Positions 1-42,088 of a DNA stretch of 42,088 nt are shown piece after piece (position 1 is the stretch's first letter; the number at the start of each line of letters is the position of its first letter). The notes beneath the pieces are model-generated. The model did not search any database. It saw only the letters and a program-made list of their open reading frames with translations, and had not been told where the DNA came from. This DNA is from an uncultured Eubacteriales bacterium (GTDB lineage: Bacteria; Bacillota; Clostridia; Oscillospirales; Acutalibacteraceae), in NCBI GenBank assembly GCA_900314355.1, contig OMUY01000060.1, positions 1 to 42,088 of the forward strand, given 5' to 3'. The translations under genes and the position numbers were made by a program.

Positions 1-1
1 T

Positions 2-64
2 GCGGGTGCTTTTGCAAATATCAACACTACGGAAAAGGAGGAAACAGACCCTGATGAACCCTAA
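2..64 (+). CDS. Probable portal protein, C-terminal end (partial)
   Basis: An open frame runs in from the left edge and stops with TAA at 62-64. It encodes an acidic tail ending TEKEETDPDEP. Its last 11 bases overlap the start of the protease gene, as is usual for translationally coupled head genes. In HK97-type head modules the gene before the ClpP-like protease is the portal, so that identity is inferred from gene order alone. Only 20 residues are visible and no domain can be recognised. Confidence 0.5.
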   Translation, partial: AGAFANINTTEKEETDPDEP

Positions 65-818
65 GACGAAGAAGTTCTGGACGTGGAAGAATCAGGCCGA
101 AGGCGAAGAGACGACCGAACGAGTTCTCGAACTCTACGGAACGATCGCCGAGGAAAGCTGGTTTGACGATGACATCACCCCGAAAATGTTCCGAGACGAA
201 CTCTTTTCCGGAACGGGCGATGTAACCGTTTGGATCAATTCCCCCGGAGGCGATTGTGTCGCAGCCAGCCAGATCTACTCCATGCTCATGGACTACAAGG
301 GCAACGTGACAGTGAAGATCGACGGCATTGCTGCCTCTGCTGCTTCCGTCATTGCGATGGCAGGAACCAAGGTACTCATGGCACCTACGGCGCTCATGAT
401 GATCCACAATCCCATGACCATGGCATACGGCGATCACGAAGACATGCAGAAAGCAATTGAGATGCTGAACGAAGTCAAGGAAAGCATCATCAACGCCTAC
501 GAGATCAAGACGAATCTGTCGCGTGCAAAGCTGTCCCACCTGATGGACAGCGAAACATGGATGAACGCCACCAAGGCAATCGAGCTCGGCTTCGCGGATG
601 ACATGCTCACCGACGATAAGAAGACCGAAACTGACGAAATGCCTGCGTATGCGTTTTCCAGCAAGGCGGCGGAGACTTCTCTCATGAACAAGCTCGTCGC
701 CTCGATCAGACCCAGAGCAGTGCAGCCGAAGGAAGCACCCGAACCCAAACCCACAGAAGTCAAGCATGGCCGCTCCGTCACTGAGCTGATGGAACGGCTC
801 GATCTTTTGAAAAACTAA
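54..818 (+). CDS. ClpP-type prohead (head maturation) protease
   Basis: A 254-residue serine peptidase of the ClpP fold. In HK97-type phages this enzyme trims scaffold and capsid proteins inside the prohead. The likely nucleophile is Ser95 in GIAASAAS (residues 91-98). The likely His is His118 in MMIHNP, and the acidic partner probably lies in the LMDSETWMNA segment near residue 165. The oxyanion-side motif INSPGGD lies at 61-67. The ATG at 54 was chosen because AAGGAGG lies 12 bases upstream and residues 1-30 look like the normal family N-terminus. An upstream TTG or GTG would extend it into the ribosome-binding site. The C-terminal 60 residues are charged and may be a linker. The capsid gene follows 14 bases later, giving the standard portal-protease-capsid order. 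Confidence 0.93.
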   Translation: MNPKTKKFWTWKNQAEGEETTERVLELYGTIAEESWFDDDITPKMFRDELFSGTGDVTVWINSPGGDCVAASQIYSMLMDYKGNVTVKIDGIAASAASVIAMAGTKVLMAPTALMMIHNPMTMAYGDHEDMQKAIEMLNEVKESIINAYEIKTNLSRAKLSHLMDSETWMNATKAIELGFADDMLTDDKKTETDEMPAYAFSSKAAETSLMNKLVASIRPRAVQPKEAPEPKPTEVKHGRSVTELMERLDLLKN

Positions 819-832
819 GGAGGAAAAACAAT

Positions 833-2038
833 ATGACGATTATCGAACTGCGTAACAAGCGTGCTCAGAAGCTCGCGGCGGCCAGAGCGTTTCTGGAGTC
901 CCGTCGTAACTCCGAAGGCTTCCTGAGCGCGGAGGATGATGCGGCCTATGCCCGCATGGAAACCGAGATCACTTCTCTCGGCAATGAGATCGCTCGCATG
1001 GAGCGTCTCGAAGAGATGGATGCCCAGCTGGCCAAGCCCGTGAACACCCCGATCACTGCGAAGCCCGATGCCGGTGCAAAGATGGACACCAAGACCGGTC
1101 GTGCCTCTGACATCTATAAGAAGGCGTTCTGGAACAAGACGCGTTCCAAGGCGGACATGACCCCTGAGATGCGCAACGCGCTGCAGGAAGGCACCGACTC
1201 CGAAGGCGGTTACCTCGTTCCCGATGAGTTCGAGAACACTCTCGTTCAGGGGCTCACTGACAACGCCGTCATTCGTGCTCACGCCCACGTGATCACCACG
1301 TCCAGCGGCCTGCACAAGATCCCCGTCGTTGCCGCGCACGGCTCTGCCGCGTGGATCGATGAGGAAGGTGCGTACACCGAGAGCGATGAGACGTTCGGTC
1401 AGGTACAGCTCGACGCCCACAAGGTCGGCACCGTGATCAAGGTCTCTGAGGAACTGCTCAACGACTCCGCTTTCGACCTCGAGAGCTACATCGCTTCCGA
1501 GTTCGTTCGCCGCATCGGCGACAAGGAAGAGGAAGCCTTCCTCGTCGGCAACGGCACCGGCAAGCCCACCGGTATTCTCAATGCGACCGGCGGCGGTCAG
1601 GTCGGCGTCACCACCGCGTCTGCTACAGCGATCACGGCGGATGAGCTGATCGATCTGTTTTACAGCCTGAAGGCTCCTTATCGCAAGAACGCGATCTGGA
1701 TCCTGAACGATTCCACCATCAAGGCCATCCGCAAACTGAAGGACTCCACCGGCAATTACCTGCTGCAGCCCGCTCTCAAGGACGGCGAAGTCAGCACCCT
1801 GCTCGGCAGACCGTACTTCACTTCCGCGTTTGCGCCTGAGATCGCTGCTGGTGCTAAGACCGTTGTCTTCGGCGACCTGTCCTACTACTGGATCGGCGAC
1901 CGCGAAGGTATCTCCTTCAAGCGCCTCAATGAGCTGTACGCTGGCAACGGCCAGATCGGCTTCCTCGCTTCCAAACGTCTGGACGGCAAGACCGTTCTGC
2001 CCGAGGCGATCAAGATCCTGCAGCAGAAGGCGTCCTAA
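833..2038 (+). CDS. Major capsid protein, HK97 fold
   Basis: A 401-residue protein of the phage major capsid family (HK97 gp5-like), the shell subunit. The first ~100 residues are charged and helical, as expected of the delta/scaffold domain that the upstream protease removes. The mature part begins near the GTDSEGGYLVPDEF segment (~residues 123-136), a very typical start of the folded domain. Further hallmarks are a VKVSEELLNDS-like segment, GNGTGKPTGI near residue 240, and a C-terminal region with the YYWIGDREGISFKR motif. The start ATG lies 8 bases after AAGGAGG. GC content is high, matching the rest of the virion region. The identification is secure. Confidence 0.96.
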   Translation: MTIIELRNKRAQKLAAARAFLESRRNSEGFLSAEDDAAYARMETEITSLGNEIARMERLEEMDAQLAKPVNTPITAKPDAGAKMDTKTGRASDIYKKAFWNKTRSKADMTPEMRNALQEGTDSEGGYLVPDEFENTLVQGLTDNAVIRAHAHVITTSSGLHKIPVVAAHGSAAWIDEEGAYTESDETFGQVQLDAHKVGTVIKVSEELLNDSAFDLESYIASEFVRRIGDKEEEAFLVGNGTGKPTGILNATGGGQVGVTTASATAITADELIDLFYSLKAPYRKNAIWILNDSTIKAIRKLKDSTGNYLLQPALKDGEVSTLLGRPYFTSAFAPEIAAGAKTVVFGDLSYYWIGDREGISFKRLNELYAGNGQIGFLASKRLDGKTVLPEAIKILQQKAS

Positions 2039-2049
2039 GGTGACGACCC

Positions 2050-2778
2050 ATGAGCTACAACACCAAAAACTACGTTGAGCAAGGCGGAGAACGTCTTGTG
2101 ATCGGCGGCGAGATGGAATTCAAGGAGGGAGCTCGGGTGACCGGGCTCCCCACCGCCATCGTGCTGGACTTTCATGGGCAGAGCTTAAATGCGGCGTTCA
2201 GAAACGCGATCGACGTCACAGAAGCAATCCCTCTGAGCCAGTTCCTTAAAGCAACACGCTGTGAAAGCCCAATCATTCTTCGCGGAATTATGCTCGGCGA
2301 TGATGAAGTTGGAGTTCAGGGAATGGCTACCATGACGGGACAAGGCATCTTTGCCATGGTCGGCTACAACGGCAATGGCGCGTCACTTCTTGGCGTGATC
2401 ACACTGCTCCTTTATCAGTACGATGACAAGGTGTGGATGGTCGCTGATTCGCTTATTCCCTTCGAAGATGAATACGTCGATGGCGTAAATGTGTACCCGG
2501 ACACCATGACAATGGTAATCGGCAACGAGCAGCAAATCACTGCCGAGGTCATTCCGGACACGGCGGTGAACAAGGCTACTCACTGGAGCTCCAGTGACGA
2601 TAGTGTGGTAACTCTCAACGTAACGCCCGACGAATTCATTGATCCGAGCACTCCGGTATACGCTACCGCAGTTGGCGCTGGCAATGCAGAGATCACGGTC
2701 ACGACCGACGAAGGCGGATACACGGCGACCTGCTATGTCACGGTTATTCCTGCGGTTGAAGAAAGCATGAAGAAATAA
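2050..2778 (+). CDS. Virion protein with C-terminal Big2 Ig-like domain
   Basis: A 242-residue protein. Residues 1-150 match no family I can name. Residues ~150-237 form a bacterial Ig-like (Big2) domain: a PDTMTMVIGNEQQITAEVIP strand pair, a WSSSDDSVVTLN segment, then AGNAEITVTTDEGGYTATC and VTV. Big2 domains are common on phage surface proteins, where they are thought to bind glycans or cell surfaces weakly. The gene sits between the capsid and head-tail connector genes with short spacers and its own Shine-Dalgarno site, so a capsid decoration or head-fibre role is a reasonable inference. A tail role is less likely from position. No signal peptide is visible. Confidence 0.72.
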   Translation: MSYNTKNYVEQGGERLVIGGEMEFKEGARVTGLPTAIVLDFHGQSLNAAFRNAIDVTEAIPLSQFLKATRCESPIILRGIMLGDDEVGVQGMATMTGQGIFAMVGYNGNGASLLGVITLLLYQYDDKVWMVADSLIPFEDEYVDGVNVYPDTMTMVIGNEQQITAEVIPDTAVNKATHWSSSDDSVVTLNVTPDEFIDPSTPVYATAVGAGNAEITVTTDEGGYTATCYVTVIPAVEESMKK

Positions 2779-2793
2779 AAGGAGGCTGCGCGG

Positions 2794-3105
2794 ATGGAAG
2801 AACTGTTACAGAAAGTCAAGGCAAACCTCATATTAGATCATTCGGCTGACGACGGACTGCTGCAGAGCTACATCCTCGCAGCCGTTTCTTATGCCGAAAG
2901 CTACCAGCATATCCCGGAGGGCTACTATTCCGAGAACGCCATGCCGCCTACCACAGAGCAGGCGGTCATCATGCTGGCAAGCCACTTCTACGAATCAAGG
3001 GACGGCAGCACGGGCGGTTTCTTTGCCGATAACGTGCAGGCCTCCCAGCAGGTATGGAACACGGTCAATCTGCTGCTCCGCCTCGACCGGAGGTGGCAGG
3101 TATGA
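2794..3105 (+). CDS. Head-tail connector protein (gp6-like)
   Basis: A 103-residue, mostly helical protein of the phage gp6-like head-tail connector type, which forms a ring below the portal. Recognisable features are the N-terminal helix, the DDGLLQSYILAAVSYAESYQHIP segment read as shorter pieces, and a central helix carrying TTEQAVIMLASHFYESRDG, a frequent signature of this family. It follows AAAGGAGG and is coupled by an ATGA overlap to the next gene. Its position right after the head genes supports the call. Identity is from motif and gene order, with no catalytic residue to test. Confidence 0.82.
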   Translation: MEELLQKVKANLILDHSADDGLLQSYILAAVSYAESYQHIPEGYYSENAMPPTTEQAVIMLASHFYESRDGSTGGFFADNVQASQQVWNTVNLLLRLDRRWQV

Positions 3106-3437
3106 GCTTCGGAAAGATGAACCGCATGGCGGAAATTGTCGAAAAACGTCGAGTGAAAGATGCCGAAGGTTTCAGCTCCGAGCAGGAAGTGACCCTCGCA
3201 TCCCTTCGCGTTTATCGGGAAGGCCGTCACGGATCAGAGCGCTGGGCAAACCTCGCAGCGTTCTCAGAGGCAACCGACCTGTTTCGCTTCCGCAGGATAC
3301 CGGATCTGACGGTTACCACTTCCCACACCATCGTGTGTGACGGAGAACGATTCGAGATCGTGTCCGTAGAGGATGTGAAGGGACGCGGCATGTATACGGA
3401 AGCGCTGGCGAAAAAGGTGGTGCCGAGCCGTGGCTAA
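3102..3437 (+). CDS. Head closure / head-tail adaptor protein (SPP1 gp16-like)
   Basis: A 111-residue small beta-rich protein of the head-tail adaptor type that closes the head channel below the connector. The start at 3102 was chosen because it makes a 4-base ATGA overlap with the connector gene and has GGAGGTGG just upstream. A longer reading from 3054 would overlap the preceding gene by about 50 bases. The segment around HTIVCDGERFEIVSVED near residues 76-92 is typical of this family, which has a conserved (I/F)xIxxVxD core near the end. The next gene starts 8 bases before this one ends. Confidence 0.8.
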   Translation: MSFGKMNRMAEIVEKRRVKDAEGFSSEQEVTLASLRVYREGRHGSERWANLAAFSEATDLFRFRRIPDLTVTTSHTIVCDGERFEIVSVEDVKGRGMYTEALAKKVVPSRG

Positions 3438-3861
3438 GGTGGATATCAAAATGCCGGATGACTTCCTCAATAAGCTGCAGAACCTCGGCAGCGATGAAGA
3501 CGGAATCGCCGAGCGTGTGCTGGAGGCAGGCGCGGAGGTCGTTGAATCGAAGGTCAGATCCAATCTTGCCTCGGTCATCGGCAGAGGTACGAAAACGGAG
3601 TCCCGCTCCACCGGACAGCTGCTATCGGCGCTCGGCGTCTCCGGTGTTCGTCTGGATCGTGAAGGCAACCATAACGTGAAGATCGGTTTCGCAGAAGGAC
3701 GAACGGATGGCGAAAGCAATGCAAAGCTCGCCAACATTCTGGAATACGGGAAACACGGCCAGCCTGCAAAGCCGTTTCTGAAACCGGCGAAATCCGCTTC
3801 AAAGGCTGCTGCCATTGAGGCGATGAAGCAGCAGTTTGAAAAGGAGGTCAAAGGCAGATGA
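3430..3861 (+). CDS. HK97 gp10-like tail completion / morphogenesis protein
   Basis: A 143-residue protein of the HK97-gp10 family, found between head-closure and tail-terminator genes and needed for head-tail joining. The start is GTG at 3430, giving MAKVDIKMPDDF. It overlaps the previous stop by 8 bases, and no ATG further in fits the family length. The family signature is near the C-terminus: NILEYGKHGQPAKPFLKPA around residues 103-121, followed by a basic helix. A GTG start inside an overlap suggests coupled translation. Confidence 0.85.
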   Translation: MAKVDIKMPDDFLNKLQNLGSDEDGIAERVLEAGAEVVESKVRSNLASVIGRGTKTESRSTGQLLSALGVSGVRLDREGNHNVKIGFAEGRTDGESNAKLANILEYGKHGQPAKPFLKPAKSASKAAAIEAMKQQFEKEVKGR

Positions 3862-4205
3862 GCATACTGGAAGAATTGACATCACTGCTCACGCAGGGAG
3901 ACTTCCCAGTTGAAACGGGCATCTTCTCTGAAGAGGCACCGGACACGTACATCGTGATCACGCCTCTGTCGGACACCTTTGACCTGCATGCGGATAACGA
4001 ACCCGGCATTGACATACAGGAAGCGCGGATTTCCCTGTTTACAAAAGGCAGCTATACGGCGATGAAGAACAACATCGTTCGGATGCTGTTGCAGGAAGAC
4101 TTCACGATCACGGACAGGTTATATAACGGCTACGAAACCGGAACCGGTTATCATCACTACACCGTGGACGTAGCCAAATTCTACGAATACGAAATGGAGG
4201 AATGA
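3858..4205 (+). CDS. Probable tail terminator protein
   Basis: A 115-residue acidic protein coupled to the previous gene by an ATGA overlap. By position, just before the major tail protein, and by size it matches the tail terminator (gpU/gp17-like) that caps the tail tube and contacts the head. The sequence shows a helix at 1-12, then beta segments with DTYIVITPLSDTF and IDIQEARISLFTKG, consistent with the small alpha/beta fold of that group. There is no diagnostic motif, so gene order carries most of the weight. An alternative is an unassigned neck protein. Confidence 0.65.
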   Translation: MSILEELTSLLTQGDFPVETGIFSEEAPDTYIVITPLSDTFDLHADNEPGIDIQEARISLFTKGSYTAMKNNIVRMLLQEDFTITDRLYNGYETGTGYHHYTVDVAKFYEYEMEE

Positions 4206-4208
4206 TCA

Positions 4209-4841
4209 ATGGCAACCATCGGTCTGGATAAACTTTATTATGCCCCGATCACCGAGGATGAGCAGGGCGAAGAGACATACGGCACTCCGCAAGTGCTGGC
4301 AAAAGCAATGACCGCAGATTTGTCGGTCGAGCTCAATGAGGCGACCCTGTACGCTGACGATGGCGCATCGGAGGTCGTCAAGGAATTCAAAGCAGGCACG
4401 CTGTCCCTCGGCATCGATGATATCGGCGCAGCGGTCGCAAGCGATCTCACCGGCTCTACGATTGACGCAAATGGCGTCATTGTTTCCGCCTCTGAGGATG
4501 GCGGCAATCCCGTTGCGGTCGGATTCCGCGCGAAGAAGTCAAACGGCAAGTACCGCTACTACTGGCTGTATCGAGTGAAGTTCGGCATCCCTGCTACGAA
4601 CCTCGCAACGAAGGGCGACAGCATTACCTTCTCTACGCCGACCATCGAAGGTACGATCATGCGCAGAAATAAGGAAGACGCCTTTGGCAAGCACCCGTGG
4701 AAGGTGGAGGTTACGGAGGGCGCAGAGGGCGTCGATCAGGAAGTGATCGACGGCTGGTACGAAGAGGTTTATGAGCCTGTTGCCACTCTCAATCTCACTC
4801 CGACACCGATCGACCTTCCCGGTGGCAGCGAGATCAGATAA
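4209..4841 (+). CDS. Major tail (tube) protein, phi13-like
   Basis: A 210-residue protein of the phi13-type major tail family, the subunit of the tail tube. It opens with MATIGLDKLYYAPIT, the typical N-terminus, and contains ADLSVELNEATLYADDG near residues 38-54 and SLGIDDIGAAVASDLTG near 66-82, both characteristic beta segments of the tube fold. The C-terminal 30 residues are variable. The spacer from the previous gene is three bases and an AGGAATGATCA-type weak ribosome site precedes the ATG. It is followed by the two-frame chaperone gene, as in most siphophages. Confidence 0.88.
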   Translation: MATIGLDKLYYAPITEDEQGEETYGTPQVLAKAMTADLSVELNEATLYADDGASEVVKEFKAGTLSLGIDDIGAAVASDLTGSTIDANGVIVSASEDGGNPVAVGFRAKKSNGKYRYYWLYRVKFGIPATNLATKGDSITFSTPTIEGTIMRRNKEDAFGKHPWKVEVTEGAEGVDQEVIDGWYEEVYEPVATLNLTPTPIDLPGGSEIR

Positions 4842-4856
4842 CAAGGAGGGATTGAG

Positions 4857-5240
4857 ATGGCTGACGAACGCAGCGCAATGATCAAGATCGGCGGCACCGC
4901 CTACGAGCTGGTGCTGACGACCAAGGCAACAAAGGAAATCGCCGGTCGTTACGGCGGCCTCGAAAACCTTGGCGACAAGCTCATGAAGAATGAGAATTTC
5001 GAGATGGCCATTGAAGAAATCGTATGGCTCATTACGCTTCTGGCAAACCAGAACATTCTCATCCACAATCTCAAGCACAAGGATGATCCGAAGGATCTGC
5101 TCACAGCAGACGAAGTCGAGCTGCTGACCGTTCCGTCAGACCTTGCCGAGTACAAATCCGCAATCACGGAAGCTCTGTACAAGGGCACGAAACGGAACAT
5201 CGAAAGCGAGGCTGACCCAAAAAACGCGGAAGTCGGGTAA
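4857..5240 (+). CDS. Tail assembly chaperone, G-type product
   Basis: A 127-residue protein in the place of lambda gpG, between the major tail protein and the tape measure. It begins after AAGGAGGG. The family-like segment is KIGGTAYELVLTTKATKEIA at residues 11-30, followed by helices. These chaperones bind the tape measure and recruit tail tube subunits. They are absent from the finished virion. Near the end the in-frame codons cca aaa aac create a slippery site, and normal translation continues only 14 codon positions further to TAA at 5238-5240. A minority of ribosomes should shift to give the longer GT product listed separately. Confidence 0.85.
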   Translation: MADERSAMIKIGGTAYELVLTTKATKEIAGRYGGLENLGDKLMKNENFEMAIEEIVWLITLLANQNILIHNLKHKDDPKDLLTADEVELLTVPSDLAEYKSAITEALYKGTKRNIESEADPKNAEVG

Positions 5241-5428
5241 CAGACGAAGAACTGTTTACCCGACTGTTATATTACGGCATCGCCCAGCTTCACCTGACGC
5301 AGGATGAGGTCTGGACGATGCCGTTTGGTTTGCTCCTCGATTTGTGGGAATGCCATAAGCAGTATAACGGGCTGGCAACCCCGAAGCGGGAGCACTTTAT
5401 CGATGACATTATCCCTGACGGAATCTAA
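4857..5428 (+). CDS. Tail assembly chaperone, GT fusion by -1 frameshift
   Basis: This is the longer product of the chaperone gene, joined as 4857-5225 and 5225-5428. After a -1 slip on A_AAA_AAC (5219-5225) the new frame reads RGSRVTDEELFTRLLYYGIA and stays open for 67 codons to TAA at 5426-5428. The extension is helical, with LTQDEVWTMPFGLLLDLWE in its middle, and resembles the T domains of Gram-positive siphophages. It has no start codon or ribosome-binding site of its own, so the frameshift is the natural way to express it. In lambda the T part contacts tail tube protein while the G part contacts the tape measure. The predicted fusion is about 190 residues. Confidence 0.85.
5219..5225 (+). 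promoter_or_regulatory. Programmed -1 ribosomal frameshift site (A AAA AAC)
   Basis: In the zero frame the codons are cca aaa aac, which creates the heptamer A_AAA_AAC. This is one of the classical -1 slippery sequences. It lies 13 bases before the zero-frame stop at 5238 and leads into an open -1 frame. A downstream stimulatory structure was not identified by eye. Confidence 0.87.
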
Positions 5429-5446
5429 TGGAAGGAGGCGATATCC

Positions 5447-7987
5447 GTGGCAGACAATTTCGGTCTGAAGATCGGTCTTGAGGGCGAAAAAGAGTTTAAG
5501 AAAGCACTGGCGGATATCAACTCCACCTTCAAGGTGCTGGGATCGGAAATGAAACTCGTCTCCTCCCAGTTCGATAAAAACGACACATCCGTCAAGGCGC
5601 TGACGGCGCGAAACGAAGTCCTGAATAAGGAAATCGATGCGCAAAAACAGAAGATCGAAACGCTGCGAGCTGCGCTACAGAACGCTGCAGAATCCTTCGG
5701 CGAAAATGATAAGCGCACGCAGAACTGGCAGATCCAGCTCAATAATGCAGAAGCTGCGCTCAACGGCATGGAGCGAGAGCTGGATGATAACAACAAAGCG
5801 CTTGCAAACGCCGAAGAGGGTTTCGACGATGCCGGTAAAGAGGCGGATGAGTTCGGTGATGAAGTCAAGGATGCCGGTAAGCAAAGCGATGATGCTGGAA
5901 GCAAGCTGTCGAAGCTCGGCGATGTAGCGAAGACAGTCGGCAAAGCTATGGCAGCGGCGATGGCGGCGATCGGAACGGCGGCCATTGCAGCTGGCAAGCA
6001 GCTCTGGGATATGGCGAATCAGACGGCTACGGTCGGTGACACGATTGAAAAGAACAGCCAGAAGGTTGGCTTGTCCTACGAAAGCTACCAGAAATGGGAT
6101 TACGCCATGCAGCTCGCTGGTACGTCTATGGCCAGCTGCACCACAGGTCTGAAAACCCTGACAAACACCTTCGACGATGCCCAGAACGGCAGCGCCGGTG
6201 CTGTCGAAAAGTTTGAACGTCTCGGCCTCTCGCTGGACGATCTCAAGGGCAAAAGCCGTGAAGAGGTCTTCGCTGCGACTGTCGCCGCGCTGCAGAACGT
6301 GACAGACGAAACGGAGAAAGCCGCTCTCGCAAATGATATGTTCGGCAAAAGCGGTCAGGATCTGCTACCGCTACTGAACCAGTCCACGGAGGCAACACAG
6401 GCACTGCTTGATGAAGCAGAACAGTACGGCATGGTCATGAGCGATGATGCCGTCAAAGCAAGCGCTGCCTTTCAGGACAGCCTTTCAAAGATGAAGGGCA
6501 CCATCTCCGGCCTCAAGAACAACATCGTCGGCGATCTGTTGCCCGGAATTACGATGATCATGGATGGCATCTCTGATCTCGTGGCCGGAAACGAAGAAGC
6601 TGGCGAAGAGCTCAAGGCAGGCGTCGAAAGCGTAATTGCATCCATTTCGGAAATGATCCCGCAGGCTATCGAGCTGCTGTCGTTGATCATCGCGGCAGTG
6701 CTGGAAAGTGCGCCGCAGATCATTCAGGCGCTGGCACAGGGCATTTTGACGGCGATTCCCGCTCTCATTCCCGTGGTGTTGGAGGTGATCACGCAGATTG
6801 TGGGAATGCTCGTGGAGCTGCTGCCCCAGATCATTGAAGCCGGTATGCAGGTCATCGCTTCGCTCATCATGGGCATCGCAGAAGCACTGCCGACGCTGAT
6901 TCCCCAGATCGTCGAGGTCGTTATGCAGATGGTGCAGACCCTCATCGATAATCTGCCCCTGATCCTCGATGCGGCATTGCAGCTGATTGAGGGACTGGCG
7001 CAGGGCATCTTGGACGCAATCCCGGTGCTGATTGAGGCACTGCCGGAAGTGATTATGGGCATCGTGAATTTTCTCTTGGATTCGATCCCGGAGATCATCG
7101 ACACAGGCATTACGCTTCTGACATCCCTCATTGACGCGCTGCCGACAATCATTCAGACGATCGTGGCAGCAATCCCGCAGATCATCAACGGCATCATCAA
7201 TGCAGTGCTGGGCGCGATTCCCCAGATCATTCAGGCTGGTATCCAGCTGCTGATTTCTCTGATTCAGGCGCTGCCGCAGATCATCACGACAATCGTGGCG
7301 GCGATCCCGGAGATCATCTCAGGAATCGTAAATGCCGTGATTAACAACATCCCGCTCATCGTGCAGGCCGGTATCGACCTGCTCACCTCGCTGATTCAGA
7401 ACCTGCCCACTATCATAGTCGAGATCGTGAAGGCGATCCCGCAGATCATTACGGGTATCGTGCAGGCGCTCAGCAATGGCATTTCCTCCATCGCGGAGGT
7501 CGGCGCAAATCTGGTGCGCGGCCTGTGGCAAGGCATCCAGCAGCTTGCGAGTTGGTTGTGGGACAAGGTCTCCGGCTGGATCAGCAGCATCTGGAACGGC
7601 ATTCTGGACTTCTTTGGCATCGCTTCGCCGTCGAAGGAAATGGCTTGGGTTGGCCAGATGATGGTCAAGGGTTTGTCCGGATCCATTGAGGATAACGGCG
7701 ATGAAGCCGTGAAAGCAGCGGAAGCCATGAGCGAAGACATCGATGGTGTCATGCAGGATCTGGCAAAGGACATGAGCACTGCACTTCCGACAAATTTCGA
7801 CATTGACGGAAGCATCGGCAGCGCGAAGGCATCTGCTGCGGGCGGACTCCTCACCAGCGGCATGCAGCTCGTCCTGAATATTACGAACTTCAACAACTAC
7901 TCGAGCGAGGATATCGAGCAGCTGACCAATGAGATCATGGTCACTGCCGGTCAATTCGCAAAGCGGAAAGGAGTGGTATTCGCATGA
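5447..7987 (+). CDS. Tail tape measure protein
   Basis: An 846-residue protein that sets tail length and is ejected during DNA entry. The start is GTG at 5447, placed 8 bases after GGAGGCG. Residues ~1-160 are charged and coiled-coil-like. A hydrophobic Ala/Gly segment follows near 165-185, then a soluble region to about 400. Residues ~400-680 hold a long hydrophobic array with Pro-bounded units. Two neighbouring units, one beginning LPTIIQTIVAAIPQII and the next LPQIITTIVAAIPEII, are 44 residues apart, i.e. four 11-residue steps, the usual periodicity of tape measures. The C-terminal part contains a GIASPSKEM motif typical of Gram-positive siphophage tape measures. From the family rule of about 0.15 nm per residue the tail would be near 125 nm; this is an estimate. 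Confidence 0.95.
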   Translation: MADNFGLKIGLEGEKEFKKALADINSTFKVLGSEMKLVSSQFDKNDTSVKALTARNEVLNKEIDAQKQKIETLRAALQNAAESFGENDKRTQNWQIQLNNAEAALNGMERELDDNNKALANAEEGFDDAGKEADEFGDEVKDAGKQSDDAGSKLSKLGDVAKTVGKAMAAAMAAIGTAAIAAGKQLWDMANQTATVGDTIEKNSQKVGLSYESYQKWDYAMQLAGTSMASCTTGLKTLTNTFDDAQNGSAGAVEKFERLGLSLDDLKGKSREEVFAATVAALQNVTDETEKAALANDMFGKSGQDLLPLLNQSTEATQALLDEAEQYGMVMSDDAVKASAAFQDSLSKMKGTISGLKNNIVGDLLPGITMIMDGISDLVAGNEEAGEELKAGVESVIASISEMIPQAIELLSLIIAAVLESAPQIIQALAQGILTAIPALIPVVLEVITQIVGMLVELLPQIIEAGMQVIASLIMGIAEALPTLIPQIVEVVMQMVQTLIDNLPLILDAALQLIEGLAQGILDAIPVLIEALPEVIMGIVNFLLDSIPEIIDTGITLLTSLIDALPTIIQTIVAAIPQIINGIINAVLGAIPQIIQAGIQLLISLIQALPQIITTIVAAIPEIISGIVNAVINNIPLIVQAGIDLLTSLIQNLPTIIVEIVKAIPQIITGIVQALSNGISSIAEVGANLVRGLWQGIQQLASWLWDKVSGWISSIWNGILDFFGIASPSKEMAWVGQMMVKGLSGSIEDNGDEAVKAAEAMSEDIDGVMQDLAKDMSTALPTNFDIDGSIGSAKASAAGGLLTSGMQLVLNITNFNNYSSEDIEQLTNEIMVTAGQFAKRKGVVFA

Positions 7988-8721
7988 ACGCTTTCACCTA
8001 TAACGGCACCTCGTCCTACAATTTAGGACTGAGGATCGAGAGCAAAAATGTGTTTTCCACTCCACAGTACGATACGACATTTCAGTCGATCCCCGGCAGG
8101 GACGGTGATCTCATCATTCCGAACGGTCGCTTCCCCAATGTGCAGGTGACATATTCGGTATTCCTCCCGGCAAAGTCGCAGGCAGAGCTCGCGCAAAAGC
8201 TCACGGCGGTCAAGGCGTGGCTGTTCACGGAGCCGGACAGGTATCACAGACTGAGCGACACTTACGAATCCGGATGCTTCCGAAATGCGGTCATCAACAC
8301 GAACCTCAATATTGAGGATCAGCTGAACAAGATCGGTGTGTTCACGGTCAGCTTTTCGTGCCAACCGTTCAAGTACCTTGCAAGCGGCCAGACCGCAGTC
8401 ACCTTTACAAATGGCGGCGGCACCGCGCAGATTACGAACCCAACTCCGTTCACCAGCAAACCGTTGATCAGGATCAACGGCAGCGGTGATGGAACACTGA
8501 CCGTTGCAAACAGCAGTGGCATTACGCGCCTGCAGATCGAAGGCATCAATTCTTTCCTCTATTGCGATTCCGAGCAGATGAATTTCTATAAAGGCTCGGA
8601 GTCCATGAACGAAGCGGTCACAGCGGATCGATTCCCCGTACTGACGGCAGGCGCAAATGCCTTCGTCTTCTCTGGCGGGATCACGTCCATTGCCGTAACA
8701 CCGAGGTGGGTGATGCTATGA
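7984..8721 (+). CDS. Distal tail protein (Dit)
   Basis: A 245-residue protein at the place of the Dit hub, coupled to the tape measure by an ATGA overlap. The N-terminal ~130 residues carry the Dit/phage tail family features: a start MNAFTYNGTSSYNLGLRI, then IPGRDGDLIIPNGRFPNV near 36-53 and a long helix with SQAELAQKLTAVKAWL. The second half is a beta-sandwich that begins near QPFKYL. Dit forms the hexameric ring joining the tail tube to the tip and receptor-binding proteins. Length and gene order agree with the SPP1/TP901-1 type. Confidence 0.88.
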   Translation: MNAFTYNGTSSYNLGLRIESKNVFSTPQYDTTFQSIPGRDGDLIIPNGRFPNVQVTYSVFLPAKSQAELAQKLTAVKAWLFTEPDRYHRLSDTYESGCFRNAVINTNLNIEDQLNKIGVFTVSFSCQPFKYLASGQTAVTFTNGGGTAQITNPTPFTSKPLIRINGSGDGTLTVANSSGITRLQIEGINSFLYCDSEQMNFYKGSESMNEAVTADRFPVLTAGANAFVFSGGITSIAVTPRWVML

Positions 8722-10547
8722 TTCCGGTACTATACAAAGCAGACGCAATAACGTTTTCCACCTTCGGCCTCGGCGTGCTTTCAGACTGTATCTCATGCGA
8801 GGTTACGGAAGAGCGAAACGGCGCGTTCGAGCTTGTGATGAAATATCCGACCACCGGCCAGAATTATGAGCTCATAAGAAGAGAGCGCTTGATCAAGGCG
8901 AAGCCGAACGATACGGCAAACGATCAGGTCTTCCGCATTTACAGGATCACCACACCGATCAACGGCATCGTGACGGTATACGCGCAGCATCTTTCCTATG
9001 ACCTGTCGAACATCGCTGCGCTCTGCTGGTCAGATGAAAACATCTCGCCGACGCTCGCCATGAATCGATTGTTCAGCGAGACGGCCACGCCGCATCACTT
9101 CACCTGCCGGACAGACTACTCGGCAGCAAAAGCGTTTTCCATTACAAAACCGCAGAGTGTTCGCGCTTGCCTCGGCGGTGTGGCAGGATCCTTCCTCGAT
9201 CTCTGGGGCGGCGAATATGAGTGGGACAACTGGCTTGTCTATCAGCACCAGAGGCGCGGACAGAATACCGGCGTCGTCATCGAATACGGGAAGAACCTCA
9301 CCAATCTGGAGCATGACGGTGATAACACCGACGTGTACACGGATATCCTGCCGTTTGCCGTGCAGACGGATGAGGCCGGTGCGGAAACCGTGATCACACT
9401 GCCGGAAGTGCTGATTCCAATCACGAACTCGGAGCTGGTACAGCGAAAGACCCTCATCAAAGACTTTTCGGACGCCTTTGATTTTGGATCTGCGATCACA
9501 CCGGACGCCCTGCGAGCGAAAGCGAACTCGTACCTTTCTTCCAATCCGATGGGTGTGACGGCACCGACGCTGACCGTGGCGTTCGAGCCGCTGTGGAAGC
9601 AGCCGGAATACGCAGCCGTGCTGGAGCGGGTTTCCCTCTGCGACACGGTAACCATCCGACATTCCGTTCTCGGGATCACAGCGAAGGCGAAGGTCGTCAA
9701 GACCGTTTACGATACGCTCTCCGAAAAATACGTATCCATTACGCTGGGCAGCACCAAGGCGAACTTGATCAATACAGTTTCGCAGGCAGAAGCTGCAGCG
9801 CAGGCGGTCTCCGCAAAGGTGGATCGATTTCCGGCGCTGATGACGGCAGCGATCCAGAACGCCACCGATCTGATTACAGGTCAGTCGGGTGGATATGTGG
9901 TCATCAACACAAACGAAGCAACCAGCGAACCATACGAACTGCTGGTGATGGACGCCCCGTCCATGGCAGAAGTAGTCAATGTTTGGCGCTGGAATGTGGG
10001 CGGTCTCGGCTTTTCCCATAATGGGTACAACGGCCCATATGAGACGGCAATTACCTCAGACGGCCAGATTGTTGCTGACTTCATCACTTCCGGAACATTG
10101 GTGGCGAACATCATCAAAGCCGGTGTGCTCTCCTCGCAGGACGGCTCGTCCTATTGGGATTTGGAAACCGGCGAAGTGGTGCTTCGCGCCTACGCCACTA
10201 CGGAACAGATCGTCGAGACGAATGACAGGATCGACGAAATCGAGGAACAGAAGATGTACCGGCTGGTGATCACATCCAGCAACGGGAACATCTTTAAGAA
10301 TAACAATATCCGCACGACCCTTTCAGCAATCGTGTTTTCGTGGGATGAGAACGTAACAAATGAGCTCGATCCCAATCAATTCATCTGGACGCGGGTTTCG
10401 GCGGACGATGTATCAGACCGAGCGTGGAACCAAGTGCACGCCGGAGGCACGAAAACCATTGAGATCACCAGAGACGATGTGGACGTGCGTGCGACTTTCT
10501 TCTGCGATCTGATTGATCCGGTCACAAGAAACAGCCTGTTAGGCTAA
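8718..10547 (+). CDS. Tail-associated protein (Tal), prophage endopeptidase-tail type, with Ig-like tail
   Basis: A 609-residue tail-tip protein. The ATG at 8718 was preferred over GTG at 8706 because it makes an ATGA overlap with the Dit stop and has GAGGTGGG 8 bases upstream. Residues 1-370 have the gp27-like tail hub arrangement seen in the prophage endopeptidase-tail family, beginning MIPVLYKADAITF and including the VTVYAQHLSYDLSN segment. Residues ~510-605 form an Ig-like domain starting YRLVITSSNGNIFKNN and ending DVDVRATFFCDLI. Closely similar domains recur in the next gene. No clear catalytic motif for cell-wall cleavage is visible, so enzymatic activity is not claimed. It probably plugs the tail tip and helps DNA delivery. 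Confidence 0.85.
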   Translation: MIPVLYKADAITFSTFGLGVLSDCISCEVTEERNGAFELVMKYPTTGQNYELIRRERLIKAKPNDTANDQVFRIYRITTPINGIVTVYAQHLSYDLSNIAALCWSDENISPTLAMNRLFSETATPHHFTCRTDYSAAKAFSITKPQSVRACLGGVAGSFLDLWGGEYEWDNWLVYQHQRRGQNTGVVIEYGKNLTNLEHDGDNTDVYTDILPFAVQTDEAGAETVITLPEVLIPITNSELVQRKTLIKDFSDAFDFGSAITPDALRAKANSYLSSNPMGVTAPTLTVAFEPLWKQPEYAAVLERVSLCDTVTIRHSVLGITAKAKVVKTVYDTLSEKYVSITLGSTKANLINTVSQAEAAAQAVSAKVDRFPALMTAAIQNATDLITGQSGGYVVINTNEATSEPYELLVMDAPSMAEVVNVWRWNVGGLGFSHNGYNGPYETAITSDGQIVADFITSGTLVANIIKAGVLSSQDGSSYWDLETGEVVLRAYATTEQIVETNDRIDEIEEQKMYRLVITSSNGNIFKNNNIRTTLSAIVFSWDENVTNELDPNQFIWTRVSADDVSDRAWNQVHAGGTKTIEITRDDVDVRATFFCDLIDPVTRNSLLG

Positions 10548-10563
10548 GAAGGAGGAAACCCAA

Positions 10564-11643
10564 ATGAGCAGAGCTCAAGGCCAATTCACAATCATTGACT
10601 ACAATGACGCGCTGACGCTGACCGGCTATATCGGCTGCAACCACCCCAAGACGCAGATGTTTAACCCGGACAACAACAGCTACACCCCGAACTGGGCATC
10701 GACCAATCTCGTGCTGACGCCCAGCCTCTATATCATCGGCACCACCACAGATCAGATCACGTCCGAAAACGTGACGATGGTCAAGTGGTATCAGGGCACG
10801 TCCACTACGGCGATTGCCTCGGGCGGCAACTATACGCTCAGCGGAACGAAGAGTCACATCCTGACCGTCAAGGCGAACATCATGGCAGGATTGCCCGGTG
10901 TGGACTTCAAGTGCGAGATTACCTATAGAGACCCCAGCACCGGTCTCACGCTGGTGCATCCGCTCTCGATCTCGTTCTCCCGCGTTGTAAACGGCAGCGG
11001 CATCGTGGATCTTATGGTAATGACGCCAAACGGCAACGTGTTCAAAAACAGCGAGGTCACGTCATTGACTGTAAAGGCAGAGCTGTGGCGCGGCTCGACG
11101 GTGGACACCACAAACGTCACCTACAAATGGGCGATCATGGATGCATCTGTCACGTCCAGCTCGTCCACGGGCTACGATGCAGATTTCGGAACCGGCTGGA
11201 GAAAGCTCAGCAATACCTCGAACATGTACTCCGGCTGCACAACGGCAACGCTGACGATCTACGCAGCGGCGGTCGATAGCTACGCCGTCATTCGCTGCTG
11301 CGCGAAGGACACGGATTCCGCGTCCCCGACCTACAACAGCAAGTTCTATGACGTCTGCACGTTCATCGACAACTCCGACCCGTTGCAGGTCATCGTCTCG
11401 TCCACAGGCGGCGATGTGTTCAAGAACGGTGTCGGCAGCACGGTTCTGACGGCGGTCTGCTATCAGGCTGGCGCAGAAGTCGATGCAGCTGGCACCGGCA
11501 CCTACACGTGGACGAAGTACGATAAGGATGGCAATGTGGATACCGCGTGGGGCACGAACGGCAGCAAAACCGGCAAGACCCTTTCTGTCGGAACGGCAGA
11601 TGTAGATACCAAGGCAACCTTCATGGTGCTGGTCGTCCTCTAA
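10564..11643 (+). CDS. Tail-tip protein with repeated Ig-like domains
   Basis: A 359-residue protein following AGGAGG with 16 bases after the Tal gene. I know no named family for the whole protein. It has an N-terminal beta-rich section of ~145 residues, then two Ig-like domains that start VDLMVMTPNGNVFKNS and LQVIVSSTGGDVFKNG. The second ends with DVDTKATFMVLV. Both match the Ig domain at the end of Tal, with the shared pattern G(N/D)xFKN, a Y-x-W core strand and DVDxxATF. The role is probably structural or glycan-binding at the tail tip. A baseplate or upper-fibre component is the best inference. Confidence 0.7.
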   Translation: MSRAQGQFTIIDYNDALTLTGYIGCNHPKTQMFNPDNNSYTPNWASTNLVLTPSLYIIGTTTDQITSENVTMVKWYQGTSTTAIASGGNYTLSGTKSHILTVKANIMAGLPGVDFKCEITYRDPSTGLTLVHPLSISFSRVVNGSGIVDLMVMTPNGNVFKNSEVTSLTVKAELWRGSTVDTTNVTYKWAIMDASVTSSSSTGYDADFGTGWRKLSNTSNMYSGCTTATLTIYAAAVDSYAVIRCCAKDTDSASPTYNSKFYDVCTFIDNSDPLQVIVSSTGGDVFKNGVGSTVLTAVCYQAGAEVDAAGTGTYTWTKYDKDGNVDTAWGTNGSKTGKTLSVGTADVDTKATFMVLVVL

Positions 11644-11656
11644 CGGAGGTGATCCC

Positions 11657-12745
11657 ATGCGGGCAATCGGACAGATTACGATCACCAATATCTGCGATGT
11701 CGTTGCTTCCGATACGCCACCGGAGAATCCATACATCGGGCAGCTATGGGTAGATACATCGGTGAACCCTCCGGAAACGAAGGTGTGGAACGGCGACTCG
11801 TGGGAAGTGCAGAACGATCTGGAAACGATACGCGTCGTCATTTCCACCCTTACCACAAAGACGGCGGAGCTGCAAAGCACGATCGACGGTCTGAACAGCT
11901 ATGTCGGCAGTATGACGCAGACGATCGAAACGATCACGGACAGTCTCGGTAATGAGCAGCAGAGCGTGCTGGAAATGCAGGCGCAGATGTCTCAGCTGCA
12001 GCAGACGATTGAGGGACTGACAGTACAGGTGACGAACCAGTACGCTGGCGGCCTGAACTTCATTCAAAACTCAGCAGGTCTCAACGGCGTCTCCGACGAC
12101 TGGGTGAAGACCGGAACGGTCACAGTCGATACGTCGACAGACACGCAGAACAACACAACCTCGGATTCCTGTTTCGTGCTTGGCTCGAATTCCACACTGA
12201 AGCAGACGATCACAGGGCTGGTAACCGGTGTGCCATATGCGTTCTCTCTACGAGCGAAGAAAACTAAAGCGAGCTATTCAAGCTACATCCGCGTGGAGTA
12301 CAACGGCAATAAGCACGTCGATTTCTTCAACCAGACGACTACATTCGGCTGGAAGGATTTCAGCCTCGTCATTGATGACATCACTGACAGCACCATCGTC
12401 CTATACATCTACAACCGGTATGCGTCGCTGTATGTGTCGGACATCATGATGGTCGAAGGCTCGACCGTCCACAACTGGACGCCCGCTCCGAACGAGATCT
12501 ACACGAACGAAGTGAAAATCGACAAGCGCGGCATCGCCGTTTCCAATGCGGCATCCTCCCAGCGGACGGTGATCACGAACACGGAGTTTGCCGGTTACTA
12601 TAACGATGAGGTCATCTTCACGTTGAATAAGGACGAAACGCAGACGAAAAAGACCACCGTGGACGGCGAATTGACCGTTGGCAAAACCAAGTTCGTGCCG
12701 ATGTCCACAGCATCGGACGGCTTGAACATCGTAATTCTTGACTAA
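11657..12745 (+). CDS. Tail-tip/fibre protein with coiled coil and carbohydrate-binding-like domain
   Basis: A 362-residue protein after AACGGAGGTG. The N-terminus (to ~40) contains PYIGQLWVDTSVNPPETKVWNG, a motif often seen at the attachment end of phage fibres. Residues ~50-125 are Gln/Glu/Thr-rich with heptad-like spacing, suggesting a trimeric coiled coil. Residues ~130-275 look like a jelly-roll carbohydrate-binding domain (GLNFIQNSAGL, YAFSLRAKK, WTPAPNE at the end), similar to the CBM4/9-like folds on phage tail tips. A short beta tail follows. It probably trimerises and takes part in receptor binding. Exact function unknown. Confidence 0.68.
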   Translation: MRAIGQITITNICDVVASDTPPENPYIGQLWVDTSVNPPETKVWNGDSWEVQNDLETIRVVISTLTTKTAELQSTIDGLNSYVGSMTQTIETITDSLGNEQQSVLEMQAQMSQLQQTIEGLTVQVTNQYAGGLNFIQNSAGLNGVSDDWVKTGTVTVDTSTDTQNNTTSDSCFVLGSNSTLKQTITGLVTGVPYAFSLRAKKTKASYSSYIRVEYNGNKHVDFFNQTTTFGWKDFSLVIDDITDSTIVLYIYNRYASLYVSDIMMVEGSTVHNWTPAPNEIYTNEVKIDKRGIAVSNAASSQRTVITNTEFAGYYNDEVIFTLNKDETQTKKTTVDGELTVGKTKFVPMSTASDGLNIVILD

Positions 12746-12760
12746 GGGAGGGATGGCAGC

Positions 12761-15316
12761 ATGGCAATGACAGGCGGAACTGCGTATCTGGTTAAATCCG
12801 AATACACGAACTCCGGCCAGAACAACTGGACGACCGATCTATACATCTACGTGAAGATCGTATCGCAGAACCCAGCGGCCAACACCTCCACAATCGCCCT
12901 CGGCATGTATGTGTATTCCAAATACAACATCGACTGGGGCGACTGGAGCAACGGCGGTCAGTCGTATGTCGGCACTGCAACCTCCGGTGCCAACTGCTTC
13001 ACGTTCACGGAAGGCCAGACAGGCAGCGGCACCAAGTGGCTGACGGAGAACCATCAAGTCACCGTCACGCATAACGCAGACGGTACTCTGACCTTGCCGA
13101 TCTACTGGCACTGGGGTGTTTACTCCACGTGGGGACAATACCTCGCGCCGTCAGGAAGCAAGAACGTCACGCTGACAGCGATCGACAGAACTGCGCCGAC
13201 CGTAACGTTCAGCGTCAGCAGCATTACGGCGAACGGCTTTACGATCAACGCGTCCTCTTCTGCGACTGCGGATCTCTGGCAGTACAGCACGAACAACGGC
13301 TCTTCATGGACGCAGCTTTCGACTACGGAGGGAACTTCAGCAAGCAAGGTGGTCACAGGCCTCTCGCCAAACACCACGTACACCGTCAAGGTGAGAGCGA
13401 GGAAAAAGACCAATCAGGTCTACGGTACCTCATCGGCTGTGTCGGTCAAAACGCTGGGAGGCGCGGTCGTAAACTCCGTGAATGCTCTGACGGCGGACGC
13501 GGCAACAGTAAAGATCACCATGAACGTGACCGTGTATGAAGCAAGCTACACCAACACGCTGGTCATCAAAAAAGGGACAACGGCCTATCTCACGATCAGC
13601 GGCCAATCGTGGTCTGCAGGTACGGCAAACAGGACGATCACGCTGACGGCAGCGCAGCGAACAACGCTGCTAACGGCGATGGCAGCAGATAAATCCTTCA
13701 CGGGAACATTTGAAGTCACATCCTACAGTGGATCCACGCAGATTGGCTCGGCATCGTCAAAGACGGCGACTGTCTCGACAACTTCTTCAAGCTCCGCGCC
13801 AACGCTATCAGGATTCACCTATGCCGACAGCTACGCGACCACAACCGCGATTACGGGAAACGATCAGATTTTCATTCAGGGCTATTCCAAGCTGACGGTT
13901 ACGCCCGGTACGGCAACACCTAAGAACTACGCCTCGATCGCCAATTACACAGCGACATGCAACGGCGTTTCCGTTTCCAATACGACCGGCGACCCGCTCA
14001 CAGTGGGTGTCGTTTCAAAGAGCGGAACCGTTGCCGTAGTACTGACGGTAACCGATAGCCGAGGATGGACGGCCAGCGTCACACAAAATATTACGGTCGT
14101 GGCATACGCGAAGCCGAAGGTCAACTCCCTGACGCTCAGAAGAACGAATGATATTGAAGCGGAGATGCAGCTCGTCTTCAACGGCACCATTTCGGCAATC
14201 ACGGTGGACGGGACGCAGAAGAATTCGCTTCTGTACTGCCGTTACCGATACAAGGCGACCAGCGCGACCTCGTACAGCAGCTATGTCAGCATTCTTTCGG
14301 CTGTGACGCAGAGCGGGACATCGTTCTCATATTCCAATCTGGAGCTGCGCAACCTCGCGTCAGACCAGTCATGGGATGTGCATATCCAGATCCGCGACCA
14401 GCTGAACAGTCTGTCGTCACTGGATCTGTACTACGTTATTCCGCAAGGCACGCCGCTGGTGGCACTGCGAAAGACGAAGGTTGGCATCAATACGCCGACA
14501 CCGGAAGCGGCGCTTCATGTCGTCGGTGATGCGAAAGTATCAGGTACGCTGACGGCCACAACGCTGTCGGGTGCGCTTGCACCTTCGAAACTCTCTTCTG
14601 CAGTTCCGATCAGCAAGGGCGGCACCGGCGCGACCACAGCAGCGGCGGCAAGAACGAACCTTGCTGTGCTCCCGCTCGCAGGCGGAACGATCACCGGACA
14701 GGTGCAGAAAGCTGGTGCAGGAAGCTCCTTCATCAACGGTCGAAGCAACGCCATGATCAGGGTAAACAGCTATACGAACACATCCTCGTTCTTCCCGGCG
14801 GTATCCATGAAAACACCGTCCGCATCTTGGGAGATCGGCGCTTACGGCGAAAGCTTGTACTTCGTGTACGCTACGGATGCGAACTTCGAAGCGGGAACGA
14901 ACACGACACTGACAAGGTATATCAACTCCAGCGGTAACTTCAACGGGAAAGCAGCCAATGTTACCGGCACCGTGGCGCTCGCCAACGGAGGAACCGGAGC
15001 TACAACGGCAGCGGCTGCAAGAACGAATCTCGGTATTGCCTGTACATCGCTGTACAACGGAGAACTGACGACCGGCAGTATCACGTTCAACTACGGCAAT
15101 TACAATGCCTACATCATTCTGGGCAAGCCCGGAACAGCGACAGCAATTGCCGGAATTGTGGTTCCGAAGGCCATGATCACAACCTCGGATGTGAAATACC
15201 AGATCACGGATGAATCGTACTACAGATGCTTCAATCTGAAGTATTCCAGTACGACCGTGACGCTGACAATCTCTACCGGCAGCGGATCTATCCTAAGAGT
15301 CTTCGGCATCAATTAA
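12761..15316 (+). CDS. Large tail fibre protein, DUF859-like, with FN3 domain and fibre repeats
   Basis: An 851-residue protein and the longest of the tail-tip genes. The N-terminal ~145 residues resemble DUF859-type siphovirus proteins. Residues ~148-235 form an FN3 domain (APTVTFSVSSITANGFTI, then VVTGLSPNTTYTVKVRARKK). Two or three further beta-sandwich domains follow to ~600. Two copies of the fibre motif GGTGATTAAAARTNL occur near residues 627 and 748 (bases ~14,620 and ~14,990), each preceded by a small beta segment. This motif is common in distal phage fibres and often borders domains that are exchanged. The C-terminus is probably the receptor-contact tip. The ribosome-binding site is AGGGAGG. 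Confidence 0.78.
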   Translation: MAMTGGTAYLVKSEYTNSGQNNWTTDLYIYVKIVSQNPAANTSTIALGMYVYSKYNIDWGDWSNGGQSYVGTATSGANCFTFTEGQTGSGTKWLTENHQVTVTHNADGTLTLPIYWHWGVYSTWGQYLAPSGSKNVTLTAIDRTAPTVTFSVSSITANGFTINASSSATADLWQYSTNNGSSWTQLSTTEGTSASKVVTGLSPNTTYTVKVRARKKTNQVYGTSSAVSVKTLGGAVVNSVNALTADAATVKITMNVTVYEASYTNTLVIKKGTTAYLTISGQSWSAGTANRTITLTAAQRTTLLTAMAADKSFTGTFEVTSYSGSTQIGSASSKTATVSTTSSSSAPTLSGFTYADSYATTTAITGNDQIFIQGYSKLTVTPGTATPKNYASIANYTATCNGVSVSNTTGDPLTVGVVSKSGTVAVVLTVTDSRGWTASVTQNITVVAYAKPKVNSLTLRRTNDIEAEMQLVFNGTISAITVDGTQKNSLLYCRYRYKATSATSYSSYVSILSAVTQSGTSFSYSNLELRNLASDQSWDVHIQIRDQLNSLSSLDLYYVIPQGTPLVALRKTKVGINTPTPEAALHVVGDAKVSGTLTATTLSGALAPSKLSSAVPISKGGTGATTAAAARTNLAVLPLAGGTITGQVQKAGAGSSFINGRSNAMIRVNSYTNTSSFFPAVSMKTPSASWEIGAYGESLYFVYATDANFEAGTNTTLTRYINSSGNFNGKAANVTGTVALANGGTGATTAAAARTNLGIACTSLYNGELTTGSITFNYGNYNAYIILGKPGTATAIAGIVVPKAMITTSDVKYQITDESYYRCFNLKYSSTTVTLTISTGSGSILRVFGIN

Positions 15317-15328
15317 GGGAGGTGCAGC

Positions 15329-15694
15329 ATGCAGGTATTACTGGAAAACGGGTATGTTTCGTCCTATGCGCTGGTTGGTACGCTGGTCGAAGGGATCGAG
15401 GTCGCAGAACCCGCAGACATCGAGCACTTCAAAGAGCACTACCAAGCATACCGGCTGCGAGACGGAACGCTGGAATACAGCGAAGATAAGAATACGGACA
15501 ATGAACGAAAAGCACTTTGTGATGAGCTGCGGCAGCGGCGCGAAACAGAGTGCTTTTCCTATATCAATCGCGGCCAGCTGTGGTACGCACGTCTCACCGA
15601 AGAGCAAAAGGCAGAGATGCAGGCGTGGTATGCGGCATGGCTCAAAGTAACGGAAACACTGACGGTGCCGGAAAAGCCGTCGTGGCTACATTAA
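15329..15694 (+). CDS. Small protein downstream of tail fibre, tail-fibre-assembly-like
   Basis: A 121-residue protein 12 bases after the fibre gene, with GGGAGGTG ahead of the ATG. The C-terminal half is helical and has the pattern CFSYINRGQLWYARLTEEQ then WYAAWLKVTET and a closing PEKPSWL. The LT-x-x-Q ... W-Y-x-A-W-L ... P-x-x-P-x-W-L pattern resembles small chaperones and accessory proteins that follow fibre genes in many phages. That comparison is by eye and weak. Location between fibre and holin fits either a fibre chaperone or a small baseplate component. Confidence 0.5.
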   Translation: MQVLLENGYVSSYALVGTLVEGIEVAEPADIEHFKEHYQAYRLRDGTLEYSEDKNTDNERKALCDELRQRRETECFSYINRGQLWYARLTEEQKAEMQAWYAAWLKVTETLTVPEKPSWLH

Positions 15695-15716
15695 CAATTC
15701 AAAGGAGGAAATCACG

Positions 15717-16145
15717 ATGAAGGAATTTTGGACAACCATTCAGGTCGCCTTTGCTGCCATCGGCGGTTGGCTCGGATGGTTCTTGGGAGGTTGTGACGGC
15801 TTGCTTTACGCACTGCTTGCGTTTGTGGTGATCGACTACATCACCGGCATCATGTGCGCCATTGTCGACAAGCGGCTGTCCTCTGCCGTGGGCTTCAAAG
15901 GCATCTTCAAGAAGGTGCTGATCTTTGCCATCGTCGGCATCGGCCACATCATCGACACGCAGGTCATCGGCAGCGGATCGGTGCTGCGAACTGCGGTCAT
16001 CTTTTTCTACATGTCCAACGAAGGGATCAGTCTCGTCGAGAACGCTGGCCACCTTGGCCTGCCGATCCCCAAGAAACTGAAGGCAGTGCTGGAGCAGCTC
16101 CATGACCGCGCGGAAAAGGAGGAAGATCACTATGATGACAAATAA
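15717..16145 (+). CDS. Holin, phage_holin_4 (toxin secretion/lysis) family
   Basis: A 142-residue membrane protein after AAAGGAGG. It has hydrophobic segments at about residues 10-30, 32-50, 67-85 and 88-104, and the family signature LAFVVIDYITGIMCAI followed by SSAVGFKGIFKKVLIF, the best-known mark of this holin family. The C-terminal LGLPIPKKLKAVLEQL and a charged tail are also typical. It makes membrane holes that release or activate the endolysin. The gene overlaps the endolysin start by 14 bases, a normal holin-lysin cassette. Confidence 0.92.
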   Translation: MKEFWTTIQVAFAAIGGWLGWFLGGCDGLLYALLAFVVIDYITGIMCAIVDKRLSSAVGFKGIFKKVLIFAIVGIGHIIDTQVIGSGSVLRTAVIFFYMSNEGISLVENAGHLGLPIPKKLKAVLEQLHDRAEKEEDHYDDK

Positions 16146-17364
16146 GGAACTGGCGGCAAAGCTGATCGATGTCGCAAAGAATTATAAGACGCTGTACATC
16201 ATGGGATGCTTTGGTGCGCCCATGACGGCCAGCAACAAAAAGCGCTACACGCAGAATCACAGCTACAACAGGCAGCCGGAGCGCACGGCGATGATCAACG
16301 CAGCGAGCGCGGATACCTTTGGTTTTGACTGCGTGTGCTTGATCAAGGGACTTTTGTGGGGCTGGAACGGTAACAAGAACGCCATCTACGGCGGCGCAAG
16401 CTACACCTCGAGCGGCGTGCCGGACATCGGCGCAGACCAGATGATCAAGGTCTGCAAAAACGTTACGACCGACTTTTCCAAGATCGAGGTCGGCGAAGCT
16501 GTGTGGCTCGAAGGTCACATCGGCGTCTATGTAGGTGACGGCCTTGCGGTCGAGTGTACCCCTCGCTGGGCGAACAAGGTACAGATCACAGCCTGCAACC
16601 GCAACGTATCCGGCTACAACCGCAGGAACTGGACGAAGCATGGCAAGCTCCCGTATGTGGAATACGTGGCAGATACAACCACGCCTCCGGTCGAGACTAC
16701 TGAGATCAGAGGCATCGACGTTTCCAAGTGGCAGGGTGAGATCGACTGGAAGAAGGTCAAGGCAGCCGGTATTAAGTTCGCCATGATTCGACTCGGCTAC
16801 GGCTCCGCCAACGGTGACGCCTGCGGCCTCGACGGATACTTCGAGAAAAACGTGAAGAACGCGATCGCAGCCGGAATCGACATCGGCTGTTATTTCTACT
16901 CCTATGCCACCAGCGTGGCCGCAGCGAAGAAGGAAGCGGTATACGTCATCAATGTGCTGCAGAAGTACAAGGGTGTCTTCACTTACCCGGTCGCCTTCGA
17001 TCTGGAGGATAAAACGCAGCAGGGACTCGGCAAGCAGGTGCTGACGGACATGGTGATCGCCTTCGGTGACGCAATCGAGAAGGCAGGTTTCTACTGCTCG
17101 CTCTACAGCAACCCCAGCTGGATGAAGAGCTACCTCGATACGGATCGCGTCAAGCGCTTCGACCTCTGGCTGGCGCACTGGACGGACAAGACCAACTATG
17201 CCGGTGCATACGGCATGTGGCAGAACTCCTCCAGCGGAAAGGTGAACGGCATCAACGGCAATGTGGATACCGACTTCGCATATAAGGACTATCCCACGAT
17301 CATCAAGGGAAAGAAGCTCAACGGCTTTACCGGCAGCGAACAGCAGCCGACCGTCCCGGATTAG
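16132..17364 (+). CDS. Endolysin catalytic part: NlpC/P60-like domain plus GH25 muramidase, ended by an in-frame TAG
   Basis: A 410-residue product cutting peptidoglycan. Residues ~1-180 look like an NlpC/P60-type peptidase or amidase: candidate Cys67 in FDCVCL, His129 in EGHIGVYVGDG. Residues 192-391 form a glycoside hydrolase 25 lysozyme domain that cleaves the MurNAc-GlcNAc bond: Asp196 in GIDVSKWQG, the catalytic acid pair in AFDLED (Asp290, Glu292), and the NVDTDFAY end motif. The start ATG at 16132 follows AGGAGG by 9 bases. Translation stops at TAG (17,362-17,364) right at the start of a Pro/Glu linker, while the same frame stays open for another 131 codons coding for wall-binding domains. 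No other phage gene in this window ends in TAG. Read-through, amber suppression or a recent CAG-to-TAG mutation would all fit. Confidence 0.88.
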   Translation: MMTNKELAAKLIDVAKNYKTLYIMGCFGAPMTASNKKRYTQNHSYNRQPERTAMINAASADTFGFDCVCLIKGLLWGWNGNKNAIYGGASYTSSGVPDIGADQMIKVCKNVTTDFSKIEVGEAVWLEGHIGVYVGDGLAVECTPRWANKVQITACNRNVSGYNRRNWTKHGKLPYVEYVADTTTPPVETTEIRGIDVSKWQGEIDWKKVKAAGIKFAMIRLGYGSANGDACGLDGYFEKNVKNAIAAGIDIGCYFYSYATSVAAAKKEAVYVINVLQKYKGVFTYPVAFDLEDKTQQGLGKQVLTDMVIAFGDAIEKAGFYCSLYSNPSWMKSYLDTDRVKRFDLWLAHWTDKTNYAGAYGMWQNSSSGKVNGINGNVDTDFAYKDYPTIIKGKKLNGFTGSEQQPTVPD

Positions 17365-17757
17365 CCTGATCCAGAGCCGGAGACCACGCTCAAGGTTGGC
17401 GATCTCGTCAAGATCACCGGCAGCAAGTATTACGGTGGGCAGAACATCCCGTCGTGGGTGAAGGCGAAGAATTGGTATGTGCGACAGATCAACGGCGACC
17501 GCGTCGTGATCGACAAGAGCGAGGATGGCCAGAACGCCATCTGCAGCCCCGTGCATGCCTCCGGCCTGCAGCTCGTCCGTCGTGGGACAGACGCAGGCAC
17601 GGCGCAGGTCTATACCGTCGTCAAGGGTGATACGCTCTGGGGCATTGCAAAGAAGTTCCTCGGCAGCGGTTATCGCTATACCGAAATTGTGAAGCTCAAC
17701 GGCCTGATATCCTCTGTCATTTACTCGGGACAGAAGCTCAAGATCCCGCAGAAATAA
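17365..17757 (+). CDS. Endolysin wall-binding part: SH3-like plus LysM domain, in frame after the amber codon
   Basis: The reading frame of the endolysin continues for 130 residues after TAG. It starts with a PDPEPETT linker, then an SH3-like domain (VGDLVKITGSKYYGGQNIP, residues ~10-65 of this part) and a LysM domain (VYTVVKGDTLWGIAKKFLG, ending GQKLKIPQK) that should bind peptidoglycan glycans. If made alone it could start at GTG 17,458, inside the SH3-like domain, but no ribosome-binding site precedes that codon. This makes independent expression unlikely. The whole 541-codon frame has the normal architecture of a bifunctional clostridial phage lysin, so the ancestor was almost certainly one gene. 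It could be expressed by stop-codon read-through, or be a dead tail. Confidence 0.72.
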   Translation, partial: PDPEPETTLKVGDLVKITGSKYYGGQNIPSWVKAKNWYVRQINGDRVVIDKSEDGQNAICSPVHASGLQLVRRGTDAGTAQVYTVVKGDTLWGIAKKFLGSGYRYTEIVKLNGLISSVIYSGQKLKIPQK

Positions 17758-17770
17758 AGGAGGCGCAGCC

Positions 17771-17911
17771 ATGAGCGATAAAACCAAGGTGAAAATCGCG
17801 CTGGCTGAGGCGATCACAAAACAGCTCTGGGTGAAAGGGCTGATCACCCAGAAGCAGCGCGAAAAAATCGATAAAAACAGCCAGAAAACCCTTGCAAAAT
17901 CCGATTGTTAA
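17771..17911 (+). CDS. 46-residue helical protein upstream of serine recombinases (SHOCT-like)
   Basis: A short gene with AAAGGAGG 9 bases before its ATG, starting MSDKTKVKIALAEAI and ending KSDC. It is basic and predicted helical. The segment VKGLITQKQREKID resembles the short SHOCT-type motif (L-x-x-x-G-L-I-T-x-x-E/Q-x-x-x-I) seen in many tiny proteins located next to recombinases of mobile elements. The ribosome site is strong and the position between lysin and recombinase genes is sensible, so I judge it real. Function is unknown; an accessory or regulatory partner of the recombinases is possible. Confidence 0.65.
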   Translation: MSDKTKVKIALAEAITKQLWVKGLITQKQREKIDKNSQKTLAKSDC

Positions 17912-17964
17912 TTCTTTATGTTCTTTCGAATTTCGGCTGGACTTTCGCAGATTTCTCTGGTACC

Positions 17965-17994
17965 TTTACCCCCGCCTCCGATGGCGGGGGTAAA
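17965..17994. repeat. Perfect 12-bp inverted repeat (GC-rich hairpin)
   Basis: Arms TTTACCCCCGCC and GGCGGGGGTAAA enclose a 6-base TCCGAT loop. The A-run after the right arm gives the minus-strand copy a T-run only on its 5' side, so it is not a textbook terminator on either strand. On the plus strand the arm ends in AAAAAAA. It lies in the 129-base gap between the small gene and the first recombinase, where a serine-integrase attachment site or a transcription end would be expected. Confidence 0.7.
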
Positions 17995-18001
17995 AAAATA
18001 C

Positions 18002-18018
18002 GCTGGTTCGAGTCCAGC
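18002..18018 (+). other. tRNA T-arm-like sequence upstream of recombinase 1 (possible att-site remnant)
   Basis: GCTGG TTCGAGT CCAGC is a perfect 5-bp stem with a canonical TTCRANY T-loop, 23 bases before the first recombinase gene. No acceptor, D or anticodon arm could be found upstream, so this is not an intact tRNA. Mobile elements that insert in tRNA genes carry such 3'-end fragments. A chance hairpin is the alternative. Confidence 0.4.
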
Positions 18019-18040
18019 ACGAAGAAAGGAGAAAGAGCAA

Positions 18041-19507
18041 ATGAGCAAAAAACGTGCGGTCGCATACATACGTGTATCGACAGAAAAAGACGCCCAGCTG
18101 CACAGCTACGACTTCCAAGAACAGTACTGGCGCGGCGTATTCGAGGATGATCCGGAAACCGAGCTCGTCGGTATCTACGCCGACAAAGGAATCAGCGGTC
18201 ATAGCGTGCAAAAGCGCCCGCAGTTCCTTGTCATGATGCAGGACGCAAGGGATCATAAGTTCGATCGCATCTACACAAAATCGGTATCCCGCTTCGCACG
18301 AAACACGACACAGCTGCTGGAGGCGGTCAGAGAGCTTCGAGATATCGGCATCGAAGTGGTGTTCGAAAAGGAGAATATCCACACATTCGAGCCGACCAGC
18401 GAGGTGTTCCTCACGATCGCGGCCACCATTGCAGAGAACGATCTGGATGTGGATTCGGAGCGGATGCGCTGGTCGGTACGACACCGCTTCGAGAACGGAT
18501 GGATCAGCATCGGCAGCGGACTATACGGCCTGCGCCTTACGGCAGATAACGAACTGGAAATCGTACCGGAGGAAGCAGCCGTGATTCGGTACATCTTCGA
18601 TGCCTACGTCAACGGCGGCCTCGGCAGCAAGCGGATCGCGGATGCGCTCAATGAAAGCGGCGTGAAAACGCGCGATGATGGCGCATGGAATGCAAAGCAC
18701 ATCGTCGCCTTGCTCCGGAACGAAAAGTATAAAGGCGATGTGATCATGGGCAAGAGCGTCACTCACTTCGGAGTGCACCGAGATAATACGAACGGCGAAT
18801 TCGCCCCGAGGTACTACATGGAGGACACCCATGAAGCGATCGTCGATAAGCAAACATGGGAAGCAGCGCAGCAGATCTTGGCTGAGCGCGGACGCAACAT
18901 CCCACGGCAGGTGACCTCCCACACCTTCACCAGCATGATCCGGTGCGGATGCTGCGGGACGAACTTCGTACACAAGGTCAATAACAGCAACTTCAAGTGG
19001 CGGACAGACATCTGGGTGTGCGGCAGATCCCTTGCAAAAGGCATCAAGGCCTGTGACAACAGCAGGATCAAAGACGCTGTACTCAAAGAAAAATTCGTCG
19101 ATGCTTATAATGAATTCATAGAACAGCGTCCACATGGCGATTCGCTCATCGCGCTACAGGAAGTGCTCGAAGACCTCAGGCAACAGGAACGGGATCTCGC
19201 CGAGCTCATGATGCAGCGCCTGATCTCAAAGGCGGCATACGATACGGAACGCAGTGAGATCAATGCACGAATCGCGGCCATCAATGAGAAAAACGCAGAT
19301 CGGCGGATCAGAAGAGTCCCGGAAAGCGAGCACCAGCCAATCACAGAATTCAATGCAGAAAAAGCAACACGGTTTCTATCGAAGGTCATTGTGACAAAGT
19401 TCACGGTGACCTTCGTGTTCTATAACGGCGCAAAGATCAGTCGCCGCTACGATAACGGCCAGCCCGGAAAAAAACCCGGCTGGAACAGGAAAAAGGAGGA
19501 TGCGTAA
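18041..19507 (+). CDS. Large serine recombinase 1
   Basis: A 488-residue site-specific recombinase. The start ATG at 18,041 follows AAGAAAGGAG; an in-frame GTG or ATG further upstream would only add low-complexity residues through the hairpin. Residues 1-145 are the resolvase catalytic domain, with nucleophile Ser13 in YIRVSTEKD and the SVSRFARN motif at 81-88. The recombinase DNA-binding domain spans ~160-290, and a Cys4 ribbon follows (Cys302, Cys305, Cys327, Cys338). A coiled-coil-rich region at ~375-430 completes the large-serine-integrase plan. Its stop TAA shares the last base with the next gene's ATG, so the two are translated together. It cuts and rejoins att sites through a Ser-DNA link. 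Confidence 0.92.
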   Translation: MSKKRAVAYIRVSTEKDAQLHSYDFQEQYWRGVFEDDPETELVGIYADKGISGHSVQKRPQFLVMMQDARDHKFDRIYTKSVSRFARNTTQLLEAVRELRDIGIEVVFEKENIHTFEPTSEVFLTIAATIAENDLDVDSERMRWSVRHRFENGWISIGSGLYGLRLTADNELEIVPEEAAVIRYIFDAYVNGGLGSKRIADALNESGVKTRDDGAWNAKHIVALLRNEKYKGDVIMGKSVTHFGVHRDNTNGEFAPRYYMEDTHEAIVDKQTWEAAQQILAERGRNIPRQVTSHTFTSMIRCGCCGTNFVHKVNNSNFKWRTDIWVCGRSLAKGIKACDNSRIKDAVLKEKFVDAYNEFIEQRPHGDSLIALQEVLEDLRQQERDLAELMMQRLISKAAYDTERSEINARIAAINEKNADRRIRRVPESEHQPITEFNAEKATRFLSKVIVTKFTVTFVFYNGAKISRRYDNGQPGKKPGWNRKKEDA

Positions 19508-21129
19508 TGGCAACGGCGACAAGAAGAGTGGTACGCACTATGCCGCAGATGTTCATCGAGACGGTGGACATCGATCAGGGAAAGCTCAAGGTGGCGGCAT
19601 ACGCTCGCGTCTCTACGGAAAAGGAAGAACAGGAAGACAGCTTCGAGCGGCAGGTCGAGCACTACAAGCAGATGATCGCGTCAAAGCCCGATTGGAAATA
19701 CGTGGACATCTATGCAGACCCCGGTATCAGCGGCACCCGAGCAGAGAAAAGGCCGGACTTCCTTCGGATGATCGAAGACTGCCGCGCCGGTAATATTCAG
19801 AAGATACTGGTCAAGTCAATCAGCCGATTCGCCCGAAACACGGTGGACGCGCTCAACTATATCCGCGAACTCAAGGATCTGGGGATCAGCGTCTACTTCG
19901 AAAGCGAGAACATCGACACACTGACGCCCGGTGGCGAAGTGCTGCTGACGATCCTCGCCGCGATGGCGGAACAGGAAAGCAGGACGATCAGCAGCAACAT
20001 CAAGTGGGCATACCAGCGCAAGTTCCAGAACGGGGACATCGTGCTGAACACCGGCCTGATGCTCGGATACCGGAAGGTCGGCAAGGACGATGACGGCCAC
20101 GATGTGTTCGAGATCAATGAAGAGGAAGCGGAAATCGTCAGACGGATCTACAGAGAGTTCATCGCCGGATACTCGATCACCCAGATCGCAAAGCGGCTGA
20201 TGGCGGATGGCATCAAAACAAAGCTTGGAAAGGAAAAGTGGTCTCACAACGTAATCGAGAGCATCCTCACCAATGAGAAATACACCGGAAACGCGCTGCT
20301 CGGGAAAACGTGGAAGCCGGACGTGCTCACCAAATACCGCCAGAAGAACGATGGCAAGAAGGCTCCAATCTACTATGTTGAAGACACGCACCCGGCGATC
20401 ATAGAAAAAGACATGTTCGATCTGGCAAAAAAGGAGCTGGAACGCCGGAGAGGATCAAAAGAACAGGTCGTAGGCGGCGGACGCTTCACCAGCAAATACC
20501 CCTTCAGCGGGCTGGTCGAATGCGGCACATGCGGAGGCAGGCTGCGCAGGCACGTCAGAACGATGGGTACCGGAAAGAAGGTCGCCAGCTGGGGCTGTGC
20601 TACAAGGATCGTAAACGGCAGACAGGCCTGCGACACGCACCACATCAATGAGTCGGTGCTCGAAGCGACTTATCTGGCTGCACTCAGAGATCTGCTGGAT
20701 AACGCATCGGATGTGGTCGAGGCAGTCAAGGAAGGCGCGGAGCTGGCGCTGGAACCGGAGAACCGCGCTGCGATCGAGCGGATCGAGGCTGAGATCGTCG
20801 GCATACAGGAAGCCGTCCTCGAACTGCATCGGGCAAAACAGCGGATGGAAGTCAGCGCGGTGGACTACGCCGCCAAGGTGAAAGAATACAGCGAACAGAT
20901 GAAGGCGAAAGAGGCCGAACGGGATGAACTGCAGGACACGGCGGTCAAATACACGGAAGTCAGGACTTGGCTCGAAACGTTCATGGATCAGATCATGCAG
21001 AGCACCAGCCTCACGAAGGTCGACGGAACGACCATGAAGCTGCTGGTTGAAAAGATCATAGCACGGGATACCGGCATCGAGGTGGTCTTCAAATGCGGGG
21101 TCTCGGTCGAGCACGAATACGTGAAGTAA
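19507..21129 (+). CDS. Large serine recombinase 2
   Basis: A 540-residue paralogue of recombinase 1, starting in a TAATG overlap. Catalytic Ser36 lies in AYARVSTEKEEQ, and SISRFARNTVDALNYI follows at 104-119. The DNA-binding recombinase domain covers ~185-310 with the usual NEKYTGNALLGKTW segment. The Cys4 ribbon uses Cys339, Cys342, Cys364 and Cys375. A long charged coiled coil spans ~405-490, which in large serine integrases controls synapsis and direction. Tandem pairs or triplets of such enzymes occur on some integrative elements, where they act together as hetero-oligomers. Here that is inferred from the overlap, and either enzyme could also act alone. Confidence 0.93.
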   Translation: MATATRRVVRTMPQMFIETVDIDQGKLKVAAYARVSTEKEEQEDSFERQVEHYKQMIASKPDWKYVDIYADPGISGTRAEKRPDFLRMIEDCRAGNIQKILVKSISRFARNTVDALNYIRELKDLGISVYFESENIDTLTPGGEVLLTILAAMAEQESRTISSNIKWAYQRKFQNGDIVLNTGLMLGYRKVGKDDDGHDVFEINEEEAEIVRRIYREFIAGYSITQIAKRLMADGIKTKLGKEKWSHNVIESILTNEKYTGNALLGKTWKPDVLTKYRQKNDGKKAPIYYVEDTHPAIIEKDMFDLAKKELERRRGSKEQVVGGGRFTSKYPFSGLVECGTCGGRLRRHVRTMGTGKKVASWGCATRIVNGRQACDTHHINESVLEATYLAALRDLLDNASDVVEAVKEGAELALEPENRAAIERIEAEIVGIQEAVLELHRAKQRMEVSAVDYAAKVKEYSEQMKAKEAERDELQDTAVKYTEVRTWLETFMDQIMQSTSLTKVDGTTMKLLVEKIIARDTGIEVVFKCGVSVEHEYVK

Positions 21130-21135
21130 GATTGC

Positions 21136-21177
21136 AAGGCTGCAACAATTCGGAGGTATGGCGAATGTTGCAGCCTT
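21136..21177. repeat. Inverted repeat after recombinase 2
   Basis: Perfect 12-base arms AAGGCTGCAACA (21,136-21,147) and TGTTGCAGCCTT (21,166-21,177) are extended inward by an ATTCG/CGAAT match with one bulged base. The hairpin begins 7 bases after the recombinase stop and is followed by an A-rich stretch, not a T-run. It could be a terminator of weak type, an mRNA-stabilising hairpin or a recombinase/regulator binding site. Confidence 0.65.
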
Positions 21178-21365
21178 CAAAATAAAAAAGAGAAAGGAAC
21201 GGCGCAAATGGGCATTAAAGTGGAGTTCTGACGCTTTAAGGCAAGGAAACACACTGCATCCTTAATCGAAATTGCAATCTAAAAAAGCGGCAAGTTTGCA
21301 AAACGGGCTACCGGAGTCTACCAAGAGCATACAGGATTTCACTATAATACTCGCGTCGCGGCAAA
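21178..21365. other. Intergenic region before the XRE gene
   Basis: No gene of useful size. A ribosome-site-like AAAGGA is followed by a 7-codon frame at 21,208-21,231 (MGIKVEF), which may be a leader or a degraded gene. A TATAAT box at 21,343-21,348 sits 18 bases before the XRE start with no good -35 hexamer. This is the likely control region of the downstream operon. Confidence 0.45.
21343..21348 (+). promoter_or_regulatory. Candidate -10 box for the XRE/recombinase 3 operon
   Basis: TATAAT with no close -35 match 17 bases upstream (the hexamer there is ACCAAG). A promoter here would be weak or activator-dependent and would give a transcript with a very short leader before the XRE ATG. Confidence 0.4.
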
Positions 21366-21677
21366 ATGGACATGAGACCAACTATTGGAACACGGTTGAA
21401 GGAACTGCGACAGAAAAAGAGTCTACGTCAGGAACAGGTTGCTGAGATCATCGGCGTGAACAAAAGCACGATTTCGGCTTATGAGATCGGTGGCAGGCAA
21501 CCCTCCTTTGACATTCTTGTATCGCTCGCAAGATTCTATCACGTAAGCACGGACTACCTTCTCGGACTGACCGACGATCGAAACCTCGATATCTCCGGCC
21601 TGACGGAACACGAAGTAGAGGTGCTGAGTGAGCTGGTAACCATCATCACTGCAAAGAACGAGAGATTGAACGAATAA
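21366..21677 (+). CDS. XRE/cI-type transcriptional regulator
   Basis: A 103-residue DNA-binding protein. Residues 7-61 form an HTH_3 domain: IGTRLKELRQKKSLRQEQVA, then GVNKSTISAYEIGGRQPSFD (recognition helix around residues 37-46), then the frequent ARFYHVSTDYLLGLTD ending. The remaining ~35 residues are helical and may dimerise. There is no peptidase or sensor domain. The ATG at 21,366 has a second ATG two codons later and no strong ribosome-binding site, which suggests low expression. It precedes the ATPase/recombinase 3 genes in the same orientation with a 12-base spacer, so it probably controls that operon, by repression most likely. Confidence 0.88.
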   Translation: MDMRPTIGTRLKELRQKKSLRQEQVAEIIGVNKSTISAYEIGGRQPSFDILVSLARFYHVSTDYLLGLTDDRNLDISGLTEHEVEVLSELVTIITAKNERLNE

Positions 21678-21689
21678 CGGAGATGCGGC

Positions 21690-22691
21690 ATGGATCATAA
21701 AGACGGTTTTCAGTATGAATACTTCTCAGCGGTGACCCAGCACAAGATTGAATGGCTGTGGTATCCATACATACCTTATGGAAAGCTCACCATCCTTCAA
21801 GGCGATCCCGGCGAAGGAAAATCCACATTCATACTGAACATCGCAGCGCTGGTGACACGCGGTAAGTCCATGCCAGACGGATTCCGCATCCGTGAACCAC
21901 AAAGAGTCGTGTATCAATCAGCGGAAGACAACATTGCGGACACGGTGAAGCCCCGGCTTGTCGCTGCCGGGGCTGACTGTGATATGGTCGCCTACATCGT
22001 AGATGAAGACTACCCGCTGACGTTGGAGGACAGCAGGATCGAGCAGGTACTGCAGCAGACCGGCGCACGGCTTTTCATTCTCGATCCGCTGCAGGGATAT
22101 TTGTCGCAGGACTCCGACATGACGAACGCTGGCCGCATGCGAAGCCAGCTCAAAAAGCTGGTGGATATTGCAGCAAAATACCGCTGCGCCGTTGTGATCG
22201 TAGGGCACATGAACAAGTCAAGCCACGAAAAGAATCTGTACCGTGGCCTCGGCAGCATTGACATCGCGGCCATCGCTCGTAGCGTGCTGATGATCTCCCG
22301 CGATAAAGACGACCCTATGATCCGGTACATGTTCCCTGTGAAATCGAGCCTTGCCCCAGAAGGCGCGGTGATCGCTTTTTCTTTCAATCGGGAAAACGGG
22401 ATCCGCTGGCTGGGACAGAAGGAACTCGACAAAAACGTTGTCGAAAGCTGCAACCTTACAGACAGCAAGAAGATGCTTGCGGTACGAATTATTCTGGATG
22501 TTCTCTCCGACCATGATGCTTTGAGCGCTGAGATCATGAAGAAGCTCAAGATTATGGACATATCGGAACGGACGATAAATACAGCAAAGAAGAGTCTCGG
22601 GATCGTTTCTTATCGAAAAGATGGCGTGTGGTACTGGCGGCTTCCCGATGGATTTTATGAGCCGGACTGGAGGGTGAAGAATGGCAAGTGA
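21690..22691 (+). CDS. AAA (RepA/RecA-like, AAA_25) ATPase
   Basis: A 333-residue P-loop ATPase. Walker A is GDPGEGKST (38-46) and Walker B is LFILD (128-132). A GHMNKSS segment and YRGLGSIDIAAIARSVLMI follow, all features of the RepA-like hexameric helicase/ATPase group found in phages, plasmids and integrative elements. The C-terminal ~80 residues look like a winged helix (DISERTINTAKKSLGIVSYR). It could unwind or load proteins on DNA during replication or recombination. The last 11 bases overlap the start of recombinase 3, so the two products are made together. Confidence 0.85.
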   Translation: MDHKDGFQYEYFSAVTQHKIEWLWYPYIPYGKLTILQGDPGEGKSTFILNIAALVTRGKSMPDGFRIREPQRVVYQSAEDNIADTVKPRLVAAGADCDMVAYIVDEDYPLTLEDSRIEQVLQQTGARLFILDPLQGYLSQDSDMTNAGRMRSQLKKLVDIAAKYRCAVVIVGHMNKSSHEKNLYRGLGSIDIAAIARSVLMISRDKDDPMIRYMFPVKSSLAPEGAVIAFSFNRENGIRWLGQKELDKNVVESCNLTDSKKMLAVRIILDVLSDHDALSAEIMKKLKIMDISERTINTAKKSLGIVSYRKDGVWYWRLPDGFYEPDWRVKNGK

Positions 22692-24510
22692 TCAGAGAGA
22701 AGAGCTTCGGCAGCTCTACCAGCGGGAAGAAACAACAGCAGCGCGTTTTATTCCGGCAAAGCCGAAGATTGATATCTACGGCGGCGGCAGGATGTTTCGT
22801 GTTTGCGCCTATTGCCGCGTATCTACGGACAACGATGCGCAGCTGTCTTCATTCGAGCTGCAACAGCAGCATTACCAGCAGCTCGTCGGCAACCACCCGA
22901 ATTGGGACTTAAGGCACATATATGCTGACGAAGGCATCTCCGGCACCTCACTCAAAAAGCGTGATGATTTCAATGCCATGATCGCGGCCTGCGAGCGCGG
23001 CGAATACGATCTCATTGTGACAAAGAGCGTATCGCGTTTTGCCAGAAACCTTGTCGACTGCATTACGCTGGTCAGGAAGCTGAAGCGCCAGAATCCGCCC
23101 GTCGGCGTCTTCTTTGAGACGGACAACCTGAATACACTGTCAGAGGAATCGGAGCTCATGCTGTCATTCCTTGCGACATTCGCACAGGAAGAATCCGTTA
23201 AGAAAAGCGAGAGCATGATTTGGTCGCTGCAGCATCGTTTTAAGAATGGCAAGCTGCTCACACCGGAACTGCTCGGATACTCTCGGCCACGGGACGCAGC
23301 GGGTAATTACATCAAATACGCACGGCTGGAGATCGTCGAGAGCGAGGCGGTCGTCGTCCGCTTCATCTTCGATGCGTTCTTGGCAGGCAAAAGCCCGAAA
23401 GAGATCGCAGCACTGTTGACGGATATTTCGTGCCCGACGAAGACTGGCATGGAACAGTGGAGCGAGGGCTCCATTGGATACATACTCCGCAACGAACGGT
23501 ACTGTGGCAATGTGCTCACATGGAAGACGTTTACGGCGGACATGTTCGAGCATAAGCATAAGCGGAACAATATGGATCGGGATCAGTACCTTTACACGGA
23601 TCACCACGATGCGATTATCTCCGTTGAGACGTTCGAGGCAGCGCAGGTGCTGCTGGCGAACCGGCGTCATCATTACTATGAGGCGCTTCCCACTATGCAG
23701 GTCATCGACGACGGCGTGTTCCGTGGGTACATTCCGATCAATCACCATTGGATCAACGATGACCCGAATGCCTATTTCGAGGCGTCAAAAAGTGTACCGA
23801 ACGGTGGCTTGAAGCGAATCCGAAAGAGCAATTTCAGCGCATTCGATTTCGAAGGCTATCAGGTGGTACGCGGACAGTTCTTAACGACAAGGCCGGAGTG
23901 CCCCTGCGTTACGATCACAAACCATACCATTACATTCAACACCTTCTGCATGCGGAAATTTGCAGACATTCACGATGTTCAGTTATTACTGCACCCGGCG
24001 GAACGCAAGATGGCAATCCGCCCGTGCAGGGAATCCGACATTCACAATATCCGATGGCGGACAGACCCGGACAAACCGTTCACGTCAAAGACGATCAGCT
24101 GTCCGCATTTCGGAACCGCCCTGTACCAGATCATGGATTGGAATCCTGATTATGCGTACAGGATCCGTGGGGCATGGGCTGCGCGTGGCAGAGATGAGAT
24201 CATCGTCTTTACGCTTGCAAACGCCATGCCCGCTGCCTACATGGAGACCGTCGCCGATGACAGCGAAGAGGTCAAACGGCGCAGGGTGGCAATGTGCCCA
24301 GAGGAATGGAATGAGTCATTTGGTGACGATTTCTACGAATACGCGTTGGACAACAGCTTTTTCTTCTTGGCACCGAAGACGGATTGGAAGTCGGATGTGA
24401 AGAGCGTCGCTCCTCCCGGAATACAGCAGTTCCAAGTTAAGACGGAGGAAGAACTGGACATGTCAATAGCGCAAATAATGCAAAAGGATGGTATTCAGAA
24501 AGATGAATGA
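22681..24510 (+). CDS. Large serine recombinase 3 with a non-standard C-terminal module
   Basis: A 609-residue recombinase. Catalytic Ser48 is in YCRVSTDND, SVSRFARNLVDC lies at 116-127, and the recombinase DNA-binding domain at ~190-330 includes NERYCGNVLTWKTF. Where relatives have a Cys4 ribbon and coiled coil, this protein instead has residues ~388-560, a module beginning EGYQVVRGQF, with MAIRPC at 444-449, IRW, ISCP, a WNPDYAYRIRG stretch and, later, CPEEWNESFG. Recombinases 1 and 2 in the same window lack this module. The module is also found, diverged, in the three following small genes. Known serine integrases use the missing region to choose integration versus excision, so the substitution suggests a different control mechanism. 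Function of the module is unknown. Confidence 0.85.
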   Translation: MASDQREELRQLYQREETTAARFIPAKPKIDIYGGGRMFRVCAYCRVSTDNDAQLSSFELQQQHYQQLVGNHPNWDLRHIYADEGISGTSLKKRDDFNAMIAACERGEYDLIVTKSVSRFARNLVDCITLVRKLKRQNPPVGVFFETDNLNTLSEESELMLSFLATFAQEESVKKSESMIWSLQHRFKNGKLLTPELLGYSRPRDAAGNYIKYARLEIVESEAVVVRFIFDAFLAGKSPKEIAALLTDISCPTKTGMEQWSEGSIGYILRNERYCGNVLTWKTFTADMFEHKHKRNNMDRDQYLYTDHHDAIISVETFEAAQVLLANRRHHYYEALPTMQVIDDGVFRGYIPINHHWINDDPNAYFEASKSVPNGGLKRIRKSNFSAFDFEGYQVVRGQFLTTRPECPCVTITNHTITFNTFCMRKFADIHDVQLLLHPAERKMAIRPCRESDIHNIRWRTDPDKPFTSKTISCPHFGTALYQIMDWNPDYAYRIRGAWAARGRDEIIVFTLANAMPAAYMETVADDSEEVKRRRVAMCPEEWNESFGDDFYEYALDNSFFFLAPKTDWKSDVKSVAPPGIQQFQVKTEEELDMSIAQIMQKDGIQKDE

Positions 24511-25096
24511 TAAAGAGCAGTACCTGTTTCAGAACAGCGTTCCGTTAGAAGAGTTGCCGGAGGAAGAAACTGTCGATCTGGCCGGATATCAGGTAACGAA
24601 GGCAGAACTTTTCGCACACTCCAGAGAACCGGCAATCACGATCTGGGAGAACCGGCTGAAATTCAGCATGGCGTGTCTGCGGCGTTTCCCGGGGACAACG
24701 CATATTCAGTTCCTGATCAACCCCGTAGAGAAGAGAATGATCATACGCCCGTGTACCTCTGATACGCCTGACTGCCTGCGCTGGACAAGTGGCGGCGGCG
24801 CGAAAGAGATCAAGACCAGAGACATCATGTGTAAGTTCTTCGCGGCAAAGGTCTTCGATCTGATGGGCTGGGACAAGCAGTACCGGTACAAGATCCTCGG
24901 AAAACCAGCAACATGCGATGGTGAGTTCCTGTTTCTCTTCAAGCTGAACGACTTTGAGCTGTTCGTCGGCGGAAAGAGGAAAGGCTCCTATTTGCCGTCA
25001 GAATGGCGTGATTACTTCGGCGTTCCGGCCAAGGAATACGAAGAGGAATACAAGGTCAATTTGGCTGAAGGCTATATTACAACGGACAAAGTTTAA
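24503..25096 (+). CDS. Unknown protein A, stand-alone copy of the recombinase 3 C-terminal module
   Basis: A 197-residue protein overlapping the end of recombinase 3 by 8 bases. I know no family for it. The ATG at 24,503 was preferred over ATG 24,488 because AAAGGATGG is better spaced. After a 25-residue acidic N-terminus it aligns by eye with recombinase 3 residues 388-560: AGYQV against EGYQV, AITIWENRLKF against VTITNHTITF, MIIRPC against MAIRPC, LRW against IRW, GWDKQYRYKILG against WNPDYAYRIRG, and LPSEWRDYFG against CPEEWNESFG. The full-length match shows that it is a paralogue and not a chance motif. It has no catalytic domain. It may bind the same partner or DNA as the recombinase tail. 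Confidence 0.75.
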   Translation: MNDKEQYLFQNSVPLEELPEEETVDLAGYQVTKAELFAHSREPAITIWENRLKFSMACLRRFPGTTHIQFLINPVEKRMIIRPCTSDTPDCLRWTSGGGAKEIKTRDIMCKFFAAKVFDLMGWDKQYRYKILGKPATCDGEFLFLFKLNDFELFVGGKRKGSYLPSEWRDYFGVPAKEYEEEYKVNLAEGYITTDKV

Positions 25097-25108
25097 TGGG
25101 AGGGCATT

Positions 25109-25552
25109 ATGGAACAATACAACGAAATCAGTATGGACGGCTTCAAAGTCGTCAGCAGCGACTTCTTCTGCACGGTATCGAGAGTGTCCGCGCCGACAAT
25201 CACAATCTGGGACGGCAGCATTGGCTTTTCCAAGCAAGACCTTATTCTACTGAACAGCTGCGAAAATGTGCTGCTGCAGATCAACGCGGCGGATAAGAAA
25301 ATCCTCGTTGTGCCTACGACATCGAAGGATAAAGATGCTATCCGCTGGGTGAAGAAAACAAACCCGCTCGAAGCAAAGAAATTCAGCTGTCCGAAGTTGA
25401 CAGACACCCTGTATGAAGCGTGGGGATGGGACAAGGACTATGTCTATCGCTGTACAGGACGACTTGTCACGGTGGCAAACAAGGTCATGCTGTTTTTCGA
25501 CTTCGCCGAGCCTGAAAAATGGAAACGACCGGAGGCCAAAAATGCAAAGTGA
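25109..25552 (+). CDS. Unknown protein B, second stand-alone module copy
   Basis: A 147-residue protein with GGGAGGG 6 bases before its ATG. It keeps the order of landmarks of the recombinase 3 module: GFKVV near residue 11, PTITIWDGSIGF, a VLLQINAADKKILVVP pair of strands, IRW at 78-80, KKFSCP, GWDKDYVYRCTG, and a hydrophobic MLFFDF strand. It lacks the later PxEW-type end seen in protein A. The predicted secondary structure is beta-strand-rich with one helix before the Trp. It overlaps the following gene by 11 bases. Function unknown; a paralogue in an expanded accessory set. Confidence 0.72.
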   Translation: MEQYNEISMDGFKVVSSDFFCTVSRVSAPTITIWDGSIGFSKQDLILLNSCENVLLQINAADKKILVVPTTSKDKDAIRWVKKTNPLEAKKFSCPKLTDTLYEAWGWDKDYVYRCTGRLVTVANKVMLFFDFAEPEKWKRPEAKNAK

Positions 25553-25904
25553 GACATACATATCATTCTACCTGTCGACATCCAGAATACACATCTTTCG
25601 GAGCACGCTGAGAGACATCGGCAATCTGAAATTCATTCGGTTTCTTGTGAAGGAAGACGGTCAGTCTATGATCATGGAGGCCTATCACAAAAAGGATTTC
25701 CGCTCACACCGAGTGCCAAAGCCAACTGACAATAAGGAATGGAAGATGGAAGTACGCAGCCTGCCGCTTTGTACTTTGTTGCAAAACAAGCTGAACTGGA
25801 TGGATGGCCGGTCGTATCGAATACCGGGTAAGGTGTATCCGCAACAGCGGCTCGCGGTGTTTGATCTTTCAGCAGCGGAACAAATCCAGCAAGCAGGCTC
25901 GTGA
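25542..25904 (+). CDS. Unknown protein C, shortest and most diverged module copy
   Basis: A 120-residue basic protein whose ATG at 25,542 lies inside the end of gene B, with GGAGGCC 6-8 bases upstream. It lacks the GYQV start but keeps the core order: SRIHIFRSTLRD (cf. ITIW...F), IRFLVKEDGQSMIMEAY (cf. IQFLINPVEKRMIIRP), WKMEVRSLPLCTLL (cf. ISCP.....LY), WMDGRSYRIPG (cf. W...Y.YRI.G) and LAVFDLS. Similarity is visible only when all four copies are placed side by side, so homology is likely but not proven. Function unknown. Confidence 0.62.
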   Translation: MQSETYISFYLSTSRIHIFRSTLRDIGNLKFIRFLVKEDGQSMIMEAYHKKDFRSHRVPKPTDNKEWKMEVRSLPLCTLLQNKLNWMDGRSYRIPGKVYPQQRLAVFDLSAAEQIQQAGS

Positions 25905-25923
25905 GGCGGAAAGGAAAAGACAC

Positions 25924-26283
25924 ATGAAGAGAAAGCAAACGGGATATGCCGTCCTTGAGTTTAACCACAGCGGCATCCCGGACAGTGAGCTGCAACCGGA
26001 ACAATTCGACGATCGGCAGCGAGCAGTATTGCAAGCGCTTGCGCCAGATCGCAGAGCAGCGATCGAGCGTGGCTGTCCAGCGACGGTGATCGACCTCACC
26101 ACGGGTGAAGGCATCGCTTCGTTCAACATGAAAAACGTAAAGCCTTCGGAATTTGAACAGAGACAGCTTGGCAGAGCATTGTACGAATCGATGCAGCGAG
26201 CGCTTCAGGATCCGGAGACTAAGAGGAAGTTTGAAGAGTGGAAAAAGCAGAGAGGGACGGACGGATCCCAAGGCAAAAAGTAA
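25924..26283 (+). CDS. Unknown 119-residue protein D
   Basis: A soluble, charged protein starting MKRKQTGYAVLEFNHSGIPD at 25,924, after GGAAAAG. The middle reads AVLQALAPDRRAAIERGCP and ATVIDLTTGEGIASFNMKN, and the end is a long amphipathic basic helix with LGRALYESMQRALQDPETK. There is no signal peptide, membrane segment or metal site. I do not recognise the family. It is placed in a run of overlapping genes between the module copies and the zinc-ribbon gene, so it belongs to the same operon. Its last 46 bases overlap the next gene. Confidence 0.6.
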   Translation: MKRKQTGYAVLEFNHSGIPDSELQPEQFDDRQRAVLQALAPDRRAAIERGCPATVIDLTTGEGIASFNMKNVKPSEFEQRQLGRALYESMQRALQDPETKRKFEEWKKQRGTDGSQGKK

Positions 26284-26504
26284 GAACGCAAATCATAAAG
26301 AACGCAGTCAGGTGTAACTTTTGCGGCGATGTGATCGAAAGCACATATCGCCATGACTACGTGACCTGCAGATGTGGCCGCGTCTCCGTCGACGGTGGCC
26401 ACGATTATCTCCGCAGGTGTTTTGCCAGCCCGGATGCATTCACCGAGCTATCAGTCACCAAGGCGGTGGAGAACACCAATCCGAAGGAGGAAGATCAAGA
26501 ATGA
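26238..26504 (+). CDS. DUF7695-like zinc-ribbon protein
   Basis: A protein of up to 88 residues. The only available in-frame start upstream of the conserved part is GTG at 26,238, preceded by AGAGGAAG; the conserved core begins near IIKNAVRCNFCGD (residues ~20-32). CNFCGD and CRCGR form a Cys4 ribbon, followed by VSVDGGHDYLRRCF. That VDGGHDYLRR stretch and the small size match the DUF7695 family as I remember it. Function is unknown. It ends in a 4-base ATGA overlap with the RNA ligase, so the two are translationally coupled and may work together. Confidence 0.68.
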   Translation: MEKAERDGRIPRQKVRTQIIKNAVRCNFCGDVIESTYRHDYVTCRCGRVSVDGGHDYLRRCFASPDAFTELSVTKAVENTNPKEEDQE

Positions 26505-27544
26505 GGAAACTCGCAAGCATACAGCGCGTATGGAAGATTGAACCGATCGAAGGTGCAGACCGGATCGAGCTGGCGCATGTGCTCGGCTGGCAGTGCGTCG
26601 TGAACAAGGGACAGTTCAAGCCGATGGACGTCGCGGTCTATTTTGAGATCGACAGCTTCCTGCCGATCCGCGATGTGTTTGAATTCATGCGTGCGTCCAG
26701 CTATAAGAAGACCGACATCATGGGTGAAGGCTTCCGCCTGCGCACAATGCGTTTCCGTGGGCAGATTTCGCAGGGGCTCCTGCTACCGGTGGACAGATTC
26801 CCTGAGATCCCGGAGAACGCAGATGTCGGTGAAGATGTGACGGAGCTGCTGCAGGTGCGCAAGTGGGAAATCGAGGAACGCGTCACCACGGGCGGGACGG
26901 TCATTGGTACTCTCCCTTATGACATCCCACACACAGACGAAACACGGGTGCAGGAAGAGCCGGATCTGATCAAGGCGTTCGCTGGGCTGGAATACTATAT
27001 CAGTACGAAGATGGACGGCTCGTCTCATTCCATCGGGATCGACGAAAACGGCTTCCATGTCACTGGTCATAACTATGAATACAAAGATGACGGCAGCAGC
27101 GCCTTCTACGAGCTCGTAAAAGCACGTGGATATCAGGCCAAGATGGAGGAATACGTGAAGGCGCTTGGTCTCAAGACGCTCACGATTCAAGGAGAGCTTT
27201 GTGCGCCGGGTATACAGCAGAACCGCCTGCGTCTGGCAAGGCCGGAGTGGTATGTATTTACCGTCCGAGAGAACGGCAAACGCGTTGGTCTGAATCGCAT
27301 GCTCCAGATTTGTGAGGCACTCGGTATGACACCCGTTCCCATCGAAGAGGTGGACTCCGATCTTCCCAGCAAGTATCCTACGGTGGAGGCGCTGCTGGAA
27401 CGTGCAGACGGCAATTATCCGAACGGCGGAAAGAAGGAAGGCATCGTGGTACGCCCCACGGAGCCGGTGTTCTGCCCGCTGATCAGCGCAAGCCTTTCTA
27501 TGAAGATCGTGAGCAATAAGTATCTGCTGAAAAACGAAACATAA
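26501..27544 (+). CDS. ATP-dependent RNA ligase, Rnl5/DraRnl-like
   Basis: A 347-residue nucleotidyltransferase that seals breaks in RNA. Residues ~1-125 form an OB-type N-terminal domain (MRKLASIQRVWKIEPIEGAD, then WQCVVNKGQF), the mark of the Deinococcus Rnl5 type. The ligase core follows: motif I is STKMDGSS with probable adenylated Lys170, then GELCAPGIQQNRL, motif IV EGIVVRP, and motif V SMKIVSNKYL near the C-terminus. Members of this family join 3'-OH RNA ends on a duplex. On a phage-like element it may repair tRNA or mRNA cut by host defence nucleases; this is inference. It is the last gene of the operon, with a terminator 11 bases after the stop. Confidence 0.87.
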   Translation: MRKLASIQRVWKIEPIEGADRIELAHVLGWQCVVNKGQFKPMDVAVYFEIDSFLPIRDVFEFMRASSYKKTDIMGEGFRLRTMRFRGQISQGLLLPVDRFPEIPENADVGEDVTELLQVRKWEIEERVTTGGTVIGTLPYDIPHTDETRVQEEPDLIKAFAGLEYYISTKMDGSSHSIGIDENGFHVTGHNYEYKDDGSSAFYELVKARGYQAKMEEYVKALGLKTLTIQGELCAPGIQQNRLRLARPEWYVFTVRENGKRVGLNRMLQICEALGMTPVPIEEVDSDLPSKYPTVEALLERADGNYPNGGKKEGIVVRPTEPVFCPLISASLSMKIVSNKYLLKNET

Positions 27545-27554
27545 AAAACGCACG

Positions 27555-27591
27555 CCCGCAAGCCTTGAGAATACAGGACTTGCGGGTTTTT
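27555..27591 (+). terminator. Rho-independent terminator after the RNA ligase
   Basis: Stem CCCGCAAG (27,555-27,562) pairs with CTTGCGGG (27,579-27,586), with an inner CCT/AGG helix, and is followed by TTTTT. It ends the long operon. Confidence 0.87.
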
Positions 27592-27595
27592 GACG

Positions 27596-27624
27596 TTGAA
27601 AAGTTCATATTTTAACGCTATAAT
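27596..27624 (+). promoter_or_regulatory. Sigma-A-type promoter for the TIGR04076-like gene
   Basis: TTGAAA at 27,596-27,601, a 17-base spacer, and a perfect TATAAT at 27,619-27,624. It begins only five bases after the terminator T-run, separating this transcription unit from the recombinase operon. Confidence 0.83.
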
Positions 27625-27656
27625 ATAAGCACCAGCAGTTACACGGGGGAGCGCTT

Positions 27657-28067
27657 ATGCAGCATGAATGCAGAATAACGGTACTGGAGACAAAGGTCTT
27701 TCCAGAGTTACAGGAGAAATATCTGGCTAATCCTCAGTCCGGGCCTTGTCCTTGCTTTAAGCCCGGAGATACATTTCTCCTCAAGAGGACAGCTGAGCAG
27801 GATGACTTTTATCACCTGATGAACGGCAGGTTCTGCGGTGAGGCGTGGGATGCGATCAGCCGGTATGTGTACGCGGCTTTGCAGGGCGGCTCCATCATGC
27901 ACAAATGGACGAACGATGAACGCATGATGATTGCCTGCTGCAACGATGGCACCAGACCGGTGATTTTCAAGATCGAGCGCTTTGATATTCCGGAAACTCA
28001 AGAGGAAGAAGAATGGCTTGCAAAGCAGAACTTCACCAATTCGGCGAACGACGCTTATACAGGCTGA
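27657..28067 (+). CDS. TIGR04076 family protein
   Basis: A 136-residue small soluble protein of unknown function. The family pattern is visible: an N-terminal CRITVLETKVFPEL strand-helix, a CPCFKPGDTF segment, FCGEAWDAISRYVYAALQGG in the middle, and MMIACCNDGTRPVIFKIERF near the end. Five or more cysteines suggest metal or redox chemistry, but none is assigned. The ATG follows a GGGGGAG ribosome site. It has its own promoter and is followed 32 bases later by a flavodoxin gene; in clostridia both kinds of gene are often near redox proteins. It may be cargo of the element. Confidence 0.78.
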   Translation: MQHECRITVLETKVFPELQEKYLANPQSGPCPCFKPGDTFLLKRTAEQDDFYHLMNGRFCGEAWDAISRYVYAALQGGSIMHKWTNDERMMIACCNDGTRPVIFKIERFDIPETQEEEEWLAKQNFTNSANDAYTG

Positions 28068-28099
28068 CAAATCAGAATAAAGTACATAGGAGAAATCAC

Positions 28100-28588
28100 A
28101 TGAGCAAGAGCTTGATCATCTATTTCAGCAGAGCAGACGAAAACTATGCGGTCGGATACATTGACAAGGGCAATACCGAGATTGCAGCAGAATACGTGCG
28201 CGATCTTGTCGGGGCCGATATGTTCAAGGTCGAGCCGCTTGTACCTTACGCGAAGGATTACAACACCTGTATCCAAGAGGCAAAGCAGCGGATTGGGAAT
28301 GCCCCCATCAAAGAAAGGCTCAATGATATTTCGGCTTACGATACGGTTTATATCATGAGTCCGATCTACTGGGGAACGTATGCCCCGGAGATGGAAACGG
28401 CTATCCAAGGTTTAGACTTTACCGGGAAAAAGGTTCGAGTTATCACCACGCACGAAGGTTCTGGGCTTGCCTCCGTTGTTCGTGATGTCAGGAAGAATTG
28501 CAAGGGCGCAGACGTTGATGCAAACGGTCTTGCCATTCGCGGTGCTCAGGTAAAGAGCTCCCGTCCACTTATAGAAAAGTGGTTGTAA
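28100..28588 (+). CDS. Flavodoxin-like FMN protein
   Basis: A 162-residue flavodoxin. The FMN phosphate loop is the YFSRADENY segment near residues 8-16, with the extended AVGYIDKGNTEIAAEYV variant found in flavodoxin_4-type proteins. MSPIYWGTYAPEM (about residues 75-87) is the middle FMN loop and the TTHEGSGLASVV segment the third. It carries electrons or reduces substrates with FMN. The ATG at 28,100 follows AGGAGAAA. Downstream is an end-of-element-like region, so this is the last gene of the GC-richer part. Either element cargo or a chromosomal gene. Confidence 0.87.
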   Translation: MSKSLIIYFSRADENYAVGYIDKGNTEIAAEYVRDLVGADMFKVEPLVPYAKDYNTCIQEAKQRIGNAPIKERLNDISAYDTVYIMSPIYWGTYAPEMETAIQGLDFTGKKVRVITTHEGSGLASVVRDVRKNCKGADVDANGLAIRGAQVKSSRPLIEKWL

Positions 28589-28612
28589 GCAACCCCGGCT
28601 TGCTGTGGACAC

Positions 28613-28662
28613 ATGTACCTTTTAGGTAGTTTTACCTCGGATATGTACCTTTTGGGTAGTCT
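28613..28662. repeat. Cluster of TACCT/AGGTA half-sites (two 20-bp direct repeats, 30 bp apart)
   Basis: ATGTACCTTTTAGGTAGTTT (28,613) and ATGTACCTTTTGGGTAGTCT (28,643) start exactly 30 bp apart. The first contains the palindrome TACCT-TTT-AGGTA and a further TACCT lies between them at 28,633. Such phased half-sites fit binding of a dimeric or multimeric protein, for example at an attachment site or an operator. They lie 25 bases after the flavodoxin stop and close to the drop in GC content. Confidence 0.65.
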
Positions 28663-28667
28663 TTCAC

Positions 28668-28699
28668 AAAAAACACTGCGGTTTGCAGTGTTTTTTTTT
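28668..28699. terminator. Strong bidirectional terminator
   Basis: AAAAAACACTGC and GCAGTGTTTTTT form a perfect 12-bp stem around GGTTT, with a nine-T run after it on the plus strand and a six-T run on the minus strand. It ends flavodoxin transcription. Confidence 0.88.
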
Positions 28700-29243
28700 G
28701 CCTAAAAATCGGGTTTTTCGCTGCGTGCTTTTATTTGTCTGAACTCGGCGGATTCATGATTGCTCACATTTTATCACGATAAACCTAAAGTAATATGACC
28801 GGAATTGTGAACCGGCAACTGGCGTATGTCTGTTGATCGTCATAATAAATAATAAAAGTATTTGCAGAGGTATCAAAACGACTAATTTAGTCACGTTATT
28901 ATTCTCTTAACAGTTTTATTACTGCGCTCGGCAACTCGGAATTCTTAACCACAATGGGCTATTTTTTGAAATGTAAAAGAATCTAATCGAAAATTTTTAA
29001 AGTCGGCAAAAGCCGCGTATTAAAATACGTTATTCGGGGAAAAATGCGCGACGCCGGTTTCAGCATTATAAATTACCGAAAATAATATTTCAATATGTTT
29101 TTGAATCAAAAATATAGTTGATTAAAAAATTAATAAATTTTTTGTGTATTTAATCGTAAATTTTGACAATATTATTTGAAATACCTATTTGTAAGTGCTA
29201 TAATAAATAAATAAGACAAAATTTTTGAAAGGCGGAATATAAG
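28700..29243. other. AT-rich intergenic region between the element and the first chromosomal gene
   Basis: No coding frame of useful size. GC content falls here, with long A/T runs from ~28,960. Small matching segments such as GCATTATAAATTACCG look random. The promoter of the sugar transporter lies at its right end. I see no tRNA or insertion-sequence remnant. If the mobile element ends in this window, the junction should lie here or in the repeat cluster just upstream. Confidence 0.6.
29176..29204 (+). promoter_or_regulatory. Sigma-A-type promoter for GPH transporter 1
   Basis: TTGAAA at 29,176-29,181, a 17-base spacer, and TATAAT at 29,199-29,204. The TTGACA a little upstream (29,164) is too far from the -10 box. 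The transcript leader would be about 30 bases. Confidence 0.83.
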
Positions 29244-30791
29244 ATGAAAAACGACAAACCCGTATATGCCGACGGGAAGCTCTGCCGTCAGGATATGATA
29301 TTGTTCCCGATAGGAACCATAGGCAGGGACGCCGCGTGCGCGGGTCTTTTTATGAATCAGCTTTTGAATTACGTTTATTTCACGAAAAAACTGACTAACG
29401 CCCAGATGACGGCTATTACCGTTTTGATGGCGGCGGCTAAAATTTTCGATGCGTTAAACGACCTTGTCATGGGCAACATAGTCGACGCTACAAAGTCTAA
29501 GTGGGGAAAATTCAAGCCGTGGATTTTCCTCGGAATGATAGGCTCGTCAATAGTTGTTGTGGCGTCGTTTTCAAATACGCTTCAGGGCTGGTCTTACGTC
29601 GCGTTTTTCGGTATTCTTTATTTCGCATTTTCCATTGTTTTTACGATGAACGACATCGGCTACTGGTCTATGGTTCCGTCGTTGGCAAGAGATCCGTCGG
29701 ACAGAGATAAACTTTCGTCGAGGACGGCTTTCTGCGCCAATATCGGCGGCGGTCTCAACGGAATACTTGTTCCGATACTGACTACAGGCGAGCTTGCTAT
29801 AGGCGGCTCGGCTGTCGCGTCGTACAGATATCTTTCAATTATTTTTGTCGCTATATTTATGTTTTTTCAGATGATTATGCTTATTGGCACTAAAGAGGAT
29901 TATTCTCTTTACTCGGAGAAAAAGCAGAATATATCTGTAAAATATATTTTGAATATATTTAAGACAAACGATCAGCTCAGATGGATTGCGGTCGCTTTCT
30001 GCCTGACTCAGATGGCGCCTACCGCGTGCACTTCGATGTATGTATATTTCCAGTTCGGATACAACGGAACGTTGAATACTCTGTTCGGCTGTTTCGGCGG
30101 TCTTGCGACAGTCATAATCAATATTTTCTATCCGAAATTTGCCGAAAAACATTCAAGACTTCAGCTCCTCAGGCTTTCTGCGTATTTCTCTCTTCTCGGC
30201 AATTTGTTGATTGTGCTTTTCGGCGTTTTCTATCCAGCCGGCGGCGCGTCTATAGTCATACCGTTTTTCAACGCGGAGATAACAATGCAGTATCTTCTCG
30301 AGGTACTGTCGAATTTCTTCGTGGGATTTGCGAACACGATGTTTTACATGATAATGATGATTTCAATTTCCAATACGGCTGAATACAACGAATACCTTAC
30401 CGGCGTCAGAAATGAGGGAATTATATTTTCTACGAGAACATTTCTTACGAAGTTCGGCAGCGCGGTAAATACTCTTGTAGTTATGCTTTTCTATGTTATT
30501 ATTGGAATAAATTCTACGACTAACCAGATTTCCGATCTCGAACAGCAGGCAAATATGGGGCTTATCTCCGGAGAAGAAAAGCTTTCCAAAATCAAAACGA
30601 TAATTTCAAATGTGCCCGAGTCGAAAACGATTTCACTTCTTCTGCTTTTCACCGTCGCGACAGGTCTTCTGTATTATGGAGCTTATTTGGTTTACAAAAA
30701 GAAATATAAAATCTCAGAAGATTACTACAAAAATATGACGGCAGAGCTTGAAAAAAGAAGAGAGCTTAGAAAAATCGATGAAGAGGCGTAA
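29244..30791 (+). CDS. GPH-family sugar:cation symporter 1 (MFS)
   Basis: A 515-residue membrane transporter of the glycoside-pentoside-hexuronide group, which takes up sugars or glycosides with Na+ or H+. About 12 hydrophobic segments can be counted. The signature after helix 2 is VDATKSKWGKFKPWIFLG (~residues 83-100), and the second conserved region SMVPSLARDPSDRDKLSSR follows at ~142-160. The ATG follows GAAAGGCGG. The basic, charged C-terminal tail is cytoplasmic. It is a single-gene unit with its own promoter and a shared terminator facing the fucU operon. Substrate is not predictable; the nearby mutarotase suggests a hexose or deoxyhexose. Confidence 0.88.
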   Translation: MKNDKPVYADGKLCRQDMILFPIGTIGRDAACAGLFMNQLLNYVYFTKKLTNAQMTAITVLMAAAKIFDALNDLVMGNIVDATKSKWGKFKPWIFLGMIGSSIVVVASFSNTLQGWSYVAFFGILYFAFSIVFTMNDIGYWSMVPSLARDPSDRDKLSSRTAFCANIGGGLNGILVPILTTGELAIGGSAVASYRYLSIIFVAIFMFFQMIMLIGTKEDYSLYSEKKQNISVKYILNIFKTNDQLRWIAVAFCLTQMAPTACTSMYVYFQFGYNGTLNTLFGCFGGLATVIINIFYPKFAEKHSRLQLLRLSAYFSLLGNLLIVLFGVFYPAGGASIVIPFFNAEITMQYLLEVLSNFFVGFANTMFYMIMMISISNTAEYNEYLTGVRNEGIIFSTRTFLTKFGSAVNTLVVMLFYVIIGINSTTNQISDLEQQANMGLISGEEKLSKIKTIISNVPESKTISLLLLFTVATGLLYYGAYLVYKKKYKISEDYYKNMTAELEKRRELRKIDEEA

Positions 30792-30849
30792 TTATGCCAA
30801 AATTATCGTCTGCCGATAGAGGATAATTATTGTATTATTTAAAAAATTT

Positions 30850-30886
30850 CCCCCGGAAGTTAAATTTTCCGGGGGGGGGTTCGTTT
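30850..30886. terminator. Shared terminator between converging units
   Basis: CCCCCGGAA (30,850-30,858) pairs with TTCCGGGGG (30,867-30,875), with T-rich sequence following on the plus strand (30,884 on) and AAAAAATTT before the left arm, giving a T-run on the minus strand. It can end both the transporter and the fucU transcripts. Confidence 0.8.
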
Positions 30887-30893
30887 TTTTATT

Positions 30894-31328
30894 TTACGGC
30901 TTTACAACGCCTTTTCTGAGGATGATATTCGCGTATACTGCCGTTTCGCCGGATGAAACTACCGCGAACGCGTTTCTCGCCTTTTCGTAAAAGTCGAATC
31001 TTTCCACCTGTTCTATTTTAGAGCCGGGCTCGTATTTTTCTATTATTTCCCTGTATTTCGACCATATTTCGGGATCGGGACCGCCGGCGTCGGGCCCTGA
31101 AAGAGCCATAAGCTTTACCGGTGCGTCGCCGTACGGGTCGAGAGGTATCAGTTTAAGCACGGCGTCAAGAATTTCCGGAACGGTATTTCCGTCGAGACGC
31201 ACAAGCCTTTTCGCGTTAGCCGCGGCTGGAAAATTGCCGTCGCCTATAACAATGGAATCGCCGTGTCCCATTTCGTCAAGTATTTTTAAAAGTTCGGGGG
31301 TGATTATCGGCGGTATGTTTTTTAGCAT
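30894..31328 (-). CDS. RbsD/FucU-type sugar mutarotase
   Basis: A 144-residue enzyme that interconverts ring forms of free sugars, as L-fucose mutarotase does. The N-terminus MLKNIPPIITPELLKILDEM leads to the catalytic-His motif MGHGD (His22) and GDGNFPA, the clearest family marks. The C-terminal half has RNAFAVVSSGETAVYANIILRKGV, also typical of FucU. The start ATG follows directly on the histidine kinase stop (TAAATG), so the gene is the third of a response regulator-kinase-mutarotase operon. That arrangement suggests that the two-component system senses or reacts to sugar. Confidence 0.88.
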   Translation of the reverse strand: MLKNIPPIITPELLKILDEMGHGDSIVIGDGNFPAAANAKRLVRLDGNTVPEILDAVLKLIPLDPYGDAPVKLMALSGPDAGGPDPEIWSKYREIIEKYEPGSKIEQVERFDFYEKARNAFAVVSSGETAVYANIILRKGVVKP

Positions 31329-33059
31329 TTATTGTTTCTCCTTTGATTTTGTATCTTTATTTGCTGTATTTTTTATATTGTCCGCTTCGTTACGAGAATC
31401 GGTTTCGCCGTCGGCGACAAGCTTATCGGATTTTTCTATATCAAACCAGAATTCCACGCCGTCGTCGTGATTGATAACTCCGTATTTTTCTTTGAGAAGT
31501 TTTTGAATCGAGGCGACGATGGAAAGACCGAGACCGAATCTTCCCTGAGACCTTGAAAGTGATTTGTCTGCTCTGTAAAAGCTGTCCCAGATTTTATCTA
31601 TATCTTTGTCTGCTATAGGCGTTCCGGTGTTGAAAATCGATATGCGGACAGCACCATCTTTTGTTTCTGACGCCCACGCCTTTATTATTTTTCTGCCGTC
31701 TACGTGCGACATTGCGTTTGAAAGGTAATTGTTTAAAACAGTCTGCACCATAAACATATCGGAGTTTACTATAATATTTTTGTCTACGTCCATAATCGGA
31801 GTGACGCCGTTCTGCTCGAAATTTTTCTTGTTTCTGTCAAACCAGTCGCCGACTGTTACGGCTATTCTGAAATTTTCCTTGACGGGAGTGTAATCGCCGG
31901 AGTCGTACTTGATTATTTCAAGTAGTTTCATTACGAGCTTGTTCATTCTCTCCGTTTCTTCGACTATAACGCCGGAATATCTTGCCGCCGTATCGTAATC
32001 TTTGAAACTTATATAATCCTCTACGCCCTGTGCGTATCCCTGAATTATTGAAATGGGCGTTTTAAGCTCGTGCGAAACTCCGGAAATGAATATATTTCTG
32101 AGCTGGTCAATAGTTTTTTCCTGTTCTATATCCTTTTGAAGCTTTTCGTTTTTCTGCCTTAAATCCTCGAGAGATTCCTGCAATGAGTCAGACATAGCAT
32201 TTATAGATACCGAAAGCTCGGATATTTCAAGAATGGATGAGTCGCGGCATTTATGGGAAAAATCAAGCTCTGACATTTTCTTTGTGACCTCCTGCATATC
32301 GACAAGAGGCTTTACCATCTTTCTGACGAACGCCATAACTATTATGAGCGCTACAGCGAGGACTATTATAGTGACAATCGAGATAAACGACACCGCGACA
32401 CGCGCGTTGGAGTCAACCGCCGCTTTTTTCTGATAAACGTTAATCGTCTCGCCGGAAGAGAGATGTTTGACGAAAATCAGATATTCGACGTCGTTTATCG
32501 TATCCATTCTCAGTTCAAAGTGGTTGCCCGACGAAAGATCTCCCGCATCGTCCTCAACAATGTAATTTCTCTTTTCTTTTGACGGTATGATTACGGAAGA
32601 GCTGTCGTACGGTGGAGAAGACATTTCACCGTTGTAAAAAGTAGAGTATACCAAAGAATCGTCTTTTTTTAATATCTCTACGCTTACGTCGTCCGTAGCC
32701 TCAAGCTTTTCCATTGACGCGAAAAATTCGTTTCCCGTCTGTTCGTCTACAATCCTTGATATGTTGTCGGCGGCTTTAAATGAATCTATTCCCGCTTTTA
32801 TGAGAAAAATCGTGTCAAGACCTCGGTAAGTAGCAAAAATTATCGCCGCCATAACAAGCACGAGCGTCAGCGCTATTACTCTGAAAAGACGGGATGAAAG
32901 TTTGATTTTCTTCCTGTGATGCTTTACTTTTTTTAAGCCGCTTTTATCGTTTTTATCCGGCATCTTTACCACATATTCAGGGCTTATTCTGTTTTTATTT
33001 GAAATATTGGCGTCATTCGACGATGAAATTTCTTTATCTTTTTTGTTTTTCTTAGACAT
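31329..33059 (-). CDS. Sensor histidine kinase with HAMP domain
   Basis: A 576-residue membrane kinase. A long charged N-terminus (1-55) precedes transmembrane segment 1 (~58-78). Residues ~80-220 form an extracellular sensor domain of unknown ligand. Transmembrane segment 2 is at ~222-245, then HAMP (~247-300), HisKA with phospho-acceptor His330 in SGVSHELKTPISI, and a HATPase_c domain: the N-box is in LNNYLSNAMSHV, and the G-boxes are in FRADKSLSRSQGRFGLGLSI-like sequence read as shorter pieces. It phosphorylates the response regulator encoded upstream. A Lys/Asp-rich tail ends the protein. The unusually long N-terminal extension is cytoplasmic. Confidence 0.9.
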   Translation of the reverse strand: MSKKNKKDKEISSSNDANISNKNRISPEYVVKMPDKNDKSGLKKVKHHRKKIKLSSRLFRVIALTLVLVMAAIIFATYRGLDTIFLIKAGIDSFKAADNISRIVDEQTGNEFFASMEKLEATDDVSVEILKKDDSLVYSTFYNGEMSSPPYDSSSVIIPSKEKRNYIVEDDAGDLSSGNHFELRMDTINDVEYLIFVKHLSSGETINVYQKKAAVDSNARVAVSFISIVTIIVLAVALIIVMAFVRKMVKPLVDMQEVTKKMSELDFSHKCRDSSILEISELSVSINAMSDSLQESLEDLRQKNEKLQKDIEQEKTIDQLRNIFISGVSHELKTPISIIQGYAQGVEDYISFKDYDTAARYSGVIVEETERMNKLVMKLLEIIKYDSGDYTPVKENFRIAVTVGDWFDRNKKNFEQNGVTPIMDVDKNIIVNSDMFMVQTVLNNYLSNAMSHVDGRKIIKAWASETKDGAVRISIFNTGTPIADKDIDKIWDSFYRADKSLSRSQGRFGLGLSIVASIQKLLKEKYGVINHDDGVEFWFDIEKSDKLVADGETDSRNEADNIKNTANKDTKSKEKQ

Positions 33060-33188
33060 TGCCTGTAAAATTTATAAAATCAGACGGCGAAAACAAAAGT
33101 TCAAGCCGTCTGAAATATCTGAGTGATACGGCAGACAACAACGTCTTCCGTCGTCCGTGAAAATCGGACGGAATAAACAAATATGTTA

Positions 33189-33857
33189 TTATTCTATTTT
33201 GTATCCGGTGCCGTAAATTGTCTTGATGTGATTTTGTCCCCATTTGCCGAGCTTTGTTCTGAGTCTTGCGACGTGCGAATCGACTGTTCTCGCGTCGCCG
33301 TCGAAATCAAATCCCCAGATTTCGTCGAGAAGCTGTTCTCTCGAATAAACTCTGCCCACTTCAGAAATAAGTTTTGATAATATGGAATATTCCTTGAGCG
33401 TGAGCGGAATCGACTCGTCGTTTATCCATACCTCGTGGGCGTCAAGGTCGAGCTTGAGACCGTCGAGAGTATAAACGGAAAGACTTCTTGAACCCGACTG
33501 CCTTTTGAGCAGAACCTCGACTCTTTTCATCAATACGGCGGGACTGCATGGCTTCACGACATAGTCGTCGGCGCCCGCTTCAAATCCGGTCAGTTCGTCA
33601 AATTCCTGATTTCTCGCCGTAAGCATGATGATTGGCACGTTTGAATTTTTCCTTATTTCTCTGCATACTTCCCAGCCGTCTTTCTTAGGCATCATAATAT
33701 CAAGTATGACCAACTTGATATCGGGATTTTCCGCAAAGACCGAGAGAGCCTCTTCTCCGTCTTCCGCCGTGAGCGACTCATAGCCCGAATGAGCAAGATA
33801 ATCGCTGACAAGGTTTCTTATCAGTTCCTCGTCATCTGCAATTAAAATTTTAGTCAT
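33189..33857 (-). CDS. OmpR-family response regulator
   Basis: A 222-residue regulator. The receiver domain has acidic pocket IADDEE (7-11) and phospho-acceptor Asp53 in VILDIMMPKKDG, the switch Thr in MLTARN and Lys in YVVKP. The C-terminal winged helix (~128-222) ends with VDSHVARLRTKLG and TIYGTGYKIE, the usual ending of OmpR/PhoB proteins. AAGGAAG precedes the ATG. The kinase gene follows after 129 bases. Target genes cannot be fixed, but the mutarotase in the same operon and the facing transporter are obvious candidates. Confidence 0.93.
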   Translation of the reverse strand: MTKILIADDEELIRNLVSDYLAHSGYESLTAEDGEEALSVFAENPDIKLVILDIMMPKKDGWEVCREIRKNSNVPIIMLTARNQEFDELTGFEAGADDYVVKPCSPAVLMKRVEVLLKRQSGSRSLSVYTLDGLKLDLDAHEVWINDESIPLTLKEYSILSKLISEVGRVYSREQLLDEIWGFDFDGDARTVDSHVARLRTKLGKWGQNHIKTIYGTGYKIE

Positions 33858-33913
33858 TGAATTTTCTTCCTTTTCGACATTTTCGGATATCGGGCTTTAT
33901 TCAAAAAATAAAT

Positions 33914-34510
33914 CTAAGTGTATCCGAAATTTTTCTTATTGAATATTTTTGTCTTTTTTATCGCCAGATAGAAAATTATTCCTACGATAACGCACATTAC
34001 CGCTTCTCCCGCCGCGACTTCGGCTGCGGAAATGAAAAACAGCGCCGGAGTCCTGTCGCCGAAATACCAAATCTCGATTCCTACGATAATTCCGTTGAAA
34101 ATTACGGGAGGCAGAGTCGAGAGAACAGGCACGTCTTTAATTCTGACTTTCCTGAAAAGGTATGTGAAAACGGCCGCCAAAAGCGTCGCAAGAGAGCCTG
34201 TTATGATATCCGCAATACCGTATGGCGATTGAAGATTGCCTATTACGCATCCTATCGTAAGTCCGGGTATCGCGGCAGGCGTAAATACGGGCAGAATCGT
34301 CAAAACTTCGCTTAATCTGAACTGAATCGGTCCGTAAGCTAAGTTCATGGTATTTGACAGGTATGTCAAGGCGACGTACATCGCGGCGATAATGCCCGCC
34401 TGAACCTCATAATAAACTCTTTTCTTTCTTCTTTCGGGATTATTCTTCTCTTTGGATTCTGAATTTCCCGAAACTTTTGAAATTTCTTCTTCTGTTTTTT
34501 CCTCTTTCAT
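33914..34510 (-). CDS. queT: QueT family transporter (queuosine precursor uptake)
   Basis: A 198-residue membrane protein of the QueT family, thought to take up queuosine precursors such as preQ1, probably as the S component of an ECF transporter. About five hydrophobic segments follow a 38-residue polar N-terminus. The family signature is FRLSEVLTILPVFTPAAIPG (~residues 65-84), then GNLQSPYGIADIITGSLATLL. The ATG at 34,510 was chosen over TTG at 34,516 because it keeps a workable distance from AGAAAGAAG. The preQ1-I-like riboswitch in the leader supports both identity and regulation. Confidence 0.9.
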   Translation of the reverse strand: MKEEKTEEEISKVSGNSESKEKNNPERRKKRVYYEVQAGIIAAMYVALTYLSNTMNLAYGPIQFRLSEVLTILPVFTPAAIPGLTIGCVIGNLQSPYGIADIITGSLATLLAAVFTYLFRKVRIKDVPVLSTLPPVIFNGIIVGIEIWYFGDRTPALFFISAAEVAAGEAVMCVIVGIIFYLAIKKTKIFNKKNFGYT

Positions 34511-34560
34511 ATTCAATTCTTCTTTCTCGCGGACATCTTTTGAGGAATAAATGTCCGTCG

Positions 34561-34597
34561 TAGTTTTATTTATAGTCAGGATGGTTACGAACTGACT
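34561..34597 (-). promoter_or_regulatory. preQ1-I-type riboswitch in the queT leader
   Basis: On the minus strand, AGTCAG/CTGACT forms the P1 stem (34,597-34,592 with 34,579-34,574), enclosing TTCGTAACCATC, and is followed by ATAAATAAAACTA. The 5-6 bp stem, a TTC-x-TA-type loop and the A-rich tail ending in ACTA are the layout of the very small preQ1-I aptamer. A GGACAT/ATGTCC hairpin at 34,556-34,531 lies between it and the start codon and could be the expression platform. Confidence 0.78.
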
Positions 34598-34604
34598 TAA
34601 AATA

Positions 34605-34633
34605 ATTTTACCAAAATAAATTTATAATGTCAA
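34605..34633 (-). promoter_or_regulatory. Sigma-A-type promoter for queT
   Basis: Minus strand: TTGACA at 34,633-34,628, a 17-base spacer, TAAAAT at 34,610-34,605. Transcription would begin at or just before the riboswitch stem. Confidence 0.8.
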
Positions 34634-34712
34634 ATATTAACGCGAAAAAGACCGGCAGGAAATTAATGACTGCCGATAAAATTAAAAAAACGATTATCTG
34701 CCCATTTATCTC

Positions 34713-34741
34713 TTGATTTTTAATTTTTTAGTAGGTATAAT
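34713..34741 (+). promoter_or_regulatory. Sigma-A-type promoter for metallophosphoesterase 1
   Basis: TTGATT at 34,713-34,718, a 17-base spacer, TATAAT at 34,736-34,741. It diverges from the queT promoter. A CGGCAG/CTGCCG hairpin (about 34,654-34,676) lies between the two promoters; its role is unclear. Confidence 0.75.
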
Positions 34742-34792
34742 ATTTATACATTAAATTAACCCAAAATTGGGAGAGGGAAGTAATATTTTTTT

Positions 34793-35956
34793 ATGAAAAA
34801 ATCAATTTCAAAAATTATCGCTTTGATACTCGTTCTGAGTCTTGCGCTTTGCTCTATGGGTATCGGCGCGTCTGCCCTGACGCCTACGGAGGAAAGACAT
34901 CTTAAATTCAATTCCGACGGAAAATTCACAATTCTCAATTTTTCCGACTTTCAGGACGGAGCGCTCGGCAATCCGCTGACAAACGGTTTTATCGAGAAAT
35001 CAATTGAGAAATATAAACCCGATCTTATCGTATTGACGGGAGACAACATCGCAGGCTACCGCTGCCCCACAAAATTACAGGCGAAAGCTGCCGTCGATTC
35101 GTTTATGAAGGTTTTTGAAAAAATGGGCGTTCCCGTCGCGATTGTCTTCGGCAACCACGATTCTCAGAACTCAGTTTCAAGGGAGACTCAGATGAAATGG
35201 TACGAGAGCTATTCGTGCAATATCTCCTACGATGAGGGCGATTCCATTGACGGCGTAGGCACTTACAACGTTCCAATCTACTCGTCCGACGGTTCGGACA
35301 AAGTTTCGTTCAATCTTTTTATGTTCGATTCGGGAGCTAACGACGCGGTGAACGGCGGCTACGACCATCTTAAACAGAGTCAGATTGACTGGTACAAACA
35401 GACGTCGGAAAAACTCAACGAGGAAAACGGCGGCACTGTTTATTCCATAGCTTTTCAGCACATTATCGTTAAGGAAATTTATGACGCTCTGAAGGTCACC
35501 GACCATGACGGCGACAATACAATAAAGTCAAAAGGCGTTTATTACACCCTTCCCGACGACGCTGCCGCGGGCTCGACTCTCGGAGAGGCTCCGATGCCAG
35601 GAACTATAAATTCCGGCGAATATCAGGCTTTTCTCGATGAGGGAAATGTTCTTGCGACAGTTTCCGGACATGACCATGTAAACTCTTTTGTGATTCCGTA
35701 TAAGGGAATAGATATAATAAATACTCCGACGTCCGGCATGGGCTCTTACGGCAACAAGGCGACAAGAGGCGGCAGAGTATTCGTACTTGACGAGAACAAT
35801 CCGCAGAATTACGAAACTTACACATATACTTTCGCAGAGCTTTACAAGAGCAACGGATTTGTTTCGTTCCTCCTTGACCTCAGAGAATTTTACGACAACT
35901 TCATCAATTTCTTCAAAGATCTTTTCTATAAAGTTACAGGATCCGGCGGATTCTGA
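34793..35956 (+). CDS. Secreted metallophosphoesterase 1
   Basis: A 387-residue calcineurin-type phosphoesterase. The first 28 residues are a signal peptide (MKKSISK, hydrophobic core, cleavage near GASALT), so it acts outside the cell or on its surface. Metal-binding motifs are SDFQD (51-55, with Gln in place of the usual His), LTGDN (81-85), FGNHD (119-123), FQHII and SGHDHVNSF. These place it with the Dcr2/purple-acid-phosphatase-like branch. The substrate may be a phosphate ester or nucleotide, not predictable here. It is a monocistronic unit between its own promoter and terminator. The next gene is a paralogue. Confidence 0.88.
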   Translation: MKKSISKIIALILVLSLALCSMGIGASALTPTEERHLKFNSDGKFTILNFSDFQDGALGNPLTNGFIEKSIEKYKPDLIVLTGDNIAGYRCPTKLQAKAAVDSFMKVFEKMGVPVAIVFGNHDSQNSVSRETQMKWYESYSCNISYDEGDSIDGVGTYNVPIYSSDGSDKVSFNLFMFDSGANDAVNGGYDHLKQSQIDWYKQTSEKLNEENGGTVYSIAFQHIIVKEIYDALKVTDHDGDNTIKSKGVYYTLPDDAAAGSTLGEAPMPGTINSGEYQAFLDEGNVLATVSGHDHVNSFVIPYKGIDIINTPTSGMGSYGNKATRGGRVFVLDENNPQNYETYTYTFAELYKSNGFVSFLLDLREFYDNFINFFKDLFYKVTGSGGF

Positions 35957-35976
35957 TTTAAAAACAGATAGCTGTC

Positions 35977-36018
35977 ATATTCCGGAAGATATTTTTTATC
36001 ATCCGGAATATTTTTTTT
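35977..36018 (+). terminator. Terminator after metallophosphoesterase 1
   Basis: ATATTCCGG (35,977-35,985) pairs with CCGGAATAT (36,003-36,011), followed by a run of T to 36,018. Confidence 0.8.
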
Positions 36019-36023
36019 GTAAG

Positions 36024-36052
36024 TTGATTATGGTTAAAATGTTTGATATACT
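36024..36052 (+). promoter_or_regulatory. Sigma-A-type promoter for metallophosphoesterase 2
   Basis: TTGATT at 36,024-36,029, a 17-base spacer, TATACT at 36,047-36,052. It lies just after the previous terminator, so the two paralogues are transcribed separately. Confidence 0.7.
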
Positions 36053-36075
36053 TTATATATAAAGGATGATGAAAA

Positions 36076-37218
36076 ATGAAAAAATACGTGAAAAGAATAA
36101 TTTCTGTTTTTATTTCTGTTCTCCTTGCGGCGGCTTGTCTTTCGGCCGGCGCATCGGCGCTGACTCCGGCGGAAGAAAAACATCTCAGGTTCAACTCCGA
36201 CGGCAAATTCACCGTTTTGAATTATTCCGATTTTCAGGACGATATAATATTAAATTCTGTTACGAAAAGATTTATTAAAAACACTCTTGAAAAAGTAAAG
36301 CCCGATTTAGTCGTTCTGACAGGCGACAATATAGACGGCAGAGGAGCGAAGACTGAAAAAGCGGCGAAAAAAGCCATAGATAATTATATGTCGGTTTTTG
36401 AAAGCTTCGGCGTTCCGGTCGCGATTGTTTTCGGCAATCATGACGATGACAGCACTGCTCTTTCTAAAGAAGAACAGGTTGAATTTTATTCCTCTTATTC
36501 CGTGAGTCTTATGTACGATGAAGGAGAAGACGTGAGCGGAGTGGGGAATTATATTGTTCCCATATACGCGTCCGACTCGTCCGGAAAGGTAAAGTTCAAT
36601 CTTTATATGTTTGATGACTGTGCCTCGTCACATCATCTTGCTTTGGATCAGATTGAATGGTATAAAGCGCAGAGCGATAAACTCAGCAGCGAAAACGGGG
36701 GACCTGTGCCGTCTATCGCTTTTCAGCATGTAATTATGCCGGAAATTTACGACGCTTTGAAACAAACCGATAAATATCGTCCCGGCGCGGTTTATTGGAA
36801 GGGCAAACCTTACGTTCTGCCTGACAACGCCTCTGAGGATTCTGTTTTAAACGAAAGACCTTCTCCAGACAACACGGATCTCGGAGAGCTTCAGGCTTTT
36901 ATTGAACAAAAAGACGTTAAAGCCGTCGTATCCGGTCATGACCACGGAAACGCTTTTGACGTGGAATATAAAGGCGTGCGTTTTATAAGCACTCCGACTG
37001 CGGGATTCAGACCGTCCGGAAATTTAAGAACAAGAGGAGCGAGAATAATAGAACTTGACGAGGACGGGACTTTTGAAACCCACAGAATTACGATGTTCGA
37101 TTATATCGGCGCAAATGACCCGTATTTTCCTCTGCTTGTCTTTGAAAGCGCATTTAAACAGGTTATAGCGTTTTTCGACGAGATGTCGTGGCAGCTGGAA
37201 CAGATAATCAAAAAATAA
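36076..37218 (+). CDS. Secreted metallophosphoesterase 2 (paralogue of the upstream gene)
   Basis: A 380-residue protein sharing length, signal peptide (cleavage near GASALT) and all motifs with metallophosphoesterase 1: HLRFNSDGKFTVLNYSDFQD, LTGDN, FGNHDD, FQHVI and SGHDHGNAF. The same Gln replaces the first-motif His. The start ATG follows AAAGGATG. A 13-base gap separates it from the next gene, so the two may form an operon. Divergence is well spread, indicating an old tandem duplication. The two proteins may have different substrates. Confidence 0.87.
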   Translation: MKKYVKRIISVFISVLLAAACLSAGASALTPAEEKHLRFNSDGKFTVLNYSDFQDDIILNSVTKRFIKNTLEKVKPDLVVLTGDNIDGRGAKTEKAAKKAIDNYMSVFESFGVPVAIVFGNHDDDSTALSKEEQVEFYSSYSVSLMYDEGEDVSGVGNYIVPIYASDSSGKVKFNLYMFDDCASSHHLALDQIEWYKAQSDKLSSENGGPVPSIAFQHVIMPEIYDALKQTDKYRPGAVYWKGKPYVLPDNASEDSVLNERPSPDNTDLGELQAFIEQKDVKAVVSGHDHGNAFDVEYKGVRFISTPTAGFRPSGNLRTRGARIIELDEDGTFETHRITMFDYIGANDPYFPLLVFESAFKQVIAFFDEMSWQLEQIIKK

Positions 37219-37231
37219 TAAGAGAAAAATC

Positions 37232-38047
37232 ATGAAAAAATCACAGATATACGGTTTGACAGCCGTTATGGCGGCCGCCGCCGTCGCGATAGTGGGCGTG
37301 CTGATCGGCACTGACCGCAAAAACGGCGGGAATGAAATGTCAACAACTGATTTGTATTCCGGCTATTATTATACCGACAAGGCGGATATCGACGAATACA
37401 CGCCAAACGAGGACGGCTCCGGCGTGATAAGTAAACAGCGGGAAATGGATAAGACCGCTGCGGACGATTATTCCGACAGCAACATGGGCAGCGATTCAAA
37501 TCAGATTAAATACTCCGATTTTGATATGAATGACTTTCTGACGGATTTCGCCGCAGTCTATTTTTCCGAGGACGAGTCTTTCAGCGATGAAAATTACGAC
37601 GATTACGAGCTTATTCGTTTCGCCTTCTGCGACCTTAAACGAAAAAACCCGGAAAAGATCCTTTACGGCAATGTGAACGGCGTCAAGATGGCGGGAATTT
37701 CCGAGGATAATCTGCACAGTATAATAACGTCTCATTTTTCCATAGAACCGGAATTCGGCGAAAAAGTGTCCGACAAATCGGGTCAGGCGTCTTTTATTTT
37801 AAAAAACGGAGCTTATTATATGCCCGTCGCTGACGGTATTTCATACGATAACAAGGCGATAGTCACGGCGGAAGCGAACGCGGACGGAATTGTGGAAGTT
37901 GAGTTTATCATATATTCGGGTCTCGATTCCGCTTCTCTCACGCCCGAACAGGCGGAAAAGCTCGGGAAAAAATACGGCACAGGCAGCGCAGAGGTCGCCG
38001 AAACGACAAAAGGAATGCGTCTTATTTCATATTATGTTGAATATTAA
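37232..38047 (+). CDS. Membrane-anchored extracytoplasmic protein of unknown function
   Basis: A 271-residue protein. One hydrophobic segment (residues ~7-26) serves as signal anchor; there is no lipobox Cys. The rest is acidic, with Asp/Ser/Tyr-rich residues ~35-95 and a more ordered part from ~100 that ends MRLISYYVEY. I recognise no family. It is 13 bases downstream of metallophosphoesterase 2 with a weak AGAGAAA site, so it probably belongs to the same transcript. Function cannot be assigned. Confidence 0.65.
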   Translation: MKKSQIYGLTAVMAAAAVAIVGVLIGTDRKNGGNEMSTTDLYSGYYYTDKADIDEYTPNEDGSGVISKQREMDKTAADDYSDSNMGSDSNQIKYSDFDMNDFLTDFAAVYFSEDESFSDENYDDYELIRFAFCDLKRKNPEKILYGNVNGVKMAGISEDNLHSIITSHFSIEPEFGEKVSDKSGQASFILKNGAYYMPVADGISYDNKAIVTAEANADGIVEVEFIIYSGLDSASLTPEQAEKLGKKYGTGSAEVAETTKGMRLISYYVEY

Positions 38048-38102
38048 CAATTAATTTTTATGTATAAACTGTAATATCGTCATTATTAACATCAAAAATC
38101 TA

Positions 38103-38131
38103 TTGATTTTTTTTTTCATTTGTGATATTAT
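38103..38131 (+). promoter_or_regulatory. Candidate promoter for the dockerin gene
   Basis: TTGATT at 38,103-38,108, a 17-base spacer, TATTAT at 38,126-38,131. The leader would be about 75 bases before the ATG at 38,215. Confidence 0.58.
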
Positions 38132-38214
38132 TCTATATGTTATATGGTGCTTTGATTAGCACGATGCATAATTACATGCTAAAAACAGGCAAAAAAAATT
38201 TGGAGGCATTCATC

Positions 38215-38703
38215 ATGAACAAAGAATTAAAAAAGGTTCTCTCAGCCATCCTCGCAGTCACAGTAGCTGCTGTAATGGTAGTTTTCGTTTTTGCTAACGA
38301 TTCCGCCGTTGTAGTCAATGATACGGCTTCGGAAGTTTCTTCCGAGGATAAGAGCGAGGTTACTTCGGAAACAGAGTCAGAGTCAGAGTCACAGTCAGAC
38401 GTTGAGACTACAAGCGAGAAAGAGTCTGAATCGGTTGCTCCTCTCAACAACGGCATCTTAGGCGACGCTGACCAGAACGGCGTAGTAAATGCTATTGACG
38501 CGAGAATTACTCTCAGAATTTCCGCAAGACTTGAGACTCTTGAAAACGTTTCTGTCTACTCTCTTATCGACATCAACGCAGACGGAAGCATTTCCGCTAT
38601 GGACGCAAGAGCAATCCTCAGAGCATCTGCGAGACTTGAAAAGCTCACACAGCCTGAAGACTTCACAGACGACAATCCCAACTACGTTATTCCTAAGGAA
38701 TAA
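38215..38703 (+). CDS. Secreted dockerin protein with Ser/Glu-rich linker
   Basis: A 162-residue exported protein. The ATG at 38,215 follows TTGGAGG; an upstream ATG at 38,122 would place the signal peptide internally. Residues ~1-28 are a signal peptide, ~30-75 an acidic Ser/Glu/Thr-rich linker, and 81-142 a type-I-like dockerin with two F-hand repeats, GDADQNGVVNAIDARITL and DINADGSISAMDARAIL, each with Asp/Asn ligands for Ca2+ at the usual spacing. Each repeat ends in an R-x-SARLE helix. Dockerins bind cohesins on scaffoldins, but no catalytic domain is attached. It may be a decoy, a linker or a cell-surface component. A cohesin gene is not in this window. Confidence 0.87.
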   Translation: MNKELKKVLSAILAVTVAAVMVVFVFANDSAVVVNDTASEVSSEDKSEVTSETESESESQSDVETTSEKESESVAPLNNGILGDADQNGVVNAIDARITLRISARLETLENVSVYSLIDINADGSISAMDARAILRASARLEKLTQPEDFTDDNPNYVIPKE

Positions 38704-38725
38704 TTTTCGGAGATAATAAAAAATT

Positions 38726-38762
38726 AAAAGTTCTCTTCCGTTTAAGGCAGAGAACTTTTTTT
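38726..38762. terminator. Bidirectional terminator between dockerin and oxidoreductase genes
   Basis: AAAAGTTCTCT (38,726-38,736) pairs perfectly with AGAGAACTTTT (38,749-38,759), followed by T7 on the plus strand. The preceding A-run gives a T-run on the minus strand. Confidence 0.85.
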
Positions 38763-38813
38763 GCGCGTAAAAAAGATGCGGCTCAATCAGACCGCACCTT
38801 TCTTTTTTTAAAT

Positions 38814-40133
38814 TCAAGCTTCCCTGTAAGCTTTTCTCCATATCTCGACTTTCTCTTTGTCGTATGTCTCCGGCATCTTTCCGGTTATCCTTCTCATTGA
38901 TGTTATTGAGAAAAGCGTGCCCATTGACTCGTTGAACATCGGCAGTTTCGGAACCACCTGCAATACTTTTCTGATTACATATGCCGGACTTATGTTCTTT
39001 ACGCCGTCCGAACCTATACTGAACATTTCCTCGTTCAATATCTCGTGCTCAAGGAGGTAATCGACGTCGTCGGGACTGAATGTCATGCACAGATTTTTAA
39101 CTTTGTCGAGGACGAGCATGTTGTTGCCGATATTTTTCATATAGTTGTATTGATAAGGCCACAAAGTTTCCTCGCAGTAATTTGAATCGGGTACTGCCAT
39201 CACGGCGTCGGCCAGCATTTTGCCGGCTCTTAGCGTGTTGTTGACTCCTGAGCCGAGCATCGGAATTGCCATCGCCGCGGAATCGCCTATAATTGCAATA
39301 TTATTGCCTATCATCTTGCCAATTGTTCTTCTGACGGGTATAGTCTGTATTGTCCCACCCGAAATCAGATTGTCGGAAAGAGTCGGGTATATATTTCTGA
39401 AATCTTCGAACGATTTTTCTATCTGCTCTTGGCTCAACGCTTCTCTGAATCTGCCGATAAGCACATCCATGCACTTTTTCTCTGAAATGACCCAGTCAAG
39501 CCCTCTCTCCCTCGTATGGAAAAAGTAGACAGTGTATTTGTTTTCCGGTTCGCCGCCGATTAGTTTTTCGTAAAGACCTCTGTAAACCGAAAAAATATCC
39601 GTACCGTGAAATTTTCCTTCAATGTCAAACGATTCCGGCAGATTTGTTCTGATCGGAGAATCGGCTCCGGCGGAGTCTATGACGAGGTCGCCCGCGGACA
39701 CGAAATATTTTCCGTTTTTCTTTAAAACGAGACCTGAAACTCTGTCGTTTTCAATGAATGCACTGACCGCCGATACGCCGAATTCAAATTTTACGCCCGC
39801 CTCCCTGCATGATTTTATCATGTGTCTGAGAAGTTTTTTTCTGTCAACGAGGTAATTTGTATTTGACTTTTTTTTGTCGGGCATTCTGATTTTTACGGTT
39901 TCGTTGGGATTTGTGTAAGTTATACCCATCGTGTTTTCGCACGCCCGTTTTGAAATTGGCGGCATTCCGATTTCTTCCAGAATCGACGGGTTTATTGAAT
40001 CAGACCATGGATAGCCGACCTTTGACACGGCGTTTTTTTCGTATACGGTCACATCGTACCCGTTTTTGGAAAGAAGATAAGCCGCGGCGAGTCCTCCGTG
40101 GCCCGCTCCGGCGACAAGTATTTTTGGGGACAT
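38814..40133 (-). CDS. FAD-dependent oxidoreductase (geranylgeranyl reductase-like)
   Basis: A 439-residue flavoprotein. The N-terminal Rossmann motif is LVAGAGHGGLAAAYLL (residues 6-21), ending in an acidic residue at VYEK. The second FAD motif, AIIGDSAAMAIPMLGSG, is followed by NNTLRAGKMLADAV. This is the layout of p-hydroxybenzoate hydroxylase or geranylgeranyl-reductase relatives, which reduce or hydroxylate lipids and aromatic compounds. There is no signal peptide. A very good ribosome site (GGAGGAGAT) precedes the ATG. Substrate unknown. It is divergent from the second transporter, so they may share control. Confidence 0.82.
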   Translation of the reverse strand: MSPKILVAGAGHGGLAAAYLLSKNGYDVTVYEKNAVSKVGYPWSDSINPSILEEIGMPPISKRACENTMGITYTNPNETVKIRMPDKKKSNTNYLVDRKKLLRHMIKSCREAGVKFEFGVSAVSAFIENDRVSGLVLKKNGKYFVSAGDLVIDSAGADSPIRTNLPESFDIEGKFHGTDIFSVYRGLYEKLIGGEPENKYTVYFFHTRERGLDWVISEKKCMDVLIGRFREALSQEQIEKSFEDFRNIYPTLSDNLISGGTIQTIPVRRTIGKMIGNNIAIIGDSAAMAIPMLGSGVNNTLRAGKMLADAVMAVPDSNYCEETLWPYQYNYMKNIGNNMLVLDKVKNLCMTFSPDDVDYLLEHEILNEEMFSIGSDGVKNISPAYVIRKVLQVVPKLPMFNESMGTLFSITSMRRITGKMPETYDKEKVEIWRKAYREA

Positions 40134-40278
40134 AAATAATATCTCCTCCGTAAAATCAAGATTCTTAAATTTTTACAACAGCAATATTTTAATCAATTAT
40201 ATATAAAACCGACGATGATTTCAATTATAAGTTTATTTTTTACAAATAACGAAAAAAGCAACAAAATAAATTATCATA

Positions 40279-40300
40279 AATTGTAAATATTGTTGCAATT
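40279..40300. promoter_or_regulatory. Inverted repeat overlapping the -35 box (possible operator)
   Basis: AATTGTAA (40,279-40,286) and TTGCAATT (40,293-40,300) are inverted with one mismatch and a 6-base centre. The right arm covers the -35 box of the transporter 2 promoter, which is a natural place for a repressor to bind. Confidence 0.42.
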
Positions 40301-40321
40301 ATTTTGTTTTAGTGTTATTAT
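40293..40321 (+). promoter_or_regulatory. Sigma-A-type promoter for GPH transporter 2
   Basis: TTGCAA at 40,293-40,298, a 17-base spacer, TATTAT at 40,316-40,321. The leader is about 55 bases to the TTG start. Confidence 0.68.
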
Positions 40322-40382
40322 ATACGATATGAACAGAAAACTAATCTTCTGAAAAAGTTTTTATCTTTAGGGAAGTGATATA

Positions 40383-41990
40383 TTGGCAGAAGATAACAAA
40401 GCGACCGAGAATAATGAAATCAAGTCAGACGTACAGAGTCAGTTTAAAGTCGCGAACAGGCGATACGTAGGCACAAAGGAAACGGTTGGTTTCGTTTTGT
40501 GGGATGCCGCGCAGTCGTTCCATATCAATGTCTATTCCGACAGATTTATCACAAATATCGTTCAGATCGATCTTTCTCTTCAGATGATCGAGCAGTCTGT
40601 CGACGGAGTGTGGGATATTGTAAACGATATCTTTATGGGGGCAATCGTAGACAGGACGAGAACGAGATACGGAAAATTCCGTCCGTACCTTCTCCTTCTC
40701 GCCATACCCGGAATGATTTTCTCATGTCTTTATTGGCTTATGCCGCTTCTTTTCGCCGGCAGAACGTCAATGGACCTCACGAAATTTATTTTCTATTTCG
40801 CTCTCGCATTCATCAGAGAAGGCGTAGGCACGTTCCAGGGAATAGCGAGGACGGGACTTTTATCTACGATTACACCGCACCCGATAGACCGAACGCGGCT
40901 TATAACGCTTGCGAATTTCGCTTCAGGAACATTCGGAGAAAAGCTGCCGCAGCAGATAACGACTATTATACTTGACCTGATAGACAATAACGTATTTAAA
41001 AGCGCGTCTACAAACGTCCTTTACAAATGGACTTTCGTCGGCATGGGCGTATTTACGTCTCTTGTCTCCGGATTGATGTCAATGTTCTTCTTCCTGAACT
41101 CTCGGGAAAGGGTAATGCAGTCCGTCGACAGGCCGAGCATACGGCAGGGTTTCAGATCTATTTTCAATAACAAGCCTATTTTGCTTCTTACTTTGTCGGA
41201 CTTTCTTTCGTCATTCTCTCTTTCCGGCTCTAAGTCCGACTATTACATAGACGTTCTTCATTTCGCGTCAATGACTCTCGTCTCGGGCATTGCGGCTGCT
41301 CCGTTGAGTCCCGTTTCGTATCTTTACGTACCGTGGCTCAGAGAGCATATTCCGTCTAAGTGGCTTTACATTACGACAAAATATATTTCTGAATTTGAAA
41401 ATATATTCGTCTACCTTTTCGGTATTATCGGAATGGACAGAAAGACCAAACATGGAGGCTTCTACCAGCAGAGAGGACCGATGATAGTTTGTATGTCTAT
41501 TTACGAGGTTATTTGGACGCTGTTCTACGGCTGCAAGTCTGTAATAGGCACCGAAATGTACAACGAATCAATGGACTACTGCGAATGGAAAAACGGCTAC
41601 AGAACAGAGGCTATGACGTCTGTTGCAAAAGGTCTTGCCGCGAAAGTTGCGCAGAAGGTATCGTCTCTTATAAGAACGGCTCTTAAAAAATGGGTCAATT
41701 ACGATCAGTCGGCATACATCAACGGTCAGGAGCAATCCGACAGAGTCAAGTATTATCTGTTCGCCATGTTCACGATAATACCGTCTGTCACGGGATCCCT
41801 CGGAATTATTCCGATGCTTTTCTACGACCTTGACGGCGAGAAGAAAAAGAAAATGTACGCTGACCTTATGGAAAGAAGAGCCAAAATGCAGAAGACCGCA
41901 AATTCCGGCAGCGCGGAAGATCTTCAAAAGGCAAACGAGGAGCATATGGCTTCCGTTACGTCCGGCTCCGACACCACGTCAAAAAGTTAA
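40383..41990 (+). CDS. GPH-family sugar:cation symporter 2 (MFS)
   Basis: A 535-residue membrane protein. The start is TTG at 40,383 (MAEDNKATENN), with AGGGAAGTG ahead; no ATG fits before the conserved part. About 12 hydrophobic segments can be counted. The family signature VDRTRTRYGKFRPYLLLL lies at ~95-112, and PHPIDRTRLITLANFASG at ~160-177. Relative to transporter 1 it has an insertion between helices around residues 310-380 and a long basic loop near 400-450. It resembles MFS transporters of glycan-utilisation loci. Substrate unknown. A terminator follows 18 bases after the stop. Confidence 0.86.
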   Translation: MAEDNKATENNEIKSDVQSQFKVANRRYVGTKETVGFVLWDAAQSFHINVYSDRFITNIVQIDLSLQMIEQSVDGVWDIVNDIFMGAIVDRTRTRYGKFRPYLLLLAIPGMIFSCLYWLMPLLFAGRTSMDLTKFIFYFALAFIREGVGTFQGIARTGLLSTITPHPIDRTRLITLANFASGTFGEKLPQQITTIILDLIDNNVFKSASTNVLYKWTFVGMGVFTSLVSGLMSMFFFLNSRERVMQSVDRPSIRQGFRSIFNNKPILLLTLSDFLSSFSLSGSKSDYYIDVLHFASMTLVSGIAAAPLSPVSYLYVPWLREHIPSKWLYITTKYISEFENIFVYLFGIIGMDRKTKHGGFYQQRGPMIVCMSIYEVIWTLFYGCKSVIGTEMYNESMDYCEWKNGYRTEAMTSVAKGLAAKVAQKVSSLIRTALKKWVNYDQSAYINGQEQSDRVKYYLFAMFTIIPSVTGSLGIIPMLFYDLDGEKKKKMYADLMERRAKMQKTANSGSAEDLQKANEEHMASVTSGSDTTSKS

Positions 41991-42008
41991 CAAAAAAACA
42001 ACAAAAAC

Positions 42009-42039
42009 CTCCTTCGGTCAAATCCGGAGGAGATTTTTT
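42009..42039 (+). terminator. Terminator after GPH transporter 2
   Basis: CTCCTTCGG (42,009-42,017) pairs with CCGGAGGAG (42,024-42,032), including one T-G pair, with loop TCAAAT and a T-run after it. Confidence 0.82.
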
Positions 42040-42088
42040 ATGATACAAAAATTCACAAAATATGAAATTAATTAACTGTTATATTTCG

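Follow-up and report, generated by a model that had tools for sequence, protein, structure and literature searches.

A ribbonless serine recombinase and three stand-alone homologues of its C-terminal module in a prophage of an uncultured member of the Acutalibacteraceae

Introduction

Serine integrases are standard tools of genome engineering, and the control of their direction is still being worked out. Several elements with three serine recombinases are known, as described in the available portions of the papers cited here. The Streptococcus pyogenes prophage phi1207.3 (Tn1207.3) integrates in comEC (PMC4260502, PMC9927172) and encodes three of these enzymes, one of which has already been described as lacking the ribbon; Orf56 and Orf57 were suggested to carry out recombination (PMC4260502). 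In streptococcal ICEs with triplets of serine integrases, the members are named external, middle or internal after their position, and the zinc ribbon domain PF13408 was present in all but 10 of 42 serine integrases (PMC4701971). The gin element encodes GirA, GirB and GirC together with GirX, and adds a directionality factor to the set; GirC and GirX carry out the rearrangement, GirA and GirB being dispensable (PMC5595907). Large serine integrases that work with directionality factors, such as phiC31 Int with gp3 (available portion of PMC5814800) and the SPbeta integrase with its RDF, have the same catalytic and recombinase domains as the enzyme Rec3 described below. Unlike in those two systems, the putative partners of Rec3 and Rec3 itself have one domain in common, and the ribbon is missing. 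To our knowledge, no described directionality factor is a paralogue of a domain of its own integrase.

The window analysed here is a stretch of 42 088 nucleotides (contig OMUY01000060.1) from an uncultured Eubacteriales bacterium. Like phi1207.3 and the streptococcal and gin elements, it encodes three serine recombinases, and they form the phi1207.3-type set of two ribbon enzymes (Rec1 and Rec2; beside lysis genes in phi1207.3) and one ribbonless enzyme (Rec3; Orf2, 370 amino acids, in phi1207.3). Phages with three recombinases are already known; the part for which we found no description in the open PMC literature is a module at the C-terminus of Rec3 and its stand-alone copies. In the available portion of the gin report (PMC5595907) the module is not mentioned, and in phi1207.3, unlike in the window, it occurs only as a separate 138 amino acid protein (Orf3), with no A or B. 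With a ribbonless recombinase whose missing part were present both in cis and in trans, the function of this part could be tested by mixing proteins; a testable role also emerges for Orf3, a hypothetical protein in the phi1207.3 record.

Genes of the locus

The features of the locus are as follows.

17918..19507, + strand: Rec1, large serine recombinase with zinc ribbon (PF00239, PF07508, PF13408 with E 1e-9).
19507..21129, + strand: Rec2, large serine recombinase with zinc ribbon (PF00239, PF07508, PF13408 with E 7e-13).
21366..21677, + strand: Cro/CI-type helix-turn-helix protein, probable repressor (HTH_3, E 6e-17).
21690..22691, + strand: RecA/RepA-like ATPase (AAA_25, E 5e-27), overlapping the start of Rec3 by 11 bases.
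22681..24510, + strand: Rec3, ribbonless serine recombinase with C-terminal module (PF00239, PF07508; PF13408 absent).
23713..23751, + strand: Rec3 residues 345-357 (GVFRGYIPINHHW), at the position of the first ribbon cysteine pair of Rec1 and Rec2 when the segments are set side by side; cysteines absent.
23830..24366, + strand: module within Rec3, residues 384-562, homologous to A, B and C.
24503..25096, + strand: protein A, stand-alone module (ORF, homology to the Rec3 module), overlapping Rec3 by 8 bases.
25109..25552, + strand: protein B, stand-alone module of the window-type clade (pairwise and profile homology).
25542..25904, + strand: protein C, stand-alone module of the C/M branch (profile homology only), overlapping B by 11 bases.

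The ORF calls bear out the positions given for Rec3, A, B and C in the preliminary description of this DNA. An alternative in-frame ATG for A is possible further upstream, at 24488. Homologues of the RecA/RepA-like ATPase also lie upstream of Rec3 in three other loci (L002, L004 and L013).

Rec3 and the missing ribbon

Rec3 matches the Resolvase (PF00239, E 1e-26) and Recombinase (PF07508, E 8e-23) domains and also the DNA invertase family PHROG 125. Its catalytic motif is intact (YCRVST, Ser48), and we propose that it is a catalytically competent large serine recombinase. As first described, Rec1 and Rec2 have the ribbon and Rec3 has none; the position expected for the ribbon and the coiled coil is taken by the C-terminal module. 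Residues 345-357 may be a remnant of the zinc ribbon. Beyond residue 330, the AF2 model of Rec3 shows no long helical hairpin, and the longest modelled helix spans residues 589-607.

The catalytic motif and the lack of ribbon cysteines extend to the module-bearing recombinases of other loci (R3). The motif Y-x-R-V-S-T is present in 149 of 153, counting L152 and its copies, in which it was missed by the pattern and read by eye; three of the remaining four end at a contig edge and one (L094) shows no motif. The pattern C-x-x-C within residues 271-380 occurs in none of the 153. A ribbon-like cysteine pattern was found in 40 of 43 other large recombinases of the tree and is absent from three, the recombinase of L012, labelled in both the split and the ribbon groups, being excluded from this count. 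The fused and split ribbonless forms are set apart from these 43 by a branch with SH-aLRT support of 99.

Homology among the modules

The three genes that follow Rec3 were proposed to repeat its module. Local alignment scores, each compared with 1000 residue shuffles, agree with this for A and B: z is 34 for the R3 module and A, 24 for the R3 module and B, and 24 for A and B, and no shuffle scored as high. C cannot be detected by pairwise alignment within the window: z is 3.3 against the R3 module, 1.8 against A and 0.5 against B, and 12, 60 and 284 of the 1000 shuffles, respectively, score as high. Family profiles reveal it clearly as a homologue. The profile comparison called for earlier relates all four families: with hhalign, C matches the R3 module at E 1.6e-21, A at 2.4e-19 and B at 2.5e-22, the strict B and C sets sharing two rows (L131 and L135) that are better taken as C-position proteins. 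Against the catalytic domain, no module set reached a value better than 0.019, and 50 column shuffles for each of the six pairs gave a probability of at most 10.5%. The alignment of A (A3) leaves out L028, L030 and L128 from 96 non-redundant rows. A, B and C are true paralogues of the Rec3 module. No internal duplication within the module was found by profile comparison.

In the module tree, the A, B and C types cluster apart, and C is nearest to M, the partner protein of split systems described below; the row L019_B_7253, although labelled B, comes from a fragmentary R3 module. The copies had been described as increasingly divergent, with loss of ends. It is true that A is the longest of the three and that C is not recognizable pairwise; the decay that this wording implied does not hold, since C forms a separate old branch together with M and is therefore not a decayed copy.

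Conservation of the operon

The survey of gene order suggested by the preliminary description covered 166 loci with A homologues. A module-bearing recombinase lies directly upstream of A in 153 of them, a proportion biased upward by the use of A-type queries to collect the loci and by the inclusion of near copies; nine loci are cut and four lack such a gene. Among these four, L019 and L062 have a module fragment upstream and no catalytic ORF, and the A ORF of L039 is itself scored as a recombinase. A homologues are thus mostly found beside a recombinase of this type, as expected from the first description; solitary relatives of C exist, however (see below). With A counted from its first in-frame start codon, its gene overlaps that of R3 in 131 of 152 loci; in five of the 152, 393-792 bases separate the two. 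A B-type gene follows A in 46 of 165 loci and a C-type gene in 149 of 165 (window included); 10 loci that are uncut at that point have no C-type gene. In the class survey, an A-type match lies next to the recombinase-fused module in all seven loci that have one.

In some relatives, a copy of the catalytic domain that lacks the serine is encoded just upstream. In Heliusvirales phages, two further genes come after A, B and C, one with no match in Pfam and the other of the DUF6551 family.

Split systems

Six loci (L012, L222, which is phi1207.3, L224, L225, L226 and L288) have a split form, in which a ribbonless recombinase of 370-415 amino acids without the module is followed by a stand-alone module protein, M. 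PF13408 is absent from the recombinases of all six. The split pair of phi1207.3 is Orf2-Orf3, and Orf3 belongs to the module family. This occurrence of the module in fused and split forms argues for a working partnership with the recombinase: from the pattern of fusion and fission, the two would work together. Solitary M-like proteins were found in L201, L202 and L203, with no intact recombinase gene in the stretch fetched, so the module can exist without a recombinase.

Fold of the module and search for relatives

The AF2 model of the Rec3 module has pLDDT values of 90-96 over residues 411-520 (blocks of ten). The modules were expected to have the same fold, and the two models that were built, for A and for the Rec3 module, agree in the order of the main strands and helices. 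The module has no convincing match in Pfam, NCBIfam, PHROGs or PDB sequences, and no structural or functional relative could be named from sequence, profile and structure searches. In the viral structure library, the one match below E 0.001 is an uncharacterized Erwinia phage protein, and further matches at E 0.002-0.02 are also proteins without a named function, so there is no function to borrow for the module.

Two candidate folds were rejected. Foldseek ranked DnaN and PCNA sliding clamps high for the model of A, yet their best E-value was 0.014, with probabilities of at most 0.16 and TM scores of 0.09-0.16 among the matches listed (0.11 for the match with the best E-value); by profile, all modules against 28 DnaN proteins scored 19.0 with hhalign, below the best score (27.5) of 40 shuffled column sets. 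For AbrB/SpoVT, suggested by the strand-helix pattern, the four module sets scored 10.8-16.9, and the best of 40 shuffled column sets reached 16.9 (25 proteins).

Proposed role of the module

Our preferred reading, which we hold to be probable with some reserve, is that the module stands in for the ribbon and coiled coil and works alongside the recombinase within one protein-DNA complex, of which A, B and C would be subunits. Rec3 would have exchanged its zinc ribbon and coiled coil for a new alpha/beta module. Whether fused or encoded as a separate neighbour, the module would join the recombinase in the same complex and supply part of the att-site contact as well as the synapsis gate, as the ribbon and coiled coil do elsewhere. 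A, B and C would be co-translated with Rec3; with their common fold, they could sit beside its own module or substitute for it, and the choice of att sites for synapsis may depend on the combination of subunits. The ribbon pair Rec1 and Rec2 would belong to this integration system as its second component, transcribed separately at least in those loci where its orientation is opposite. We infer the physical complex, att binding, the synapsis gate and the control of direction; as far as the sequences go, control of direction or target would be plausible. Pairing of the stand-alone copies with the Rec3 module, or competition for it, was put forward as a possibility in the preliminary description. 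The mostly basic nature of the stand-alone copies fits our reading. Less in its favour are the solitary M-like proteins, the loci in which R3 and A lie apart or C is missing, those with no other large serine recombinase in the stretch fetched, and the failure to name a relative of the module. The window's own A (pI 5.8) and Rec3 module (pI 5.4) and the M proteins of L012 (pI 6.4) and L226 (pI 5.0) are acidic, so that simple DNA binding is not favoured.

A wider claim is put forward tentatively, and we would sooner doubt than accept it. It is that a new control principle operates here: the synapsis-gating domain has given rise to a family of exchangeable units, one of them fused to the enzyme and as many as three free, and whether the recombinase acts, and on which att sites, depends on the combination of free copies in the complex. 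The serine-less catalytic copies of some relatives would then make free, non-catalytic copies of both enzyme halves available.

A rather unlikely alternative is that A, B, C and M are sequence-specific architectural DNA-binding proteins of the excisionase type, which bend or block the DNA beside att without touching Rec3, the Rec3 module being merely a DNA-binding domain. The module stands in the place of the DNA-binding zinc ribbon of other serine recombinases, solitary copies exist and the stand-alone proteins are mainly basic, with a pI above 7 for 84 of 88 rows of A, 49 of 49 of B and 140 of 152 of C, all of which would suit such a role. The R3 module, however, is basic in just 38 of 82 rows. 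That the module occurs fused to the recombinase as well as next to it speaks for contact or a common site.

We consider it improbable that A, B and C regulate transcription of the recombination and lysogeny operon, with the fused copy in Rec3 coupling recombination to its own regulation. A repressor gene lies nearby, the proteins are small and mostly basic, and their position in Heliusvirales phages ahead of the two genes named above would fit; yet no DNA-binding fold was recognized, the AbrB-type profile score is about that of shuffled columns, and fusion to a catalytic subunit is left unexplained.

Integration within comEC was seen in one relative, the complete chromosome G450. Its comEC gene, the counterpart of the phi1207.3 target, is split into two parts 64 kb apart. 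The insert has the Rec3 operon at one end, beside the split comEC, and a ribbon pair near the other, about 52 kb away. Only repeats of 7-8 bases, none convincing as an att core, were found between the two junctions. A search of 60 genomes, its own included, with the flank 28600-31300 did not reveal the empty site of the window prophage; short partial matches occur in 20 of the 59 others. The location of the operon in G450 speaks against the very improbable alternative that Rec3 and the modules act in a different rearrangement, for example an inversion switch within the phage, and not in prophage integration; no invertible segment was noticed on informal inspection either. In favour of this alternative are the match of Rec3 to the invertase family and the ability that the ribbon pair could have to integrate alone, as suggested for phi1207.3 in the available portion of PMC4260502.

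That A, B and C are functionless, decaying tandem duplicates of the Rec3 module, as the short B and C and the pairwise obscurity of C might suggest, is scarcely credible, given that the three types cluster apart and are kept across divergent phages, that C follows A in most loci and that C is closest to the stand-alone partner of split systems.

Occurrence in phages

Among phage records, 21 match A, five of which were examined, and 26 match M, six of which were examined. Three PF07508 recombinases are encoded in nine of the 10 phage records checked, and in every record two of the PF07508 recombinases have PF13408. Among 52 loci with wide flanks, 33 have no other large serine recombinase in the stretch fetched. 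One plasmid record has an A match, and M has none in 72 556 plasmids. Eight of the 10 phage records are labelled Ca. Heliusvirales, which we read as one group with the Ca. Heliusviridae, found in 190 of 196 people of one cohort (PMC9226167).

Organization of the recombinase region

The recombinase region of the window contains the following genes:

17918–19507 (+): Rec1, large serine recombinase with a zinc ribbon
19507–21129 (+): Rec2, large serine recombinase with a zinc ribbon
following Rec2 (+): helix-turn-helix protein
preceding Rec3 (+): RecA/RepA-like ATPase
22681–24510 (+): Rec3, ribbonless recombinase with a C-terminal module (residues 384–562)
24503–25096 (+): A, small stand-alone module protein
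25109–25552 (+): B, small stand-alone module protein
25542–25904 (+): C, small stand-alone module protein

The ATPase and Rec3 genes overlap by 11 bases, Rec3 and A by 8, and B and C by 11, and a gap of 12 bases separates A from B; co-translation of the ATPase, Rec3, A, B and C is likely from this arrangement. The preliminary description had Rec3 lacking the ribbon, and Pfam profiles agree: Resolvase (PF00239) and Recombinase (PF07508) are matched, and the zinc ribbon (PF13408) is absent. In both Rec1 and Rec2 Cys pairs open the ribbon segment, and the equivalent place in Rec3, GVFRGYIPINHHW, has no such pair. A C-x-x-C motif is absent from residues 271–380 of all 153 Rec3-type recombinases found in the survey below, and the catalytic motif is intact in 149 of them.

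A module shared by Rec3 and the small proteins

The module (about 115–170 residues) had been proposed to be common to Rec3, A, B and C. For Rec3, A and B the scores exceed those of all 1000 shuffles. C could not be joined to them by pairwise comparison against 1000 shuffles; its homology emerged with a family profile (E from 2.4e-19 to 2.5e-22 against the other three; 0.019 for the unrelated catalytic domain).

The comparisons below leave the fold of the module unnamed. A set of 71 sequences (35 Rec3-type modules, 35 A, one B and no C) gave Pfam matches from single members only (best E 0.006), no NCBIfam match up to 0.01, at best one PHROGs family without stated function (4 of 71 members, best E 0.0037) and, with its profile, nothing among PDB sequences up to E 10. 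The C protein of the window alone matched no family below E 0.05 in the three family libraries. A comparison of predicted folds, suggested in the preliminary description, was made on AlphaFold2 models of A (mean pLDDT 75.7) and Rec3 (83.5, with residues 411–520 reaching 90–96). The main elements follow one order in both: after short strands and a short helix come two long strands, then another helix and further long strands. Rec3 differs by one extra short strand ahead of the second helix and by extra strands following it. Foldseek with the A model found no solved structure at E below 0.001; with whole Rec3, all 18 matches below this value were serine recombinases. The top matches in a viral structure library were uncharacterised or unnamed proteins.

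Linkage of the module proteins with recombinases

Counting near copies, 166 loci hold an A homologue. Scans seeded with A supplied 80 out of 125 confirmed in genome contigs and 80 out of 119 in viral contigs; five annotated phage or plasmid loci and the window make up the rest. The expected neighbourhood of recombinase and A was borne out in this A-seeded sample, with a module-bearing recombinase at most 1.2 kb upstream in 153 of the 166. Nine of the remaining loci are cut by a contig end and four lack such a recombinase (L019, L039, L062 and L084). A single 268-aa ORF of L039 (7548–8351) matches both the recombinase and the A-module profiles; it is a possible recombinase–A fusion, or else an assembly fault.

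Gene spacing was counted without L001, a copy of the window. The median distance from the Rec3 stop to the A start (first in-frame start codon) is −8 bases; overlap is seen in 131 of 152 loci, and a separation of 393–792 bases in five. A C-type protein follows A in 149 of 165 loci, and of the 16 without one, six are cut at that point; a B-type protein follows A in 46 of the 165. Three loci (L009, L011 and L319) carry two genes of about 291–324 aa 3' of C; the nearer has no convincing Pfam match and the farther is DUF6551 (PF20188; E = 2e-31, 1e-25 and 3e-30, respectively).

In a separate survey, not built on the A loci, 391 genomes sampled from the class were searched with the module profile, and nine, including the genome of the window, had a match. 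Six genomes hold seven recombinase-fused modules, all seven adjoined by an A-type match. G260, G397 and G417 have only short proteins, at four places in all, that resemble C or M (the stand-alone module protein beside a module-less ribbonless recombinase). Among these four places, L201 and L202 show no recombinase in the fetched 11–12 kb. L203 has recombinase fragments only, at a distance of about 4.8 kb; in L204 (G260), which a contig end cuts, the recombinase ORF is about 4.4 kb off. The module thus sometimes stands alone (L201–L203), which argues against an absolute tie to a recombinase. By eye, one of these three solitary proteins lies close to a phage lysis gene.

Split and fused forms

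Phage PV036413 encodes a 404-aa recombinase, matching PF00239 and PF07508 only, that stops where the module would start, and the next gene encodes a stand-alone module of 155 aa. Such pairs also occur in L224, L225, L226, L288 and the Streptococcus pyogenes prophage phi1207.3 (Orf2, recombinase, 370 aa; Orf3, module, 138 aa). The recombinase frame is interrupted in L287; YS771 has lost this recombinase and keeps a shortened module protein among resistance genes.

A quick tree of 80 recombinases, calculated without bootstrap, separates 43 other large serine recombinases, 40 of them with a ribbon-like Cys pattern, from every ribbonless one, whether fused or split (SH-aLRT 99). In a tree built from 81 modules over 133 columns, with good support for 40 of its 78 inner branches, C and M separate from A, B and the Rec3-type module at 100/100. 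The simplest history would start from a ribbonless recombinase and a single free partner (M, equivalent to C); a fused copy and A, and in the clade of the window B, would have been later additions.

In 22 of the 153 loci (L065, L082, L083, L085, L091, L092, L152, L157, L158, L162 and L165, among others), a small gene for a resolvase-like domain (190–279 aa) lies at most 400 bases upstream of Rec3, whose start it overlaps in 20. A serine-less YIRYFN or YIRYYN replaces the expected catalytic serine motif by pattern match in 17 of the 22; it was read by eye in L152, to which the copies L153, L155 and L156 are identical where compared, and was not seen in L076. With this replacement the protein is probably inactive. 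It probably represents the enzyme's other half in a non-catalytic copy, which fits a system of interchangeable parts.

Possible role of the module

We favour a model in which the module, whether in cis or in trans, would take on with Rec3 the role that ribbon and coiled coil play in other enzymes of this kind; A, B and C would be subunits of a complex with Rec3. This complex would contact att and gate synapsis and may set direction. The model draws on the absent ribbon, the module in its place, the homology, linkage and gene overlap, the split and fused forms and the intact catalytic motif. The pattern of fusion and fission is the strongest argument for it, and the lack of a structural or functional relative of the module is its weakest link. 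Previous work has already described elements that carry three serine recombinases, as well as serine integrases lacking PF13408 (PMC4260502, PMC4701971). A search of open PMC papers turned up no account of the module family, its free copies or the way its split and fused forms are related. That the system is a new principle of control, as first proposed, seems to us rather doubtful.

Phage setting and integration sites

Three PF07508 recombinases are present in nine of ten annotated phage records (YS771 has two), and two recombinases of every record match PF13408. Ca. Heliusvirales is the label of eight of these records; the main text of the family paper (PMC9226167) lacks the words recombinase, integrase, resolvase and invertase.

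In the complete clostridial chromosome G450, comEC (G450:C1:6217798–6284144) is split into an N-terminal part (6217798–6219882) and a C-terminal part (6283908–6284144), separated by an insert of about 64 kb. Adjoining the N-terminal part are the Rec3–A–C operon, a gene that matches no Pfam family and a DUF6551 gene; two zinc-ribbon recombinases (6277444–6280577) lie 3.3 kb from the C-terminal part. This insert was read at its ends, and it may be two elements side by side instead of one. The target of phi1207.3 is also comEC, and there too the ribbonless recombinase and the pair are found at opposite ends (PMC4260502). Since the operon and the pair occupy opposite ends, attP would lie between them once either element is circular. 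This layout is not general, the three recombinases being at one place in other loci (e.g. L050, L067 and L070).

Near-identical prophage stretches of Coprococcus and Blautia (L046 and L047) stop being similar sharply at about position 11611, inside an apparently truncated T2SSE-type (CpaF-like) ATPase gene whose match to the Pfam profile is partial; this gene is a possible further target. The target of the prophage in the window was not found when the flank 28600–31300 was searched in 60 genomes, its own included. The G+C content falls at about 28.5–29 kb of the window, and the prophage likely ends there. Near this right end lies an RNA ligase gene (26372–27544; PF09414, E = 2e-13; PHA02142 OB-fold domain, E = 3e-35).
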